Assembly: GCA_024639845.1 (NCBI GenBank)
Contig: JAHEGG010000006.1
Coordinates: forward strand, 1-64,000
DNA: 64,000 nt
Source: Microbacteriaceae bacterium
Lineage (GTDB): Bacteria; Actinomycetota; Actinomycetes; Actinomycetales; Microbacteriaceae
Direction: 5' to 3'
Numbering within the stretch: position 1 is the stretch's first letter; the number at the start of each line of letters is the position of its first letter. Below the pieces are notes generated by a model. That model did no database searches. It worked only from the letters and a program-made list of their open reading frames with translations, and was not told where the DNA came from. The position numbers were made by a program, and so were the translations under genes. Shown in pieces: positions 1-64,000 of the stretch.

Positions 1-402
1 GTAAAGCACCGCAAGCAGCACCACCCGAAGCGTTCGGGCGCAGCCACCGGTGGCACCAAGGTCAGCTTTGGTGAATACGGCATCCAGGCACTTACCCCTG
101 CTTATGTGACCAACCGTCAGATCGAGTCCGCTCGTATCGCGATGACCCGTCACATCAAGCGTGGTGGAAAAGTTTGGATCAACATCTACCCAGACCGTCC
201 ACTAACCAAGAAGCCAGCCGAAACCCGCATGGGTTCCGGTAAGGGTTCGCCAGAGTGGTGGGTCGCAAACGTCAAGCCAGGACGCGTGCTCTTTGAGCTC
301 AGCGGTGTCTCGGAGACCATTGCTCGTGAAGCAATGACCCGCGCCATCCACAAGCTGCCTCTCAAGGCCCGCATCATCAAGCGTGAAGAAGGTGACGCAT
401 AA
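1..402 (+). CDS. rplP: 50S ribosomal protein L16 (5' truncated by window edge)
   Basis: Frame open from base 1: [31 protein letters not shown]...; L16 signature; followed by rpmC/rpsQ. Confidence 0.97.
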
Positions 403-704
403 TGGCGATCGGTTCGAAGAACCTCGCTCCAGTTGAACTGGACAAGATCGAGGACTCGGTTCTCATCGAAGAGCTAAAGAAGGCTAAGGAAGAGCTGTTC
501 AACCTGCGCTTCCAGTCGGCCACCGGCCAGCTCGAGAGCCACGGACGTCTGCGTGCTGTCAAGCGCGACATCGCCCGTATCTACACCATCATTCGTGAGC
601 GTGAGCTCGGCATCCGTGCGGTTCCAGCCGCCGCTGCCGCGCCAGCGCCTAAGGCCAAGAAGGCAGCCGCAGCCAAGGATGCAGCAGCCACTGAGGAGGC
701 ATAA
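402..704 (+). CDS. rpmC: 50S ribosomal protein L29 with Ala/Lys-rich C-terminal tail
   Basis: L29 core ([44 protein letters not shown]) and position in spc operon. Confidence 0.96.
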
Positions 705-706
705 CC

Positions 707-1006
707 ATGGCTGAAGCCAAGAAGGCACCCGTCGCCGAAGTTGCTGCCGAGGAGGCTCGCGGTTACCGCAAGACTCGTCGTGGCTACGTCGTTAGCGACA
801 AGATGAACAAGACCATCGTTGTTGAGGTTGAAGACCGCGTGAAGCACCCGCTTTACGGCAAGGTCATCCGCCGCAGCAAGAAGATCAAGGCTCACGACGA
901 GCTGAACACCGCCGGTGTTGGCGATCTCGTTCTAATCAGCGAGACCCGACCACTATCGGCAACCAAGAACTGGCGCCTAGTCGAGATTCTCGAAAAGGCC
1001 AAGTAA
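707..1006 (+). CDS. rpsQ: 30S ribosomal protein S17
   Basis: S17 core ([40 protein letters not shown]). Confidence 0.97.
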
Positions 1007-1060
1007 AAAATCCCTAGGATGCCCGTCGGTAATGGGTTTCCATCAAACAAGGAGTAACAA

Positions 1061-1429
1061 ATGCTTCAGCAGGAGTCGCGACTCAAGGTCGCTGACAACA
1101 CCGGTGCTAAAGAGCTGTTGACCATCCGTGTGCTCGGCGGTTCAGGCCGTCGCTACGCCGGTTTGGGTGACGTTATCGTTTGCTCGGTCAAGGATGCTAT
1201 CCCTGGCGGCAGCGTAAAGAAGGGTGACGTCGTCAAGGCCGTTATCGTTCGCACCGTAAAAGAGACTCGTCGTCCAGACGGTTCGTACATCAAGTTCGAC
1301 GAGAACGCCGCTGTGATCATCAAGAAGGATGGCGAGCCTCAGGGCACCCGCATCTTCGGTCCAGTCGGTCGCGAACTTCGTGACAAAAAGTTCATGAAGA
1401 TCATCTCGCTAGCACCGGAGGTTATTTAA
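1061..1429 (+). CDS. rplN: 50S ribosomal protein L14
   Basis: [28 protein letters not shown]...; operon position. Confidence 0.98.
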
Positions 1430-1432
1430 CTC

Positions 1433-1804
1433 ATGGCCAACATCAAGAAGGGTGACCTCGTTCAGGTCATCACCGGTGGCTCGCAGGACCGAGGCGGAGA
1501 CCGCGGCAAGCAGGGCAAGGTTATTGCTGTCGACAAGAAGTCGAACCGCGTAATCGTCGAAGGCATCAACCTGGTTAAGAAGCACGTCAAGGCCGGCCAG
1601 ACCGACCGCGGCACCAAGACTGGTGGCATCGAGACCGTTGAGGCGCCGATCCACATTTCAAACGTCCAGCTGGTAGACCCAAGCACCAAGAAACCAACCC
1701 GCGTTGGCGTAAAGGTGACTTCGGTCAAGAAGAGCGTGAATGGCAAGGATGTCGTCAAGACCGTCCGCGTTCGCGTTGCCAAGAAGTCGGGTAAGGAACT
1801 CTAA
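1433..1804 (+). CDS. rplX: 50S ribosomal protein L24
   Basis: [50 protein letters not shown]-type L24. Confidence 0.97.
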
Positions 1805-2403
1805 TGACTGATGCAGCAGTAAAGGCCCCTAAGGCCGCAAAGGCAGCCGCAGGCAAGGCTCTTCCACGCCTGAAGGCTCAGTACCGCGCCGAGATCATCG
1901 TCGCGCTAACCAAGGAGTTCGGTTTCTCGAACCCACACCAGGTTCCAAACCTCACCAAGATCGTTGTCAACATGGGTGTCGGAGACGCCGCCAAGGATGG
2001 CAAGCTGATCGATGGTGCAATCAAAGACCTCACCGCAATCACCGGCCAGAAGCCTCAGGTCAACTTGGCGCGCAAGTCCATCGCTCAGTTCAAGCTGCGC
2101 GAAGGTCAGGCAATTGGTGCTCACGTGACCCTTCGCGGTGACCGTATGTGGGAGTTCCTCGACCGTCTGCTCAACCTCGCCCTGCCTCGCATCCGTGACT
2201 TCCGCGGACTCAGCGACAAGCAGTTCGACGGCCACGGCAACTACACCTTCGGTCTAACCGAGCAGAGCGTGTTCCACGAGATCAACCAGGATGCCATCGA
2301 CCGCCCACGCGGTATGGACATCACCGTTGTGACCACCGCCACCAACAACGAAGAGGGCCGTGCACTTCTGCGTGCACTCGGCTTCCCGTTCAAGACCAAC
2401 TAA
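1804..2403 (+). CDS. rplE: 50S ribosomal protein L5 with short Ala/Lys N-terminal extension
   Basis: L5 core ([17 protein letters not shown]..., [27 protein letters not shown]). Confidence 0.98.
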
Positions 2404-2465
2404 TCAGGTAGGTCCGCTCGCTCGAAAAGCGTTCGGAAACCGCTGAGGAAAGTGAAACAAAAACA

Positions 2466-2864
2466 ATGACAATGACAGACCCGGTAGCAGACTTTCTGAC
2501 CCGGATCCGCAATGCGAACTCGGCATATCACGAGACCATCAACTTGCCTTACAGCAAGCTGAAGGGAAACATCGCGCAGATCCTCAAGGCCGAAGGTTAC
2601 ATCGCCGACTACAAGGTTCAAGACGCAGAGGTCGGCAAGACCCTCGTTGTAGACCTTAAGTTCGGTCCAAACCGCGAGCGTTCGATCGCCGGCATCAAGC
2701 GTGTGTCGAAGCCAGGTCTTCGCGTTTATGCGAAGAGCACCGAGCTTCCACGCGTTCTCGGCGGCCTCGGCATCGCCATCCTGTCCACCTCATCCGGTCT
2801 GCTTACTGACCGCCAGGCTGCGAAGAAGGGAGTAGGCGGAGAAGTCATCGCCTACGTTTGGTAA
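2466..2864 (+). CDS. rpsH: 30S ribosomal protein S8
   Basis: [18 protein letters not shown]...; S8 C-terminus [26 protein letters not shown]. Confidence 0.98.
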
Positions 2865-2870
2865 TCACAG

Positions 2871-3407
2871 ATGTCGCGTATTGGTAAGTTGCCGATTCCA
2901 GTTCCAGCTGGAGTCGAAGTAAAGATTGACGGCCAGGTCGTTGAGGTCAAGGGTCCTAAGGGCTCGCTGACCCACACCGTTCCTGCTCCGATCACCGTTG
3001 CCGTCGAAGACGGCACCATCCTTGTGACCCGCCCTGACGACGAGCGCGCTTCGCGTTCGCTTCACGGCCTGACCCGCACCCTGATTGCTAACAACATCAC
3101 CGGTGTGACCGTCGGATTCACCAAGGGCCTAGAGATCGTCGGTACCGGTTACCGTGTGGCTCAGAAGGGCAACGCCCTCGAGTTCGCTCTCGGATACTCT
3201 CACCCGATCACCGTCGAGCCGCCAGCAGGCATCTCGTTCACGGTTGACGGAAACACCAAGTTGACTGTTCACGGCATTGACAAGCAAGCCGTGGGCGAGG
3301 TTGCAGCCAACATTCGCAAGCTACGCAAGCCAGAGCCTTACAAGGGCAAGGGTGTTCGTTACGCCGGCGAAGTTGTACGTCGTAAGGCCGGAAAGGCTGG
3401 TAAGTAA
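2871..3407 (+). CDS. rplF: 50S ribosomal protein L6
   Basis: [21 protein letters not shown]...; [24 protein letters not shown]. Confidence 0.98.
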
Positions 3408-3409
3408 TC

Positions 3410-3787
3410 ATGGGTCTCACCACTAAGACTCGCGGAAAGAGCAAGTCCGCCGCTCGTGAGCGTCGCCACCTGCGTCTTCGCAAGAAGATCGCCGGTGACG
3501 CAATGCGTCCACGTTTGGTCGTCACCCGCTCGGCCCGCCACGTATTCGTTCAGATCGTTGACGACAGCAAGGGTCACACCCTGGCTTCGGCTTCGACCAT
3601 GGAAGTAGAACTGCGCAAAGACAAGGGCGACAAGACCGCTAAGGCCAAGGCCGTCGGTGTTCTCGTTGCCGAGCGCGCCAAAAAGGCTGGAATCACCGAA
3701 GTGGTCTTCGACCGCGGCGGAAACCAGTACGCAGGTCGCGTTGCCGCGATCGCAGACGGAGCACGCGAAGGCGGGCTGGCACTGTGA
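3410..3787 (+). CDS. rplR: 50S ribosomal protein L18
   Basis: [32 protein letters not shown]18 C-terminus. Confidence 0.97.
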
Positions 3788-4449
3788 GCGAAGAAACCAA
3801 GGAGCAAGAGTTGTCAACTGAAACTGAGACCACCGCAGCTGCAGCCGTTCAGGTTGAAGCCACCGAGCGTGAACAGCGCCGTGGCAGCCGCGAGCGTGGC
3901 CCACGTGGCGAGCGTCGTGACCGCGAAGAGACCAAGAGCCCATTCCTCGAGCGCGTGGTTGCAATCAACCGCGTTTCGAAGGTTGTGCAGGGTGGTCGTC
4001 GCTTCTCATTCACCGCTCTCGTAGTGGTCGGTGACGGAAACGGTTTGGTCGGCGTCGGTTACGGCAAGGCTAAAGAAGTTCCAGCAGCGATCGCCAAGGG
4101 TGTAGAGGAAGCCAAGAAAAACTTCTTCCGCGTTCCACGCAACGCCAGCACCATCCCGCACCCAGTGCAGGGTGAAGCAGCGGCTGGTGTCGTACTCCTT
4201 CGTCCGGCATCTGCTGGTACCGGTGTTATCGCCGGTGGTCCAGTTCGTGCCGTACTTGAGTGTGCAGGCATCCACGACGTTCTTTCGAAGTCGCTCGGAT
4301 CCTCGAACACCATCAACATCGTCCACGCAACCGTCGATGCGCTCAAGCGCCTCGAAGAGCCAGCAGCTGTCGCTGCTCGCCGTGGTCTTTCGTTGGAGGA
4401 AGTTGCCCCGGCAAATATCCTTCGTGAGCAGAACAAGGTAGGTGCCTAA
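3784..4449 (+). CDS. rpsE: 30S ribosomal protein S5 with acidic/Arg-rich N-terminal extension
   Basis: [46 protein letters not shown]. Confidence 0.98.
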
Positions 4450-4634
4450 TGTCCAAGCGTCTTAAGGTAACCCAAATCAAGAGCAAAATCGGTGGCAAGC
4501 CGAACCAGCGCGAAACCCTTCGCAGCCTCGGACTGAAGCGTATTGGCGACATCGTCGTCAAAGACGACAGCCTGGTCGTACGTGGCATGGTTAACACGGT
4601 TGCCCACCTCGTCAAGGTTGAGGAGATCGACTAA
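4449..4634 (+). CDS. rpmD: 50S ribosomal protein L30
   Basis: [36 protein letters not shown]. Confidence 0.97.
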
Positions 4635-5308
4635 TGGCTGAAGAAAAGAAGCCAGCTGCCGCCAAGGCCGCTCCAAAGGCTGCTGCAAAGCCAGCTGCCG
4701 AGAAGGCTGCCCCAAAGGCCGCCGCTAAGCCAGCTGCCGAGAAGGCACCGGCTAAGGCTGCTGCTCCTAAGGCTGCCGCCGAGAAGACCGAAGCCGCGCC
4801 AAAGGTCGCTGCCCCTAAGGCTGCTGCAAAGCCAGCCGCCAAGAAGGCTGCCGCGCCTAAGGTTAAGAGCAACCTGCTTAAGCTTCACCACCTTCGTCCT
4901 GCTGAAGGATCGAAGAAGGAGCGCACTCGCGTTGGCCGTGGTGAAGGTTCGAAGGGTAAGACCTCGGGTCGCGGTACCAAGGGTACTAAGGCTCGTTACC
5001 AGGTTCGTCCGGGCTTCGAAGGTGGTGGTGTTCGTCTCGTAATGCGCACCCCTAAGCTTCGTGGTTTCAAGAACCCGGCCAAGGTCTACTACCAGGTTGT
5101 CAACGTAGCCGAGCTCGAAGCCTTGTATCCAAAGGGTGGAAACGTAACGGTTGCCGATCTAGTTGCCAAGGGTGCCGTTCGCAAGAACGAGCCAGTCAAG
5201 GTTCTAGGCAATGGCGACATCTCGGTTAAACTGACTGTCAGTGTCGACAAGGTCTCGCGCTCTGCCGCAGACAAGATTGTCGCTGCTGGTGGCTCGGTGA
5301 CCGAGTAA
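4634..5308 (+). CDS. rplO: 50S ribosomal protein L15 with ~75-aa Ala/Pro/Lys repeat N-terminal extension
   Basis: L15 core starts at [42 protein letters not shown]-terminus is an [13 protein letters not shown]-type repeat. Confidence 0.96.
4667..4744 (+). repeat. Tandem coding repeat in rplO (two copies of [13 protein letters not shown], with degenerate copies after)
   Basis: Translated rplO residues 12-24 and 25-37 are identical 13-mers. Confidence 0.85.
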
Positions 5309-5338
5309 CCACCAACTTAGCTACCAGGAGGCTGACAG

Positions 5339-6652
5339 TTGTTTAGCGCCATCGTTCGCGTGTTCCGCTCTGTGGACCTGCGAAACAAGCTGTTGTTTAC
5401 CCTTGCGATCGTTGCAATTTTCCGTCTGGGCTCGTTTATCCCTGCCCCGAACGTGAACTATGCCAACGTCCAAGACTGTGTGAACGCCACTAAATCAACC
5501 AGTGGCCTCTACGAATTGGTAAACCTCTTCAGTGGTGGCGCTCTGCTTCAGCTTTCGATCTTCGCGCTCGGAATCATGCCATACATCACGGCGTCGATCA
5601 TTACGCAGCTGTTGCGTGTGGTCATCCCGCGCTTTGAAGCTCTTCACAAAGAAGGTCAGGCCGGTCAGGCCAAGTTGACTCAGTACACCCGCTATCTCAC
5701 GATCGCTCTCGGTGTGCTTCAGTCGACCACGCTTATTGCGGTGGCCCGACAGGGTGCCCTCTTCGGTGCATCCTGTGTGAAGCCGGTTCTGGTTGACAGC
5801 GGATGGCAGTCGATCGTGCTGATGATTCTGGCGATGACCGCTGGTACCGGTCTGATCATGTGGCTCGGTGAGCTCGTGACCGACAAGGGTATCGGCAATG
5901 GTATGTCGCTGCTGATTTTCACCTCGATTGCAGCCAAGTTCCCTGCATCGCTGATTTCGATCGCCCAGCAGAAGAGTGCGGAAGTTCTACTTATTGTTCT
6001 CGCCGTGGGTATCGTAATCGTTGGTTTGGTCATCTTGGTCGAACAGTCTCAGCGTCGCGTGCCAGTTCAATATGCGAAGCGTATGGTCGGCAAACGCAGC
6101 TACGGCGGCCAGGCCACCTACATTCCGATCAAGGTAAACATGGCTGGTGTTGTTCCGGTCATTTTCGCCTCGTCGTTGCTCTACTTGCCTTCGCTGATTG
6201 CTCAGTTCAACCAGCCGAACGACAAGGGCGAAGTCGCTGACTGGGTCACCTGGGTTTCTGCCTACCTAACTAAGGGCGACCACCCAATCTACATGGCGCT
6301 CTACTTCTTGCTGATTGTCGGTTTCACCTACTTCTATGTGGCGATTACCTTCAACCCAGAAGAGGTCAGCGACAACATGAAGCAGTACGGCGGCTTCATT
6401 CCGGGCATCCGTGCCGGTCGTCCGACGACCGAATACCTCGAGTATGTGCTCAGCCGAGTAACTCTGCCAGGCGCAATCTACCTCGGTCTGATCGCATTGA
6501 TTCCGCTTATTGCGTTCTCGCTCGTTGGCGCAAACCAGAACTTCCCGTTCGGTGGAACCTCGATCCTGATCATCGTTGGTGTCGGTCTTGAAACCGTCAA
6601 GCAGATCAACGCCCAGCTCGAGCAGCGCAACTACCAAGGTCTTCTGAAGTGA
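5339..6652 (+). CDS. secY: Preprotein translocase subunit SecY (TTG start)
   Basis: Multi-[46 protein letters not shown] Shine-Dalgarno 7 nt upstream of TTG. Confidence 0.98.
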
Positions 6653-7230
6653 GCCGGTTTCTCTTGATCGGCCCTCCTGGTGCTGGCAAGGGAACCCAAG
6701 CCGCCCGCTTAGCCGAGGCATACGGTATTCCAGCCATCTCCACCGGAGACATCTTTCGTTTCAATGTTAAAAATGAAACCGAACTCGGCAAGCTCGCCAA
6801 ATCGTTCATGGACCGTGGCGAATATGTTCCAGACAGCGTAACCAACGACCTTGTTCGTGACCGTCTATCTCACGAGGATGCTCAGGCAGGGTTCCTGCTA
6901 GACGGCTACCCTCGCACCTCCGACCAGGTAAACGAACTCGACAGCATCCTTGCCGACCAGGGCCGCGCGCTAGACGCAGTCATTCAGCTAACCGCCGAAA
7001 CCGATGAGGTCGTTCGTCGCCTGCTCAACCGCGCCATCGAGCAGGGCCGCACCGACGACACCGAAGAAGTGATTCGTCGCCGTCTCGAGATTTATGAAGC
7101 CGAGACTGCACCGTTGACCAGCGTCTATGCCGGCCGTGGCCTCGTGGTCATGGTCGACGGTCTCGGCGCAATCGACGAAGTCACCGAACGCATTCGCGAA
7201 GCGCTAGACGCCCGCCTCGGCGTGAACTAG
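6649..7230 (+). CDS. adk: Adenylate kinase
   Basis: P-loop [25 protein letters not shown]. Confidence 0.98.
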
Positions 7231-7246
7231 TTTCGACTGGCCCGCA

Positions 7247-8110
7247 ATGGCTCGCGAAGAATACACACTCAAAACCATCGCCGAGATGGTTCGCATGTGC
7301 GAAGCCGGTGAGATGGTCGCCGCTGCGCTCGATCAGGTGCGGGCCGCCGTTCGCCCCGGCATCACGACTCTCGAACTCGATGCGATTGCCGAGGCCGAAA
7401 TCGTTCGTCGCGGGGGACACTCCAACTTCAAAAAGGTGCCAGGATACTCGCACACGATCTGCGCGAGCATCAACGACGAAGTGGTGCACGGCATCCCTTC
7501 GGCGAACCGCCTCTTGCAGGCGGGTGACATCGTCTCGATCGATTGCGGAGCCGAGACCTCGGACGGTTGGAACGGCGACGCGGCCATCACCGTGATCGTG
7601 CCTGGTGGCGCGGATGCAGGAGTGGAAGCATCCGTGTTGAAACGCCGCGAACAGACCTCGGCCGTTTGCGAAGGGTCGCTCTGGGCAGGCATCGCCGCTC
7701 TAGCCGGTGCCAAAAAGCTCAACGAGGTTGGCGTCGCCATCGAGAAGTTCATTTATACGTCCGGTCGCTACGGCATTCTCGAGGACTACATCGGCCATGG
7801 CATCGGCCGCTCGATGCACGAAGATCCTCCCGTTTTCAACTACAAAACCCGCTTTTCTGGCCCTTCGGTCGAGCCGGGCCTCTGTGTCGCAATCGAGCCG
7901 ATGATCACTGCCGGCAGCCCAAAGGTCAAGGTTCTCGACGACGATTGGACGGTCAGCTCCAAAGACGGCTCGGATGCTTCGCACTGGGAGCACAGCGTTG
8001 CCGTTCACGACGCTGGTATCTGGGTGTTAACCTCCTGGGATGGTGGAGCCGCGAATCTCGCCCCGTTTGGCATCGTGCCTGTTGATCCGCGCACGAGTGC
8101 CAAAGATTAA
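7247..8110 (+). CDS. map: Type I methionine aminopeptidase
   Basis: HTICASINDEVVHGIPS, DIVSIDCG, YIGHGIGRSMHEDPPVFNY, IEPMI. Confidence 0.97.
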   Translation: MAREEYTLKTIAEMVRMCEAGEMVAAALDQVRAAVRPGITTLELDAIAEAEIVRRGGHSNFKKVPGYSHTICASINDEVVHGIPSANRLLQAGDIVSIDCGAETSDGWNGDAAITVIVPGGADAGVEASVLKRREQTSAVCEGSLWAGIAALAGAKKLNEVGVAIEKFIYTSGRYGILEDYIGHGIGRSMHEDPPVFNYKTRFSGPSVEPGLCVAIEPMITAGSPKVKVLDDDWTVSSKDGSDASHWEHSVAVHDAGIWVLTSWDGGAANLAPFGIVPVDPRTSAKD

Positions 8111-8159
8111 TTAGCAAATTTCGTCGAATATCCGTAGGATTGAACTTCGGTGTTTCTAC

Positions 8160-8195
8160 ACGCAATCCCTAAATCAAGGTTTGGGTTTTTTGCGT
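8160..8195 (+). terminator. Possible imperfect terminator/attenuator hairpin upstream of infA
   Basis: ACGCAA-tCCCtAAAtcaagGTTTGGGTTTTTTGCGT imperfect inverted repeat. Confidence 0.35.
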
Positions 8196-8236
8196 GCGTT
8201 TGGAGCGCCAAACCAGCAACGTAGATAAGTGAGTTT

Positions 8237-8458
8237 ATGGCCAACAAAGACGGTGTCATCGAGATCGAAGGCACAGTGGTTGAGGCTCTACCCAACGCAA
8301 TGTTCCGGGTTGAGCTGACCAATGGTCACAAAGTCCTTGCGCACATCTCAGGCAAGATGCGCCAGCACTACATTCGTATCCTCCCCGAGGACCGCGTAAT
8401 CGTAGAGCTGAGCACATACGACCTGACTCGTGGCCGCATCATCTACCGCTACAAGTAA
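8237..8458 (+). CDS. infA: Translation initiation factor IF-1
   Basis: [42 protein letters not shown]. Confidence 0.99.
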
Positions 8459-8504
8459 AGACTTGAAAATCGGTTCGCAAGAACCCCAAACAGAAGTAAG
8501 AGAC

Positions 8505-8618
8505 ATGAAGGTTAACCCAAGCGTCAAGAAGATTTGCGACAAGTGCAAGGTCATCCGTCGCCACGGTCGCGTCATGGTGATCTGCGACAACCCACGTCAC
8601 AAGCAGCGCCAGGGCTAA
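8505..8618 (+). CDS. rpmJ: 50S ribosomal protein L36
   Basis: [37 protein letters not shown]; internal ATG of ORF 8430..8618. Confidence 0.98.
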
Positions 8619-8665
8619 ACGCTCTTTCACAGATTTACAACTGAATAGCAAAACAAGGCAACGCA

Positions 8666-8718
8666 ACATCCGAGAATATTCAAGGATGTCACCTCCGGAG
8701 AAGGCCGGAGCCCGAGGT
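8666..8718 (+). promoter_or_regulatory. Two consecutive hairpins in rpsM 5' leader (candidate leader RNA)
   Basis: ACATCC(8666-8671)/GGATGT(8684-8689) and ACCTC(8691-8695)/GAGGT(8714-8718) exact complements in a 155-nt intergenic leader. Confidence 0.4.
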
Positions 8719-8773
8719 TAAAAACCAGAGGATGCGCTGCTGAAGACCTTCTAAACAACAAGGAGAAATCCCA

Positions 8774-9154
8774 ATGGCACGTGTTGCCGGAGCCGATATT
8801 CCAGACGCAAAACGCGTCGAAATCGCACTAACCTACGTTTACGGCATTGGTCGTACTCGCTCGGTTCAGATTCTGACCGAAACCAAGATCGACAAGAACA
8901 TCCGCGTCAAAGACTTGACCGATGACCAGCTCGTCGCAATCCGTGACTTCATCGAAGGCAACTACAAAGTTGAGGGTGACCTCCGCCGCGATGTAGCAGC
9001 CGACATTCGCCGCAAGGTTGAGATCGGTTCATACGAAGGTATTCGCCACCGCAAGGGCCTCCCAGTCCGCGGTCAGCGCACCAAGACTAACGCTCGCACC
9101 CGCAAGGGCCCGAAGCGCACCGTGGCCGGCAAGAAGAAGGCGGCACGCAAGTAG
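8774..9154 (+). CDS. rpsM: 30S ribosomal protein S13
   Basis: [51 protein letters not shown]. Confidence 0.99.
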
Positions 9155-9204
9155 CCCCGGCTCTCGCGTCCACTCTGACTAGAAGAATTTAGGAGAAAGC
9201 ACAC

Positions 9205-9615
9205 ATGGCAGCACCTAAGGCTAAGGCCGGTTCGGCAGCACGCAAGCCGCGTCGCAAAGAAAAGAAGAACATCACCGTTGGTCAGGCTCACATCAAGTCG
9301 ACCTTCAACAACACCATCGTTTCGATCACCGACTCAACCGGTGCCGTTATTTCGTGGTCGTCGTCTGGTGACGTTGGTTACAAGGGTTCGCGCAAGTCGA
9401 CCCCGTTTGCAGCTCAGCTAGCCGCCGAATCGGCAGCTCGCAAGGCTCAGGAGCACGGACTCAAGAAGGTTGACGTTTTCGTCAAGGGTCCTGGTTCGGG
9501 CAAAGACACTGCAATCCGTTCGCTTGCAGCAGCAGGTCTAGAAGTTGGTTCGATCAGCGATGTGACCCCTCAGGCTCACAACGGATGCCGTCCGCCAAAG
9601 CGTCGCCGCATCTAA
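9205..9615 (+). CDS. rpsK: 30S ribosomal protein S11
   Basis: [44 protein letters not shown]...[12 protein letters not shown]. Confidence 0.99.
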
Positions 9616-9666
9616 CGCACTTCGCAACTCAAGCTTCATCCCAGTTTTAAAACTCAACTGAATAAA

Positions 9667-9690
9667 GCCGCGTAGTGGCCACTACTCGGC
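9667..9690. promoter_or_regulatory. 24-bp near-perfect palindrome upstream of rpoA
   Basis: GCCG-c-GTAGTGGCCACTAC-t-CGGC; central 14 bp perfectly palindromic (9672-9685). Confidence 0.4.
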
Positions 9691-9741
9691 AAAACCCAAC
9701 ACTAGGTATCAAATAGCGGATGCCTACGAAAGGAAACAACA

Positions 9742-10752
9742 GTGCTAATTGCACAGCGCCCAACCCTGCACGAAGAGAAGATTTCTGACACCCGTTCGCG
9801 CTTCACGCTCGACCCACTGGAGCCTGGCTTCGGTTACACCCTCGGAAACTCCCTCCGTCGCACCCTGCTTTCGTCGATTCCTGGCGCAGCAGTCACCCAC
9901 GTTCGTTTCGCTGGAGCTCTTCACGAGTTCAGCACCATCGAGGGTGTTAAAGAAGACGTCACCGAGATCATCTTGAACCTCAAGGAACTCGTAGTTTCGT
10001 CGGAGAACGACGAGCCAGTTGTGGCTCGACTCACCAAGTCCGGTGCCGGTGCAGCAACTGCAGCCGACATTCAGGTTCCTGCAGGTGTTTCGATTCACAA
10101 CAGCGACCTAGTCATCGCCAACATCAACGCCAAGGCAAAGTTTGAGGTTGAGCTCATCATCGAGCGCGGCCGCGGATATGTTCAGGCAGCCCAGAACCGC
10201 TCGCAGGGCGAAGAAGCCGGTCTGATTCCGGTTGACTCGATCTACTCGCCAGTTCTCAAGGTCGCTTACCGCGTTGAGGCAACTCGTGCCGGTGAGTTCA
10301 CCAACTTCGACAAGCTAATCGTCGATGTTGAGACCAAGCCTTCGATCAGCCCAACCGACGCCGTTGCTTCGGCCGGTAGCACCTTGGTCGAGCTATTCGG
10401 TCTAGCCAAGGGTCTGAACGAGGATGCCGAAGGTATCGAACTCGGTGCAGCTCCTGTCGAGGCTGTTCTCAGCCCAGAGTTGGCTATGCCAATCGAAGAG
10501 CTCGAACTGACCGTTCGGTCATACAACTGCCTCAAGCGCGAAGGCATCAACACCGTTTCGGAGCTCGTCGCTCTGACCGAAGACCAGTTGATGAACATCC
10601 GCAACTTCGGTTCGAAGTCGGTTGACGAAGTTCGCGACAAGCTCACCTCGATGGGACTCAAGTTCAAGGACAGCATCCCTGGTTTTGAGGCTGCTTACTT
10701 CAGCACCGGCGACGATTTTGCCGCCGACTTTGACGACGTAGACCAGGCCTAA
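9742..10752 (+). CDS. rpoA: DNA-directed RNA polymerase subunit alpha
   Basis: [29 protein letters not shown]; alpha-[27 protein letters not shown]. Confidence 0.99.
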
Positions 10753-10783
10753 GCCGCTACCCAAGAAATCCAAGGAGAAATAA

Positions 10784-11419
10784 ATGCCTACCCCAACTAA
10801 GGGACCACGTCTTGGTGGCGGACCAGCCCACGAGCGCCTCATGCTGCGCAACCTGGCCACGTCGCTAATCAACCACGGTCGCATCGAAACCACCGAGACC
10901 AAGGCCAAGCGCCTTCGTCCGGTTGCCGAGCGCCTTGTCAGCTTTGCAAAGCGTGGCGACTTGGCTTCGCGCCGTCGCGTCATGCAGCAGATCACCGACA
11001 AGGGTGCCGTGCACAAGCTATTCACCGAGGTCGCTCCACTGGTTGCCGACCGCAACGGTGGTTACACCCGCATCACCAAGCTCGGCTTCCGCAAGGGCGA
11101 CAACGCTCCAATGTGTGTCATCGAACTCGTTCTCGAGCCGGTTTCGCCAAAGGTTGTCACCAAGAAGCCAAAGCTTGAAAACAGCGTCAAGGCAACCGCA
11201 GCAGCTCCTGCCGAAGTTGTCGAAGCGGAAGCAGCTGACGTTGTAGTCGAGGATGCTCCAGCAGAAGAGGCAGCCGTCGAAGCAGCAGTTGAGGCCGAAG
11301 CAACCGAATCGCCAGCAGTGGTTGAAGAAGTTGCCGCCGAAGCTGAAGCTCCAGCCGCCGAGGCAGCAGCAGAAGAAGCTCCAGCAGCCGAGGCAGAAGC
11401 CCCAGCTGAAGAAGCCTAG
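10784..11419 (+). CDS. rplQ: 50S ribosomal protein L17 with ~80-aa acidic Ala/Glu C-terminal extension
   Basis: L17 core [46 protein letters not shown]; tail [17 protein letters not shown]... Confidence 0.97.
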
Positions 11420-11435
11420 TCTTCGCGACAAGATC

Positions 11436-12296
11436 ATGAGCCAGCCCGTCAGCCATCAGGTTGACGGGTTGACTCGTTTTCGGGTCGATTTCGCCTATGA
11501 CGGCACCGATTTCACCGGATGGGCAAAGCAGCCTGGCCATCGAACCGTTCAGGGTGAACTCTTAGCCGCGATGACCACCATATTTGGTGAAACCTCGAAC
11601 GACTTTGGAATGCGCGTAGCCGGACGCACCGACGCGGGAGTTCACGCCGCGAATCAGGTTGCTCATGTCGACCTTTCGGATGCCCAGCTGAAGCGACTCG
11701 GCCGAAGCAACAACATCGTGGCCAGACTCAACACCATGCTGAGCGAAGAGATCCGCATCCATGCCTTCGATCCAGCGCCGAGCGGGTTCGACGCCCGATT
11801 CTCGGCCATTTTCAGGCGTTACCGCTACCAAATCAGCGACAATTTTGCCCCCAAAGACCCGCAGCAGATGCGTTATGTGCTCAACCTGACCTATGCGCTC
11901 GACCCCGTCGCGATGCATGAGGCGGCACAGCAACTTCTCGGGCTCAACGACTTTGCCTCGTTCTGCAAGTCGCGAGAGGGTGCCACCACGATTCGCGATT
12001 TGAAGCGCATCCGAGTCAAGCGAAACTCTCAGAACATGATCGAGATCGAGCTCAAGGCCGACGCCTTTTGCCACAACATGGTGCGCTCGATTGTCGGTGC
12101 GTTGATCGCGGTTGGTGCCGGAAAAGCCACCAAGGATGACCTGCGTCGCACTCTAGAACGGGCAAAGCGCATCGAGACCTACAAGGTGGTTGAGCCCAAG
12201 GGTTTGACCCTGATCGAGATCGGTTATCCACCAGAATCCAAGCTGGGCTGGCAGGCCGAGCGTTCACGTGCGCGACGCACCTTGGATGAGGCTTAG
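11436..12296 (+). CDS. truA: tRNA pseudouridine(38-40) synthase TruA
   Basis: FRVDFAYDGTDFTGWAKQPGHRTVQGEL, AGRTDAGVHAANQVAHVD; in-frame ATG at 11436 gives MSQPVSH... Confidence 0.95.
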   Translation: MSQPVSHQVDGLTRFRVDFAYDGTDFTGWAKQPGHRTVQGELLAAMTTIFGETSNDFGMRVAGRTDAGVHAANQVAHVDLSDAQLKRLGRSNNIVARLNTMLSEEIRIHAFDPAPSGFDARFSAIFRRYRYQISDNFAPKDPQQMRYVLNLTYALDPVAMHEAAQQLLGLNDFASFCKSREGATTIRDLKRIRVKRNSQNMIEIELKADAFCHNMVRSIVGALIAVGAGKATKDDLRRTLERAKRIETYKVVEPKGLTLIEIGYPPESKLGWQAERSRARRTLDEA

Positions 12297-12313
12297 CAAA
12301 TCTCATTTAGGGT

Positions 12314-12343
12314 TTGACCGAACGCCTATTTTCGGGCTAAACT
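12314..12343 (+). promoter_or_regulatory. Putative primary sigma promoter for rplM-rpsI
   Basis: TTGACC (12314-12319) - 18 bp - TAAACT (12338-12343). Confidence 0.6.
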
Positions 12344-12354
12344 TGACCCTTGTT

Positions 12355-12370
12355 GCTGGTATTCACCAGC
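12355..12370 (+). promoter_or_regulatory. Hairpin in rplM leader
   Basis: GCTGGT-ATTC-ACCAGC perfect 6-bp stem tetraloop, just after the predicted promoter. Confidence 0.4.
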
Positions 12371-12452
12371 GTGAAACTTGAATCCCAAAGAAGTCTTTTC
12401 TTCTGTCGCGGGTTCTTGTCCTAACCGACAGATAAGTAGAAGGCAATTTAGA

Positions 12453-12896
12453 GTGCGTACTTACTCACCAAAGGCTTCCGAGCTGAAGAACGAGTGGCTG
12501 ATCATCGACGCCACCGACGTAGTTCTCGGCCGTCTCGCCACCCACGCCGCAGCATTGCTTCGCGGCAAACACAAGCCAACCTTTGCTCCTCACATGGACA
12601 ACGGCGACTTCGTCATCATCATCAACGCAGAGAAGATTGCCCTCACCGGTGCCAAGCTTCTGCAGAAGAAGGCCTACCGCCACTCGGGTTACCCAGGCGG
12701 TCTGACTGCAACCACCTATGCTGAGCTTCTCGAGAAGAGCCCAGAGAAGGCAGTTGAGAAGGCAATCAAGGGAATGCTTCCACGCACCAAGCTAGGCAAT
12801 GCCCAGCTCGGCAAGCTGAAGGTTTACCGCGGTGCAGAGCACCCACACGCTGCACAGCAGCCAAAGCCGTTCATCATCGACCAGGTCGCACAGTAG
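12453..12896 (+). CDS. rplM: 50S ribosomal protein L13 (GTG start)
   Basis: [63 protein letters not shown]13 N-terminus favours GTG 12453 over ORF-track start 12378. Confidence 0.96.
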
Positions 12897-12925
12897 TCGA
12901 CCGAAAAGCACAAGGACAAACACTC

Positions 12926-13429
12926 GTGGCAAAAACCGAAGCAGCAGCAACCGAAGCCGTTGAGACTCCAACCGAGTACTCGACCGAGACTCCAGCAGCC
13001 AAGGCAGCTGACAAGCCAGCCAAGACCCGTGGCCCGCTAACCCAGCCAGGCGCAGGCCTTGGCCGCCGCAAAGAAGCGATCGCTCGCGTTCGCATCGTTC
13101 CAGGCACCGGAGTGATCAAGGTCAACGGTCGCGACCTCGCAGACTACTTTCCAAACAAGTTGCACCAGCAGCTGATCACCGACCCTTTCACCGTTCTTGA
13201 CCTCAAGAACCAGTACGACGTCATCGCTCGTATCAACGGTGGTGGAGTTGCAGGCCAGGCCGGCGCACTTCGTCTCGGCATCGCTCGTGCACTGAACGAG
13301 ATCGACCGCGACAACAACCGTCCTGCACTCAAGAAGGCTGGCTTCCTCAAGCGCGACGCACGCGTCATCGAGCGCAAGAAGGCCGGTCTCAAGAAGGCCC
13401 GCAAGGCTTCGCAGTTCTCGAAGCGCTAA
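12926..13429 (+). CDS. rpsI: 30S ribosomal protein S9 with N-terminal extension
   Basis: [32 protein letters not shown]...[12 protein letters not shown]. Confidence 0.97.
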
Positions 13430-13471
13430 TCCTTCGGAAACTTTCGACGGACATTCGGCTACTCTCGTAGC

Positions 13472-14818
13472 ATGGCTCGACTTTTCGGAACCGATGGCGT
13501 TCGCGGCTTAGCAAATCGAACCCTCACCGTTGAGCTCGCCGTATCCCTAGCTCAAGCTGCCGCAATCGTGCTTGGTGAGGATGCTCGTAGCCAAGGTCTT
13601 CGTCCCAAAGCAGTTCTCGCTCGCGATCCTCGGGTTTCGGGCGAGTTTTTGTCTGCGGCCGTAGCCGCCGGGCTCGCATCGTCTGGAGTCGACGTAATGG
13701 ACGCCGGAGTGCTGCCTACCCCGGGTGCAGCTTTTCTAACCTCCGACATTTCCGCCGATTTTGGTGTGATGATTTCTGCTTCGCATAACGAAGCTCCCGA
13801 CAACGGCATCAAGATCTTCGCGCGCGGTGGCCACAAGCTTGCCGACGACATCGAAGACCGCATCCAAGATGCCATGCTCGACCCAAAACTCGCTCCGATT
13901 GGTGCAGGCGTTGGTCGCATCATCCGCTTTGCCGACGCAGAAGACCGCTATCTGGTGCACCTGCTAAAAGCGCTTCCGAACCGTCTCGACGGAATCAAAG
14001 TGGTCATCGACTGCGCCCACGGTGCTGCATCGGCCGTCTCGCCCGAGATTTTCAGGGATGCTGGCGCTGAAGTAATCGTGATCGGTGCCGAGCCAGACGG
14101 ACTCAACATCAACCAGGGTTATGGCTCAACCCATCTAAGTGCCTTGCAGGCGGCCGTCGTCGAGCACGGCGCCGACCTCGGAGTCGCACACGATGGCGAT
14201 GCCGACCGCTGCCTCGCGGTAGATCACAACGGGTCGATTGTCGACGGCGACCAGATCATGGCGATTATCGCTCTGGCTGCGAAGGCTCGTGGCGAACTCG
14301 CCCGCAACACTCTCGTGGCCACCGTGATGTCAAACCTCGGTTTGCGAATTGCAATGCGCGAGGCGGGCATCGAGATGCTCGAAACGGCCGTCGGTGACCG
14401 TTATGTGCTCGAAAAGATACGAGAAGGTGGCTACACGATCGGTGGGGAGCAGTCCGGCCACATAATTTTCACCCAGTGGGCCACAACTGGCGACGGTGTT
14501 CTCACCGGGCTAATGCTCGCGGCCCAAGTTGCCGCAACCGGCAAGAGTCTCGCCGAGCTGGCTTCGGTGATGAAGGTTTATCCTCAGGTTCTGGTTAACG
14601 TCGCCGGTGTCGACAAGACCCGAGTCGATGAAAACGAGGCTCTTCAGGCAATCGTGCGCCAGGCGGAATCCGAACTCGATGGCACCGGCCGAGTGCTGTT
14701 GCGAGCCTCGGGCACCGAAAACCTTGTTCGAGTAATGGTCGAGGCCGCGGATGCCGGAACCGCCCAGTCCTGGGCCGATCGCATCGCTCGCGTGGTCGAG
14801 CAAGAGCTCGCCCTCTAG
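13472..14818 (+). CDS. glmM: Phosphoglucosamine mutase
   Basis: [58 protein letters not shown]. Confidence 0.98.
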
Positions 14819-14839
14819 CCAGAGCCTTCGGAGAAACCC

Positions 14840-15298
14840 GTGACCGACGCAAACCTGAGCATTGAGCAGAGCAAGCGGCTTGCAGCATCCCTGTTCAATC
14901 GCACCTGGGAACTAATCGACAAGGATGAGCGAACCGAGGCCGAAGAACTCGAGATGATCCACTCCGCTCATGCCAGCCGCCTGCATTGGCAGAGCGTCGG
15001 TGGACCCCAGCAGTGGGCCATCGGCGAATGGCAATGTGCTCGCGTTTACTGCGAGGTTGGGTTTCCGGAGTCGGCGATTTTTCACGCTCAGGCTTGCCTC
15101 GAGATCGTAGAGACTAACGAGTTGCCGGTCTGGATGCACGCCTCGGTGTTTGAGGTTCTTGCGCGTTCGTACTGGGCGGCCGAAGATCTTGACCTTGCCA
15201 AGCTCGCGCGCGGGCGCGCTTTGCAGTTGATTCCTAAAATCGAGGATGAAGCAGAGCGCAAGACCATCGCCGATCAAGTCGCCGAACTCAAGTTCTAA
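14840..15298 (+). CDS. Conserved hypothetical protein, helical/TPR-like
   Basis: 152-aa ORF in genomic order, helical repeat-like composition. Confidence 0.7.
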   Translation: MTDANLSIEQSKRLAASLFNRTWELIDKDERTEAEELEMIHSAHASRLHWQSVGGPQQWAIGEWQCARVYCEVGFPESAIFHAQACLEIVETNELPVWMHASVFEVLARSYWAAEDLDLAKLARGRALQLIPKIEDEAERKTIADQVAELKF

Positions 15299-15374
15299 AA
15301 CTTGCCGCTCGGCTGCGGGGTTTAGGTTTTAGTTCGGGCACATGGTCGCGTTCACTGCATATCGAACCGGAAGA

Positions 15375-16334
15375 CTAGAGCTTGCGAAGCAGCACCGTTT
15401 CGACGCGGTGATTTGCACCCTTGCGCAGCACGAGAGTGGCTCGCCCACGCGTAGGCAGAATGTTTTCGCGCAGGTTGGGCAAGTTGATGGTTTCCCAGAT
15501 CAACTTCGCCGTCTCGAGAGCAGCCTCAAACGGCACCTCGGCATAACGGTGAAAATACGATGCCGGATTAGTGAAGGCCGACTCGCGAAGCTTTTTGAAG
15601 CGGTTCAAGAACCATTCCGTGATGTTGCCAGTTTCGGCATCGACAAAAATCTTGAAATCAAAGTAGTCGCTCAGGGCGGTTTCTTGGCCCAGGCTCGGCG
15701 GTTGAAGAACGTTGAGGCCTTCGACGATAAGAACATCTGGCGAGTGAATCACAACTTTCTCACCGTCGACGATGTCATAAGAAAGATGTGAATAAACCGG
15801 AGCTTCGACCTCATCCTGGCCGCTTTTGACATCGGCCACAAACTTGAGCAAGGCCAGTCGGTCATAAGACTCGGGAAAACCCTTTCGGGTCATCAGGCCG
15901 CGACGCTCGAGTTCTGCGTTCGGATATAAAAACCCGTCGGTTGTCACGAGCTCGACCCGAGGTGTGCCTTCCCAGCGAGACAAAAGTTCCTTAAGCAATC
16001 GCGAGATCGTAGATTTGCCAACCGCAACCGACCCGGCGATTCCGATCACAAAAGGCACTCGTTTTGCCCGCTCACCGAGAAACTCGGATGCTTCGGAATG
16101 CAGTTTCTGTGTCTCGGTCACGTAGAGGTTGAGTAGGCGGCTGAGCGGGAGGTAAACATCCGTGACCTCTTGAATATCGAGAAAGTCACCGAGTCCGCGA
16201 ATCTGAGCAATCTCTGATTCAGATAGGGGATTGGTTGATTGAATGCCCAAAGCCGACCATTCGTCACGTGGAATCTCGACGAATGGCGAAGGTTCAGCCG
16301 AATATTGACCTTGGTTGGCTCGCTCAACGCTCAT
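15375..16334 (-). CDS. coaA: Type I pantothenate kinase
   Basis: [50 protein letters not shown]. Confidence 0.97.
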
Positions 16335-16364
16335 AGAGAGCCATTCTGCCCTAAATTAGAACCT

Positions 16365-18218
16365 ATGTGTGGAATCGTTGGCTACGTTGGGCCAAAAGCA
16401 ACCGTTGATGTTTTGATCGGTGGGCTTCGACGCCTCGAATACCGCGGATACGACTCCGCCGGTGTCGCCGTGGTTGCTGACGGGCAGCTTGAGACCCGCA
16501 AAAAGGCCGGAAAACTTGTGAATCTCGAGCACGAGATTGCCGAGCATCCGCTGCCAAAAGCGCACATCGGTATCGGTCACACTCGTTGGGCAACTCACGG
16601 AGCACCAACCGACGGCAATGCCCACCCGCACCTCGGTGGCCCGGCCCAAAAACTGGCCCTGATTCACAACGGAATCATCGAGAATTTCGCCGAGCTCAAG
16701 GCCGAACTGCTTGCCGAGGGCACCAATTTCGCCTCCGAAACCGACACCGAAGTAGCGGCCCACCTGATTGCCCGAGCTTTTGAACAAAGCGGCGATCTGA
16801 AAGCCGCCTTTGCCTCGGTGATGAACCGACTCCATGGCGCGTTCACCATTCTCGTCGTGCACCAGGACCAGCCGGATGTCGTGCTCGCCGCACGCCGCAA
16901 TGCCCCGTTGGTGATCGGGCTCGGCGACGGAGAAAACTTTCTAGGATCAGACGTCGCCGCGTTCGTAGAACACACCAAGCGCGCCGTTTCGGTTGGTCAA
17001 GACGAGATCGTCGTGCTCAAAGCCGACTCGGTCGAGGTTTTCGGGTTTGACGGAACCCCGGTCAACTTCACCGAATTCGAAGTCAACTGGGATGCCTCGG
17101 CGGCATCTAAGGGCGGATGGCCTTCGTTCATGGCCAAGGAAATAGCCGACCAACCTCAAGCCATTGCCGACACCCTGATGGGGCGCGTTCGCGCCGACGG
17201 ACGAGTCGTTCTCGACGACATCCAGCAAATGTCGACCGAACAGATTCGTGAGATTGACCGAATCATCATCGTTGCCTGTGGCACCGCATCCTATGCGGGC
17301 GATGTTGCCAAATATGCGATCGAGAAGTGGGCGCGCATCCCGGTTCAGGTCGAGCTTTCACACGAGTTCCGCTATCGCAACCCGATTGTCACGCAGAACA
17401 CGTTGGTTCTGGCAATCTCACAGTCGGGTGAAACCATGGACACTCTGATGGCCATCCGTTATGCCCAGGAACTCGGCGCTAAGGTATTCGCGATCTGCAA
17501 CACGCAAGGTGCAACGCTCGCTCGAGAGTCCGACGCCGTGATCTACACCCACGCTGGGCCAGAGGTGGCGGTGGCCTCAACCAAAGCGCTAACTTCACAG
17601 ATTGTGGCCGGTTATATGCTTGCCCTAGCGCTCGCCGAGGCTCGCGGCGCAATGACCGAGGATGCTCGTCTCGCCCTCGGTCGTGAACTACTTCAACTGC
17701 CCGCAAGCGTTAGCGAGGTGCTTGCCAACATCGACCAGGCCAGCGCGCTCGGAACCGCTCACGCGAATGCCAAGTCGGTGCTGTTCCTAGGCCGAAACGT
17801 AGGTTATCCAATCGCCATGGAAGGCGCTCTCAAGCTCAAGGAAATCGCCTACATTCACGCCGAAGGATTCGCCGCCGGCGAACTCAAGCATGGACCAATC
17901 GCCCTAATCGAAGAAGGTCAGCCGGTAATCGTCATCGTGCCGAGCCCGAACGACGTTGACAGCCTGCACCCAAAGGTTGTGTCGAACATCCAAGAAATTC
18001 GTGCTCGTGGTGCAAAGGTAATCGCAATCGCCGAAGCTGGTGACGAGACCGTGTCGCAGTATGCCGAGAGCGTGATCTTTGTGCCGAAGACCGATTCGAT
18101 CATGGCCGCCGTGCTCGACGTGATTCCGCTGCAGGCCTTCGCCCTCGCGCTTTCGACCGCAAAGGGTCTCGATGTCGATCAGCCTCGCAACCTTGCCAAG
18201 TCGGTGACCGTCGAGTAG
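16365..18218 (+). CDS. glmS: Glutamine--fructose-6-phosphate aminotransferase (isomerizing)
   Basis: MCGIVGYVGPKATVDVLIGGLRRLEYRGYDSAG; C-terminus DQPRNLAKSVTVE; catalytic Cys requires ATG at 16365, not ORF-track 16239. Confidence 0.98.
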   Translation: MCGIVGYVGPKATVDVLIGGLRRLEYRGYDSAGVAVVADGQLETRKKAGKLVNLEHEIAEHPLPKAHIGIGHTRWATHGAPTDGNAHPHLGGPAQKLALIHNGIIENFAELKAELLAEGTNFASETDTEVAAHLIARAFEQSGDLKAAFASVMNRLHGAFTILVVHQDQPDVVLAARRNAPLVIGLGDGENFLGSDVAAFVEHTKRAVSVGQDEIVVLKADSVEVFGFDGTPVNFTEFEVNWDASAASKGGWPSFMAKEIADQPQAIADTLMGRVRADGRVVLDDIQQMSTEQIREIDRIIIVACGTASYAGDVAKYAIEKWARIPVQVELSHEFRYRNPIVTQNTLVLAISQSGETMDTLMAIRYAQELGAKVFAICNTQGATLARESDAVIYTHAGPEVAVASTKALTSQIVAGYMLALALAEARGAMTEDARLALGRELLQLPASVSEVLANIDQASALGTAHANAKSVLFLGRNVGYPIAMEGALKLKEIAYIHAEGFAAGELKHGPIALIEEGQPVIVIVPSPNDVDSLHPKVVSNIQEIRARGAKVIAIAEAGDETVSQYAESVIFVPKTDSIMAAVLDVIPLQAFALALSTAKGLDVDQPRNLAKSVTVE

Positions 18219-18226
18219 ACGCATCC

Positions 18227-18583
18227 ATGATCGTCGGCGTCGGTGTTGATCTGGTTGACCTGCAAAGGTTCGAACAGTCACTCGCCAACACCCCGAAACT
18301 CGTTGAACGGCTGTTTGCCGAGTCAGAGCGAGAGGGCACCCCACAGACGCTTGCCGGTCGATTCGCAGCCAAAGAAGCGTTTGTCAAGGCGGTCGGAAAC
18401 CCGCTCGGAATGAACTGGCACGACGTGTTTTTGACCTATGACGAACTCGGTAAGCCAAGCCTGAATACCGCCGGCGAAACCGACAGGTTGGTCAAGGATG
18501 CTGGCATCCAACGTTTTCACGTTTCGATAAGTCACGATGGTGGCAAGGCGATTGCATTCGTTGTAGCTGAAGGAGGTCTGTGA
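18227..18583 (+). CDS. acpS: Holo-[acyl-carrier-protein] synthase
   Basis: MIVGVGVDLVDLQRFE, RFAAKEAFVKAVG. Confidence 0.95.
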   Translation: MIVGVGVDLVDLQRFEQSLANTPKLVERLFAESEREGTPQTLAGRFAAKEAFVKAVGNPLGMNWHDVFLTYDELGKPSLNTAGETDRLVKDAGIQRFHVSISHDGGKAIAFVVAEGGL

Positions 18584-19692
18584 TGCGTGAGCTGATAATC
18601 GATCTCGACGCAATCGTGCACAACTTCAAGACCATGCAGTCGAAGACTTCGGCGCTGATCCTTCCGGTAATCAAGGCCGATGCCTACGGGCACGGCATGG
18701 TGGAGGTCGCCCGTGTGCTTGAGGACGCTGGATGCGGAGGTTTTGCGGTTGCCGATAACGCCGAAGCACTCAAACTTCGCGATGCGGGAATCACCGCTGC
18801 ACTGCTTTCGTGGTTGCACGACCCTGCCGACGATTTCGTCGAGGCAGTGGCGCGCGATGTCGACCTAGGCATCGCCAACATTGAGCAACTTTCGCGAGCC
18901 CAGCACGCGGCCGAGGCGAGTGGCGAAATCGCTCACGTGCATCTGAAAATCGACACCGGTCTCGGTCGCAACGGCAGCACCGTATCCGAGTGGCTTGCGC
19001 TGGTCGAAGCCACCAAGAGCGCGGTTGCAACCGGCAAGGTGATGGTCATCGGCATTTTCAGTCACCTGAGTTCAACATCCGAGTCTGACGACCGCGCGCA
19101 GATCGAAAAGTTCAAGAATGCACTCCAGGTCGCCAAGGATGCAGGACTCGAGTTCGAGCTGGCACACCTGACCGCCTCCGATGGTTCGCTGGCCTATCCA
19201 GACGCACACTTCGACATGATTCGCGTGGGTATCGCGATGTATGGTCTCGACCCGTTTAGCACCAACCGTGCGGCTGAGTTTGGGTTGCGCCCGGCGATGA
19301 CCGCAAAGACGGTCGTGGTTCAAACTAAGCGCGTGCCAGCCGGTCAGGGCGTGTCTTATGGCTATCTGCATCGCACGGCTGGTGAAACCACGCTTGCGCT
19401 CATCCCCGTCGGTTATGCCGAGGGTCTGCCGCGAAACGCCACTGGCAAGGCCGAGGTTTCCATCAACGGCAAACGCTATCGCCTTCAATCGCGAGTAGCC
19501 ATGGATCAGTTCGTGCTCGACGTGGGCGATGACGACGTGAAGGTTGGCGACGAAGTGATCATCTTCGGTGACCCGGCCAGCGGTGCCCCGTCGGTCGATG
19601 ATCTGGCCGCCGCCTGCGACACCATCAACTACGAAATCGTCACACGCATTGGCGGTCGCTTCAAACGGGTTTATCTCGGAGCCGCGAAGTGA
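18580..19692 (+). CDS. alr: Alanine racemase
   Basis: LPVIKADAYGHGMVEVARVLEDAG; HLKIDTGLGRNG; VSYGYLHRT. Confidence 0.97.
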   Translation: MMRELIIDLDAIVHNFKTMQSKTSALILPVIKADAYGHGMVEVARVLEDAGCGGFAVADNAEALKLRDAGITAALLSWLHDPADDFVEAVARDVDLGIANIEQLSRAQHAAEASGEIAHVHLKIDTGLGRNGSTVSEWLALVEATKSAVATGKVMVIGIFSHLSSTSESDDRAQIEKFKNALQVAKDAGLEFELAHLTASDGSLAYPDAHFDMIRVGIAMYGLDPFSTNRAAEFGLRPAMTAKTVVVQTKRVPAGQGVSYGYLHRTAGETTLALIPVGYAEGLPRNATGKAEVSINGKRYRLQSRVAMDQFVLDVGDDDVKVGDEVIIFGDPASGAPSVDDLAAACDTINYEIVTRIGGRFKRVYLGAAK

Positions 19693-20201
19693 CCTTGCCG
19701 GTTGACCTTGCCGTCATCCGAGTCGAAACCGATGAAATCATGCATCAACTCGGATGCTCACTCGCACAACTTTTGAGTGCGGGAAACCTCGTGCTGCTCA
19801 CCGGCCCGCTCGGTGCGGGCAAAACAACTCTTTCGCGAGGAATCGGGGAGGGTCTCGGCGTGATCTCAAACGTTTCGAGCCCCACCTTTGTGATTGCCCG
19901 AACCCACAAGCGTTCCGATTCGGCCGTTCCGCTGGTGCACGTCGACGCCTACCGGCTGGGCTCGGCGGCAGAGTTCGACGACCTCGACATCGACCTTCCT
20001 CGCTCCATCGTTCTCGTGGAGTGGGGCCGTGGTTTCACCGACGGGCTTTGCGATTCCTGGGTCGACATCGAAATCGAACGCGACCATACCGGGGCCAGCG
20101 AGACTCGGATGGTGCGCATCCTGGGTTTCGGACCTAGATTTGCTGATGCGGCGCTCCAGGCTGGTTTCAGGCAGCTCGAAGCGGTCGGGGGTGTCGCGTG
20201 A
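19689..20201 (+). CDS. tsaE: tRNA t6A biosynthesis ATPase TsaE
   Basis: LVLLTGPLGAGKTTLSRGIGEGLG..SSPTFVIARTH, HVDAYRL, VLVEWG. Confidence 0.95.
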   Translation: MTLPVDLAVIRVETDEIMHQLGCSLAQLLSAGNLVLLTGPLGAGKTTLSRGIGEGLGVISNVSSPTFVIARTHKRSDSAVPLVHVDAYRLGSAAEFDDLDIDLPRSIVLVEWGRGFTDGLCDSWVDIEIERDHTGASETRMVRILGFGPRFADAALQAGFRQLEAVGGVA

Positions 20202-20914
20202 GCCCGTTTTTGGCGATCGACACTTCGGTCGGAACCTCGGTTGCGTTAATCGCGGGTGGCTCGGTGCTAGCAGAAGTCAACATCAACGACCGAATGGGGC
20301 ACGCCGAAAACATCGGTCTAGCGCTCGCCGAGGTTTTCAAGCGAGCGGATGTCGCACCAAGCCGCATCACGGCGGTCATCGCAGGTCGTGGGCCAGCGCC
20401 TTTCACAGGTTTGCGAGTTGGTATCGCAGCGGCCATTGCTTTTGCCGAGGGAGTGGCGCGACCGATCTTTGGCGTGGTGAGCCACGATGCAATCGCACTC
20501 GCCGAGCTCGACGGCTCGGATTCAACGCCTATAACCCAGGCTGGTGCGTCAACCAGCTCCCAAATCGGCTCGCAAACATCGCCGCAAATAGGCTCACCGC
20601 TGCTCGTCACCACCGACGCTCGCCGCAGCGAGGTTTATTGGAGTCTTTACTCTGGGCTTGACCACCACGGTTGTCCGGTGCGCATCGATGGGCCGCACGT
20701 GAACAAACCCGCCGAACTCGAGTCGATTCTGAACGAGCGCGGGCTTGCTCCCCGACTCGCAACGGCGTCTGTGTCTGCCTCGGCGCTGGCAAGAGTTGTC
20801 GAGCGTCAGATGCTTGCGGGCGGAGCATCCCAGGATGTTGCCGCGCTCTATTTGAGGGCTCCAGATGCGGTCGCGCCGAAAGACGTTTCGCGAACCAGCA
20901 AGGCGGTGAGTTGA
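20198..20914 (+). CDS. tsaB: tRNA t6A biosynthesis protein TsaB
   Basis: [39 protein letters not shown]. Confidence 0.93.
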
Positions 20915-22443
20915 TGGCCGACTTTCTGATTCGCCCAGCCACCGAGGATGACCTGGTGAACGTTTTTGAAATCGAACAGGTTTCGTTCGGCACCACCGCG
21001 TGGCCGTTCGAGATGATGCAGACCGAGCTCGCCCCGAACCCGAGCCGCAACTATTTTGTTGCCACTCTCGACGGTGAAGTGGTTGGTTATGCCGGCATCG
21101 GCGTGGTCGACGGGCACGAGGCCGATGTTATGACCATCGCGGTGAGTGAGACTCATCGAGGCGCAGGTTTGGGCCGCCGACTAATGAATCGACTGATCGA
21201 TGTAGCCGCCAAGCGGCGCGCTCGCGAGATGTTCCTCGAGGTGCGCGCCGACAACCCGGTGCCGCAGGCTCTCTATCGCAGCCTGGGCTTCGAGCAGATC
21301 GACCTTCGCAAGGGTTATTACCAGCCCGAAGGCGTGGATGCGGTGGTGATGCGCCTCGACCTAACGCCGCGCATCCAAGATTTGGCCGCCTCGACTCTCC
21401 AAGAACCGGTCGTTCTGGGTATTGAGTCTTCATGTGACGAAACCGGAGTCGGCATCGTGCGCGGAACCACACTCTTGGCCAACGCGGTGTCATCTTCAAT
21501 GGATGCACACGCAAGGTTCGGCGGAGTCGTGCCAGAGGTCGCGGCTCGCGCCCACCTCGAGGCCATCAAGCCGACGCTCGACCAGGCACTCAAGACGGCC
21601 GGCCTGAGCATCAACGAGATCGACGCGATTGCCGTGACCAACGGGCCTGGTCTAGCAGGCGCACTCATGGTCGGCGTTGGTGCCGCTAAAGCGCTCGCGG
21701 TTTCCACCGGAAAACCCATCTATGCGGTCAACCATCTGGTCGGTCACGTTGGGGTCGATGTTCTGGAGCGCGGTCAGGTTGAGACGCCAACCGTTGCCCT
21801 GCTCGTGTCTGGCGGTCACACATCCCTGCTCTTAGTTCACGACCTGATCGACAATGTGGAACTACTGGGTGAAACCATCGATGACGCCGCGGGTGAGGCA
21901 TTCGACAAGGTGGCTCGACTACTCGGTCTCGGGTATCCGGGCGGGCCAGTCATCGATCAGGCGGCGGCCTCTGGTAATCCAGCTGCGATTCGTTTTCCGC
22001 GCGGGCTCACTCTGCCCAAAGACATGGAAAAGCATCGTTACGACTTCTCGTTCTCGGGTTTGAAAACAGCGGTCGCTCGGTGGGTCGAGTCGGCCGAACA
22101 GAGCGGCACCGAGTATTCGATCGCGGATGTGGCGGCGTCGTTCCGCGAGGCCGTGGTCGATGTGCTGGTGAGCAAGGCGGTTTCTGCCTGTCTGGCGCAC
22201 AGCGTGCCAAGACTTTTGTTGGGTGGAGGTGTCGTTGCCAACCGGCGCTTGCGCGAGGTGGCACAGGAACGTTGCGATGCGAATGGCATCGAGTTGCGCA
22301 TCCCGGCACTCAGTCTGTGCACCGATAATGGTGCGATGATCGCGGCACTCGGCGCTCAACTGGTCATGGCTGGGCGCTCGCCTTCTGGTCTCGGTTTCGC
22401 AGCTGATTCCACGCTCGGGGTAACCCAGGTGCACACCCTCTAA
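20914..22443 (+). CDS. tsaD: Bifunctional RimI GNAT acetyltransferase - TsaD tRNA threonylcarbamoyltransferase fusion
   Basis: One uninterrupted frame: N-terminal GNAT ([23 protein letters not shown]...[30 protein letters not shown]), C-terminal Kae1/TsaD ([17 protein letters not shown]...VNHLVGHV...[13 protein letters not shown]); start ATG 20914 overlaps tsaB TGA. Confidence 0.95.
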
Positions 22444-22470
22444 ACTTCGACAAAGATCAAGGCAAAATCC

Positions 22471-22776
22471 ATGGCAAAGAGCACTCCTAAACCAGACCGC
22501 AGAGCCGAGGCTCACGAGTCCTATCTCAAGCATCGAAAGCTGACTTTTCTTTTTGGCTGGATTGCACTGGCCACTCCGTTTTTCGCGATTCTCACCCTGT
22601 TCTTTTTGGCTGGGATGGCCACCGGGCCGTTTGCCGCTTTCGCTCAAGCAGCAGCGTGGCCGATCGTCTTCGCATCGATGCTCACCGCACCGCTTGCCCT
22701 TGCAGTCGCGTTCGTCGAATCGTTTCGCGCTCGCAACATCCGTGAAGCGAACGGGTTTTCAAAGCCCGGTCGTTAG
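22471..22776 (+). CDS. Hypothetical two-TM membrane protein
   Basis: Two hydrophobic segments, charged N-terminus. Confidence 0.7.
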   Translation: MAKSTPKPDRRAEAHESYLKHRKLTFLFGWIALATPFFAILTLFFLAGMATGPFAAFAQAAAWPIVFASMLTAPLALAVAFVESFRARNIREANGFSKPGR

Positions 22777-22898
22777 CGTCTGTCCCCCAAAGAGACCACA
22801 CGCGCGGTGGTTCTAACAGAGCATGGCAGCGAGATTTTGTGCCAAAGTACAAGCAGGGATACCCGATTCCCGTCACCAATTAGCAAGGATGGTGCCCG

Positions 22899-23405
22899 AT
22901 GAGCCGCGAACTTGAAGGCGAAGCTCTCTTTTACGAAAGTGAGCGTGCAAAGAACAGAACTATGGGCTGCTTCTCTGGCTGTGCAACGTTCTTCGTGCCT
23001 ATATTTTTCCTCACATCCGGTTATGCACCGGTAGTTATGTTTCTCACGTTTGGTCTCGGCATCTTTTTCATGATTCGTGGCCTAAGTGCACGCGCCAAGC
23101 GAGACGAAGCTTATAGAAAGCTTGGCGCTCTGAAGACTCACAATGGCTATGTAGTCCCTTCGTCAGAAGGGGCACCATCCACCTCAACGGTGGTGACCGG
23201 CCCCATCGTGATCCCGCCGGTCCCTGGATTACCTCCAACCGCTGCCGTTGATCCCCGGAGTCTAGCTACGTCGTCGGCGGCTGGAACCACGGCTGGCTCA
23301 AACACCTCGAACGGTGGAGCGCTAGACGCTTCACAAGACGGAGCCTTCGCTGACGACGACAAACTTGCTGAACGCCTCAAGAAGGCAAAGAAGTCAGGAT
23401 TCTGA
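22899..23405 (+). CDS. Hypothetical membrane protein, two TM plus low-complexity cytoplasmic tail
   Basis: Hydrophobic block plus Ser/Thr/Pro/Ala-rich tail; stop overlaps the next ATG. Confidence 0.65.
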   Translation: MSRELEGEALFYESERAKNRTMGCFSGCATFFVPIFFLTSGYAPVVMFLTFGLGIFFMIRGLSARAKRDEAYRKLGALKTHNGYVVPSSEGAPSTSTVVTGPIVIPPVPGLPPTAAVDPRSLATSSAAGTTAGSNTSNGGALDASQDGAFADDDKLAERLKKAKKSGF

Positions 23406-23806
23406 TGGCCACTTCGGTTCCTCAGGATTATTCGTTTTTACAAAAGCGTCGCGTGCGCGCTCGGGTGCTCTCGCTGTCCTTCGTCGCCACGATGGTTTTT
23501 AGTCTGGTAATCGGACCCAACTGGCTCTACGCCATAAAGTTAGGTCCCTTTGATGCTCCGATTATCGGAATAATCGGGTTTCTAAGTTTTCCCCTGTCGG
23601 TGTTCTTTTTCGCCATCGCCATGGTCGTCGCCAATCCAACTATGGGGCTGGCAAGCTTGATTCCAATCCTTGTATTTACGCCGATCATCTGGGTTTCAGG
23701 CTTCTTCGGCTCAGTGTTCGAATTCAACAACAATCGAGCTTTGAGCCTCATGCTAGCGTGGGCATCGACCGAGATCTCGGCCGAAACCCAATACTTGAAC
23801 CACTAA
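23405..23806 (+). CDS. Hypothetical membrane protein (3-4 TM)
   Basis: Hydrophobic segments; translational overlap with upstream gene. Confidence 0.6.
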   Translation: MATSVPQDYSFLQKRRVRARVLSLSFVATMVFSLVIGPNWLYAIKLGPFDAPIIGIIGFLSFPLSVFFFAIAMVVANPTMGLASLIPILVFTPIIWVSGFFGSVFEFNNNRALSLMLAWASTEISAETQYLNH

Positions 23807-23853
23807 ACATCTATCCAAGGTCGCCAATCAGCGTCCAAGATTGGGGCAATCAA

Positions 23854-24441
23854 ATGGAAAGAACCGCACTCAGATTTGCGCAACTCGACAAAATCAACCG
23901 GCAACTAAGCGAACTCCTAATCGTTGCGGCCGCAACTTTTATTTTGTTTCTTGCAGTCGGCGGGTGGCTGCTAGCCATCGGATTTGGTGTCGTTGCTCTA
24001 TTCACCTATCAACTTGGCACTGAACTTAGAAAAGCCATGGGGTTTGCCTCAAATGGGAACTACAAGCAGTTCAAATATTCGATAGAAGGCGCAAGCCTCG
24101 GAATTCCGACCGCTTCAGAGATAAGCGATCCATTCTTTGTCGATCCCTTGGTCGCTTCGGTCGCACTAAAAAAGGCTCAGCAGAGGCGCCAAGCGGCCCG
24201 CAAGATTAGCTTCACCGGCGGAATCGTTTCTGGGGTTTTGCCTGTCGTAATGCTGGTCGCTCTATTCACACTAGGTATTTCGGGAGCATTCAATAACTAC
24301 AGCCTTGCCGAAGGATTGGCATTCGCCTGGGTCGCAGTGGTTGCCATCTGGGGGCTTGCCATTATCGCGGCCTTTGCGGGTCTTTTTGTTGCGTTTGCAG
24401 CACGGCTTAGGATTCAGCGATTGGTGATTTTCGGGGGCTAA
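23854..24441 (+). CDS. Hypothetical membrane protein (4 TM)
   Basis: In-frame ATG 23854 (MERTALRFAQLDKINRQL); ORF track starts at 23758 overlapping the upstream gene. Confidence 0.6.
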   Translation: MERTALRFAQLDKINRQLSELLIVAAATFILFLAVGGWLLAIGFGVVALFTYQLGTELRKAMGFASNGNYKQFKYSIEGASLGIPTASEISDPFFVDPLVASVALKKAQQRRQAARKISFTGGIVSGVLPVVMLVALFTLGISGAFNNYSLAEGLAFAWVAVVAIWGLAIIAAFAGLFVAFAARLRIQRLVIFGG

Positions 24442-24527
24442 CAACCCCTAGCCGACTTTCAGGCCGTTCGCAGGGTTCTCTCAGGCTTGGCTGGTCAACT
24501 GACACAAGCCAAACAAAGGAGAAACCC

Positions 24528-25049
24528 GTGGCAGATAAAGACAAGTCAGAAAAAGCTTCTGTAGGTGCAGACGCAACCGCTGTTGCACCAGCAGCCCCAA
24601 CCGAGGTCAAAGCGCGCTTCGACTTCAACTCACTAAACACTCTCTCGGTCGTATCACTGGCCACGGCCGTCACCGGTTTCGGCGCTCTCGCCGCAGTTAT
24701 CACCGGTCACATCTCGCTTAGCCAGCTCAAGACTTCAAAGCAAAACGGACGCCCACTGGCAATCGCCGGTCTAATCGTCGGTTACGTTTTCATCGGTCTT
24801 GCGGTGGTAGGAGCAATCGCCCGCCCGTTCCTTCAGCAGCGCGGCATCGAACTGGGTGACCACATGGGTCAGTTCGGAAACCGGAACCAGATGGGTCAGT
24901 TCGACAGCCAGATGGGTGGCCAGCTGGGCTACGACCCGCTTGACAACGGTCGCAACGGCATGATGGACGACATGGGTGGCCAGATGGGCTGGGGAAACGT
25001 TGACGTGAACCCAGACCAAGACCAGACCCCCACTCCAAGCACTAACTAA
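24528..25049 (+). CDS. DUF4190-like membrane protein with Met/Gly/Gln-rich C-terminal tail
   Basis: LNTLSVVSLATAVTGFGALAAVITGHISLSQLKTSKQNGRPLAIAGLIVGYVFIGL (DUF4190-type); tail MGQFGNRNQMGQFDSQMGGQLG. Confidence 0.75.
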   Translation: MADKDKSEKASVGADATAVAPAAPTEVKARFDFNSLNTLSVVSLATAVTGFGALAAVITGHISLSQLKTSKQNGRPLAIAGLIVGYVFIGLAVVGAIARPFLQQRGIELGDHMGQFGNRNQMGQFDSQMGGQLGYDPLDNGRNGMMDDMGGQMGWGNVDVNPDQDQTPTPSTN

Positions 25050-25070
25050 ATAACCTTTCGGTGGGGCGAA

Positions 25071-26270
25071 CTAGCGAATCGGCTCGACCACCAAAACACG
25101 GTGAGCGTCGCCCACCCTGGTAACAATCAGGGTGGCGGCGTTCTCGCCTTTAAGCGCCATTTCTTTGCGCAGAGCCTCGGGTGAGACATCCGAGCCTCGC
25201 TTTTTTATTTCAAGGATGCCCACGGCACGCTCGCGCAGGTAGGCCTTTAGCTTCTTGCGGTCAAACGGTAGGTTGTCGACCAAGCGGTAGGTGCGGAGCC
25301 AAGGACTGCGATGCGCCTCGGCTGCAGTCAAATAGGCGATTTCAGGCGCGAAGAGTGTGGCACCAAATTGCCCAGCCAGGTTGGCGACAAGGTGGGATCG
25401 AATCACCGCGGCGTCTGGCTCAAAAACGTATTCCTGCAGCTCGCCGAGCGTGGCATCCATGCGTTCTTCGTTGGTCGAATCGAGTATGTGCGCGCCCACG
25501 CCATCGATTAGCAATGCTGATCGAGCGACTCCCTCGCGGGCGGCCGCTCCGAACCAGAGGGCGCACTCGACAAGATCACCTTCTACAGAAACCCACTGCG
25601 CTTCGCATCCTTGGGGAATCGCTTCGTGTGGGTGACCAGGCCCTAACTTGATGCCGGTCGGCCGTTCGGTCGTGCGGGCCAGAACCCAGTCGAAGTTGGG
25701 CGAGTAATCGGTGGGGTCAAACTTGCGAACCGCTCGCTCGCGTTTTGGGCCACCGAGTTCACGTCGAGCCGGGTCGAAGAACTGGCCGTCAAAGGGTTTT
25801 GTGTCGACCTGCGTGACGTCTGCCTGGTGCACACGCACATTATCGAAAGGTGCGAGGTTGTAGGTGGCAATTGCGCCGGTAACCTCATCGAGCTCGAATG
25901 CGTCAACTTCGATTCCTACCGCGGCAAAAGCCATCGACTCGGTGCCGATACCGCAGCCGAGGTCGGCAACGGATGAGCAACCAGCGTCTCGAAAACGTCC
26001 GGCATGCAAGGCAGCGACCTTGAGTCGACTGGCCTGTTCCAAGCCAGCCTCGGTGAAGAGCATCCGGGTGGCAAACTCGCCAAACTTGGTTTCGGCCCGC
26101 CGTCGCAGTTTGGCCTGGCTAAGCACGGCTGCAACAACGGCGGGAGAGTGGCCTTGGCTGCGCAAATCACTCACCAGTCGAACCACGTCTGCTTTTGCGT
26201 CGAAGCGGGTTTCGGCCAATAGAGACAACCCTTCGGGTGTCATCAAAGACAAAAACTCGCTGCGATCCAT
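25071..26270 (-). CDS. Class I SAM-dependent methyltransferase, THUMP-like domain family
   Basis: VADLGCGIGTESMAFAAVGIEVDAFELDEV; QFFDPARRELGGPKR (DPAR); C-terminal THUMP-like region. Confidence 0.8.
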   Translation of the reverse strand: MDRSEFLSLMTPEGLSLLAETRFDAKADVVRLVSDLRSQGHSPAVVAAVLSQAKLRRRAETKFGEFATRMLFTEAGLEQASRLKVAALHAGRFRDAGCSSVADLGCGIGTESMAFAAVGIEVDAFELDEVTGAIATYNLAPFDNVRVHQADVTQVDTKPFDGQFFDPARRELGGPKRERAVRKFDPTDYSPNFDWVLARTTERPTGIKLGPGHPHEAIPQGCEAQWVSVEGDLVECALWFGAAAREGVARSALLIDGVGAHILDSTNEERMDATLGELQEYVFEPDAAVIRSHLVANLAGQFGATLFAPEIAYLTAAEAHRSPWLRTYRLVDNLPFDRKKLKAYLRERAVGILEIKKRGSDVSPEALRKEMALKGENAATLIVTRVGDAHRVLVVEPIR

Positions 26271-26316
26271 GACTCAAGGCTAGCCGAGAGATGTTCGCCA
26301 ATAGCAAAGGCCCCTG

Positions 26317-26343
26317 TTAGCACTCACCTTGCTCGAGTGCTAA
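26317..26343. promoter_or_regulatory. CIRCE operator (HrcA binding site)
   Basis: TTAGCACTC-N9-GAGTGCTAA, exact match to consensus, ~70 bp upstream of groES. Confidence 0.95.
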
Positions 26344-26413
26344 GCATGCTTTATGATTGGGGTAGTTCCAGTCGGAACCACCAACTACAGAACTTTCCAA
26401 AGAAGAGGTCAAA

Positions 26414-26710
26414 GTGTCGGTAACCATCAAGCCACTAGAAGATCGCATCGTTGTCAAGCCGGTCGAAGCAGAGCAAGTCACCGCTTCGGGTCTGGTCATC
26501 CCTGACACCGCCAAAGAAAAGCCACAAGAGGCCGAGGTCATCGCCGTCGGTCCTGGTCGCGTCGACGACAAGGGTGTGCGCATCCCCGTTGACGTAGCAG
26601 TCGGCGACAAGGTGATCTTCTCGAAATACGGCGGCACCGAGCTCAAGTTCGATGGTCAGGAATACCTGATCCTCAGCGCTCGCGACGTTCTTGCCGTTGT
26701 AGTTCGCTAA
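26414..26710 (+). CDS. groS: Co-chaperonin GroES (GTG start)
   Basis: [50 protein letters not shown]. Confidence 0.98.
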
Positions 26711-26722
26711 ACCAAAACCCTC

Positions 26723-26755
26723 AAAAGACCCGGGCCTCGTGCTCGGGTCTTTTTT
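26723..26755 (+). terminator. Rho-independent terminator downstream of groES
   Basis: AAAAGACCCGGGC ctcgt GCTCGGGTCTTTTTT. Confidence 0.9.
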
Positions 26756-26795
26756 GCATGGATGTAAGGCCAGTGAGATGGCATAGGTTAGGGGA

Positions 26796-27725
26796 GTGGA
26801 AACTGAATCGAACAAGGGCACTCCAACCGAGAAGAACATCGCTAGAGGGCTCACCCTAGGCCTCACCGCCTATCTAATCTGGGGCTCGTTTCCAATCATC
26901 ATTTCGATGCTCGGGTTCGCAACGCCTTGGGAGATCGTCGTTTGGCGTATCCTGTTCGGGCTCTTGGCCGGAGTGCTGTTCATCCTTGTGGGCCGTTCAT
27001 GGCGAACGTTTCTCTCGGTGTTCAAGAATCGCGCCGCCCTGCCTTGGCTGGCGCTTTCATCCATTGTGATCATGATCAACTGGACAGTCTATGTTTATGG
27101 CGTTTCGATCGGGCACGTGGTCGAATCGTCGCTCGGCTATTTCATCAACCCGCTGGTTACGATTCTGCTGGCCGTGTTTCTGTTGGGCGAGCGCCTTCGA
27201 AAACTTCAGTGGCTTGCCGTCGCTCTCGGTGTTGTTGCCGTGGCCACGCTCACGCTCGACTACGGTCGCCTGCCATGGATCGCGCTCACCCTTGCCGGCT
27301 CGTTTGCACTGTATGGGCTGGCTAAAAACAAGTTAGCCGATCAGGTGAGCGCGCTGCATTCGTATACCTTCGAGACCGTTGTGCTCACACCCGTGGCCAT
27401 TGGCATGCTGATCTGGGTCGCCTTGAACGGCTCGGTTCAATTCGTGACCAGTGGATGGCTCGGCGCTTCAGGTTTGGCTATCTATGGGTTTCTTACGGCG
27501 ATTCCCCTGATACTTTTCGGAGTGGCCGCGCAAAACTTGCCGCTCAGCTGGATCGGGTTTATGCAGTATCTGACTCCTGTGCTCCAGTTCATTCTGGGAA
27601 TCGTTTATTTTCAAGAGCAGATGCCGGTGGCGCGCTGGGTCGGGTTTGTTTTGGTGTGGGCGGGCCTCGCCGCGCTAAGCACCGACATGATTCGCCGCAG
27701 CAGGCTGGCAAAACAGGCCAACTAG
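26796..27725 (+). CDS. rarD: EamA/RarD-family transporter
   Basis: 10-TM EamA; LTAYLIWGSFPIIISMLGFATPWEIVVWRILFGL; RarD-type. Confidence 0.9.
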   Translation: METESNKGTPTEKNIARGLTLGLTAYLIWGSFPIIISMLGFATPWEIVVWRILFGLLAGVLFILVGRSWRTFLSVFKNRAALPWLALSSIVIMINWTVYVYGVSIGHVVESSLGYFINPLVTILLAVFLLGERLRKLQWLAVALGVVAVATLTLDYGRLPWIALTLAGSFALYGLAKNKLADQVSALHSYTFETVVLTPVAIGMLIWVALNGSVQFVTSGWLGASGLAIYGFLTAIPLILFGVAAQNLPLSWIGFMQYLTPVLQFILGIVYFQEQMPVARWVGFVLVWAGLAALSTDMIRRSRLAKQAN

Positions 27726-27829
27726 ACCGTAATCGACTCTTTGCTAACTCGAAACAAGATTGTTACAACGCTAAAAAACGCGGGCTTTTGATTCGAATTA
27801 CGAGGCAAAACCGCTCTAAGAGTGCGAAA

Positions 27830-27859
27830 TTAGTGAAAATGGCGTAGCAAAATCACTAA
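27830..27859. promoter_or_regulatory. Candidate operator, 7-bp inverted repeat
   Basis: TTAGTGA-N16-TCACTAA in AT-rich region upstream of the substrate-binding protein gene. Confidence 0.3.
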
Positions 27860-27990
27860 ATGCGATGACCTTTTGTTGCAATTGATTAACTTTTATGACA
27901 CCGCCCCCTACCCATCCTTGGCTGCGTGGATAGACTGCTAAACATGTCGGTTCGAAGTCGAGCCGATGATTCCCCTATTAGGAGATATAA

Positions 27991-29244
27991 ATGACCGCAT
28001 TCTCAAAGAAGAAGCTTGCCGGTGCCGTTGCTGTGGTTGCTGCCACCGCTATCGCACTGTCGGGCTGCTCCGCTCCATCGCCTTACGCGGCCGGAGATGG
28101 CGTGCTCAAGCTTGGTGGAGTTCTTCCACTGACCGGCGCACTCGCATTCCTGTCGCCTCCTGAAATCGCTGGTGTTGAACTTGCTATTCAGGACATCAAC
28201 GACGCCGGTGGCGTTTTGGGCAAGCCAGTCGAATGGACCCTCGAGGACTCCAGCGACGGTGACCACCCAGAAGTTGCACCTGCCTCGGCAACCAAGCTTC
28301 TTGATGCTGGCGTTGACGCCATCGTCGGTGCTGCTGCCTCGGGTGTTACCCGTTTGATCATCGACCAGGTGACCAAGTCAAAGACCGTTCAGATTTCGAT
28401 GTCTAACACGGCTCCTGACCTGTCGACCTGGGATGACGGTGGCTACTACTTCCGTACCGCTCCAAGCGACCTTCTACAGGGTGCCATTGTTGGTAACCAG
28501 ATCGTTGCCGACGGACACGAGAACGTAGCAATCATCTACCAGCAGACTCCTTACGGTGAAGGCCTTGAGGCCAAGGCCAAGGCAACCATTGAGGCTGCCG
28601 GCGCAACCATCGTTTCGGACCTCTCCTTCCCAGAAGCAGAGACCAACTTCGACACCATCGTTGACCAGACCGTTGCATCGGGTGCAGACTCCGTGCTCGT
28701 GATCTCCTACGACGAGTTCAAGAAGGCTGCTGCCGCACTGCAGAAGAAGGGCTTCCCAGGCAAGGACATCTACCTTGTTGACGGAAACCTCGCCAACTAC
28801 TCGGCTGAGAGCTTTGCTTCTTACCTCGAAGGTGCCAAGGGTACCCTTCCTGGTGGCAAGCTAGACGAGGCCTTCAAGCAGCGTGCGGCTGACCTCTACA
28901 AGGCCAACCACGGTGAAGAACTCACCGAGTTTGCTTACCTTGCAGAGTCCTACGACGCTGTGATCCTGTTGGCTCTTGCCGCAGAGCAGGCTAAGAACGA
29001 CTCGGGTGAAGCCATCGCTGCAAACATGCAGTCGGTTTCGACCGGAGGAACCAAGGTAACCGACTTTGCCGCCGGACTTGCAGCCATCAAGGCTGGCGAG
29101 GACGTTGACTACGACGGTTACTCTGGCCCAATCGAGTTCGACGACAACGGTGACCCAACCGGTGCCTCCATTGGTATCTACCAGTACGGCACTGACGGAA
29201 CCAGCACCCTCCTTGAGGTTGTTGCCGGTAACTCTGTCGAGTAA
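27991..29244 (+). CDS. Branched-chain amino acid-type ABC transporter substrate-binding lipoprotein
   Basis: Lipobox ALSGC; LKLGGVLPLTGALAFLSPPEIAGVELAIQDINDAGGVLG (Peripla_BP_6). Confidence 0.93.
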   Translation: MTAFSKKKLAGAVAVVAATAIALSGCSAPSPYAAGDGVLKLGGVLPLTGALAFLSPPEIAGVELAIQDINDAGGVLGKPVEWTLEDSSDGDHPEVAPASATKLLDAGVDAIVGAAASGVTRLIIDQVTKSKTVQISMSNTAPDLSTWDDGGYYFRTAPSDLLQGAIVGNQIVADGHENVAIIYQQTPYGEGLEAKAKATIEAAGATIVSDLSFPEAETNFDTIVDQTVASGADSVLVISYDEFKKAAAALQKKGFPGKDIYLVDGNLANYSAESFASYLEGAKGTLPGGKLDEAFKQRAADLYKANHGEELTEFAYLAESYDAVILLALAAEQAKNDSGEAIAANMQSVSTGGTKVTDFAAGLAAIKAGEDVDYDGYSGPIEFDDNGDPTGASIGIYQYGTDGTSTLLEVVAGNSVE

Positions 29245-29259
29245 TTCGAAACAAAACCA

Positions 29260-29291
29260 CGAAACCCCCGAGAGTAATCTCGGGGGTTTCG
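29260..29291. terminator. Strong hairpin terminator between convergent liv genes
   Basis: CGAAACCCCCGAGA-GTAA-TCTCGGGGGTTTCG, 14-bp perfect stem. Confidence 0.88.
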
Positions 29292-29402
29292 CTTTGTCCG
29301 TGAACAGAGAGAGAGTTCACGAAGTTTTCAAAGATCGGGTTGCGATTCTAGGGCGGGTTTTTGTGCGGACTTAGGCCGCTAGGCGGGTTTCAAGACCGAG
29401 GT

Positions 29403-30134
29403 TTAGAGTTCCGCCAGGTTGCCTAGGTACAGCTCGACCATCTTGGGGTCGTTGAGTAAGTCGCGACCGGTGCCCGTGTGAGCATCCTTGCCTTGATCGA
29501 GAACATAGGCACGATCGCAAATCTGCAGGCATCGACGAGCGTTCTGCTCCACCATGATCACGGTCACGCCGGCGGCATTGACTTCCTTGACGCGGATAAA
29601 CGTCTCATCCTGACGCACCGGAGACAAGCCGGCGGACGGCTCGTCGAGCAGAAGCACCTTCGGGTCGATCATTAACGCTCGGCCCATGGCGACCATCTGT
29701 CGTTCACCACCCGACAGTGACCCAGCACGCTGGCTACGACGCTTGCCGAGATCGGGAAAAATCGAGGTGACGAATTCGAAGCGCTCCTTGAAGCGCTTGG
29801 GAGTCTGGAAGACACCCATCTCAAGGTTTTCTTCGATTGTCAGACTCGGAAAGACGTTGTTGGTCTGCGGCACAAAAGCAACGCCCTTCTCGACGAGCTT
29901 GTTTGCTTTGAGGCCGGTGATGTCTTCGCCGTTCAGCAGAATCTTGCCCGAGCGAATGTTCACCTGACCGAAAATCGCCTTTAGCAGCGTGGACTTACCG
30001 GCACCGTTGGGTCCAATGATTCCAATCAGTTCGCCATCGAAGGCGGTGAGGCTACAGCCGTTGAGTATATTGATGCCTGGCAGGTAGCCGGCCACAAGGT
30101 CATCCGCGTGAACCACCAGAGACTTGTCGTTCAT
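29403..30134 (-). CDS. livF: Branched-chain amino acid ABC transporter ATP-binding protein
   Basis: IGPNGAGKSTLLKAIFG, SLSGGERQMVAMGRALM, LLLDEPSAGLSP. Confidence 0.94.
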   Translation of the reverse strand: MNDKSLVVHADDLVAGYLPGINILNGCSLTAFDGELIGIIGPNGAGKSTLLKAIFGQVNIRSGKILLNGEDITGLKANKLVEKGVAFVPQTNNVFPSLTIEENLEMGVFQTPKRFKERFEFVTSIFPDLGKRRSQRAGSLSGGERQMVAMGRALMIDPKVLLLDEPSAGLSPVRQDETFIRVKEVNAAGVTVIMVEQNARRCLQICDRAYVLDQGKDAHTGTGRDLLNDPKMVELYLGNLAEL

Positions 30135-31033
30135 CAGTCGGTCTCCTTGGCAGTAGCTCGCAGGGTAGTCGTGTCAGTCTTGGGCGAAACCGCACCGAGG
30201 TCGGTGTCGTGGTGGGCGCCGAGGTAGGCGTCAATCACGGCCTGGTCTTTCATCACCGTGGATGGCGGGCCTTCGGCCACCACCTTGCCCTCGGCCATCA
30301 CGATGACCCAGTCGCTAATGTGGCGAACCATGTGCATGTCGTGCTCAACGAACAAGACGGTGGTGCCGTTGGACTTGAGGTCTTTGATGTGGTCAAGCAG
30401 GCTTTGGGTCAGAGCGGGGTTTACTCCGGCCATCGGCTCGTCGAGCATCACCAGCTTGGGGCTGCTCATCAAGGCGCGAGCCATTTCGAGCAACTTGCGC
30501 TGACCACCCGAGAGGCTGGCTGCGTAGTCTTCGCGCTTCGCATCAAGCTTGAAGCGCTTGAGCAGGGCATCCGCGGTTTCGGTGATTTCACGTTCACGCT
30601 TGATCCAAAGCGGGCGGATGAGCGCGGTCAAGAAGCTCTCGCCCGGTTGCTTTTGAGCGCCGAGACGCATGTTCTCAATAACGGTCAGCAGGCTTAGCGC
30701 CTTGGTGAGCTGGAAGGTGCGAATCATACCCATTCGAGCGACCCGATAAGGGGAGACTCCCGCCAAATCTTTGCCCTCGAATGACCAGCTGCCCTCGTTC
30801 GGCTTGTCGAAGCCGGTGAGAAGGTTAAAGAAGGTGGTCTTGCCAGCGCCGTTTGGTCCGATAAGCGCGGTGATGAGTCCGCGAGGAATTTCCACATGTT
30901 CGACGTCGACAGCGGTGAGACCACCGAACTGGCGGCGAACCTTGTCGGCGACCAGAATCGGGTCGACCTTTTTGCAACCCGGTCCGGCAGAGCCGACGGC
31001 GATGGATTTGACTTCGGTCGTTGGATCAGCCAT
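30134..31033 (-). CDS. livG: Branched-chain amino acid ABC transporter ATP-binding protein
   Basis: IGPNGAGKTTFFNLLTGFDKPNEG, SLSGGQRKLLEMARALM; start set at ATG (MADPTTEVKS). Confidence 0.93.
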   Translation of the reverse strand: MADPTTEVKSIAVGSAGPGCKKVDPILVADKVRRQFGGLTAVDVEHVEIPRGLITALIGPNGAGKTTFFNLLTGFDKPNEGSWSFEGKDLAGVSPYRVARMGMIRTFQLTKALSLLTVIENMRLGAQKQPGESFLTALIRPLWIKREREITETADALLKRFKLDAKREDYAASLSGGQRKLLEMARALMSSPKLVMLDEPMAGVNPALTQSLLDHIKDLKSNGTTVLFVEHDMHMVRHISDWVIVMAEGKVVAEGPPSTVMKDQAVIDAYLGAHHDTDLGAVSPKTDTTTLRATAKETD

Positions 31034-32009
31034 TGAACTGCGTCTCCCTCTTGTTTCCAAACATGCCCTGCGGCCTGAAGATCACCAGAAGCATCAGCGA
31101 AAGACCGATCAGAATGAATCGAATCTGAGCGACATCCGGCTGGCTTAGGAATGGCAGCCAACCCATTTCAACCATGGCGCCCATGATTCCCTGAGTGAGG
31201 CTGATCAGGGCCAAGAAGATCATGCCACCGGCGATTGGGCCAAGAATCGTGGCAGCGCCACCGAGCAGAAGTACCGACCAGATCGTGAAGGTGAAGTTGG
31301 TGGTCCAGGTTTGTGGCTGAACGTTCGACAGATTTAGCACAAAGATCATGCCGCCGATGCTTGCAAACATGCCGCCGATGATCAGGGATTGCAGTTTGTA
31401 GGCGAATACGTTCTTTCCGAGGCTGCGCACAGCATCCTCGTCTTCACGAATGCCTTTCAAAACTCGGCCCCAAGGTGAGCGCATGAGCAAACGCAGAACA
31501 AGAGCGCCAAGGATGATCGTTCCCCAGCCGACGATGAGCACGAACAGCTGGTCGGAGCGGTAGGTCACAAAGCCGAAGTTGTAGTCGGCTTCTGGAATCG
31601 GGTTTAGCGCCCAGAATTGCTTGCCGAACTGGCTGAGGCCGTTAGAGCCACCGGTGACCTTTGCGAAACCGATTGTGGTCATGAAATAGCGGAAAACCTC
31701 GGATGTTGCGATGGTAACAATGGCGAGGTAGTCGGCTCGAAGCCTCAGGGTGGGAATGCCCAGGATAAGCGCAAAGATAGCTGAGCAAACCAGACCCATG
31801 ATCACAGCCAGCCACAGGGGTAGTTGGAACGTGATGAGACCGATTGCCATGCCATAAGCGCCGACGGCCGCGAAGGCTGCTTGACCGAAGTTGAGCAGAC
31901 CGGTGTAACCGAAGTGCACCGAAAGGCCCATTGCACAGAGCACAAATGTGATCGTGGTTGGGCTGATCATCTCGCCGAGGGCGAGGCTGAGGATGTTCAA
32001 GATGTCCAT
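31026..32009 (-). CDS. livM: Branched-chain amino acid ABC transporter permease
   Basis: LSVHFGYTGLLNFGQAAFAAVGAYGMAI; LivM-type. Confidence 0.93.
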   Translation of the reverse strand: MDILNILSLALGEMISPTTITFVLCAMGLSVHFGYTGLLNFGQAAFAAVGAYGMAIGLITFQLPLWLAVIMGLVCSAIFALILGIPTLRLRADYLAIVTIATSEVFRYFMTTIGFAKVTGGSNGLSQFGKQFWALNPIPEADYNFGFVTYRSDQLFVLIVGWGTIILGALVLRLLMRSPWGRVLKGIREDEDAVRSLGKNVFAYKLQSLIIGGMFASIGGMIFVLNLSNVQPQTWTTNFTFTIWSVLLLGGAATILGPIAGGMIFLALISLTQGIMGAMVEMGWLPFLSQPDVAQIRFILIGLSLMLLVIFRPQGMFGNKRETQFNG

Positions 32010-32015
32010 CTGCGC

Positions 32016-34930
<2,915 letters not shown>

Positions 34931-34939
34931 GAGAGTCAA

Positions 34940-36058
34940 ATGAGCGAAGTAGAAATCGGTCGCGGAAAGCGCGGCACCAGGGCTTGGGCCTTTGACGACA
35001 TCGCCATCGTGCCGTCGCGTCGCACTCGTGACACCTCGGATGTCTCAACCGACTGGAACATCGATGCATACAAGTTCTCGCTGCCGGTGGTTGCCGCTCC
35101 GATGGACTCGGTGGTTTCACCAGAGACCGCAATCGCGATCGGCAAGCTCGGCGGCCTCGGAGTGCTCGACCTCGAAGGTCTTTGGACCCGCTACGAAGAC
35201 CCATCGCAGCAACTCAACGAGATCGCCAAGCTTTCACCTGAGCAAGCCACCGCTCGCATGCAGCAGATTTATGCCGAGCCGATCAAACCAGAGTTGATTC
35301 GCGACCGAATCGCCCAGATTCGCGCCGCAGGCGTGACCGTTGCCGGTGCTTTGTCGCCTCAGCGCACAGCCGAGTTCGCCAAGACCGTGATCGCCGCCGG
35401 TGTAGACCTCTTCGTCATTCGTGGCACCACGGTTTCGGCCGAGCACGTCTCTAAGACTCGCGAGCCACTAAACCTCAAGCAGTTCATCTATGAACTCGAT
35501 GTTCCGGTAATCGTTGGTGGGGCGGCCACCTACACCGCGGCACTTCACCTCATGCGCACCGGTGCAGCAGGTGTGCTAGTCGGCTTCGGTGGTGGAGCGG
35601 CGTCGACCACTCGACGTGTGTTGGGCATCCACGCGCCCATGGCCACCGCAGTTGCCGATGTGGCTGGTGCTCGCCGTGACTACATGGATGAATCGGGCGG
35701 CCGCTATGTGCACGTGATCGCCGATGGCGGTTTGGGTTCTTCTGGCGACATCGTCAAAGCCATCGCCTGCGGTGCCGATGCCGTTATGCTCGGTTCGGTT
35801 TTGGCTCGTGCCACCGAGGCTCCGGGTGCCGGTTGGCACTGGGGTGCCGAGGCGCACAACGCCGAGTTGCCTCGCGGCCACCGCGTTCAGGTTGGCACCG
35901 GCGGCTCGCTCGAGCAGATTCTGCTCGGCCCATCGACCAGTGCCGACGGCACCTCAAACCTGATCGGTGCTCTTCGCCGCGCAATGGCTACCACCGGCTA
36001 CAGCGACCTCAAAGAGTTCCAGCGCGTCGAAGTTGTTGCCGCGCCATACCAGGCCTAA
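34940..36058 (+). CDS. guaB3: GuaB3-family IMP dehydrogenase-related protein
   Basis: EIGRGKRGTRAWAFDDIAIVPSRRTRDTSDVSTDW; GuaB3 signature, tandem with guaB. Confidence 0.93.
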   Translation: MSEVEIGRGKRGTRAWAFDDIAIVPSRRTRDTSDVSTDWNIDAYKFSLPVVAAPMDSVVSPETAIAIGKLGGLGVLDLEGLWTRYEDPSQQLNEIAKLSPEQATARMQQIYAEPIKPELIRDRIAQIRAAGVTVAGALSPQRTAEFAKTVIAAGVDLFVIRGTTVSAEHVSKTREPLNLKQFIYELDVPVIVGGAATYTAALHLMRTGAAGVLVGFGGGAASTTRRVLGIHAPMATAVADVAGARRDYMDESGGRYVHVIADGGLGSSGDIVKAIACGADAVMLGSVLARATEAPGAGWHWGAEAHNAELPRGHRVQVGTGGSLEQILLGPSTSADGTSNLIGALRRAMATTGYSDLKEFQRVEVVAAPYQA

Positions 36059-36838
36059 ATGAAGCCCACCTTTTGGCAAGTTGCGGGCAAGCCCAAATGG
36101 CTTGCAGGTCTCGCGCTTGCCATCGTGGTTGCGATTGTGTTTTCACTTTTCGGCAACTGGCAGCTTTCGCGCAGCATCCGCGTTATTGAAGGCGATTTGC
36201 CGGGCAAGGTTGCCACCCCAATCGAAGAAGTTGCCGAACTTGGCAAGCCGTTTCTCGAGGCTCAGGCCGACCGGTTGGTGAGCGCGAACGTGTTCGTCAA
36301 CAACACGGTTTGCGCCGTGGTTGAGGGGCGACAGCAGTTGCTCGAAGACGGTTCGACCAAGGCCGGCTACTGGGTGGTTTTTGACTCCATCACCAGCGAA
36401 CAGATTCACATCGTGATTGCTGCTGCGTTTTATGAGGGCAAGGATGCCGCGCTGGCAGCCTGCCGCAAAGGCCCGAGCCTAGACTTCGACACTGGCACCG
36501 CTCTGGTCGGGCGCTATGAGCCGAGCGAGGCTCCGGCACTTCGCCTGAGCGAGGCCGCGCCGCTGTTTTCGTCGCTTTCGATCGAACAGTTGATCAACTT
36601 TTGGCCGCTAGAGAAGCCGAAGGTTTACCCGGGTTTCGTGGTCAGTGAGAAGGCGCTTCACGGCGCTAAAGACACCACCGCCGAGTCGATTGTTATTGGT
36701 GTGCGCCAAACCCAAACAGAGCTCAACTGGCTCAGCGCTTTCTATGCCGCCGAGTGGATCATCTTCTCGGGCTTCGCACTGTTTTTGTGGGGTCGCTTGG
36801 TGCAAGATGAGCGCAAGCGTATCGAGGCCGAAGGCTAA
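36059..36838 (+). CDS. SURF1-family protein
   Basis: KPKWLAGLALAIVVAIVFSLFGNWQLSR; two TM at ends; SURF1-like. Confidence 0.85.
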   Translation: MKPTFWQVAGKPKWLAGLALAIVVAIVFSLFGNWQLSRSIRVIEGDLPGKVATPIEEVAELGKPFLEAQADRLVSANVFVNNTVCAVVEGRQQLLEDGSTKAGYWVVFDSITSEQIHIVIAAAFYEGKDAALAACRKGPSLDFDTGTALVGRYEPSEAPALRLSEAAPLFSSLSIEQLINFWPLEKPKVYPGFVVSEKALHGAKDTTAESIVIGVRQTQTELNWLSAFYAAEWIIFSGFALFLWGRLVQDERKRIEAEG

Positions 36839-36915
36839 CTTCAGCGCTTGCACCTTTTGCCATGGCCTGTCCTTGGCCGGCATGAACAAACGATGATTTG
36901 TAATCGAAATGTTGT

Positions 36916-36945
36916 TGACCTGTTCCCCATATTTTAGACAAATTT
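36916..36945 (+). repeat. IS3-family left terminal inverted repeat
   Basis: TGACCTGTTCCCCATATTTTAGACAAATTT. Confidence 0.93.
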
Positions 36946-36983
36946 GGTTGGGGTAACCTCAACCTTTATGGAAGGAATATGGA

Positions 36984-37280
36984 ATGCCTAGAGCCTATAG
37001 TTCTGAATTTAAGTCTCGTGCCGTAGATATGGTTCTTGTTGAGGGGCTCCCAATTCGGGTGGTTGCTGACCAGCTGAAAATTAGCACTTCGGGCCTTGAT
37101 CGTTGGATTCGACAGTTGCGTGGTGAACGGCAGATAACTCCAGGTAAGGGTCTTGCGTTGCCTGAAGCACAGTTGGAGATCCAGAAGTTGAAAAAAGAAG
37201 TACGCCGCTTAAAAGATGAGTTAGAAATTACTCGGCGCGCAGCAGCATTGTTTGCCAGGGACAGTATTTTCCCAAAATGA
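36984..37280 (+). CDS. IS3-family transposase OrfA (HTH_Tnp_1)
   Basis: MPRAYSSEFKSRAVDMVLVEGLPIRVVADQLKISTSGLDRWIRQLRGE..LKKEVRRLKDELEITRRAAALFAR. Confidence 0.95.
   Translation: MPRAYSSEFKSRAVDMVLVEGLPIRVVADQLKISTSGLDRWIRQLRGERQITPGKGLALPEAQLEIQKLKKEVRRLKDELEITRRAAALFARDSIFPK
37271..37277 (+). promoter_or_regulatory. Candidate -1 programmed frameshift heptamer
   Basis: Zero-frame C_CCA_AAA immediately before orfA TGA; -1 shift enters orfB frame exactly. Confidence 0.5.
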
Positions 37281-38173
37281 AATACCCGGTTATTGAAGCT
37301 CTGGCCGGGCAGGGGTTTAAGGTGAGTCAGGTTTGTGGCTTCGTTGGCGTGAACCGTGCCAGCTATTACCACTGGATGCGATCAAAGTCGAACCCGCCCA
37401 AAACAGTGATTCGCCGGAGAGATGTTGCTCGTCAGGTGCTTGAGGTTCACGCGGAATCGCGAAACTCTTATGGTGTTCGGCGAGTGCGCGCTGAACTTAT
37501 TTATGGGCGTCAAATTCGTGCAAGTCACAAATTTGTTTGGAAAGTCATGCAGGAAACAGGCATAACAGGACTTCCAAATAGAAAGAAGTACCGGAGCAAA
37601 GCCAATCTGGCAACTTCAAGTGACTTACTTAACCGCAACTTCGACCACGGTGAGATCAATAAGGTTTGGGTGACAGACATCACGCAGCACTGGACTGGTG
37701 AGGGTTTCCTTTACTGTGCCGCGGTCTTGGACACTCACTCACGCAAAATAGTGGGCTGGTCTATAGATTCCAGTCAAACAAGTCAGCTTGTAACCGATGC
37801 GCTCGAGATGGCTATCCGAAGCCGCAAACCCCAAGGAACCATCATCCATTCTGATCATGGTAGCCAATTCGTATCCTGGGCCTTCAGTCAAAAAATTCGT
37901 GAAGCAGGACTGAGCCCCTCAATGGGTACGATTGGCGACGGATACGATAACGCTCCAATCGAGTCATTCTGGGGCAAAATGCAAACAGAACTGCTAGACA
38001 CACAAAAGTGGTCAACCCGTCAAGAACTAGCAGCAGCTATCTTCAACTACATAGAAGTTTTTCATAACCGACAAAGGCGACACTCAAGTTTGAGCTACCT
38101 AACCCCAGTTGAATATGAGAATGTAAAAATGTTGGCTTCAACCGAAGCCAGCAACGACAGAAAAACTGTCTAA
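37277..38173 (+). CDS. IS3-family transposase OrfB (rve/DDE integrase core)
   Basis: HTH_21 region, WVTDITQHWTGEGFLYCAAVLDTHSRKIVGWSID ... HSDHGSQF ... IESFWGKMQTELL. Confidence 0.97.
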   Translation: MKYPVIEALAGQGFKVSQVCGFVGVNRASYYHWMRSKSNPPKTVIRRRDVARQVLEVHAESRNSYGVRRVRAELIYGRQIRASHKFVWKVMQETGITGLPNRKKYRSKANLATSSDLLNRNFDHGEINKVWVTDITQHWTGEGFLYCAAVLDTHSRKIVGWSIDSSQTSQLVTDALEMAIRSRKPQGTIIHSDHGSQFVSWAFSQKIREAGLSPSMGTIGDGYDNAPIESFWGKMQTELLDTQKWSTRQELAAAIFNYIEVFHNRQRRHSSLSYLTPVEYENVKMLASTEASNDRKTV

Positions 38174-38191
38174 AAAATGGGGAACAGGTCA
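38162..38191 (-). repeat. IS3-family right terminal inverted repeat
   Basis: Reverse complement TGACCTGTTCCCCATTTTTTAGACAGTTTT. Confidence 0.93.
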
Positions 38192-38514
38192 CTGCGACTA
38201 AAGTTGGGAAGACGCTTTCTGTCACAGACCGAGCCCAGGCAAGTGGAGCGGGTGTCTATAAGTTCGTGGTCGCAGGCAAAACGTACATTGGACAATCTAA
38301 GGACGTTGCCAGGCGAATGGCGGAACATGCGCGGAGAGCAGAATGGAAGGGCTATAAAATCGAAAAGTTCAGCTTTGAACCGATGCCTGGCAAATCGACA
38401 CTAGAGCGGAGGCTATTCGAACAAGAGTTGATCGATGGAATGGGCGGGATCCCAAAAAGAGCCGGTAACAAGAAACTATGGAACGTCATCAATGCCGTAC
38501 GACCTAGGAATTGA
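38192..38514 (+). pseudogene. N-terminally truncated GIY-YIG nuclease domain protein, polymorphic-toxin C-terminal tip-like
   Basis: Frame open from the IS edge: TATKVGKTLSVTDRAQASGAGVYKFVVAGKTYIGQSKDVARRMAEHARRAEWKGYKIEKFSFEPMPGKSTLERRLFEQELIDGMGGIPKRAGNKKLWNVINAVRPRN*; first start codon (GTG 38266) falls inside the GIY-YIG motif. Confidence 0.7.
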
Positions 38515-39307
38515 CGATCTTGTCCGTGGCTGGGGCTTTGAGTTTTCCAATAGGCGGATCCACTTTTGGTTCAAGCGACCAATTCCAAAATGCTTGTTAT
38601 TTGTTCTCAGTAGCGCGGGATTTGGATTAACGTATCTCCCTTGGCGTAGTGATTTTCTTGTGAATTCTGGAAAAATTAAGTACAGGGTTGATCTGAGTGG
38701 CGAGGGGGTTCAGGCGGAGCTCGAAAGAGTGCTTGATGCCAGCCCCTTTCTGAGGTCTATGTCTATTAGAACAAGCTTTCCCCTCGATTTGACCAGTTTG
38801 GAGAACAAAAAATCATTGAGGAGCGTGTACACCTCGTCGCCTGTCCTTAAGCCAATTAACTTTGCCAAGACAAAAAAACTTCGTTTGCTGGGCTTGGAAC
38901 GAAACGTTCGTCAAGCGCGGGGTTTGCACAACCTAAAAAGACTCGATTACGTGTACCTGGGCTCGGGAGCACAGGGGAACTTGGCTGCGCTACCGAGCGG
39001 TATCAAGACCTTGATAGTTGCGAGCATCGGTAATCGTAAGTTGGATCTTTCTCGATTTGCGGATCTCAGACACTTAGAACTTGGTGGGGCGAAACATCTA
39101 AATTTTGCAGAACTTAAGCTTTCTAGAAAACTGAAAACTCTAACGCTCTCATCAGTTAGAACTATCTCCTGCTTCGATGTGTTCATCTCGGACGCCACCT
39201 GTTTACGCATCGTGAAATTGGATGACTGTGGCGATGAAGTTATTAAGTTGGTGACGCGTGGCGAGGGAACCAGATCTGTGACCGTTGTCCAATCGCCTGA
39301 CTGGTGA
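38492..39307 (+). CDS. Leucine-rich-repeat-like protein, candidate immunity protein
   Basis: ATG 38492 (MPYDLGIDDLVRGWGFEF) overlaps the GIY-YIG stop; LRR-like KKLRLLGLERN..LHNLKRLDYVYLGSG..LDLSRFADLRHLELGGAKHLNFAELKLSRKLKTLTLSS. Confidence 0.6.
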   Translation: MPYDLGIDDLVRGWGFEFSNRRIHFWFKRPIPKCLLFVLSSAGFGLTYLPWRSDFLVNSGKIKYRVDLSGEGVQAELERVLDASPFLRSMSIRTSFPLDLTSLENKKSLRSVYTSSPVLKPINFAKTKKLRLLGLERNVRQARGLHNLKRLDYVYLGSGAQGNLAALPSGIKTLIVASIGNRKLDLSRFADLRHLELGGAKHLNFAELKLSRKLKTLTLSSVRTISCFDVFISDATCLRIVKLDDCGDEVIKLVTRGEGTRSVTVVQSPDW

Positions 39308-39640
39308 TTAACCTCCCAGGCCAGCACCGAAACCGTCGTATACACCAGAGTGATTTTCAGAAATCCTCACCATTTGTTTGAGGAGCGCTTTTATTGTCTC
39401 GTCTTTAAGATCAGAAACGTGAGTTGCCGAAACCTCTACGTTGAAAAGCCCTCGCTTGGAAACCGTGACATCAAAGTTGAGCCCCATAAGAGTTTTACAG
39501 GCTTCGTCTGCGGATTGCTTGTCGTTGAACGTGAAGAAGTGGTTTACCTCTCGCGGAGTTGATAGAGAATCTTGCAACTCTTTGCGTTGTTGCAGTTGCC
39601 CGGCCCAAGCCTCAAGCTGAAAGTTCAGTTGGTTTGACAC
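39308..39640 (-). CDS. RraB-like (regulator of ribonuclease E activity B family) protein
   Basis: TPREVNHFFTFNDKQSADEACKTLMGLNFDVTVSKRG...LLKQMVRISENHSGVYDGFGAGLGG resembles the RraB fold family. Confidence 0.55.
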   Translation of the reverse strand: MSNQLNFQLEAWAGQLQQRKELQDSLSTPREVNHFFTFNDKQSADEACKTLMGLNFDVTVSKRGLFNVEVSATHVSDLKDETIKALLKQMVRISENHSGVYDGFGAGLGG

Positions 39641-39985
39641 GGTAACCTCCTGGGTCTGTCTTGAGGTTCAGCCACTGCCGATTACAGGCCTAACCAATCG
39701 GTACTTGAGATTTTAGCGCTGGATTCAGCACAATTCTTTGCGCGAGTGAATGCTAACAAACCTCGACCGAATACCGTAATGTGGCGGCCTAATCGCGTGA
39801 CGACACCAGTTTAATCTAGGAGGAATTCTGAACAATGTTGGTTGCTAGTTGAATTAGCTCGTGACGTGCCAGCGCAATATCAAACATGTAGTTGGTGCAC
39901 CTGTTGGACCCGTGAGGATGCCTCCCACAGAGAGTCACCAAGGGGACGAAGACAACAAGAGGGATCGGTGGCTTAAACTAGAGCC

Positions 39986-40402
39986 ATGCCCCAGACTTCG
40001 AGCCCAGCATCCGCGTTCACACTCAAACTGTTTCGCATTGCGTCGCTGACCACCGGAATCTTTCTGCTGACCATCACGATTCTTTATGTGATTCGATTAG
40101 CGACCAACCAAGAGCTTTGGGCGCTCGGCCCGAACGGGTTTTTGACCCTCGAAACTTTCACCATGACCGCCGACGGTTTTCGCGAGGGGCTGCCACAGAG
40201 TGGCCTCGACCTAACCTCGATCTCGCTCATCGTGCACGGCTGGCTCTATGTGCTTTACCTCTATGCCTGCTTCAGGGTCTGGACCGAAACCCGCTGGTCA
40301 TTCCTGCGCTTTTTGGTGATGGCCGCCGGTGGAGTTGTGCCATTCTTGTCATTCTTCACCGAGCGTCACTACGGCCGCCTTGCCAAGGGAGATTCAAATT
40401 AA
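39986..40402 (+). CDS. DUF3817 integral membrane protein
   Basis: [23 protein letters not shown]...[49 protein letters not shown]. Confidence 0.88.
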
Positions 40403-41954
40403 CCAGCCTGTTCTAGTCGTCGACTTTGGTGCGCAATACGCCCAGTTGATCGCCCGTCGCGTTCGTGAAGCCGGCGTCTACAGCGAAATCGTTCACCACA
40501 ATGTGACCGCCGAGCAGGTGCGCGCCAAGAACCCGGCCGCCATCATTCTTTCGGGTGGCCCTTCGTCTGTTTACGAGGATGGCTCGCCTCAACTTGACCC
40601 GCAGATTCTCGAGCTCGGTGTGCCAGTGCTTGGCATTTGCTATGGCTTTCAAACCCTTGCCAACCTGCTCGGTGGTCGCGTTGACCGCTCGGGCATCAAA
40701 GAGTACGGCGCAACCGAACTTCGCGTGAGCGACGGCGGTGAGCTTCTCGAGGGTCAGCCTGCCGAGCAGATTTGCTGGATGAGCCACGGCGACCAGGTGA
40801 TGCAGGCTCCAGAAGGTTTTGAGGTGTTGGCTTCGACCGACATCACTCCGGTGGCCGCGTTCGCCAACTCACAGCGCAAGATTTATGGCGTGCAGTGGCA
40901 CCCAGAGGTGAAGCACTCGCAGTTTGGTCAGAAGGTTCTCGAAAACTTCTTGCACAACGCCGCCGGCATCGCCCCAACCTGGAACTCGGGCAACGTCATC
41001 GCAGAGCAGGTCGAAAAGATTCGCGCGCAGGTCGGCAACGACCGCGTTATCTGCGGTCTGTCTGGTGGTGTCGACTCGGCTGTTGCCGCGGCGCTGGTTC
41101 ACAAGGCGGTGGGCGATCAGCTAGTTTGCGTGTTCGTAAACCACGGGCTACTTCGTCAAGGTGAGGCCGAGCAGGTTGAGCGTGACTATGTGGCTGCCAC
41201 GGGCATCCGTTTGGTTGTTGTCGATGCTGAGCAAAAATTCTTGGACGCTCTCGCCGGCGTCAGCGACCCAGAAACCAAGCGCAAGATCATCGGTCGCGAG
41301 TTTATTCGCACCTTCGAAGAGGCCCAGACCGCGCTGATTGAGGAGTCGAAGGCCGACGACCGGCCGATTCGATTCTTGGTTCAGGGAACGCTCTACCCAG
41401 ACGTGGTTGAGTCAGGTGGCGGGGCGACCGCCGGCATCAAGAGCCACCACAACGTTGGCGGGCTGCCAGACGACCTGCAGTTCGAGCTCGTTGAGCCGCT
41501 GCGCACGCTGTTCAAAGACGAGGTTCGCGCGATCGGCGCCGAGCTCGGTTTGCCTCACGAAATTGTTCAGCGCCAGCCGTTCCCAGGCCCAGGCCTTGGA
41601 ATTCGCATAGTTGGAGAAGTGAACAAGGAGCGCCTCGACCTGCTGCGCAAGGCAGATGCCATCGTTCGCAACGAGCTAACCAACGCTGGCCTCGATGGCG
41701 AGATTTGGCAGTGCCCGGTTGTGTTGCTAGCGGATGTTCGCTCGGTTGGCGTGCAGGGAGACGGCCGCACATACGGTCACCCGATTGTGCTTCGCCCGGT
41801 TTCGAGCGAAGATGCCATGACCGCCGACTGGACTCGCGTGCCTTATGACCTTCTCGCCAAGATCTCTAACCGCATCACCAACGAGGTCGACGGGGTCAAC
41901 CGCGTGGTGCTCGACGTAACCTCAAAGCCACCCGGCACCATCGAGTGGGAGTAA
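40398..41954 (+). CDS. guaA: GMP synthase (glutamine-hydrolyzing); probable ATT start
   Basis: [32 protein letters not shown]..; ATP-PPase [16 protein letters not shown]-track start 40329 lies well inside the DUF3817 gene. Confidence 0.95.
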
Positions 41955-41983
41955 CCGAGCGTTCACTCGCTTGACCTAATCTC

Positions 41984-42913
41984 ATGAGCGTGAAACCTAA
42001 AGTCTTTGGTCATCGAGGGGCTTGCGCCTATCGTCCCGAGAACACTCTCGAATCGTTCAAGCTTGCCTATGACCAGGGCGTGTTCGCGATCGAGTGCGAC
42101 ATCGTGCCAACCAAAGATCACGTGCTGGTGCTACGTCACGAAAATGCCCTCTCTGGCACAACCGACGTTGCTGATCGCCCTGAGTTTGCCGACCTAAAAC
42201 GCTCTGGTTATCTAGACGGGCTCGCGGTTCAGGACTGGTTCACCGAAGACTTCACCCTAGCCGAGCTCAAGCAGCTTCGTGCCATCGAGCGGTTGCCCGA
42301 ATGGCGGCCGGGCTCTGCAGCTTTCGACGGTCAGTGCGAGGTTCCCACTTTGGCCGAACTGCTCGCCGCCCCGTTTCTGAACAATCGCGCCGTGATTCTC
42401 GAGATCAAACACGGGGCCTACTTCGAAGGGTTGGGCATTCCCGTGCTAGACCTGCTGGCCGCCGAAGTTGAGGCGAGCGGATGGCGCGAGCGGGGCATCC
42501 GCTTGATTTTTGAATCATTCAACCTGGATGTGCTCACTCGAGCCCGTGCGCGGCTGGGGGAGATCGGCGAGTATGTGTTTTTGATCGACCGCGACCACCT
42601 GCCGGGCAAGACCCGCTATGTGAGCGACGAGTTTTTGAGCAACCTTGTTGGCAAGGTGCACGGCGTTAGCTTCGATATCGACCTGCTGCTTGGGCAGAAG
42701 CCAGCGTTTTCGAGTGCTGACTTTGGAGCTCCGACTGGGGTTGTTGAGCGGGCACACGCACTCGGTTTTCAAGTTTTCACCTGGACCGCGAGAGTCGAAG
42801 AGGCGCTGTATTCGGTCGAAGAATATTTTCAGCACTTCTTGAACACCGACGCCGACGGAATATTCGTCGACCACCCAGACCTGCTGCTCGGCTATGTCGC
42901 TGGCCACGCCTAA
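41984..42913 (+). CDS. Glycerophosphodiester phosphodiesterase
   Basis: KVFGHRGACAYRPENTLESFKLAYDQGVFAIECDIVPTKDHVLVLRHE. Confidence 0.93.
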   Translation: MSVKPKVFGHRGACAYRPENTLESFKLAYDQGVFAIECDIVPTKDHVLVLRHENALSGTTDVADRPEFADLKRSGYLDGLAVQDWFTEDFTLAELKQLRAIERLPEWRPGSAAFDGQCEVPTLAELLAAPFLNNRAVILEIKHGAYFEGLGIPVLDLLAAEVEASGWRERGIRLIFESFNLDVLTRARARLGEIGEYVFLIDRDHLPGKTRYVSDEFLSNLVGKVHGVSFDIDLLLGQKPAFSSADFGAPTGVVERAHALGFQVFTWTARVEEALYSVEEYFQHFLNTDADGIFVDHPDLLLGYVAGHA

Positions 42914-42925
42914 ACTTGCCTAGTC

Positions 42926-45235
42926 ATGACCCAACTCGACCTCTTCTCAACGCCTGCCGCCGACCCTAATTCGCTGCTCGACGGCCTGAATCCGCAACAG
43001 CGGGCAGCCGTGGTGCACCGTGGCCCGGCTTTGTTGATCGTGGCCGGTGCGGGTTCTGGCAAAACCAAGGTGCTCACCCACCGAATCGCCCACCTGCTGG
43101 CCATCAAAGAGGCTTGGCCGAGCCAAATCCTGGCGATTACCTTCACCAACAAGGCGGCCGGTGAAATGCGTGAGCGCGTTCGTCACCTGCTGGGCGAAGA
43201 TGCCAACGGCATGTGGCTAAAAACCTTCCACTCGGCGTGCGTGATGATTTTGCGTCGCGAGGCGCAGCGGCTGGGCCACGACCCAAACTTCACGATCTAT
43301 GACTCGGGAGATAGCCGAGCGCTCATCAAACGCCTCATCAAAGAGATGGGGGCAGACATTCACAAGCTGACTCCGGCGTTGGTTTCGTCGGTGATTTCAA
43401 ACGCCAAAAACGAACTGCACGATGCCGAAGATTTCATGCGCAACACCGATGCGTCTGACCCGGCCGCTCGAATGATCGCAGAGATTTTTAGTGCATACCA
43501 GCGCGAACTCAAGCGCAACAACGCCTTTGACTTCGACGACCTGATTTCTGAAACGGTGTTCCTGTTCCGCAACTTTCCGGCGGTCGCCGCTCAATACCAG
43601 CGCAAGTTCCGCCACATTCTCGTCGACGAATATCAAGACACCAACAAGGCTCAATACGCGTTGATTCGCGAGCTCACCAAGCGCATCCCAGCCGAGTTCA
43701 GCGAGGTCGACCCGCGCACCGGCGAGGTTATGCCGCCGGCGAGCCTCACCGTGGTAGGCGACAGCGACCAGTCGATCTATGCGTTTCGCGGTGCCGACAT
43801 TCGCAACATCGTCGAGTTTGAAAAGGACTTTCCAGGCGCGAAAACCATCTTGCTAGAGCAGAACTACCGTTCGACTCAGCACATTCTAGATGCTGCCAAC
43901 GCCGTTATCTCGAACAACTTTGATCGACCCAATAAGAACCTTTTCACCGATCGCGGAGCAGGAGACAAGCTCGTCGGATACACGGGCTATTCGGCGCACG
44001 ACGAAGCCCAGTTCATCGCCGACGAAATCAACCAGGCTCACCGTGAGGGGCGCAACTACGGCGACGTGGCCGTGTTCTACCGAACTAACGCTCAAACCCG
44101 TGCACTCGAAGAAATCTTCATTCGCGCTGGTCTTCCATATCGAGTCATTGGTGGCACAAAGTTCTATGAGCGCCAAGAAATCAAGGATGCCTTCGCCTAC
44201 CTGATCTCGATCGCCAACCCGCGTGACGACTTTGCTACCAGACGAATCCTTAACGTGCCTAAGCGCGGAATTGGCGATGCCACCGAAACGCTGCTGGCTA
44301 GCTTTGCCGAGAACAACGGCATCTCGGTGCGCAACGCTCTCGGCCAGGTTGACGCACTAGGGCTAGGCCCGAAGGTAACTTCGGCGATCAAGGGGCTTTC
44401 GGAGTTGCTCGAAGAGGTCGGGGCAACCGTCGAGACCGATCCGGTTGACCACATTCTCAAAACCGTGCTTAGCAAGAGCGGTTATCTCGAGGCGCTGCGA
44501 GCAAGTCGCGACCCCCAAGACGAAGCCAGAATCGAAAACCTCGAAGAACTTGTTTCGGTGGCGCGAGAGTTCCAGCGAGCCAACCCAGAGGGGCGCCTCG
44601 CTGACTTCTTGAACGAGGTTGCGTTGGTTGCGGCAGCCGACGATCTTGACGATGCTTCGGGCACCGTATCCCTGATGACCCTTCACACCGCCAAGGGTCT
44701 CGAGTTTCCGATTGTCTTCTTGGCCGGGCTCGAAGAGGGCTTGTTGCCACACAAGATGTCGTTCACCGTTGCCGGCGGCATGGCCGAGGAACGTCGCCTA
44801 TTTTATGTGGGCATCACCAGAGCCAAAGAGCGCCTGTATGTCAGCCTTGCCATCAGCCGATCGCTCTATGGTGAAACCGAATCTTCGACCCCATCGCGCT
44901 ATCTGCAAGAGATTCCGACCCACCTGATCGAGTGGCGTGAATCTGGTGCTGGTCGCGGCGGAGTGCCGCGAGGTTACACACCGTCGATCGCCGACACTCA
45001 AGGGTTTAGATCGGTGGAGCGTCCGAAAACTGAGTGGAAAGGCGCTATCACGCAGGTGCGCAACAACGAAGGGCTTCAGCTCGCTGTCGGTGACACCGTA
45101 GAGCATGATGCTTTCGGTAAGGGGCGCGTAGTTGCGGTGCAGGGAGAGGGCACTAAACAGACCGCCGAAATCAATTTCGGTGGCCACGGCACCAAACGCC
45201 TGTTGGTCAAGGTAGCGCCTATCACCAAGCTTTGA
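42926..45235 (+). CDS. pcrA: UvrD/PcrA-family ATP-dependent DNA helicase
   Basis: LNPQQRAAVVHRGPALLIVAGAGSGKTKVLTHRIAHLL; VDEYQDTN; YRSTQHI; MTLHTAKGLEF. Confidence 0.95.
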   Translation: MTQLDLFSTPAADPNSLLDGLNPQQRAAVVHRGPALLIVAGAGSGKTKVLTHRIAHLLAIKEAWPSQILAITFTNKAAGEMRERVRHLLGEDANGMWLKTFHSACVMILRREAQRLGHDPNFTIYDSGDSRALIKRLIKEMGADIHKLTPALVSSVISNAKNELHDAEDFMRNTDASDPAARMIAEIFSAYQRELKRNNAFDFDDLISETVFLFRNFPAVAAQYQRKFRHILVDEYQDTNKAQYALIRELTKRIPAEFSEVDPRTGEVMPPASLTVVGDSDQSIYAFRGADIRNIVEFEKDFPGAKTILLEQNYRSTQHILDAANAVISNNFDRPNKNLFTDRGAGDKLVGYTGYSAHDEAQFIADEINQAHREGRNYGDVAVFYRTNAQTRALEEIFIRAGLPYRVIGGTKFYERQEIKDAFAYLISIANPRDDFATRRILNVPKRGIGDATETLLASFAENNGISVRNALGQVDALGLGPKVTSAIKGLSELLEEVGATVETDPVDHILKTVLSKSGYLEALRASRDPQDEARIENLEELVSVAREFQRANPEGRLADFLNEVALVAAADDLDDASGTVSLMTLHTAKGLEFPIVFLAGLEEGLLPHKMSFTVAGGMAEERRLFYVGITRAKERLYVSLAISRSLYGETESSTPSRYLQEIPTHLIEWRESGAGRGGVPRGYTPSIADTQGFRSVERPKTEWKGAITQVRNNEGLQLAVGDTVEHDAFGKGRVVAVQGEGTKQTAEINFGGHGTKRLLVKVAPITKL

Positions 45236-45263
45236 AATCGCGTCTGAGGGATAGGTTTGAGCC

Positions 45264-47027
45264 ATGAGCAAAAAGCTTTTCGCTAGGTTTGCGGCAACGC
45301 TACTGGCGGCCCTCGCGTCGTTATTCATTTTCTCGCCCGCGGCCAATGCCGGGGTAGACGACTTCGAGTTTGAGTCGATGCACGTCGACTATGCACTCTC
45401 GCTCGGAGAGCACAACATCCCACGCCTGAATGTGACCGAAACTCTGGTCGCGAATTTTCCAGAAACCGACCAAAACCGCGGCATCAAGCGTTTGATTCCA
45501 GACGACTACAAGGGTCACGGCCTCAACACGCAAGTCACCTCGGTGCTCGACGAAACTGGTTCGTTCCGCGATTTCACCACCGAATCGGTCGACGGATTTG
45601 TTCAGGTGATTTCGATACACAACGACGAACGGTTCGTTCACGGCCGGCAAACCTACGTGATCAACTACAGCCAGAACTGGGTGGTCGGCAACTTTGGTGC
45701 AACCGACGAGTTTTACTGGGATGTCAACGGCACAGGATGGGCGCAGTCGTTCGGTTCGGTGACCGCCACTGTTACTCTCGCCCCAGAGCTCGCCAAGGTG
45801 TTGCACACCGAAGGGGTTTCTTGCTACGCGGGGGCATCGGGAGCCAACGAAGCTTGTGGCAAGCTCGAGGTAAGCGCTTCGACGGCTCGAATTGACTTTG
45901 CTGCCAAAAACCTGGGGCCGGGCGAAACCCTGACCATCGACCTGCCATTCAAGGCGGGGCTGATCAACACCGGCAACGTTTCGCAGGTGTCCGGCACGAT
46001 CGACTTCGCGCTGTTCTGGGCTTGCGGTGCGGTCATCCTCGTGGTTTTAGGTTGGGCACTGTTCTATCGAATTCAGGTCATCGGCGGCCGAGGCATGCGC
46101 AAGTTCATCCCGGTGCAGTATCAAGGGCCAGAAACCCCGACGCTCGCCGCCGTTGCCAAGGTGATTTCAAGTTCGCGCTGGAAGTCGGCTCTGATTGTGC
46201 AGGCTGCCGTCAACGGCTATGTTTCTATCGCCAACGCCGAAGCGGGCGTGTGGAACCTTAGCAAGACAGGCAAGACGCCCACCGAATCAGCGCAACAGCA
46301 GTTTCTCGAGCGGCTTTTTCGCGGTGGTCTCGAGTCGGTAGATCTCGGCTCAGAAATCGACGAGGTTGAATCGATCAGAATCGTCAACGTCTTCGATGAC
46401 ACCTCAAAATATGCCGAAGCCGAAGCGCTCGCCGGCGGCTACTTCTCGCACTACGCAATAAAAACCGCCGTTCGCACCTGGTTGGTCATGCTGCTCGCAA
46501 CGGCAGGGATGCTCTGGACCGCGATCTCGTTGGACGCGGTGGTTGACGCTGGGTTCATCGGTGTGCCGATCATCCTTGGTTTGATTGCCACCTTCGCACA
46601 CTTCGTGTTGTTGCTAACCAAACGCTTGCCGACCCAAGCGGGGGTCGACTTGGCCGGCTACATGGACGGACTCAAGACCTACATCGGTATGGCCGAACAG
46701 AGCCGCCTCGAATTCCTGCAGTCGCCCAAGGGTGCCACTCGAGAAAAAGGCACGCTCGGACAGCCCGAAATTCTGCATCTCTATGAACAGACCCTGCCCT
46801 GGGCCATTTTGCTCGGTCTTGAAAAAGAGTGGACCAAAGTGCTGGCCACGTATTACACCGAAAACAACCAGCCAACCTGGCTGCCGGTGCTTGCCATTCA
46901 AAGTTTTAGCCTTTCTGGGCTGGATTCGGCAATCAGCCAAAGCCTTGCGGTTAGTTCATCAAGCGGCAGTGACGGTGGAGGCTCCGCAGGCGGCGGTGGT
47001 GGCGGTGGCGGCGGCGGCGGCGTTTAG
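45264..47027 (+). CDS. DUF2207 predicted membrane protein, poly-Gly C-terminus
   Basis: Signal peptide, DUF2207-type ectodomain, TM segments, SSSSGSDGGGSAGGGGGGGGGGGV tail. Confidence 0.85.
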   Translation: MSKKLFARFAATLLAALASLFIFSPAANAGVDDFEFESMHVDYALSLGEHNIPRLNVTETLVANFPETDQNRGIKRLIPDDYKGHGLNTQVTSVLDETGSFRDFTTESVDGFVQVISIHNDERFVHGRQTYVINYSQNWVVGNFGATDEFYWDVNGTGWAQSFGSVTATVTLAPELAKVLHTEGVSCYAGASGANEACGKLEVSASTARIDFAAKNLGPGETLTIDLPFKAGLINTGNVSQVSGTIDFALFWACGAVILVVLGWALFYRIQVIGGRGMRKFIPVQYQGPETPTLAAVAKVISSSRWKSALIVQAAVNGYVSIANAEAGVWNLSKTGKTPTESAQQQFLERLFRGGLESVDLGSEIDEVESIRIVNVFDDTSKYAEAEALAGGYFSHYAIKTAVRTWLVMLLATAGMLWTAISLDAVVDAGFIGVPIILGLIATFAHFVLLLTKRLPTQAGVDLAGYMDGLKTYIGMAEQSRLEFLQSPKGATREKGTLGQPEILHLYEQTLPWAILLGLEKEWTKVLATYYTENNQPTWLPVLAIQSFSLSGLDSAISQSLAVSSSSGSDGGGSAGGGGGGGGGGGV

Positions 47028-47130
47028 CCGATAACCGCAATATTCGAGGTCTAAGGGCGATAAACTTTAGGTGTCGAAGGCCTCAATCTTGGCTCAATCG
47101 GCCCCCAAATCCCATTGAAATGGAATCACA

Positions 47131-48288
47131 TTGGATCTTTTTGAATACCAAGCCCGCGACATGTTCGAGGCTCACGGCGTTCCTGTTCTGCAGGGTCTGA
47201 TCGCCGACACCCCAGAAGAGGCCGAAGCCGCCGCCGCCAAGATTGGCGGAGTTGTTGTGGTCAAGGCCCAGGTAAAGGTTGGCGGTCGCGGTAAGGCCGG
47301 CGGTGTCAAGGTTGCCAAGACCCCAGAAGAGGCTCGAGCTCACGCCGAAGCCATTCTCGGCCTTGACATCAAGGGTCACATCGTCAAGCGCGTAATGATC
47401 GCCCAGGGTGCAGCCATCGACCAGGAGTACTACTTCTCGGTCATGCTTGACCGTTCAAACCGCACCTTTCTCTCGCTCTGCAGCGTCGAGGGCGGCATGG
47501 ACATCGAGCAACTAGCCGTCGAGCGCCCAGACGCCCTAGCCAAGATCGCGGTGGATGCCGTTGCCGGCATCGACCTCGTCAAGGCTCGCGAAATCGCACT
47601 GGCCGGTCACTTTCCAGCCGAGCTAGCCGACAAAGTCGCCCCGGTTCTAGCCAAACTTTATGAAGTCTTCGTCAAAGAAGATGCAACCCTCGTCGAGGTG
47701 AACCCGTTGGTTCTAACCAAGGATGGTCAAATCCTGGCTCTCGACGGAAAGGTGACCCTTGACGACAACGCCGAGTTCCGTCACGAGCGCGAAGAACTCG
47801 AGCGCGACGACCTCGACCCACTAGAGGCGAAGGCTAAGGCCTGGGACCTCAACTATGTGAAACTCGATGGTCAGGTCGGAATCATCGGAAACGGTGCCGG
47901 TCTGGTTATGTCGACCCTCGACGTGGTTGCTTATGCAGGTGAGCGTCACGGCGGCGTTCGTCCGGCAAACTTCCTTGACATCGGTGGCGGCGCCTCGGCA
48001 GAGGTTATGGCCAACGGTCTCGACGTCATCCTCGGCGACGAGCAGGTCAAGAGCGTGTTCGTCAACGTGTTCGGTGGAATCACCGCCTGTGACGCGGTTG
48101 CCAACGGAATCGTCGGCGCTCTCGAGAAGCTCGGCTCGGCTGCCACCAAGCCTCTGGTCGTTCGACTCGACGGCAACAACGTGGCTGAGGGTCGTCGCAT
48201 CCTCGCAGATTTTGCCCACCCGCTAGTCACCGTGGTCGAAACCATGGATGAGGCTGCCGACAAGGCCGCCGAACTGGCCAACCGATAG
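47131..48288 (+). CDS. sucC: Succinate--CoA ligase [ADP-forming] subunit beta (TTG start)
   Basis: [39 protein letters not shown]. Confidence 0.97.
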
Positions 48289-48310
48289 ACGCGAGAAGGA
48301 ACAAAAAGAA

Positions 48311-49198
48311 ATGGCTATTTTTCTAGACGGAAACTCGCGAATCATCGTTCAGGGAATGACCGGTAGCGAGGGTATGAAGCACACCACCCGCATGCTTGCT
48401 GGCGGCTCTAACATCGTCGGCGGCGTAAACCCGCGGAAGGCTGGCGAGACCGTTGAAATCGAAGGCAAGAGCCTTCCGGTGTTCGGCACGGTGGCAGAGG
48501 CAATGGCGGCCACCGGTGCAAATGTTTCGGTGATCTTCGTTCCACCTGCGTTCGCCAAGGCGGCCGTGGTTGAGGCGATTGACGCCGAGATCGAACTCGC
48601 GGTCGTGATCACCGAAGGCATTCCGGTTCACGACTCGGCCAGCTTCTGGGCATACTCGTGCTCGAAGGGCAACAAGACTCGCATCATCGGCCCAAACTGC
48701 CCTGGCATCATCAGCCCAGAGCAGTCGAACGCCGGCATCACCCCGTCGAACATCACCGGTCGCGGCCCGATCGGCCTCGTGTCGAAGTCGGGAACCTTGA
48801 CCTACCAGATGATGTTCGAACTTCGTGACATCGGATTCTCGACCGCAATCGGAATCGGTGGAGACCCGATCATCGGCACCACCCACATCGACGCGCTCGC
48901 CGCTTTCGAAGCCGACCCAGAGACCAAGGCCATCGTGCTTATTGGTGAGATCGGTGGAGACAGCGAAGAGAAGGCTGCCGCATACATCGCTAAGAATGTG
49001 ACCAAGCCGGTTGTCGCCTATGTTGCAGGATTCACCGCACCAGAGGGCAAGACCATGGGTCACGCCGGTGCGATCGTATCTGGTTCGGCAGGAACCGCCC
49101 AGGCCAAAAAGGAAGCCTTCGAAGCCGTCGGCGTGAAAGTCGGCAAGACTCCAAGCGAGACCGCAGCGCTGATGCGCGAAGTGGTCAAGGGCCTCTAA
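48311..49198 (+). CDS. sucD: Succinate--CoA ligase subunit alpha
   Basis: [59 protein letters not shown]. Confidence 0.97.
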
Positions 49199-49207
49199 AC
49201 ACCGAAC

Positions 49208-50464
49208 GTGGCTAAGCGCGAGGGAGGCACCACACGCAGGTTGACCCTGCTGGTCGGGGCTTTGGACGCGCTGTTCATCGTCGCTCTAACGTTTGTCGTT
49301 CTGATCGCGCTCGGCACTGCCGTTTGGTTGGTAGAAAACGATCCAGATATTCCATGGGTTATGTCGCTTCAAACCATGGCCAACTTCTGGTTTGTGGCAC
49401 ACGGCGTGAGCATCCACGTTTTGGCGCAAGATTTGGTTGGCATTCCGGTTCCCGAGTTCACCTTCTCGTTGGCACCGATTCTGCTGCTGGGTGTGGTCTA
49501 TTTGTTCGGTCGACGCACCGCTAAGAAACTCGCGCTGGCAGGCGAATTTTGGCCCGGATGGCTCGGCGCTTTCGCCGTCTATCTGATTGCCTCGATAGTG
49601 CTGACTCCCATTGCCTCGGCCCCAACGGTTCACCCAGATTCGAGTCAAGCGGCGGCGTTTCCGGCCATGCTTTACCTGGCTTCGATTGTGGTCACCAACC
49701 TGTTCGGTAAGGGCAGCGGGGATGCTCTTGAGCGGGTCTGGCTCAAAAACTTCGTCGAGCGTCAATCTCAAAGTGCGAACTGGTTTTTCGCTTCTCTGAG
49801 CTCGCCCGCGCTCCGCGCCGGAACGGGTGTCGTGGTCGGCCTTCTCGGTGTTTCGGCTCTGTGGTTGGGGTTAAGCCTGGCGTTCAACTGGATTCCGGTC
49901 ATCCGGCTTTATGAGGGTTTGCAGGTCAGTGCCATCGGTGGCATCGTGGTGACTCTCGGTCAACTTTTCGTGCTGCCAAACCTGATCATTTTTGGCGCGG
50001 CCTGGTTTACCGGCGTTGGCTTTTCGATTGGCACCGGTTCGTCGGTGAGCCCGATCGGCACCGAACTCGGCCCGATTCCTGCCCTGCCGATTTTCGGCGG
50101 CCTTCCGATCGGCGACACCTTCATCGGTCTTGCCGCGATCGTGGTGCCGGTAGTGCTCGCGCTTGTTTGCACGCTGTGGGTGAAGTCGCACACCAAACAA
50201 ATTCGATTCAACTTCGCGTCACCGCTAACCGCAGCGCTTTCGCTCGGTCTGGGTGTGGGCATAGTGGCGGCCGTCGAGTCCGGTGTGCTTGCAATGTTGG
50301 CCAGCGGCGGCATCGGCCCTGGTCGTCTGGCAACCTTTGGCATCAACCCTTGGATGCTCGCGCTCGTGGTCTTCGTCGAGGTGGCACCGGTCTCGTTCCT
50401 TGCCGCGTTTTACAGTGCTCGTCCTGAGAAGGCAGCCCCGATTCCCGACTATCTCAAAAGGTAA
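49208..50464 (+). CDS. DUF6350-like integral membrane protein
   Basis: Multi-TM; genomic context sucD-(DUF6350)-purN-purH is typical of Actinobacteria. Confidence 0.75.
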   Translation: MAKREGGTTRRLTLLVGALDALFIVALTFVVLIALGTAVWLVENDPDIPWVMSLQTMANFWFVAHGVSIHVLAQDLVGIPVPEFTFSLAPILLLGVVYLFGRRTAKKLALAGEFWPGWLGAFAVYLIASIVLTPIASAPTVHPDSSQAAAFPAMLYLASIVVTNLFGKGSGDALERVWLKNFVERQSQSANWFFASLSSPALRAGTGVVVGLLGVSALWLGLSLAFNWIPVIRLYEGLQVSAIGGIVVTLGQLFVLPNLIIFGAAWFTGVGFSIGTGSSVSPIGTELGPIPALPIFGGLPIGDTFIGLAAIVVPVVLALVCTLWVKSHTKQIRFNFASPLTAALSLGLGVGIVAAVESGVLAMLASGGIGPGRLATFGINPWMLALVVFVEVAPVSFLAAFYSARPEKAAPIPDYLKR

Positions 50465-50473
50465 ACTAGAGCG

Positions 50474-51055
50474 GTGCTGTCGGTCGTTGTTCTCATATCT
50501 GGTTCTGGTTCGAACCTGCGGGCACTTCTCGACGCCTGTCAGAGCCCGCTATTCGGAGCCAAGGTTCGCGCCGTTGGCGCAGACAACCCAGCAACCGGTC
50601 TTGAGCACGCCGAACTGTTCGGAGTGCCGACTTTTGTGGTTGATCCTGGTCGTTTTGAAACCCGCGAAGCTTGGGCCGACGCGCTGCTTGCCAACGTTCA
50701 ACACTTCGAGCCAGACCTTGTGGTGCTAGCCGGATTCATGCGGATTCTGCCGGCCAACTTTGTTCAAGCGCTCTCGCCAAACCTCATCAACACCCACCCT
50801 TCACTGCTGCCGGCTTTTCCCGGAGCACATGCGGTGCGCGATGCCCTTTCCGCCGGGGCAAAAACCACCGGCGTGACCATCCACGTTGTCGACGAAGGAG
50901 TCGATACCGGACCGCAACTGGCGCAACGCGAGGTGCAGGTCGAAGTTAACGACACCCAGAGCTCGCTTCATGAGCGCATCAAGGTCGTTGAACGCGAACT
51001 GCTCGTCGATGTTGTTCGTCAGATCGCTCAGCAACAGCTTCAACTTTCCGTCTAA
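50474..51055 (+). CDS. purN: Phosphoribosylglycinamide formyltransferase (GTG start)
   Basis: [55 protein letters not shown]. Confidence 0.97.
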
Positions 51056-51078
51056 CTCCTTCAAACGAAAGGCCGCCA

Positions 51079-52728
51079 GTGGCATCTGCCGACCGCAACC
51101 CAAACGACTACCGTCACCGTGACCGCATTCCGGTTCGCCGTGCACTGATTTCGGTGAGCGACAAAACCGGGCTTCTCGACCTCGCCAAGGCGCTGGCCGA
51201 GAATGGCGTTTCGATTGTGTCGACCGGTTCGACTGCCAAGACCATCGCCGATGCCGGCATCGCGGTCACCGAGGTTTCGCAGATTACTGGTTTTCCAGAG
51301 TCACTCGACGGTCGCGTCAAGACTCTTCACCCAAAGATTCACGGTGGCCTACTTGCCGACCTGCGCCTGGTGTCACACGAGCAACAACTCAGTGAACTCG
51401 GTATCGAGGCCTTCGAGCTAGTCGTGGTCAACCTTTATCCGTTCGTACAAACCGTTGCTAACGGCGCTAAGGGTGACGCTGCCATCGAGCAAATCGACAT
51501 CGGTGGTCCAGCCATGGTTCGAGCCGCTGCCAAGAACCACGCCAACGTTGCAATCGTGGTCGACCCGAGCCGCTATTCCGAGATCGTGGCCGCGTTGCCA
51601 ACCGGCGGAACCACTCTGGCACAGCGCCGCGAGCTGGCCGCCAACGCATTCGCTCACACCGCACGTTATGACTCCGCGGTTGCCAGCTGGTTTGCCACCG
51701 AACTAGACAACGAGTGGCGCAAGGGTGCCGGTCAAGATTCGAGCAACGAGTCGAAGAACCCTGGATTCGCCCAGCACGTCACCATCGAAGGCGAACTGGT
51801 TAGCGTGCTTCGCTACGGCGAAAACTCACACCAGCCGGCAGCCCTGTATCGCACGGAGGGTGATGGCTCGGTCTCGGGCATCGCGCAGGCTCGGGTGCTC
51901 AGCGGCAAAGAAATGTCATTCAACAACTATGTCGACGCAGATGCCGCTCTGCGCGCTGCCTTCGACCACGTCGAGCCGGCCGTTGCGATCATCAAGCACG
52001 CCAACCCGTGCGGCATAGCAATTGGTGACCCCAACGCGGCCGATCCCATTGCGGATGCTCACGCGAACGCATACGTTTGCGACTCGACCTCGGCATTCGG
52101 TGGTGTGATTGCGGCCAACCGTCCGATCACCAAGATCATGGCCCAGCAGATCGTCTCGAGCTTCAGCGAGGTGGTAATCGCACCGAGCTACGAGTTTGAA
52201 GCGCTCGAGTTGCTCACCAAAAAGCCAGACATGCGAATTCTCCAGCTTCCGCCAAACTACGCGCGCGAAGCGCTTGAGGTTCGTCAAATCTCGGGCGGAC
52301 TGCTGGTGCAAGAACCCGACACCTTCGGGGCCTTCAACCCAGCATCCTGGGAGTTGGTCACCGGTATGCCGGCCAGCCCAGAGGTTATGCGCGACCTGAT
52401 TTTCGCCTGGCGAGCCTGCCGCGCGGTCAAGTCAAACGGAATCCTGTTGGCCAAAAACGGTGCATCGGTTGGCGTTGGAATGGGCCAGGTGAACCGCGTT
52501 GACTCGTGCAAACTTGCCGTCGAGCGTGCCGCCAGCCGTGCCAAGGATTCGGTAGCCGCATCCGACGCTTTCTTCCCGTTCCCAGATGGCGCGCAGGTGC
52601 TCATCGATGCGGGAGTAAAGGCGATCGTTCAACCCGGTGGCTCAAAGAAAGACCAGCTCACCATCGACGTTGCGGCAGCTGCCGGCATCACCATGTACTT
52701 CACCAAGGAACGCCACTTTTATCACTAA
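51079..52728 (+). CDS. purH: Bifunctional AICAR formyltransferase / IMP cyclohydrolase
   Basis: [46 protein letters not shown]. Confidence 0.98.
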
Positions 52729-52776
52729 GCCAACCAATAGGCTTAACTCGATCCCAAATCCCAAAAGGAGAAACAC

Positions 52777-53733
52777 ATGTCCCGTCACGGAAAAGTCTCG
52801 GTCATCGGAGCCGGCTTCTATGGCACAACCACCGCTCAGCGCCTCGCCGAATATGACATCTTCGACACCGTTGTGCTCACCGACATTCTCGATGGCAAAC
52901 CACAGGGAGTTGCTCTAGACATCAACCAGAGTCGTTCAATCGAAGGCTTTGAAACCGAGGTCGTCGGCGCAACCACTCTTCCTGATGGTTCTGGCTACGA
53001 GGCCATTGCCGACAGTGACATTGTCATCATCACCGCTGGTTTGCCGCGCAAGCCTGGCATGACTCGCATGGACTTGCTCGAAGTGAACGCCGGCATCGTC
53101 GGCGGCGTCGCCAAGAACATCGCAAAGTATGCACCGAACGCCGTCATCCTTGTGGTCTCGAACCCGCTCGACGAGATGACTGCGCTAGCCCAGAAGGCCT
53201 CTGGATTCCCGAAGGAGCGCGTGATCGGCCAGGCCGGTGTGCTCGACACGGCTCGTTTCACCAACTTTGTAGCCGAGGCAACCGGTGCAGCAACCAAGGA
53301 TGTTCGCACCCTGACCCTCGGCTCGCACGGCGAGACCATGGTTCCAGTACCAAGCGTTTCGACCGTCAACGGCAAGAAGATCGTCGACGTTCTCGGTGCC
53401 GATAAGGTTGCCGAATTGGTTGACCGCACCCGCAACGGTGGTGCCGAAATCGTGGCCTTGCTCAAGACCGGCTCCGCCTACTACGCACCGAGCGCTGCGG
53501 TAGCCCGCATGGCCAAGGCCGTTCACGAGGATTCGGGTGCTGTGTTCCCGGTCTGTGCCTGGGTTGACGGTCAGTTCGGCATCTCTGGTGTCTACCTCGG
53601 TGTCGAAGCTCAGCTCGGCAAGGGTGGCATCAAGCACGTCGTCGAGACTCCGCTAGAGGCCGACGAACTCGAGAACCTCAAGGTTGCTGCCGAAGCCGTT
53701 CGGGCCAAGCAGGCAGACGTCGAAAACCTCTAG
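52777..53733 (+). CDS. mdh: Malate dehydrogenase
   Basis: KVSVIGAGFYGTTTAQRLAEYDI; ITAGLPRKPGMTRMDLLEVNA; GSHGETMVP. Confidence 0.94.
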   Translation: MSRHGKVSVIGAGFYGTTTAQRLAEYDIFDTVVLTDILDGKPQGVALDINQSRSIEGFETEVVGATTLPDGSGYEAIADSDIVIITAGLPRKPGMTRMDLLEVNAGIVGGVAKNIAKYAPNAVILVVSNPLDEMTALAQKASGFPKERVIGQAGVLDTARFTNFVAEATGAATKDVRTLTLGSHGETMVPVPSVSTVNGKKIVDVLGADKVAELVDRTRNGGAEIVALLKTGSAYYAPSAAVARMAKAVHEDSGAVFPVCAWVDGQFGISGVYLGVEAQLGKGGIKHVVETPLEADELENLKVAAEAVRAKQADVENL

Positions 53734-53777
53734 GTCGACACCGAAACAAACCAAAACTTGGATGCGCGCATCCGCTT

Positions 53778-53807
53778 GAAACCGCTCGAAAAACTCGGGC
53801 GGTTTTC
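53778..53807 (+). terminator. Rho-independent terminator downstream of mdh
   Basis: GAAACCGCTCG aaaaa CTCGGGCGGTTTTCTTGTTTC. Confidence 0.75.
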
Positions 53808-53906
53808 TTGTTTCTTTTGCAATAACTCACGCTTTTGGCGTGTTAGCCTACAAGGCTGGTCTGTTCGTGCCCGAACGACCAATCAGATTCTGAAAGAGTT
53901 CTCCAA

Positions 53907-55688
53907 TTGGCTGAAACCGACGCTAAACGCGGCGCAATGCGCACGTTATTGCGAATTTTTCCTTACACAAAAAAGGCGCTACCTCGAATCGTGCTCGGCA
54001 TGGTCGCCGCGCTCGCTGCTCACATGCTCGCCCTCTCGATTCCTAACTTTTTGCGCGGCATCGTCGATGCGGTTGGCGCTCAGGGCAGCGTCGAGTCAAT
54101 CATTCCGCTAGTTCTTTGGGTGCTCGGCCTAGGTGTGCTCGAAGCGCTTATGGTTCTGGCCCGCCGCTGGCTAGTGCTGACCCCTGGAACGCATGTTGAG
54201 GCCAACCTTCGACGAACCCTTTATGCCAAGTTGCAGAATCTTCCGGTTGCCTTTCACGACCGCTGGCCGAGCGGGCAGTTGCTTAGCCGCGCCACCCAAG
54301 ACCTCAGCCTGATTCGGCGTTGGCTATCGTTTGGTCTTGTGCTTTTGGTTGCCAACGGAATCACGATCATCGTCGGTCTGGCAGTGCTCTATTCCTACTC
54401 GTGGATCCTTGGCAGCATCTTCCTTGTCATTGTTGCGCCGCTCTGGATCATCGGCTTCAACTTCGAGAAGAATTACCACATCACGGCGCGCAAGAGCCAA
54501 GACCAGGCCGGTGACCTCGCCACGTCGGTGGAACAGAGCGTGCACGGCATCCGTGTTTTGAAGGCTTTTGGCCGCGGCGGTTTCATCACCGAAAAATTCG
54601 CCAAGGATGCTGCTGAGCTGCGCAAAACTGAACTCGTCAAGGCCCGCATGGTCGCCGGCCTGTGGTGGTATCTCTCGGTGATTCCGGAACTCGCACTCGG
54701 TGTTTCGCTGTTCGTTGGTGTTTGGCTGGTGCAAAACGACCAGCTGACTATCGGTGGTTTGGCGGCGTTCATTTTCACGACCCGCGTTTTGCACTGGCCG
54801 ATGGACTCGATCGGATTCTTGCTCTCGATGACCATCGACGCCCAGACCGCGGTCGAGCGCTTCTTTGAGGTGCTAGATGAGCCGGTCGGCATCGATGACC
54901 CAAACAAGCCGCGCAAGGTCGACAAGGTCGAGGGTCGCCTCGTTTTCGAAGATGTTCACTTTAGATATCAGGATGCTCCAGATTCCGAACCGGACCTACT
55001 GCGTGGCGTGAACCTCGAACTTCTGCCAGGAGAATCGGTCGCCTTGATTGGTGTTACCGGTTGCGGCAAGACCACGCTGACTGCGCTGGCTACCCGCCTC
55101 TATGAAGTGACTGGCGGCTCGATCAAGATTGATGGCATCGACATTCGAGACCTAAACCGTGAAGAGTTGCGCTCGCACATCGCCATGGCGTTTGAAGACG
55201 CGACCTTGTTTAGCGCATCCGTTCGTGAAAATGTGCTGCTCGGAAACCCGAACGCCAGCGAAGAAGACCTGCACGAGGCACTCGCCATCGCCCAGGCACA
55301 GTTCGCCTACGACCTGCCAGATGGCCTCGACACGAGAATCGGCGAAGAGGGTCTGAGCCTTTCGGGAGGCCAGCGTCAGCGACTTGCCCTCGCTCGTGCG
55401 GTCGCTGCCAAGCCCGCGATTTTGGTGCTCGACGACCCGCTTTCGGCCCTGGATGTTGACACCGAGGCTATGGTCGAAGACGCGCTAAGAACTGTGCTCA
55501 AGGCCACCACCGCGTTGATCGTGGCGCACCGACCATCCACGGTTCAACTTGCTGATCGGGTTGCTCTGATGCAAGACGGCAAGATCACCGCCTTCGGCAA
55601 GCACAGCGAGCTACTCGCCACGAATGACCATTACCGCTTTGTGATCAGCAGCCTGGATGCTGCCGGCGAACTGATCGAGGTGAACTAA
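53907..55688 (+). CDS. ABC exporter subunit (TM-NBD), degenerate Walker B Glu
   Basis: Walker [10 protein letters not shown], signature [10 protein letters not shown], Walker [13 protein letters not shown]. Confidence 0.93.
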
Positions 55689-57494
55689 ATGTCGATGCAC
55701 GGCGTTCAAAACGAAGAAAAGATTGAACTCAACAAAGAGGAGCAAAAGGCGATTCGCGCTCGCTCGATGCGCTTGCTCGGATCGATCATCCGCCCCGTTC
55801 GCAACCGCCTCTGGGTTAGTCTTGCGCTGGTCATCGGCGCTCAAAGCCTCCGAGTTTCGCTGCCTGCTCTGATTGCGGTAATCATCGACAAGTCGCTACC
55901 TCAGGCGGTCAACGGAGATTTCACCTCGCTGTGGACGGTTGTCGGAACCTATGTTGCTGCAGCGATTCTGTCTTCGGCACTGATTGCGACCTTTGTGCGA
56001 TTTGCCGCGCGAATCAACCAGGACATCATGCTCGGCTTGCGTCGCCGCATCTTTGCACACACGCAAAAGCTCAGCGTCGAGTTTCACGAAACCTACACCT
56101 CGGGTCGCGTGATTTCGCGCCAGACCAACGACCTCGATTCGATCATGGAACTGCTCAACTCGGGCGGAAACGAAATGATCGCCGGCTTGCTCTACATGGT
56201 CTTCACCGCGATAGCACTGATCTGGCTCGACCTCACCTCTTTCGGTATCGTGCTCGTCTCTTTCATACCGCTGTGGTTCTTGACTCGCTGGTTCCAGAAG
56301 CAGACCCGTCTGAACTACCGCAAGACTCGCGTTGCTTCAGCCAAGCTGATCGTGCACTTTGTCGAAACCATGACCGGTATTCGTGCCGTGAAGGCCTTTA
56401 GAAAAGAGAAGGCCAACCAAGACAAATATGCCGAGCTGGTTGAGGACTACCGTTATGTCAACGGCAAGGTCATTCAGTTGTTTGGAATCTTCGACCCAGG
56501 CTTGATTCTTATCGGTCGTATTACGGCATCTGTGGTGCTTCTGATCGGCGGCATTCGAGTTCTCGAGGGCAACCTGACCGTAGGTGTTCTGCTTTCGTGT
56601 GTTGTTTATGTCAGCAGCTTCTATGACCCGATGGAACAGCTAGCGATGTTCTACAACTCTTTCCAGTCGGCGAACTCCGGTCTCGAAAAAATTTCGGGTG
56701 TGCTCGAAGAAAACCCTTCGGTGGCGGAGCCCGCTGACCCAACCAAACTCGACGCGCCTAAGGGCCACATCGAGTTCGATGACGTGCAGTTCTCCTATTC
56801 AAACGGCAAAGAGGTCTTGCCGAAGTTCTCACTCGACATTCCAGCTGGTCAAACGATCGCGCTGGTCGGAACCACCGGTGCTGGCAAGTCGACGCTGGCC
56901 AAGCTGATTTCGCGTTTCTATGACCCGATCGAGGGGCAGGTTCGGCTTGATGGGGTCGACCTGCGTCGCTTAACCGATGAAGACCTGCGCCGCGCTGTGG
57001 TCATGGTGACCCAGGAGGCATACCTTTTCTCGGGTTCGGTGGCAGACAACATCGCCCTGGGCAAGCCAGGTGCAAGCATGGCCGAAATCGAGTCGGCAGC
57101 CCGTGCCGTTGGCGCTCACGAGTTCATCAGCGCGCTGCCCGACGGCTATGACACCGACGTCAACAAACGTGGTGGGCGAGTCAGCGCCGGTCAGCGTCAG
57201 TTGATTTCGTTTGCCCGTGCGTTCATCGCCGATCCTGCGGTTTTGATCTTGGATGAGGCTACCGCCTCACTCGACATTCCGAGCGAGCGATTGGTGCAGC
57301 ACGGCCTCAAGACGTTGCTCGCAGATCGCACCGCGGTCATCATCGCCCACCGCCTTTCGACGGTGTCGATTGCCGACCGAGTCTTGGTCATGGAACACGG
57401 TCGCGTTATCGAAGACGACGCCCCGGCCACACTCATCGCAGGCACTGGCAAGTTCGCCAAGATGCACAAGGCGTGGCGGGAATCGTTGGTCTAA
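55689..57494 (+). CDS. ABC exporter subunit (TM-NBD), degenerate signature motif
   Basis: Walker [10 protein letters not shown], signature RVSAGQRQ, Walker [12 protein letters not shown]. Confidence 0.93.
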
Positions 57495-57554
57495 CCGAGC
57501 CTAAGCGTCGCGGGCTTCACTCTTTTGGCAGCGCTCCCTGACCTCGGGGTTCGA

Positions 57555-59093
57555 CTAGGGCAGCTTGGTGAAAGCACCGAACGCAATCGCACTCATGCTC
57601 GGCACCGTCACTACGGCTTGACCCAGTTTGTTGACCACAATTTTTGTGCCAACACAGGTTGATTTGGTCTTTTTCGGAGCTTTGCCACCCGAAATTACGT
57701 CACAATAACTGCCCGCAGTCATCCAAGTTTTGACTGTTGCCTTTTGACTCGTTGTGGTTGGGTTCATCGCAATGAAGTTGGTGCCTCGGTTGAACTGAGC
57801 AATCTTGCCAAACGCATACTTCGTGTAATAACTGCGGGTTTGCTTCGCGGTGCCGGCTGCGTCACGCCAGGCGATCATTCCCTGGATTGCCTTCCAGCGC
57901 TGAACGCAGGTGTAGACACCTTCCTTGGTAATCGTGCTTGGCACAGTCTGGGTCGTTGGGCATTTGGCTGGCAAAACCTTGCCGGTGTTTGGGTCGGTGT
58001 TCGGCCCATAACCTTCGTCGCTAAAGCTGTATCCGGTGTAAATCTCCGGAATCCCGAACTTGGTGGCGAGCATAAAGATGTGAGCTAGCTGATACTTCTT
58101 ACCCTCCCAATAGGCCAAGGATGTTGGGCCGTGGTGTTCGGTGTCGTGGTTGCTAACCATAGTGATTGTCTTGGAGCTTCCGTTAAAGCCGATGTTCCAG
58201 TCCTCGGTTTGGCTGATTCGCAGACCCTGTTGGGCGAGCGAACTCGCGAGAAGGTCAGGCATTGACCAAGCCCAGCCATAACCGAACTCAACGAATGGCG
58301 CGTTTGTTCCACCGCCACCGATGACCTCAGACATGATGATTGGCTGACGCCCGTTTACCGGGTTCAACTTGTTGACGATTGCCTTGAGGTCGACCGCGCC
58401 GATGTGCTTGGCGGCATCCACACGGAAACCGGCGACACCCAGGCTGATCATGTCATTTAGATAGGCGGCAATCTTGTTGCGCACCGACTCTTTTTCGGTG
58501 GCCAGGTCAGGAAGCCCGCCGAGCATACAGCTTGTGGTTTCCCAAACCTCGTCGTAATTTTCGATGTTGCTGTCGCAGTAGCGAGGTTCATCCATCGACA
58601 TGGTGCCGTGGAAGTCATCCTCGTTGTAGAGGCCGGGGTAGTCGTATTTCGAGAAGTCCGAGCCCGCCCATCCGGTGCCCCCGGAGTTGGCCATGTGGTT
58701 GATGACGGCGTCTGCGATGATCATCACGCCGGCCTTATTGCAGGCCTGAACCATGGCAGCGAACTCAGCGCGGGTGCCGAGTCGAGACTCGAGTTTGTAG
58801 CTAACCGGCTGGTAGTGCACCCACCACTGGTCGCCGCGGATGTGCTCCTGCGGGGGTGAAATCTGCACCCAATCGATTCCCGACGGGCCAAGCACGTTGG
58901 TGCATTCGCTGGCGATCGACGTCCATGGGTAGAGGAACATCTGAATACCCACGGTGCTCTCATTGACTACTTTGTTTGGGGCAGCATAAAAAGGCAGACT
59001 GTCTGCTTTTGCCGGGCTCAGCGAGGCACTAGTGAAGACCAGTGCGATGGCAGATATTGCGGTGATGATGCGGCGAATGCGTCTTGCTGTCAT
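57555..59093 (-). CDS. Secreted alpha-amylase, GH13 family
   Basis: Signal peptide; GVMIIADAVINHMA, GVAGFRVDAAKHI, MSEVIGGGG, VSNHDTEHH; ATG 59093 preferred over TTG 59099. Confidence 0.92.
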   Translation of the reverse strand: MTARRIRRIITAISAIALVFTSASLSPAKADSLPFYAAPNKVVNESTVGIQMFLYPWTSIASECTNVLGPSGIDWVQISPPQEHIRGDQWWVHYQPVSYKLESRLGTRAEFAAMVQACNKAGVMIIADAVINHMANSGGTGWAGSDFSKYDYPGLYNEDDFHGTMSMDEPRYCDSNIENYDEVWETTSCMLGGLPDLATEKESVRNKIAAYLNDMISLGVAGFRVDAAKHIGAVDLKAIVNKLNPVNGRQPIIMSEVIGGGGTNAPFVEFGYGWAWSMPDLLASSLAQQGLRISQTEDWNIGFNGSSKTITMVSNHDTEHHGPTSLAYWEGKKYQLAHIFMLATKFGIPEIYTGYSFSDEGYGPNTDPNTGKVLPAKCPTTQTVPSTITKEGVYTCVQRWKAIQGMIAWRDAAGTAKQTRSYYTKYAFGKIAQFNRGTNFIAMNPTTTSQKATVKTWMTAGSYCDVISGGKAPKKTKSTCVGTKIVVNKLGQAVVTVPSMSAIAFGAFTKLP

Positions 59094-59182
59094 AGGCAAA
59101 AGTCTAAGCGTTTAGAACCGATAGGCTTAAGGCAGGTGGCTAGTTCTTAGCCGATTCCTAAGTAGCGAATGGAACTATTACT

Positions 59183-60400
59183 GTGTCGAAAATCAAGGTT
59201 GTTGGCAAGGTCGTCGAACTCGACGGCGACGAAATGACTCGCATCATCTGGCAGAACATCAAGGACTCGCTGATTTTGCCGTTCCTAGACGTAGAGCTCG
59301 AATACTACGATCTTTCGATTGAGAACCGCGATGCCACCGACGACCAGGTGACCATCGACGCCGCTCACGCGATCAAGAAGCACGGCGTTGGCGTCAAGTG
59401 CGCCACCATCACTCCAGATGAGGCTCGCGTTGTCGAGTTTGGCCTCAAGAAGATGTGGAAATCGCCAAACGGCACCATCCGAAACATCCTCGACGGTGTT
59501 GTGTTCCGCGAGCCGATCATCATCTCGAACGTGCCACGCCTGGTGCCCGGTTGGACCAAGCCGATCGTCATCGGCCGTCACGCCCACGGAGACCAATACA
59601 AGGCCACCGACTTCAAGGTGCCCGGTGCTGGCCGTGTAACCATCACTTGGACTCCTGCCGATGGCGGCGAGCCGCAGACCATGACGGTGGCCGATTACCC
59701 AGAGCACGGCGGTGTCGCGATGGGTATGTACAACTACATGGACAGCATCCGCGATTTTGCTCGCGCATCCTTCAACTACGGACTCGCACGCAACTTTCCG
59801 GTTTATCTGTCGACCAAGAACACGATTTTGAAGGCTTACGACGGTGCCTTCAAGGATGCCTTCCAAGAGGTTTTTGACGCCGAATACGCCGACAAGTTTA
59901 AGGCGGCCGGCCTCACCTATGAACACCGCCTGATCGACGACATGGTCGCCGCAGCGCTCAAGTGGGAGGGTGGCTACGTTTGGGCTTGCAAGAACTACGA
60001 CGGTGACGTGCAGTCTGACACCGTGGCGCAGGGATTCGGTTCGCTCGGTCTAATGACCTCGGTGCTTACCACGCCAGACGGTGCAACTGCGCTCGCCGAG
60101 GCCGCTCACGGCACCGTGACCCGTCACTACCGTGACTGGCAGGCAGGCAAGAAAACCTCGACCAACCCGATCGCTTCGATCTATGCCTGGACTCGTGGCC
60201 TAATGCACCGCGCCAAGCTCGACGGCACCCCAGAAGTTGCCGCCTTTGCCGAGACTCTTGAAGATGTAATCATCAAGACAGTCGAAGCTGGCCACATGAC
60301 CAAGGACCTCGCGCTTTTGGTCGGTGGTGAGCAGGGTTACCAAACCACGGATGAGTTCATGGCGACACTTGCCGAGAACCTCCGTGTTCGCCTGGGCTAG
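59183..60400 (+). CDS. icd: Isocitrate dehydrogenase, NADP-dependent (GTG start)
   Basis: [53 protein letters not shown]. Confidence 0.97.
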
Positions 60401-60442
60401 TGCACTGACCAGTATCTAGGCGGCTCGCGCCGCAAACTGTGG

Positions 60443-60474
60443 AAAACTCCCGACATGAATTTGTCGGGAGTTTT
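60443..60474 (+). terminator. Rho-independent terminator downstream of icd
   Basis: AAAACTCCCGACA tgaatt TGTCGGGAGTTTT, 13-bp perfect stem. Confidence 0.9.
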
Positions 60475-60485
60475 ACATTTCCACA

Positions 60486-62780
60486 ATGCGAAAACTCAAA
60501 TCAGTAAAACTGAACAAAACTCTTAGACTCCGCGCCTTGATTGGGACGGCCACCACGCTAGCTGCCCTATCTGGGCTACTCGTGGCAACACCTGCAAACG
60601 CGGTCAGCGTGAACCCTGCTGCCGTTTGCGCCAACGGTTCCTGCACCATCACCTTCGACTACACAGGCGACTATTACCAGTGGAGCGTGCCCGCTGGTGT
60701 GCGCACCCTGTGGTTCGACGTTTACGGCGCTCAAGGCGGTCGAACCGGCGGTCTCGGCGGCAAGATCTCCGGTCAGTTCACCACCATCCCGACCACGATC
60801 TATGTCTACGTTGGTGGGCAAGGCAAAACTGGTTCAGGTCTCACGGGCGGATACAACGGGGGAGGAACCTCCGGAACCGGACACGGAGACGAAGGCTCGG
60901 GCGGTGGTGCAAGCGATCTTCGAACCTCAACCTTGGTCACCGACCGAGTGGTGGTCGCCGGCGGTGGAGGCGGCACGGGCGGTTGGGTGGGCGGCACCGG
61001 TGGTGCCGGCGGCTCGACAATCGCCGCAGCCGGAACGGCCGGGCAAGGCGGTGCCGGCGGTGGGGCAACCCAACTTGCCGGAGGAACCGCTGGAGCGGGA
61101 AACTCGGCAAACAACGGAACCGCAGGGGCTAGCTTTCTCGGTGGCTCAGGTGGAAACGGTTCGACTGCAGGGGGCGGCGGTGGTGGCGGAGGTTATTTCG
61201 CGGGCGGCGGTGGCGGTGGCGACGGCATTCCGTCGGGTCTCGACGGTGGCGGTGGCGGTGGCGGGTCATCCTTTGCCAGCATCGCAAGCACTTCGACAAT
61301 TTCGCATTCTCAAGGTGTCAAGACTGGCAACGGCCAGGTCGTTTTGACCTACAACTACGCACCAGTGGTTAGCAGCTTCGCACCGTCGACAACCATCACC
61401 AACGCGATCACCGGCACGTTCAACCTGTCTTTCAACCAGAACATCCTTGGCCTGGATGCAACCGACCTGACCTTCACGGGCACCGCATCCGGTTGCACCA
61501 TCAACTCAATCACCGGCGCGAGTGCAGCCTATGTGATCACGGTGGGCAACTGTTCAGATGGCTCAGTGCTGCTAAACCTCGCGGCAGATTCAATCGTTGG
61601 TGCGACTTACGGTCCGAGCGCTTTGGCCACCTCGACCACCCTGACCTTCGACCGCAAGAAGCCGATTTTCACCATCACGGCACCCACGACTCCGACCAAT
61701 GCCACGACGCTCGCATTTTCGGTGACCTCGGATGAAACGGTGACCGGCATCGCGGCATCCTCGTTCACAGTCAGCGGCACGAACTGCGCCATCGGCACGG
61801 TGACCGGATCAGGCATGAGTTACACGGTGAATGTCACGGGATGCTCGACAACAGCCACCGCCGCACTCACCCTAAAGGCAAGTGCCGCCACTGACCCCGC
61901 CGCCAACACCGGTCCGTCTAGCGCGTTGACCTCGTCGACCGTGACCATCGACCGAGTAGTTCCTGCGGTGAGCACCATCATCAAAGGCGGTTCGTCGCGC
62001 AACGACCTGCTCGTGTTTGAACTGGTGATGAGCGAGAGCGTGACCGGCATGGATTCCACCTCGAGCGACTGGCTGGTTAGTGGAACCGGCTGCAAAATCA
62101 CAAAACTCACCGGTTCGGGAACGACCTACTCGATTTGGGTTACCGACTGCGCCGATGGGGTGAAAGCATCGATCAGTCTCAAGGCAAACTCGTTGAGCGA
62201 CGTTGCCGGCAACCTCGGACCAGCCGCCGACACCGCATCTCCCGAGGTGCAAATCGATGATCGACTGCCGCAGGTGACCGTGACCGCCGATGCTCGAGCC
62301 AGCCAAACCGCAAGCCCAAGCTTCACCCTCACCTATAGCGAAGCAGTAACCGGAGTCACACTCGACACATTCACCTGGAGCGGAACTGCCAAAAACTGCC
62401 GTTTCGCACTAACCGAGGTGACCGTCGGCACCGTCTACCGAATCGCTACGACGGGGTGCGGTGCCGGCACCCTGAAAATCGGTGTTCCATCGGGTTCTGC
62501 GCGAGACGCAAACGGTAACGTCGGACCGGCCCTGCCTGTCGAATCGACAACGGTGATCATTGACGTCGACCCCGCGGCCATAACCAGTGGTGGCGTATCG
62601 CGCCCACGAGGGCTAACCCAGAGTGGTTCGACCACGCGCGGTGCCACGACTTTGCGGGCAGCATCCGTGAATAGTGCCAAGAGATTCAAAACAGCGGATG
62701 TCGGCGCAATCCTTGCGCTATCGGCTAGCGCCGGCCTCGCCTGGGCCAGATTTGGAGGTCGAGCGACTACTCGAAAATGA
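60486..62780 (+). CDS. Secreted/cell-surface protein: glycine-rich domain plus Ig-like repeats and C-terminal TM
   Basis: Signal peptide ending ANA; Gly-rich domain (VYVGGQGKTGSG...GGGGGGG); four ~90-aa Ig-like repeats each with paired Cys; C-terminal hydrophobic segment. Confidence 0.85.
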   Translation: MRKLKSVKLNKTLRLRALIGTATTLAALSGLLVATPANAVSVNPAAVCANGSCTITFDYTGDYYQWSVPAGVRTLWFDVYGAQGGRTGGLGGKISGQFTTIPTTIYVYVGGQGKTGSGLTGGYNGGGTSGTGHGDEGSGGGASDLRTSTLVTDRVVVAGGGGGTGGWVGGTGGAGGSTIAAAGTAGQGGAGGGATQLAGGTAGAGNSANNGTAGASFLGGSGGNGSTAGGGGGGGGYFAGGGGGGDGIPSGLDGGGGGGGSSFASIASTSTISHSQGVKTGNGQVVLTYNYAPVVSSFAPSTTITNAITGTFNLSFNQNILGLDATDLTFTGTASGCTINSITGASAAYVITVGNCSDGSVLLNLAADSIVGATYGPSALATSTTLTFDRKKPIFTITAPTTPTNATTLAFSVTSDETVTGIAASSFTVSGTNCAIGTVTGSGMSYTVNVTGCSTTATAALTLKASAATDPAANTGPSSALTSSTVTIDRVVPAVSTIIKGGSSRNDLLVFELVMSESVTGMDSTSSDWLVSGTGCKITKLTGSGTTYSIWVTDCADGVKASISLKANSLSDVAGNLGPAADTASPEVQIDDRLPQVTVTADARASQTASPSFTLTYSEAVTGVTLDTFTWSGTAKNCRFALTEVTVGTVYRIATTGCGAGTLKIGVPSGSARDANGNVGPALPVESTTVIIDVDPAAITSGGVSRPRGLTQSGSTTRGATTLRAASVNSAKRFKTADVGAILALSASAGLAWARFGGRATTRK

Positions 62781-63624
62781 TGGTGCGCTCGCCGTCGAGC
62801 AGAACGCGGTGCTCCGCAAACCAGCGGATGGCCTGAACCAGAGTCTTCGATTCGACGTCTTGTCCGATCGAAACCAGCTCCTTCTTCGAGTGGCTGTGGT
62901 TCACGCGCACCACGTTTTGCTCGATGATCGGGCCCTCGTCGAGGTCGGCGGTGACAAAGTGTGCGGTTGCACCGATCAGCTTGACTCCGCGGGAGTGAGC
63001 CTGGGCATATGGGTTAGCGCCCTTGAAGCCTGGCAGGAACGAGTGGTGAATGTTGATGATACGACCCTCGAACTCGGCAACGAACTCCGGTGAAAGCACC
63101 TGCATGAAACGTGCCAACACGATTAGTTCGATGCCGGCGGCGCGAATGTAGTCGCGAAGCATGTGTTCGAACGCGGCCTTTGTGCCTGCATCCGTGATTT
63201 GGTGGGTTTCGAAAGGCAAACCATAGAACTCGGCCAACTCGGCCAGATCACCGTGGTTGCCAAAGACCGCCGGAATCTCGATGGGCAACTGACCCGATCG
63301 CTGGCGAAACAGAATGTCGTTGAGGCAGTGCGCCGATTTAGAAACTAGGACGAGCGTGCGAACCTTGCGGCCAACCTCATCTAGGTGCCAAGTCATGTCA
63401 TAACGGGCAATCACGGGGGCGAGGTGTGCCTCGAACTCGGCTCGGTCAGCTGCCGACTCGATCTGCAAACGAATGAAGAAACGGCCGGTGTCGTCAGACG
63501 AAAACTGCTTGGATTCGGTGATGTTTCCATTGGCTGCCACGATAGCTCCGGTAACGGCGTGAACGATGCCAGGCTGGTCATCGCAGACCAGCGTGAGAAC
63601 CCAGTGTTTAGTGGCAGAAGTCAT
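62767..63624 (-). CDS. purU: Formyltetrahydrofolate deformylase
   Basis: ACT domain (TLVCDDQPGIVHAVTGAIVAANGNI) + formyltransferase (INIHHSFLPGFKGANPYAQAHSRGVKLIGATAHFV); ATG 63624 preferred over 63642. Confidence 0.96.
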   Translation of the reverse strand: MTSATKHWVLTLVCDDQPGIVHAVTGAIVAANGNITESKQFSSDDTGRFFIRLQIESAADRAEFEAHLAPVIARYDMTWHLDEVGRKVRTLVLVSKSAHCLNDILFRQRSGQLPIEIPAVFGNHGDLAELAEFYGLPFETHQITDAGTKAAFEHMLRDYIRAAGIELIVLARFMQVLSPEFVAEFEGRIINIHHSFLPGFKGANPYAQAHSRGVKLIGATAHFVTADLDEGPIIEQNVVRVNHSHSKKELVSIGQDVESKTLVQAIRWFAEHRVLLDGERTIIFE

Positions 63625-63702
63625 AGGGTCAAGTTTATTCATCCGTGCCGTTTCGGGGCGGTTCTGAGCCGAAACGGGCTAGCGGCGTGAGTTAGAATTA
63701 CC

Positions 63703-63775
63703 TCATCGCAACTGGCGCTAAAGATGGGTATCCATCGGGGAGCGATAGGCATTTTGGTCGTGCGCCTGGGCCAAC
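63703..63775 (+). ncRNA. ZTP riboswitch (pfl motif) upstream of glyA
   Basis: ATCGC(63704-63708)/GCGAT pairing, GATGG-gtat-CCATC hairpin, CUGGCGC...GGGGAGCG...CGUGCGCCUGGGCC; GGCGC(63714-63718)/GCGCC(63762-63766) pseudoknot. Confidence 0.85.
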
Positions 63776-63814
63776 ATCCAAGCCGTGCAATGCAACACTC
63801 TTAGGAGCCCCGAC

Positions 63815-64000
63815 ATGTCTAAACTGCCATCGACTTTCAACCAGCCGCTGAGCGAAACCGACCCAGAGATTGCCGCCGTTCTAGAGGCCGAACTCGACCG
63901 CCAGCGTCACACCCTAGAGATGATCGCGTCTGAAAACTTTGTCAGCCGCGGCGTGCTCGAAGCGCAGGGTTCGGTGCTCACCAACAAATACGCCGAAGGT
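63815..64000 (+). CDS. glyA: Serine hydroxymethyltransferase (3' truncated by window edge)
   Basis: [62 protein letters not shown]. Confidence 0.97.

Follow-up and report, generated by a model that had tools for sequence, protein, structure and literature searches.

A probable beheaded Rhs toxin locus with an IS3 element and an LRR-like immunity candidate in a Microbacteriaceae bacterium

A reading frame with a GIY-YIG nuclease signature lies directly against the right end of an IS3-family element in a 64,000-nucleotide stretch of DNA from a Microbacteriaceae bacterium (the window), and no start codon precedes its motif. This raises the question of which gene the frame is a remnant of, how the remainder was lost, and whether any part of the locus is still able to act. 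The locus is very probably a beheaded polymorphic-toxin (Rhs) locus, in which the IS3 element replaces the Rhs body and an LRR-like immunity gene is left. Anatomy, homology, synteny and breakpoints were read directly from the sequences, and the features are as follows.

36059..36838, plus strand: gene of the SURF1 family that marks the core-genome border on the left of the island (Pfam PF02104; synteny)
36839..36915, no strand given: remnant of the left end of the island (match to contig C9 of genome G065, stopping exactly at 36915)
36916..38191, plus strand: complete IS3-family element (inverted repeats and transposase matches), standing where relatives have the Rhs body
36916..36940, plus strand: left inverted repeat of the IS
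36984..37280, plus strand: IS3 orfA (PF01527, NF033516)
37277..38173, plus strand: IS3 orfB, DDE transposase (PF00665; NF033516, E=2.2e-86)
38167..38191, minus strand: right inverted repeat of the IS
38192..38514, plus strand: GIY-YIG (Tox-URI1-type) toxin tip from the C-terminus of an Rhs protein, a remnant of 106 codons and a stop, without a start codon ahead of the motif
38492..39307, plus strand: LRR-like cognate immunity candidate, overlapping the tip by 23 bp
39308..39640, minus strand: RraB-like gene (PF06877, E=8.7e-13), which travels with Rhs islands in the genus
39986..40402, plus strand: DUF3817 gene that marks the core-genome border on the right of the island (PF12823; synteny)

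The GIY-YIG tip and its downstream gene

The tip frame starts at 38194, where 38192 is the first base past the IS, and ends with a stop codon at 38512-38514. It extends open upstream to 38119, within the IS, and no ATG, GTG, TTG or CTG was found in frame between that point and the GVY motif. The peptide and the lack of a start before the motif are thus present as the first-pass annotation had described them. The earliest candidate start is GTG 38266, which lies within the motif, has no Shine-Dalgarno-like sequence, and would remove the first strand of the tip including the GVY tyrosine.

The motif list of Tox-URI1 consists of Y, YxG, R, [RK]xxE and N (PMC3482391), and the window tip carries all of these as GVY, YIG, R41, RLFE (E76) and N97. 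In an eight-member alignment of the window tip and seven homologues, Y31, G33, R41, H45, E76, Q77 and N97 are invariant, which bears out the arginine, glutamate and terminal asparagine named at first reading along with GVY...YIG. The Pfam profile PF01541 (GIY-YIG) detected the tip (E=3.9e-4), so that the expected profile signal exists but is weak for the single sequence, at 21.1 bits, 1.5 bits short of the curated cutoff of 22.6. The homologue L092 clears this cutoff, and a profile of the tip family matches the I-TevI nuclease domain (PDB 1mk0) with E=0.008. The same 106 residues recur in frame with RHS proteins, at 100% identity in G065 and about 81% in G057, and therefore the GIY-YIG signal is not a product of chance. 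The tip stands behind an RHS-associated core in the homologues of G065, G057 and G012, and the core model TIGR03696 gave 40.7 bits in G065 and 40.8 bits in G057 against a cutoff of 32.5. Single-sequence structure models of the tip and the immunity protein were poor (mean pLDDT 51 and 53), and a fold search with this poor tip model returned no meaningful match. Motif and homology evidence, with the weak profile signal, support the window tip as the C-terminal Tox-URI1-type tip of an Rhs toxin, whose nuclease activity is putative.

Other assignments were considered and rejected. A stand-alone nuclease or homing endonuclease was rejected, since the sequences most similar to the window tip are themselves tips of RHS or Hint proteins. 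Stand-alone GIY-YIG proteins of 390-411 aa (L097, L099) and UvrC-sized frames were put aside among the weak order-wide matches. Membership of an anti-phage defence family was likewise dropped, the GIY-YIG motif having merely a weak overlap with PDC-S14. Plasmid and viral sequences searched for the window tip gave no matches.

The reading of the locus as an orphaned toxin cassette stood as far as the tip is concerned; the cassette, however, consists of the tip plus an LRR immunity candidate that had been missed. The gene at 38492-39307 is intact, its G065 copy is identical and its G057 copy is 71% identical. It has the position of a cognate immunity gene, directly downstream of the tip on the same strand and co-conserved with it. 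Across the order, 15 related GIY-YIG tips of Rhs or Hint proteins were found, and an LRR-type gene lies directly downstream of 14 of them, a count that is not independent (the immunity genes of G039 and G019:C185 are identical), to which several immunity proteins belong that had helped to build the search profile, and which includes G213 (tip itself a short frame, no RHS in view) as well as G805 and G622 (damaged-looking tips). These partner loci come from the genus (G065, G057:C16, G039, G019:C185, G012), the family (G498, G157, G213, G294) and the order (G682, G614, G668, G805, G622). An LRR partner is not universal, however: L095 (G792; 1-1764 and downstream) is an Rhs GIY-YIG tip followed by a gene that is unrelated to LRR proteins and may resemble DUF4240. 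This sole exception lacks the usual GG...LN.iN end, and the LRR pairing is therefore assigned to one tip class.

The window immunity protein scores under the Pfam LRR cutoffs, and its homologues L008, L091 and L093 exceed the LRR_4 cutoff. Its low-confidence model, a poor single-sequence fold, matches mostly LRR proteins with E values of 0.03-0.9. Between the window and G057, dN is 0.12 for the tip and 0.20 for the immunity gene, with mostly silent differences and a dS >1 that is near saturation. These data suggest that 38492-39307 is probably a protective immunity gene for the tip.

The IS3 element and the missing Rhs body

The element between the SURF1 side and the tip is an IS3-family insertion sequence by its transposase ORFs, orfA and orfB, which are both open, and its 25-bp inverted repeats match at 24 of 25 bases. 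No target-site duplication was found in the bases flanking it, and no second copy exists in the assembled window genome.

The former state of the locus is preserved in G065, a member of the same genus. Its contig CAIZQQ010000079.1 carries an RHS core, the identical tip, the identical immunity gene, RraB, DUF3817 and guaA, and homology to the right of the IS begins exactly at window position 38192. A second G065 contig (C9) carries SURF1 followed by the same 77 bp as the window, with the match ending exactly at 36915; in this contig a further 74 bp separate the equivalent of that position from an Rhs frame that starts with TTG and has a signal-peptide-like N-terminus. The full-length ancestor that the first-pass annotation had proposed to look for between SURF1 and DUF3817/guaA was thus recovered in two parts, core and tip on one side and SURF1 with the Rhs 5' end on the other. 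The G065 gene is split over these two contigs, and other members of the genus serve as the guide to its full length and integrity. Homology to G065 ends at both IS edges, and hence the IS stands in the place of four parts of the toxin: its signal peptide, the RHS body, the core and the linker. The span that it occupies begins just 5' of where the Rhs start codon lies in the relative and extends as far as the linker ahead of the toxin domain.

Complete Rhs frames in the genus comprise 2,028-2,231 codons. G012 has the predicted architecture in a single piece, an uninterrupted 2,231-aa frame that opens with a signal-peptide-like start and contains DNRLRE, an RHS core and a GIY-YIG tip of its own; an LRR-like gene comes next. 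Since the intact Rhs genes of the genus encode about 2,030-2,230 aa, approximately 6 kb are absent from the window locus. No RHS core or Rhs N-terminus was found on any contig of the assembled window genome (G000). Lacking a start before the motif, and with an RHS body neither in the window nor elsewhere in the assembled genome, the locus fails as a functional Rhs toxin gene.

The IS appears to have caused this loss, either through adjacent deletion or through recombination between two IS copies. IS-mediated deletion of the delivery module, as claimed from the first reading, is supported by the arrest of G065 homology at both IS ends and by the lack of an Rhs body in the genome; it is the best reading. 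The delivery class had been left as RHS, Hint or WXG, and RHS is the one that holds, in a signal-peptide-bearing, WapA-like form; Hint was confined to homologues from other genera (L091, L096), and no WXG was observed.

Exchange of the island and retention of the immunity gene

The gene order guaB2-SURF1-DUF3817-guaA is conserved in relatives. SURF1 and DUF3817 are almost adjacent in most of them, and several hold unrelated insertions between the two genes (seen in L064, L066, L060 and L062). In G003 and G040 the slot is taken up by a cassette of a DeoR-like regulator with PTS-like and dehydrogenase genes; in G029 and G013 the inserts are short and unrelated.

The window is identical to G065 over 1,845 bp (window 38192-40036 and L004 905-2749, zero differences), a tract that covers the tip, immunity and RraB genes. 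The 80 bp to the left of the IS (36836-36915) are also free of differences, whereas the genes flanking the island differ from G065 by 5%, rising to about 20%. The island was therefore recently shared between two species, most simply through recombination in the housekeeping genes on either side. With G065 as the donor, or with both lineages as recipients from a third, the IS event would be younger than the exchange; if the window lineage was the donor, the IS event would have followed the handing over of the island.

Further observations were made on islands of this kind. The RraB-like gene is rare in the genus and stands beside Rhs islands at four of five sites examined (window 39308-39640; L056 6683-7000; L057 9117-9440; L136 2155-2496), the fifth (G020) not being of this kind; it could be a second immunity gene or a regulatory gene. 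Genus Rhs proteins at L132, L133, L135 and L136 share the same conserved end (...YTYPNDPVN or similar) and have hydrophobic, membrane-like tips instead of a nuclease, and a gene for a small probable membrane protein lies 3' of several of them. In L056 of G057 (7064-9423), an orphan tip stub and its LRR immunity gene adjoin a second Rhs, the core of which is almost the same while the tip is different. At L081 (G057:C154) and L057 (G057:C16) a region with a start codon, lying after SURF1, joins the RHS core directly, and this Rhs is maybe internally deleted; the contigs break there, and the apparent deletion was excluded from the evidence.

Seven loci of this immunity family were found in the genus. 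At four of them the tip is joined to an RHS core, and at the other three (window, G019:C93 and G057:C24) only a toxin stub is left, with the LRR gene open in all three. The window stub has 106 residues and is cut at the IS. The stub of G019:C93 has about 50 recognisable residues directly 3' of SURF1, and that of G057:C24 about 35 residues directly 3' of an RraB gene, neither with an IS. The place and form of the truncations differ among the stubs, and the three therefore look independent of one another. This pattern would be expected if the antidote were worth keeping without the weapon, although three cases are few and a lag in decay is possible.

The same data bear on the view that the locus is fully decayed, with the immunity gene likewise debris that is too young to have eroded. 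The 1,845 bp shared without difference with G065 leave too little time for decay to show, and selection on the orphan immunity gene of the window is not measurable because the island was so recently shared. In G019:C93 and G057:C24, however, the toxin is strongly eroded beside an LRR gene open across about 800 bp, and complete decay is considered unlikely on this account. An intracellular stand-alone toxin-antitoxin module, with the tip expressed at a low level from an unusual start or an IS promoter, is improbable. In its favour, no catalytic residue of the tip has been lost, and every base agrees with the G065 tip; in Salmonella, an orphan rhs toxin without its delivery part is expressed from a CTG start inside the gene, and its immunity protein neutralises it (PMC7043789). 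In the window, however, none of the four start codons precedes the motif, GTG 38266 sacrifices the GVY strand, and a promoter scan gave no signal above chance. The two other stubs have also lost the catalytic half, which indicates that toxin function is not what has been conserved.

A displaced cassette that came without its delivery part through Rhs tip shuffling, with the IS inserted later and nothing deleted, is in line with the orphan tips and immunity genes common beside rhs loci in other bacteria and with the two stubs that have no IS; it is nevertheless highly improbable, as both IS flanks match the full Rhs locus of G065, including the 77 bp upstream of the Rhs start, and a simple insertion would give the target duplication that is not present here. 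An assembly artefact, in which the Rhs body exists and the assembler skipped it via the IS, receives very little credence: in a draft genome of 20 contigs and 94% completeness a misjoin at the IS is possible, and Rhs repeats break contigs in relatives, but the assembly contains the IS only once, its contig of 167,710 bases has conserved synteny on both sides, and no contig supplies the missing core or N-terminus.

The beheaded locus can then be described as a sequence of proposed steps. The ancestral island between SURF1 and DUF3817 would have encoded a secreted Rhs toxin with a GIY-YIG nuclease tip, the LRR immunity protein and the RraB-like protein. The intact toxin may be exported by its own signal peptide; its tip would then pass into a competing cell and cleave nucleic acid there, and in cells that have the LRR gene the encoded protein would bind the tip. 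IS3 would then have removed the Rhs body by one of the two routes, leaving a 106-codon tip that is silent and undeliverable. Because it has no start codon ahead of the catalytic motif, the tip is taken as silent; it is most likely dead and probably untranslated. Only the LRR gene would retain a capacity to act, and it may have been kept because it could go on shielding the cell from neighbours whose toxin is intact.

Relation to known systems and meaning

WapA-type secreted Rhs toxins of Gram-positive bacteria have an RHS core, a variable C-terminal tip and an immunity gene directly downstream. The relatives studied here share with them a signal-peptide-like start, DNRLRE (G012), the RHS core, a variable tip and a downstream immunity candidate; their delivery is putative, and the window differs in keeping only the tip and the immunity gene. 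A recent example of a WapA-type Rhs toxin is given in PMC12704120.

Tox-URI1 (Zhang et al. 2012, PMC3482391) shares with the window tip its motif set and the position of a GIY-YIG/URI nuclease at the tip of an RHS protein, and it has been recorded from Actinobacteria and RHS contexts. The immunity partners of Tox-URI1 in that survey are Imm14, Imm26, Imm44 and Imm51, and LRR repeats were listed only beside T5SS toxins, whereas the window partner is an LRR-type protein. Salmonella orphan rhs-CT/rhsI pairs (PMC3967940, PMC7043789) also have a tip without its delivery part and an adjoining intact immunity gene; there a usable CTG start exists (PMC7043789), in contrast to the window tip, which is cut at the IS end with no start ahead of its motif. 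The orphan immunity genes for Serratia Rhs NADase effectors (PMC10539506) are likewise kept without a working cognate effector, whereas the window gene has its cognate toxin remnant upstream and its protection is putative. An orphan Rhs tip with an immunity gene is thus a known kind of locus. The GIY-YIG/LRR pairing may be new: the literature search found no description of it, although one may exist.

Beyond the single locus, a broader reading is tentative and somewhat short of an even chance: that the GIY-YIG Rhs tip and LRR protein form an undescribed toxin and immunity pair, that immunity may be selectively kept as a shield after repeated loss of the weapon, and that the slot may be the site at which such islands pass from species to species, through recombination in the housekeeping genes on either side. 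The locus would represent a secreted weapon caught in the course of being lost while the antidote stays, with the states before and after in sister species and an exact breakpoint. The comparison indicates that one GIY-YIG Rhs toxin class in Actinobacteria is usually paired with a family of LRR proteins, and it points to small-genome actinobacteria as carriers of secreted toxins of about 2,000 residues.
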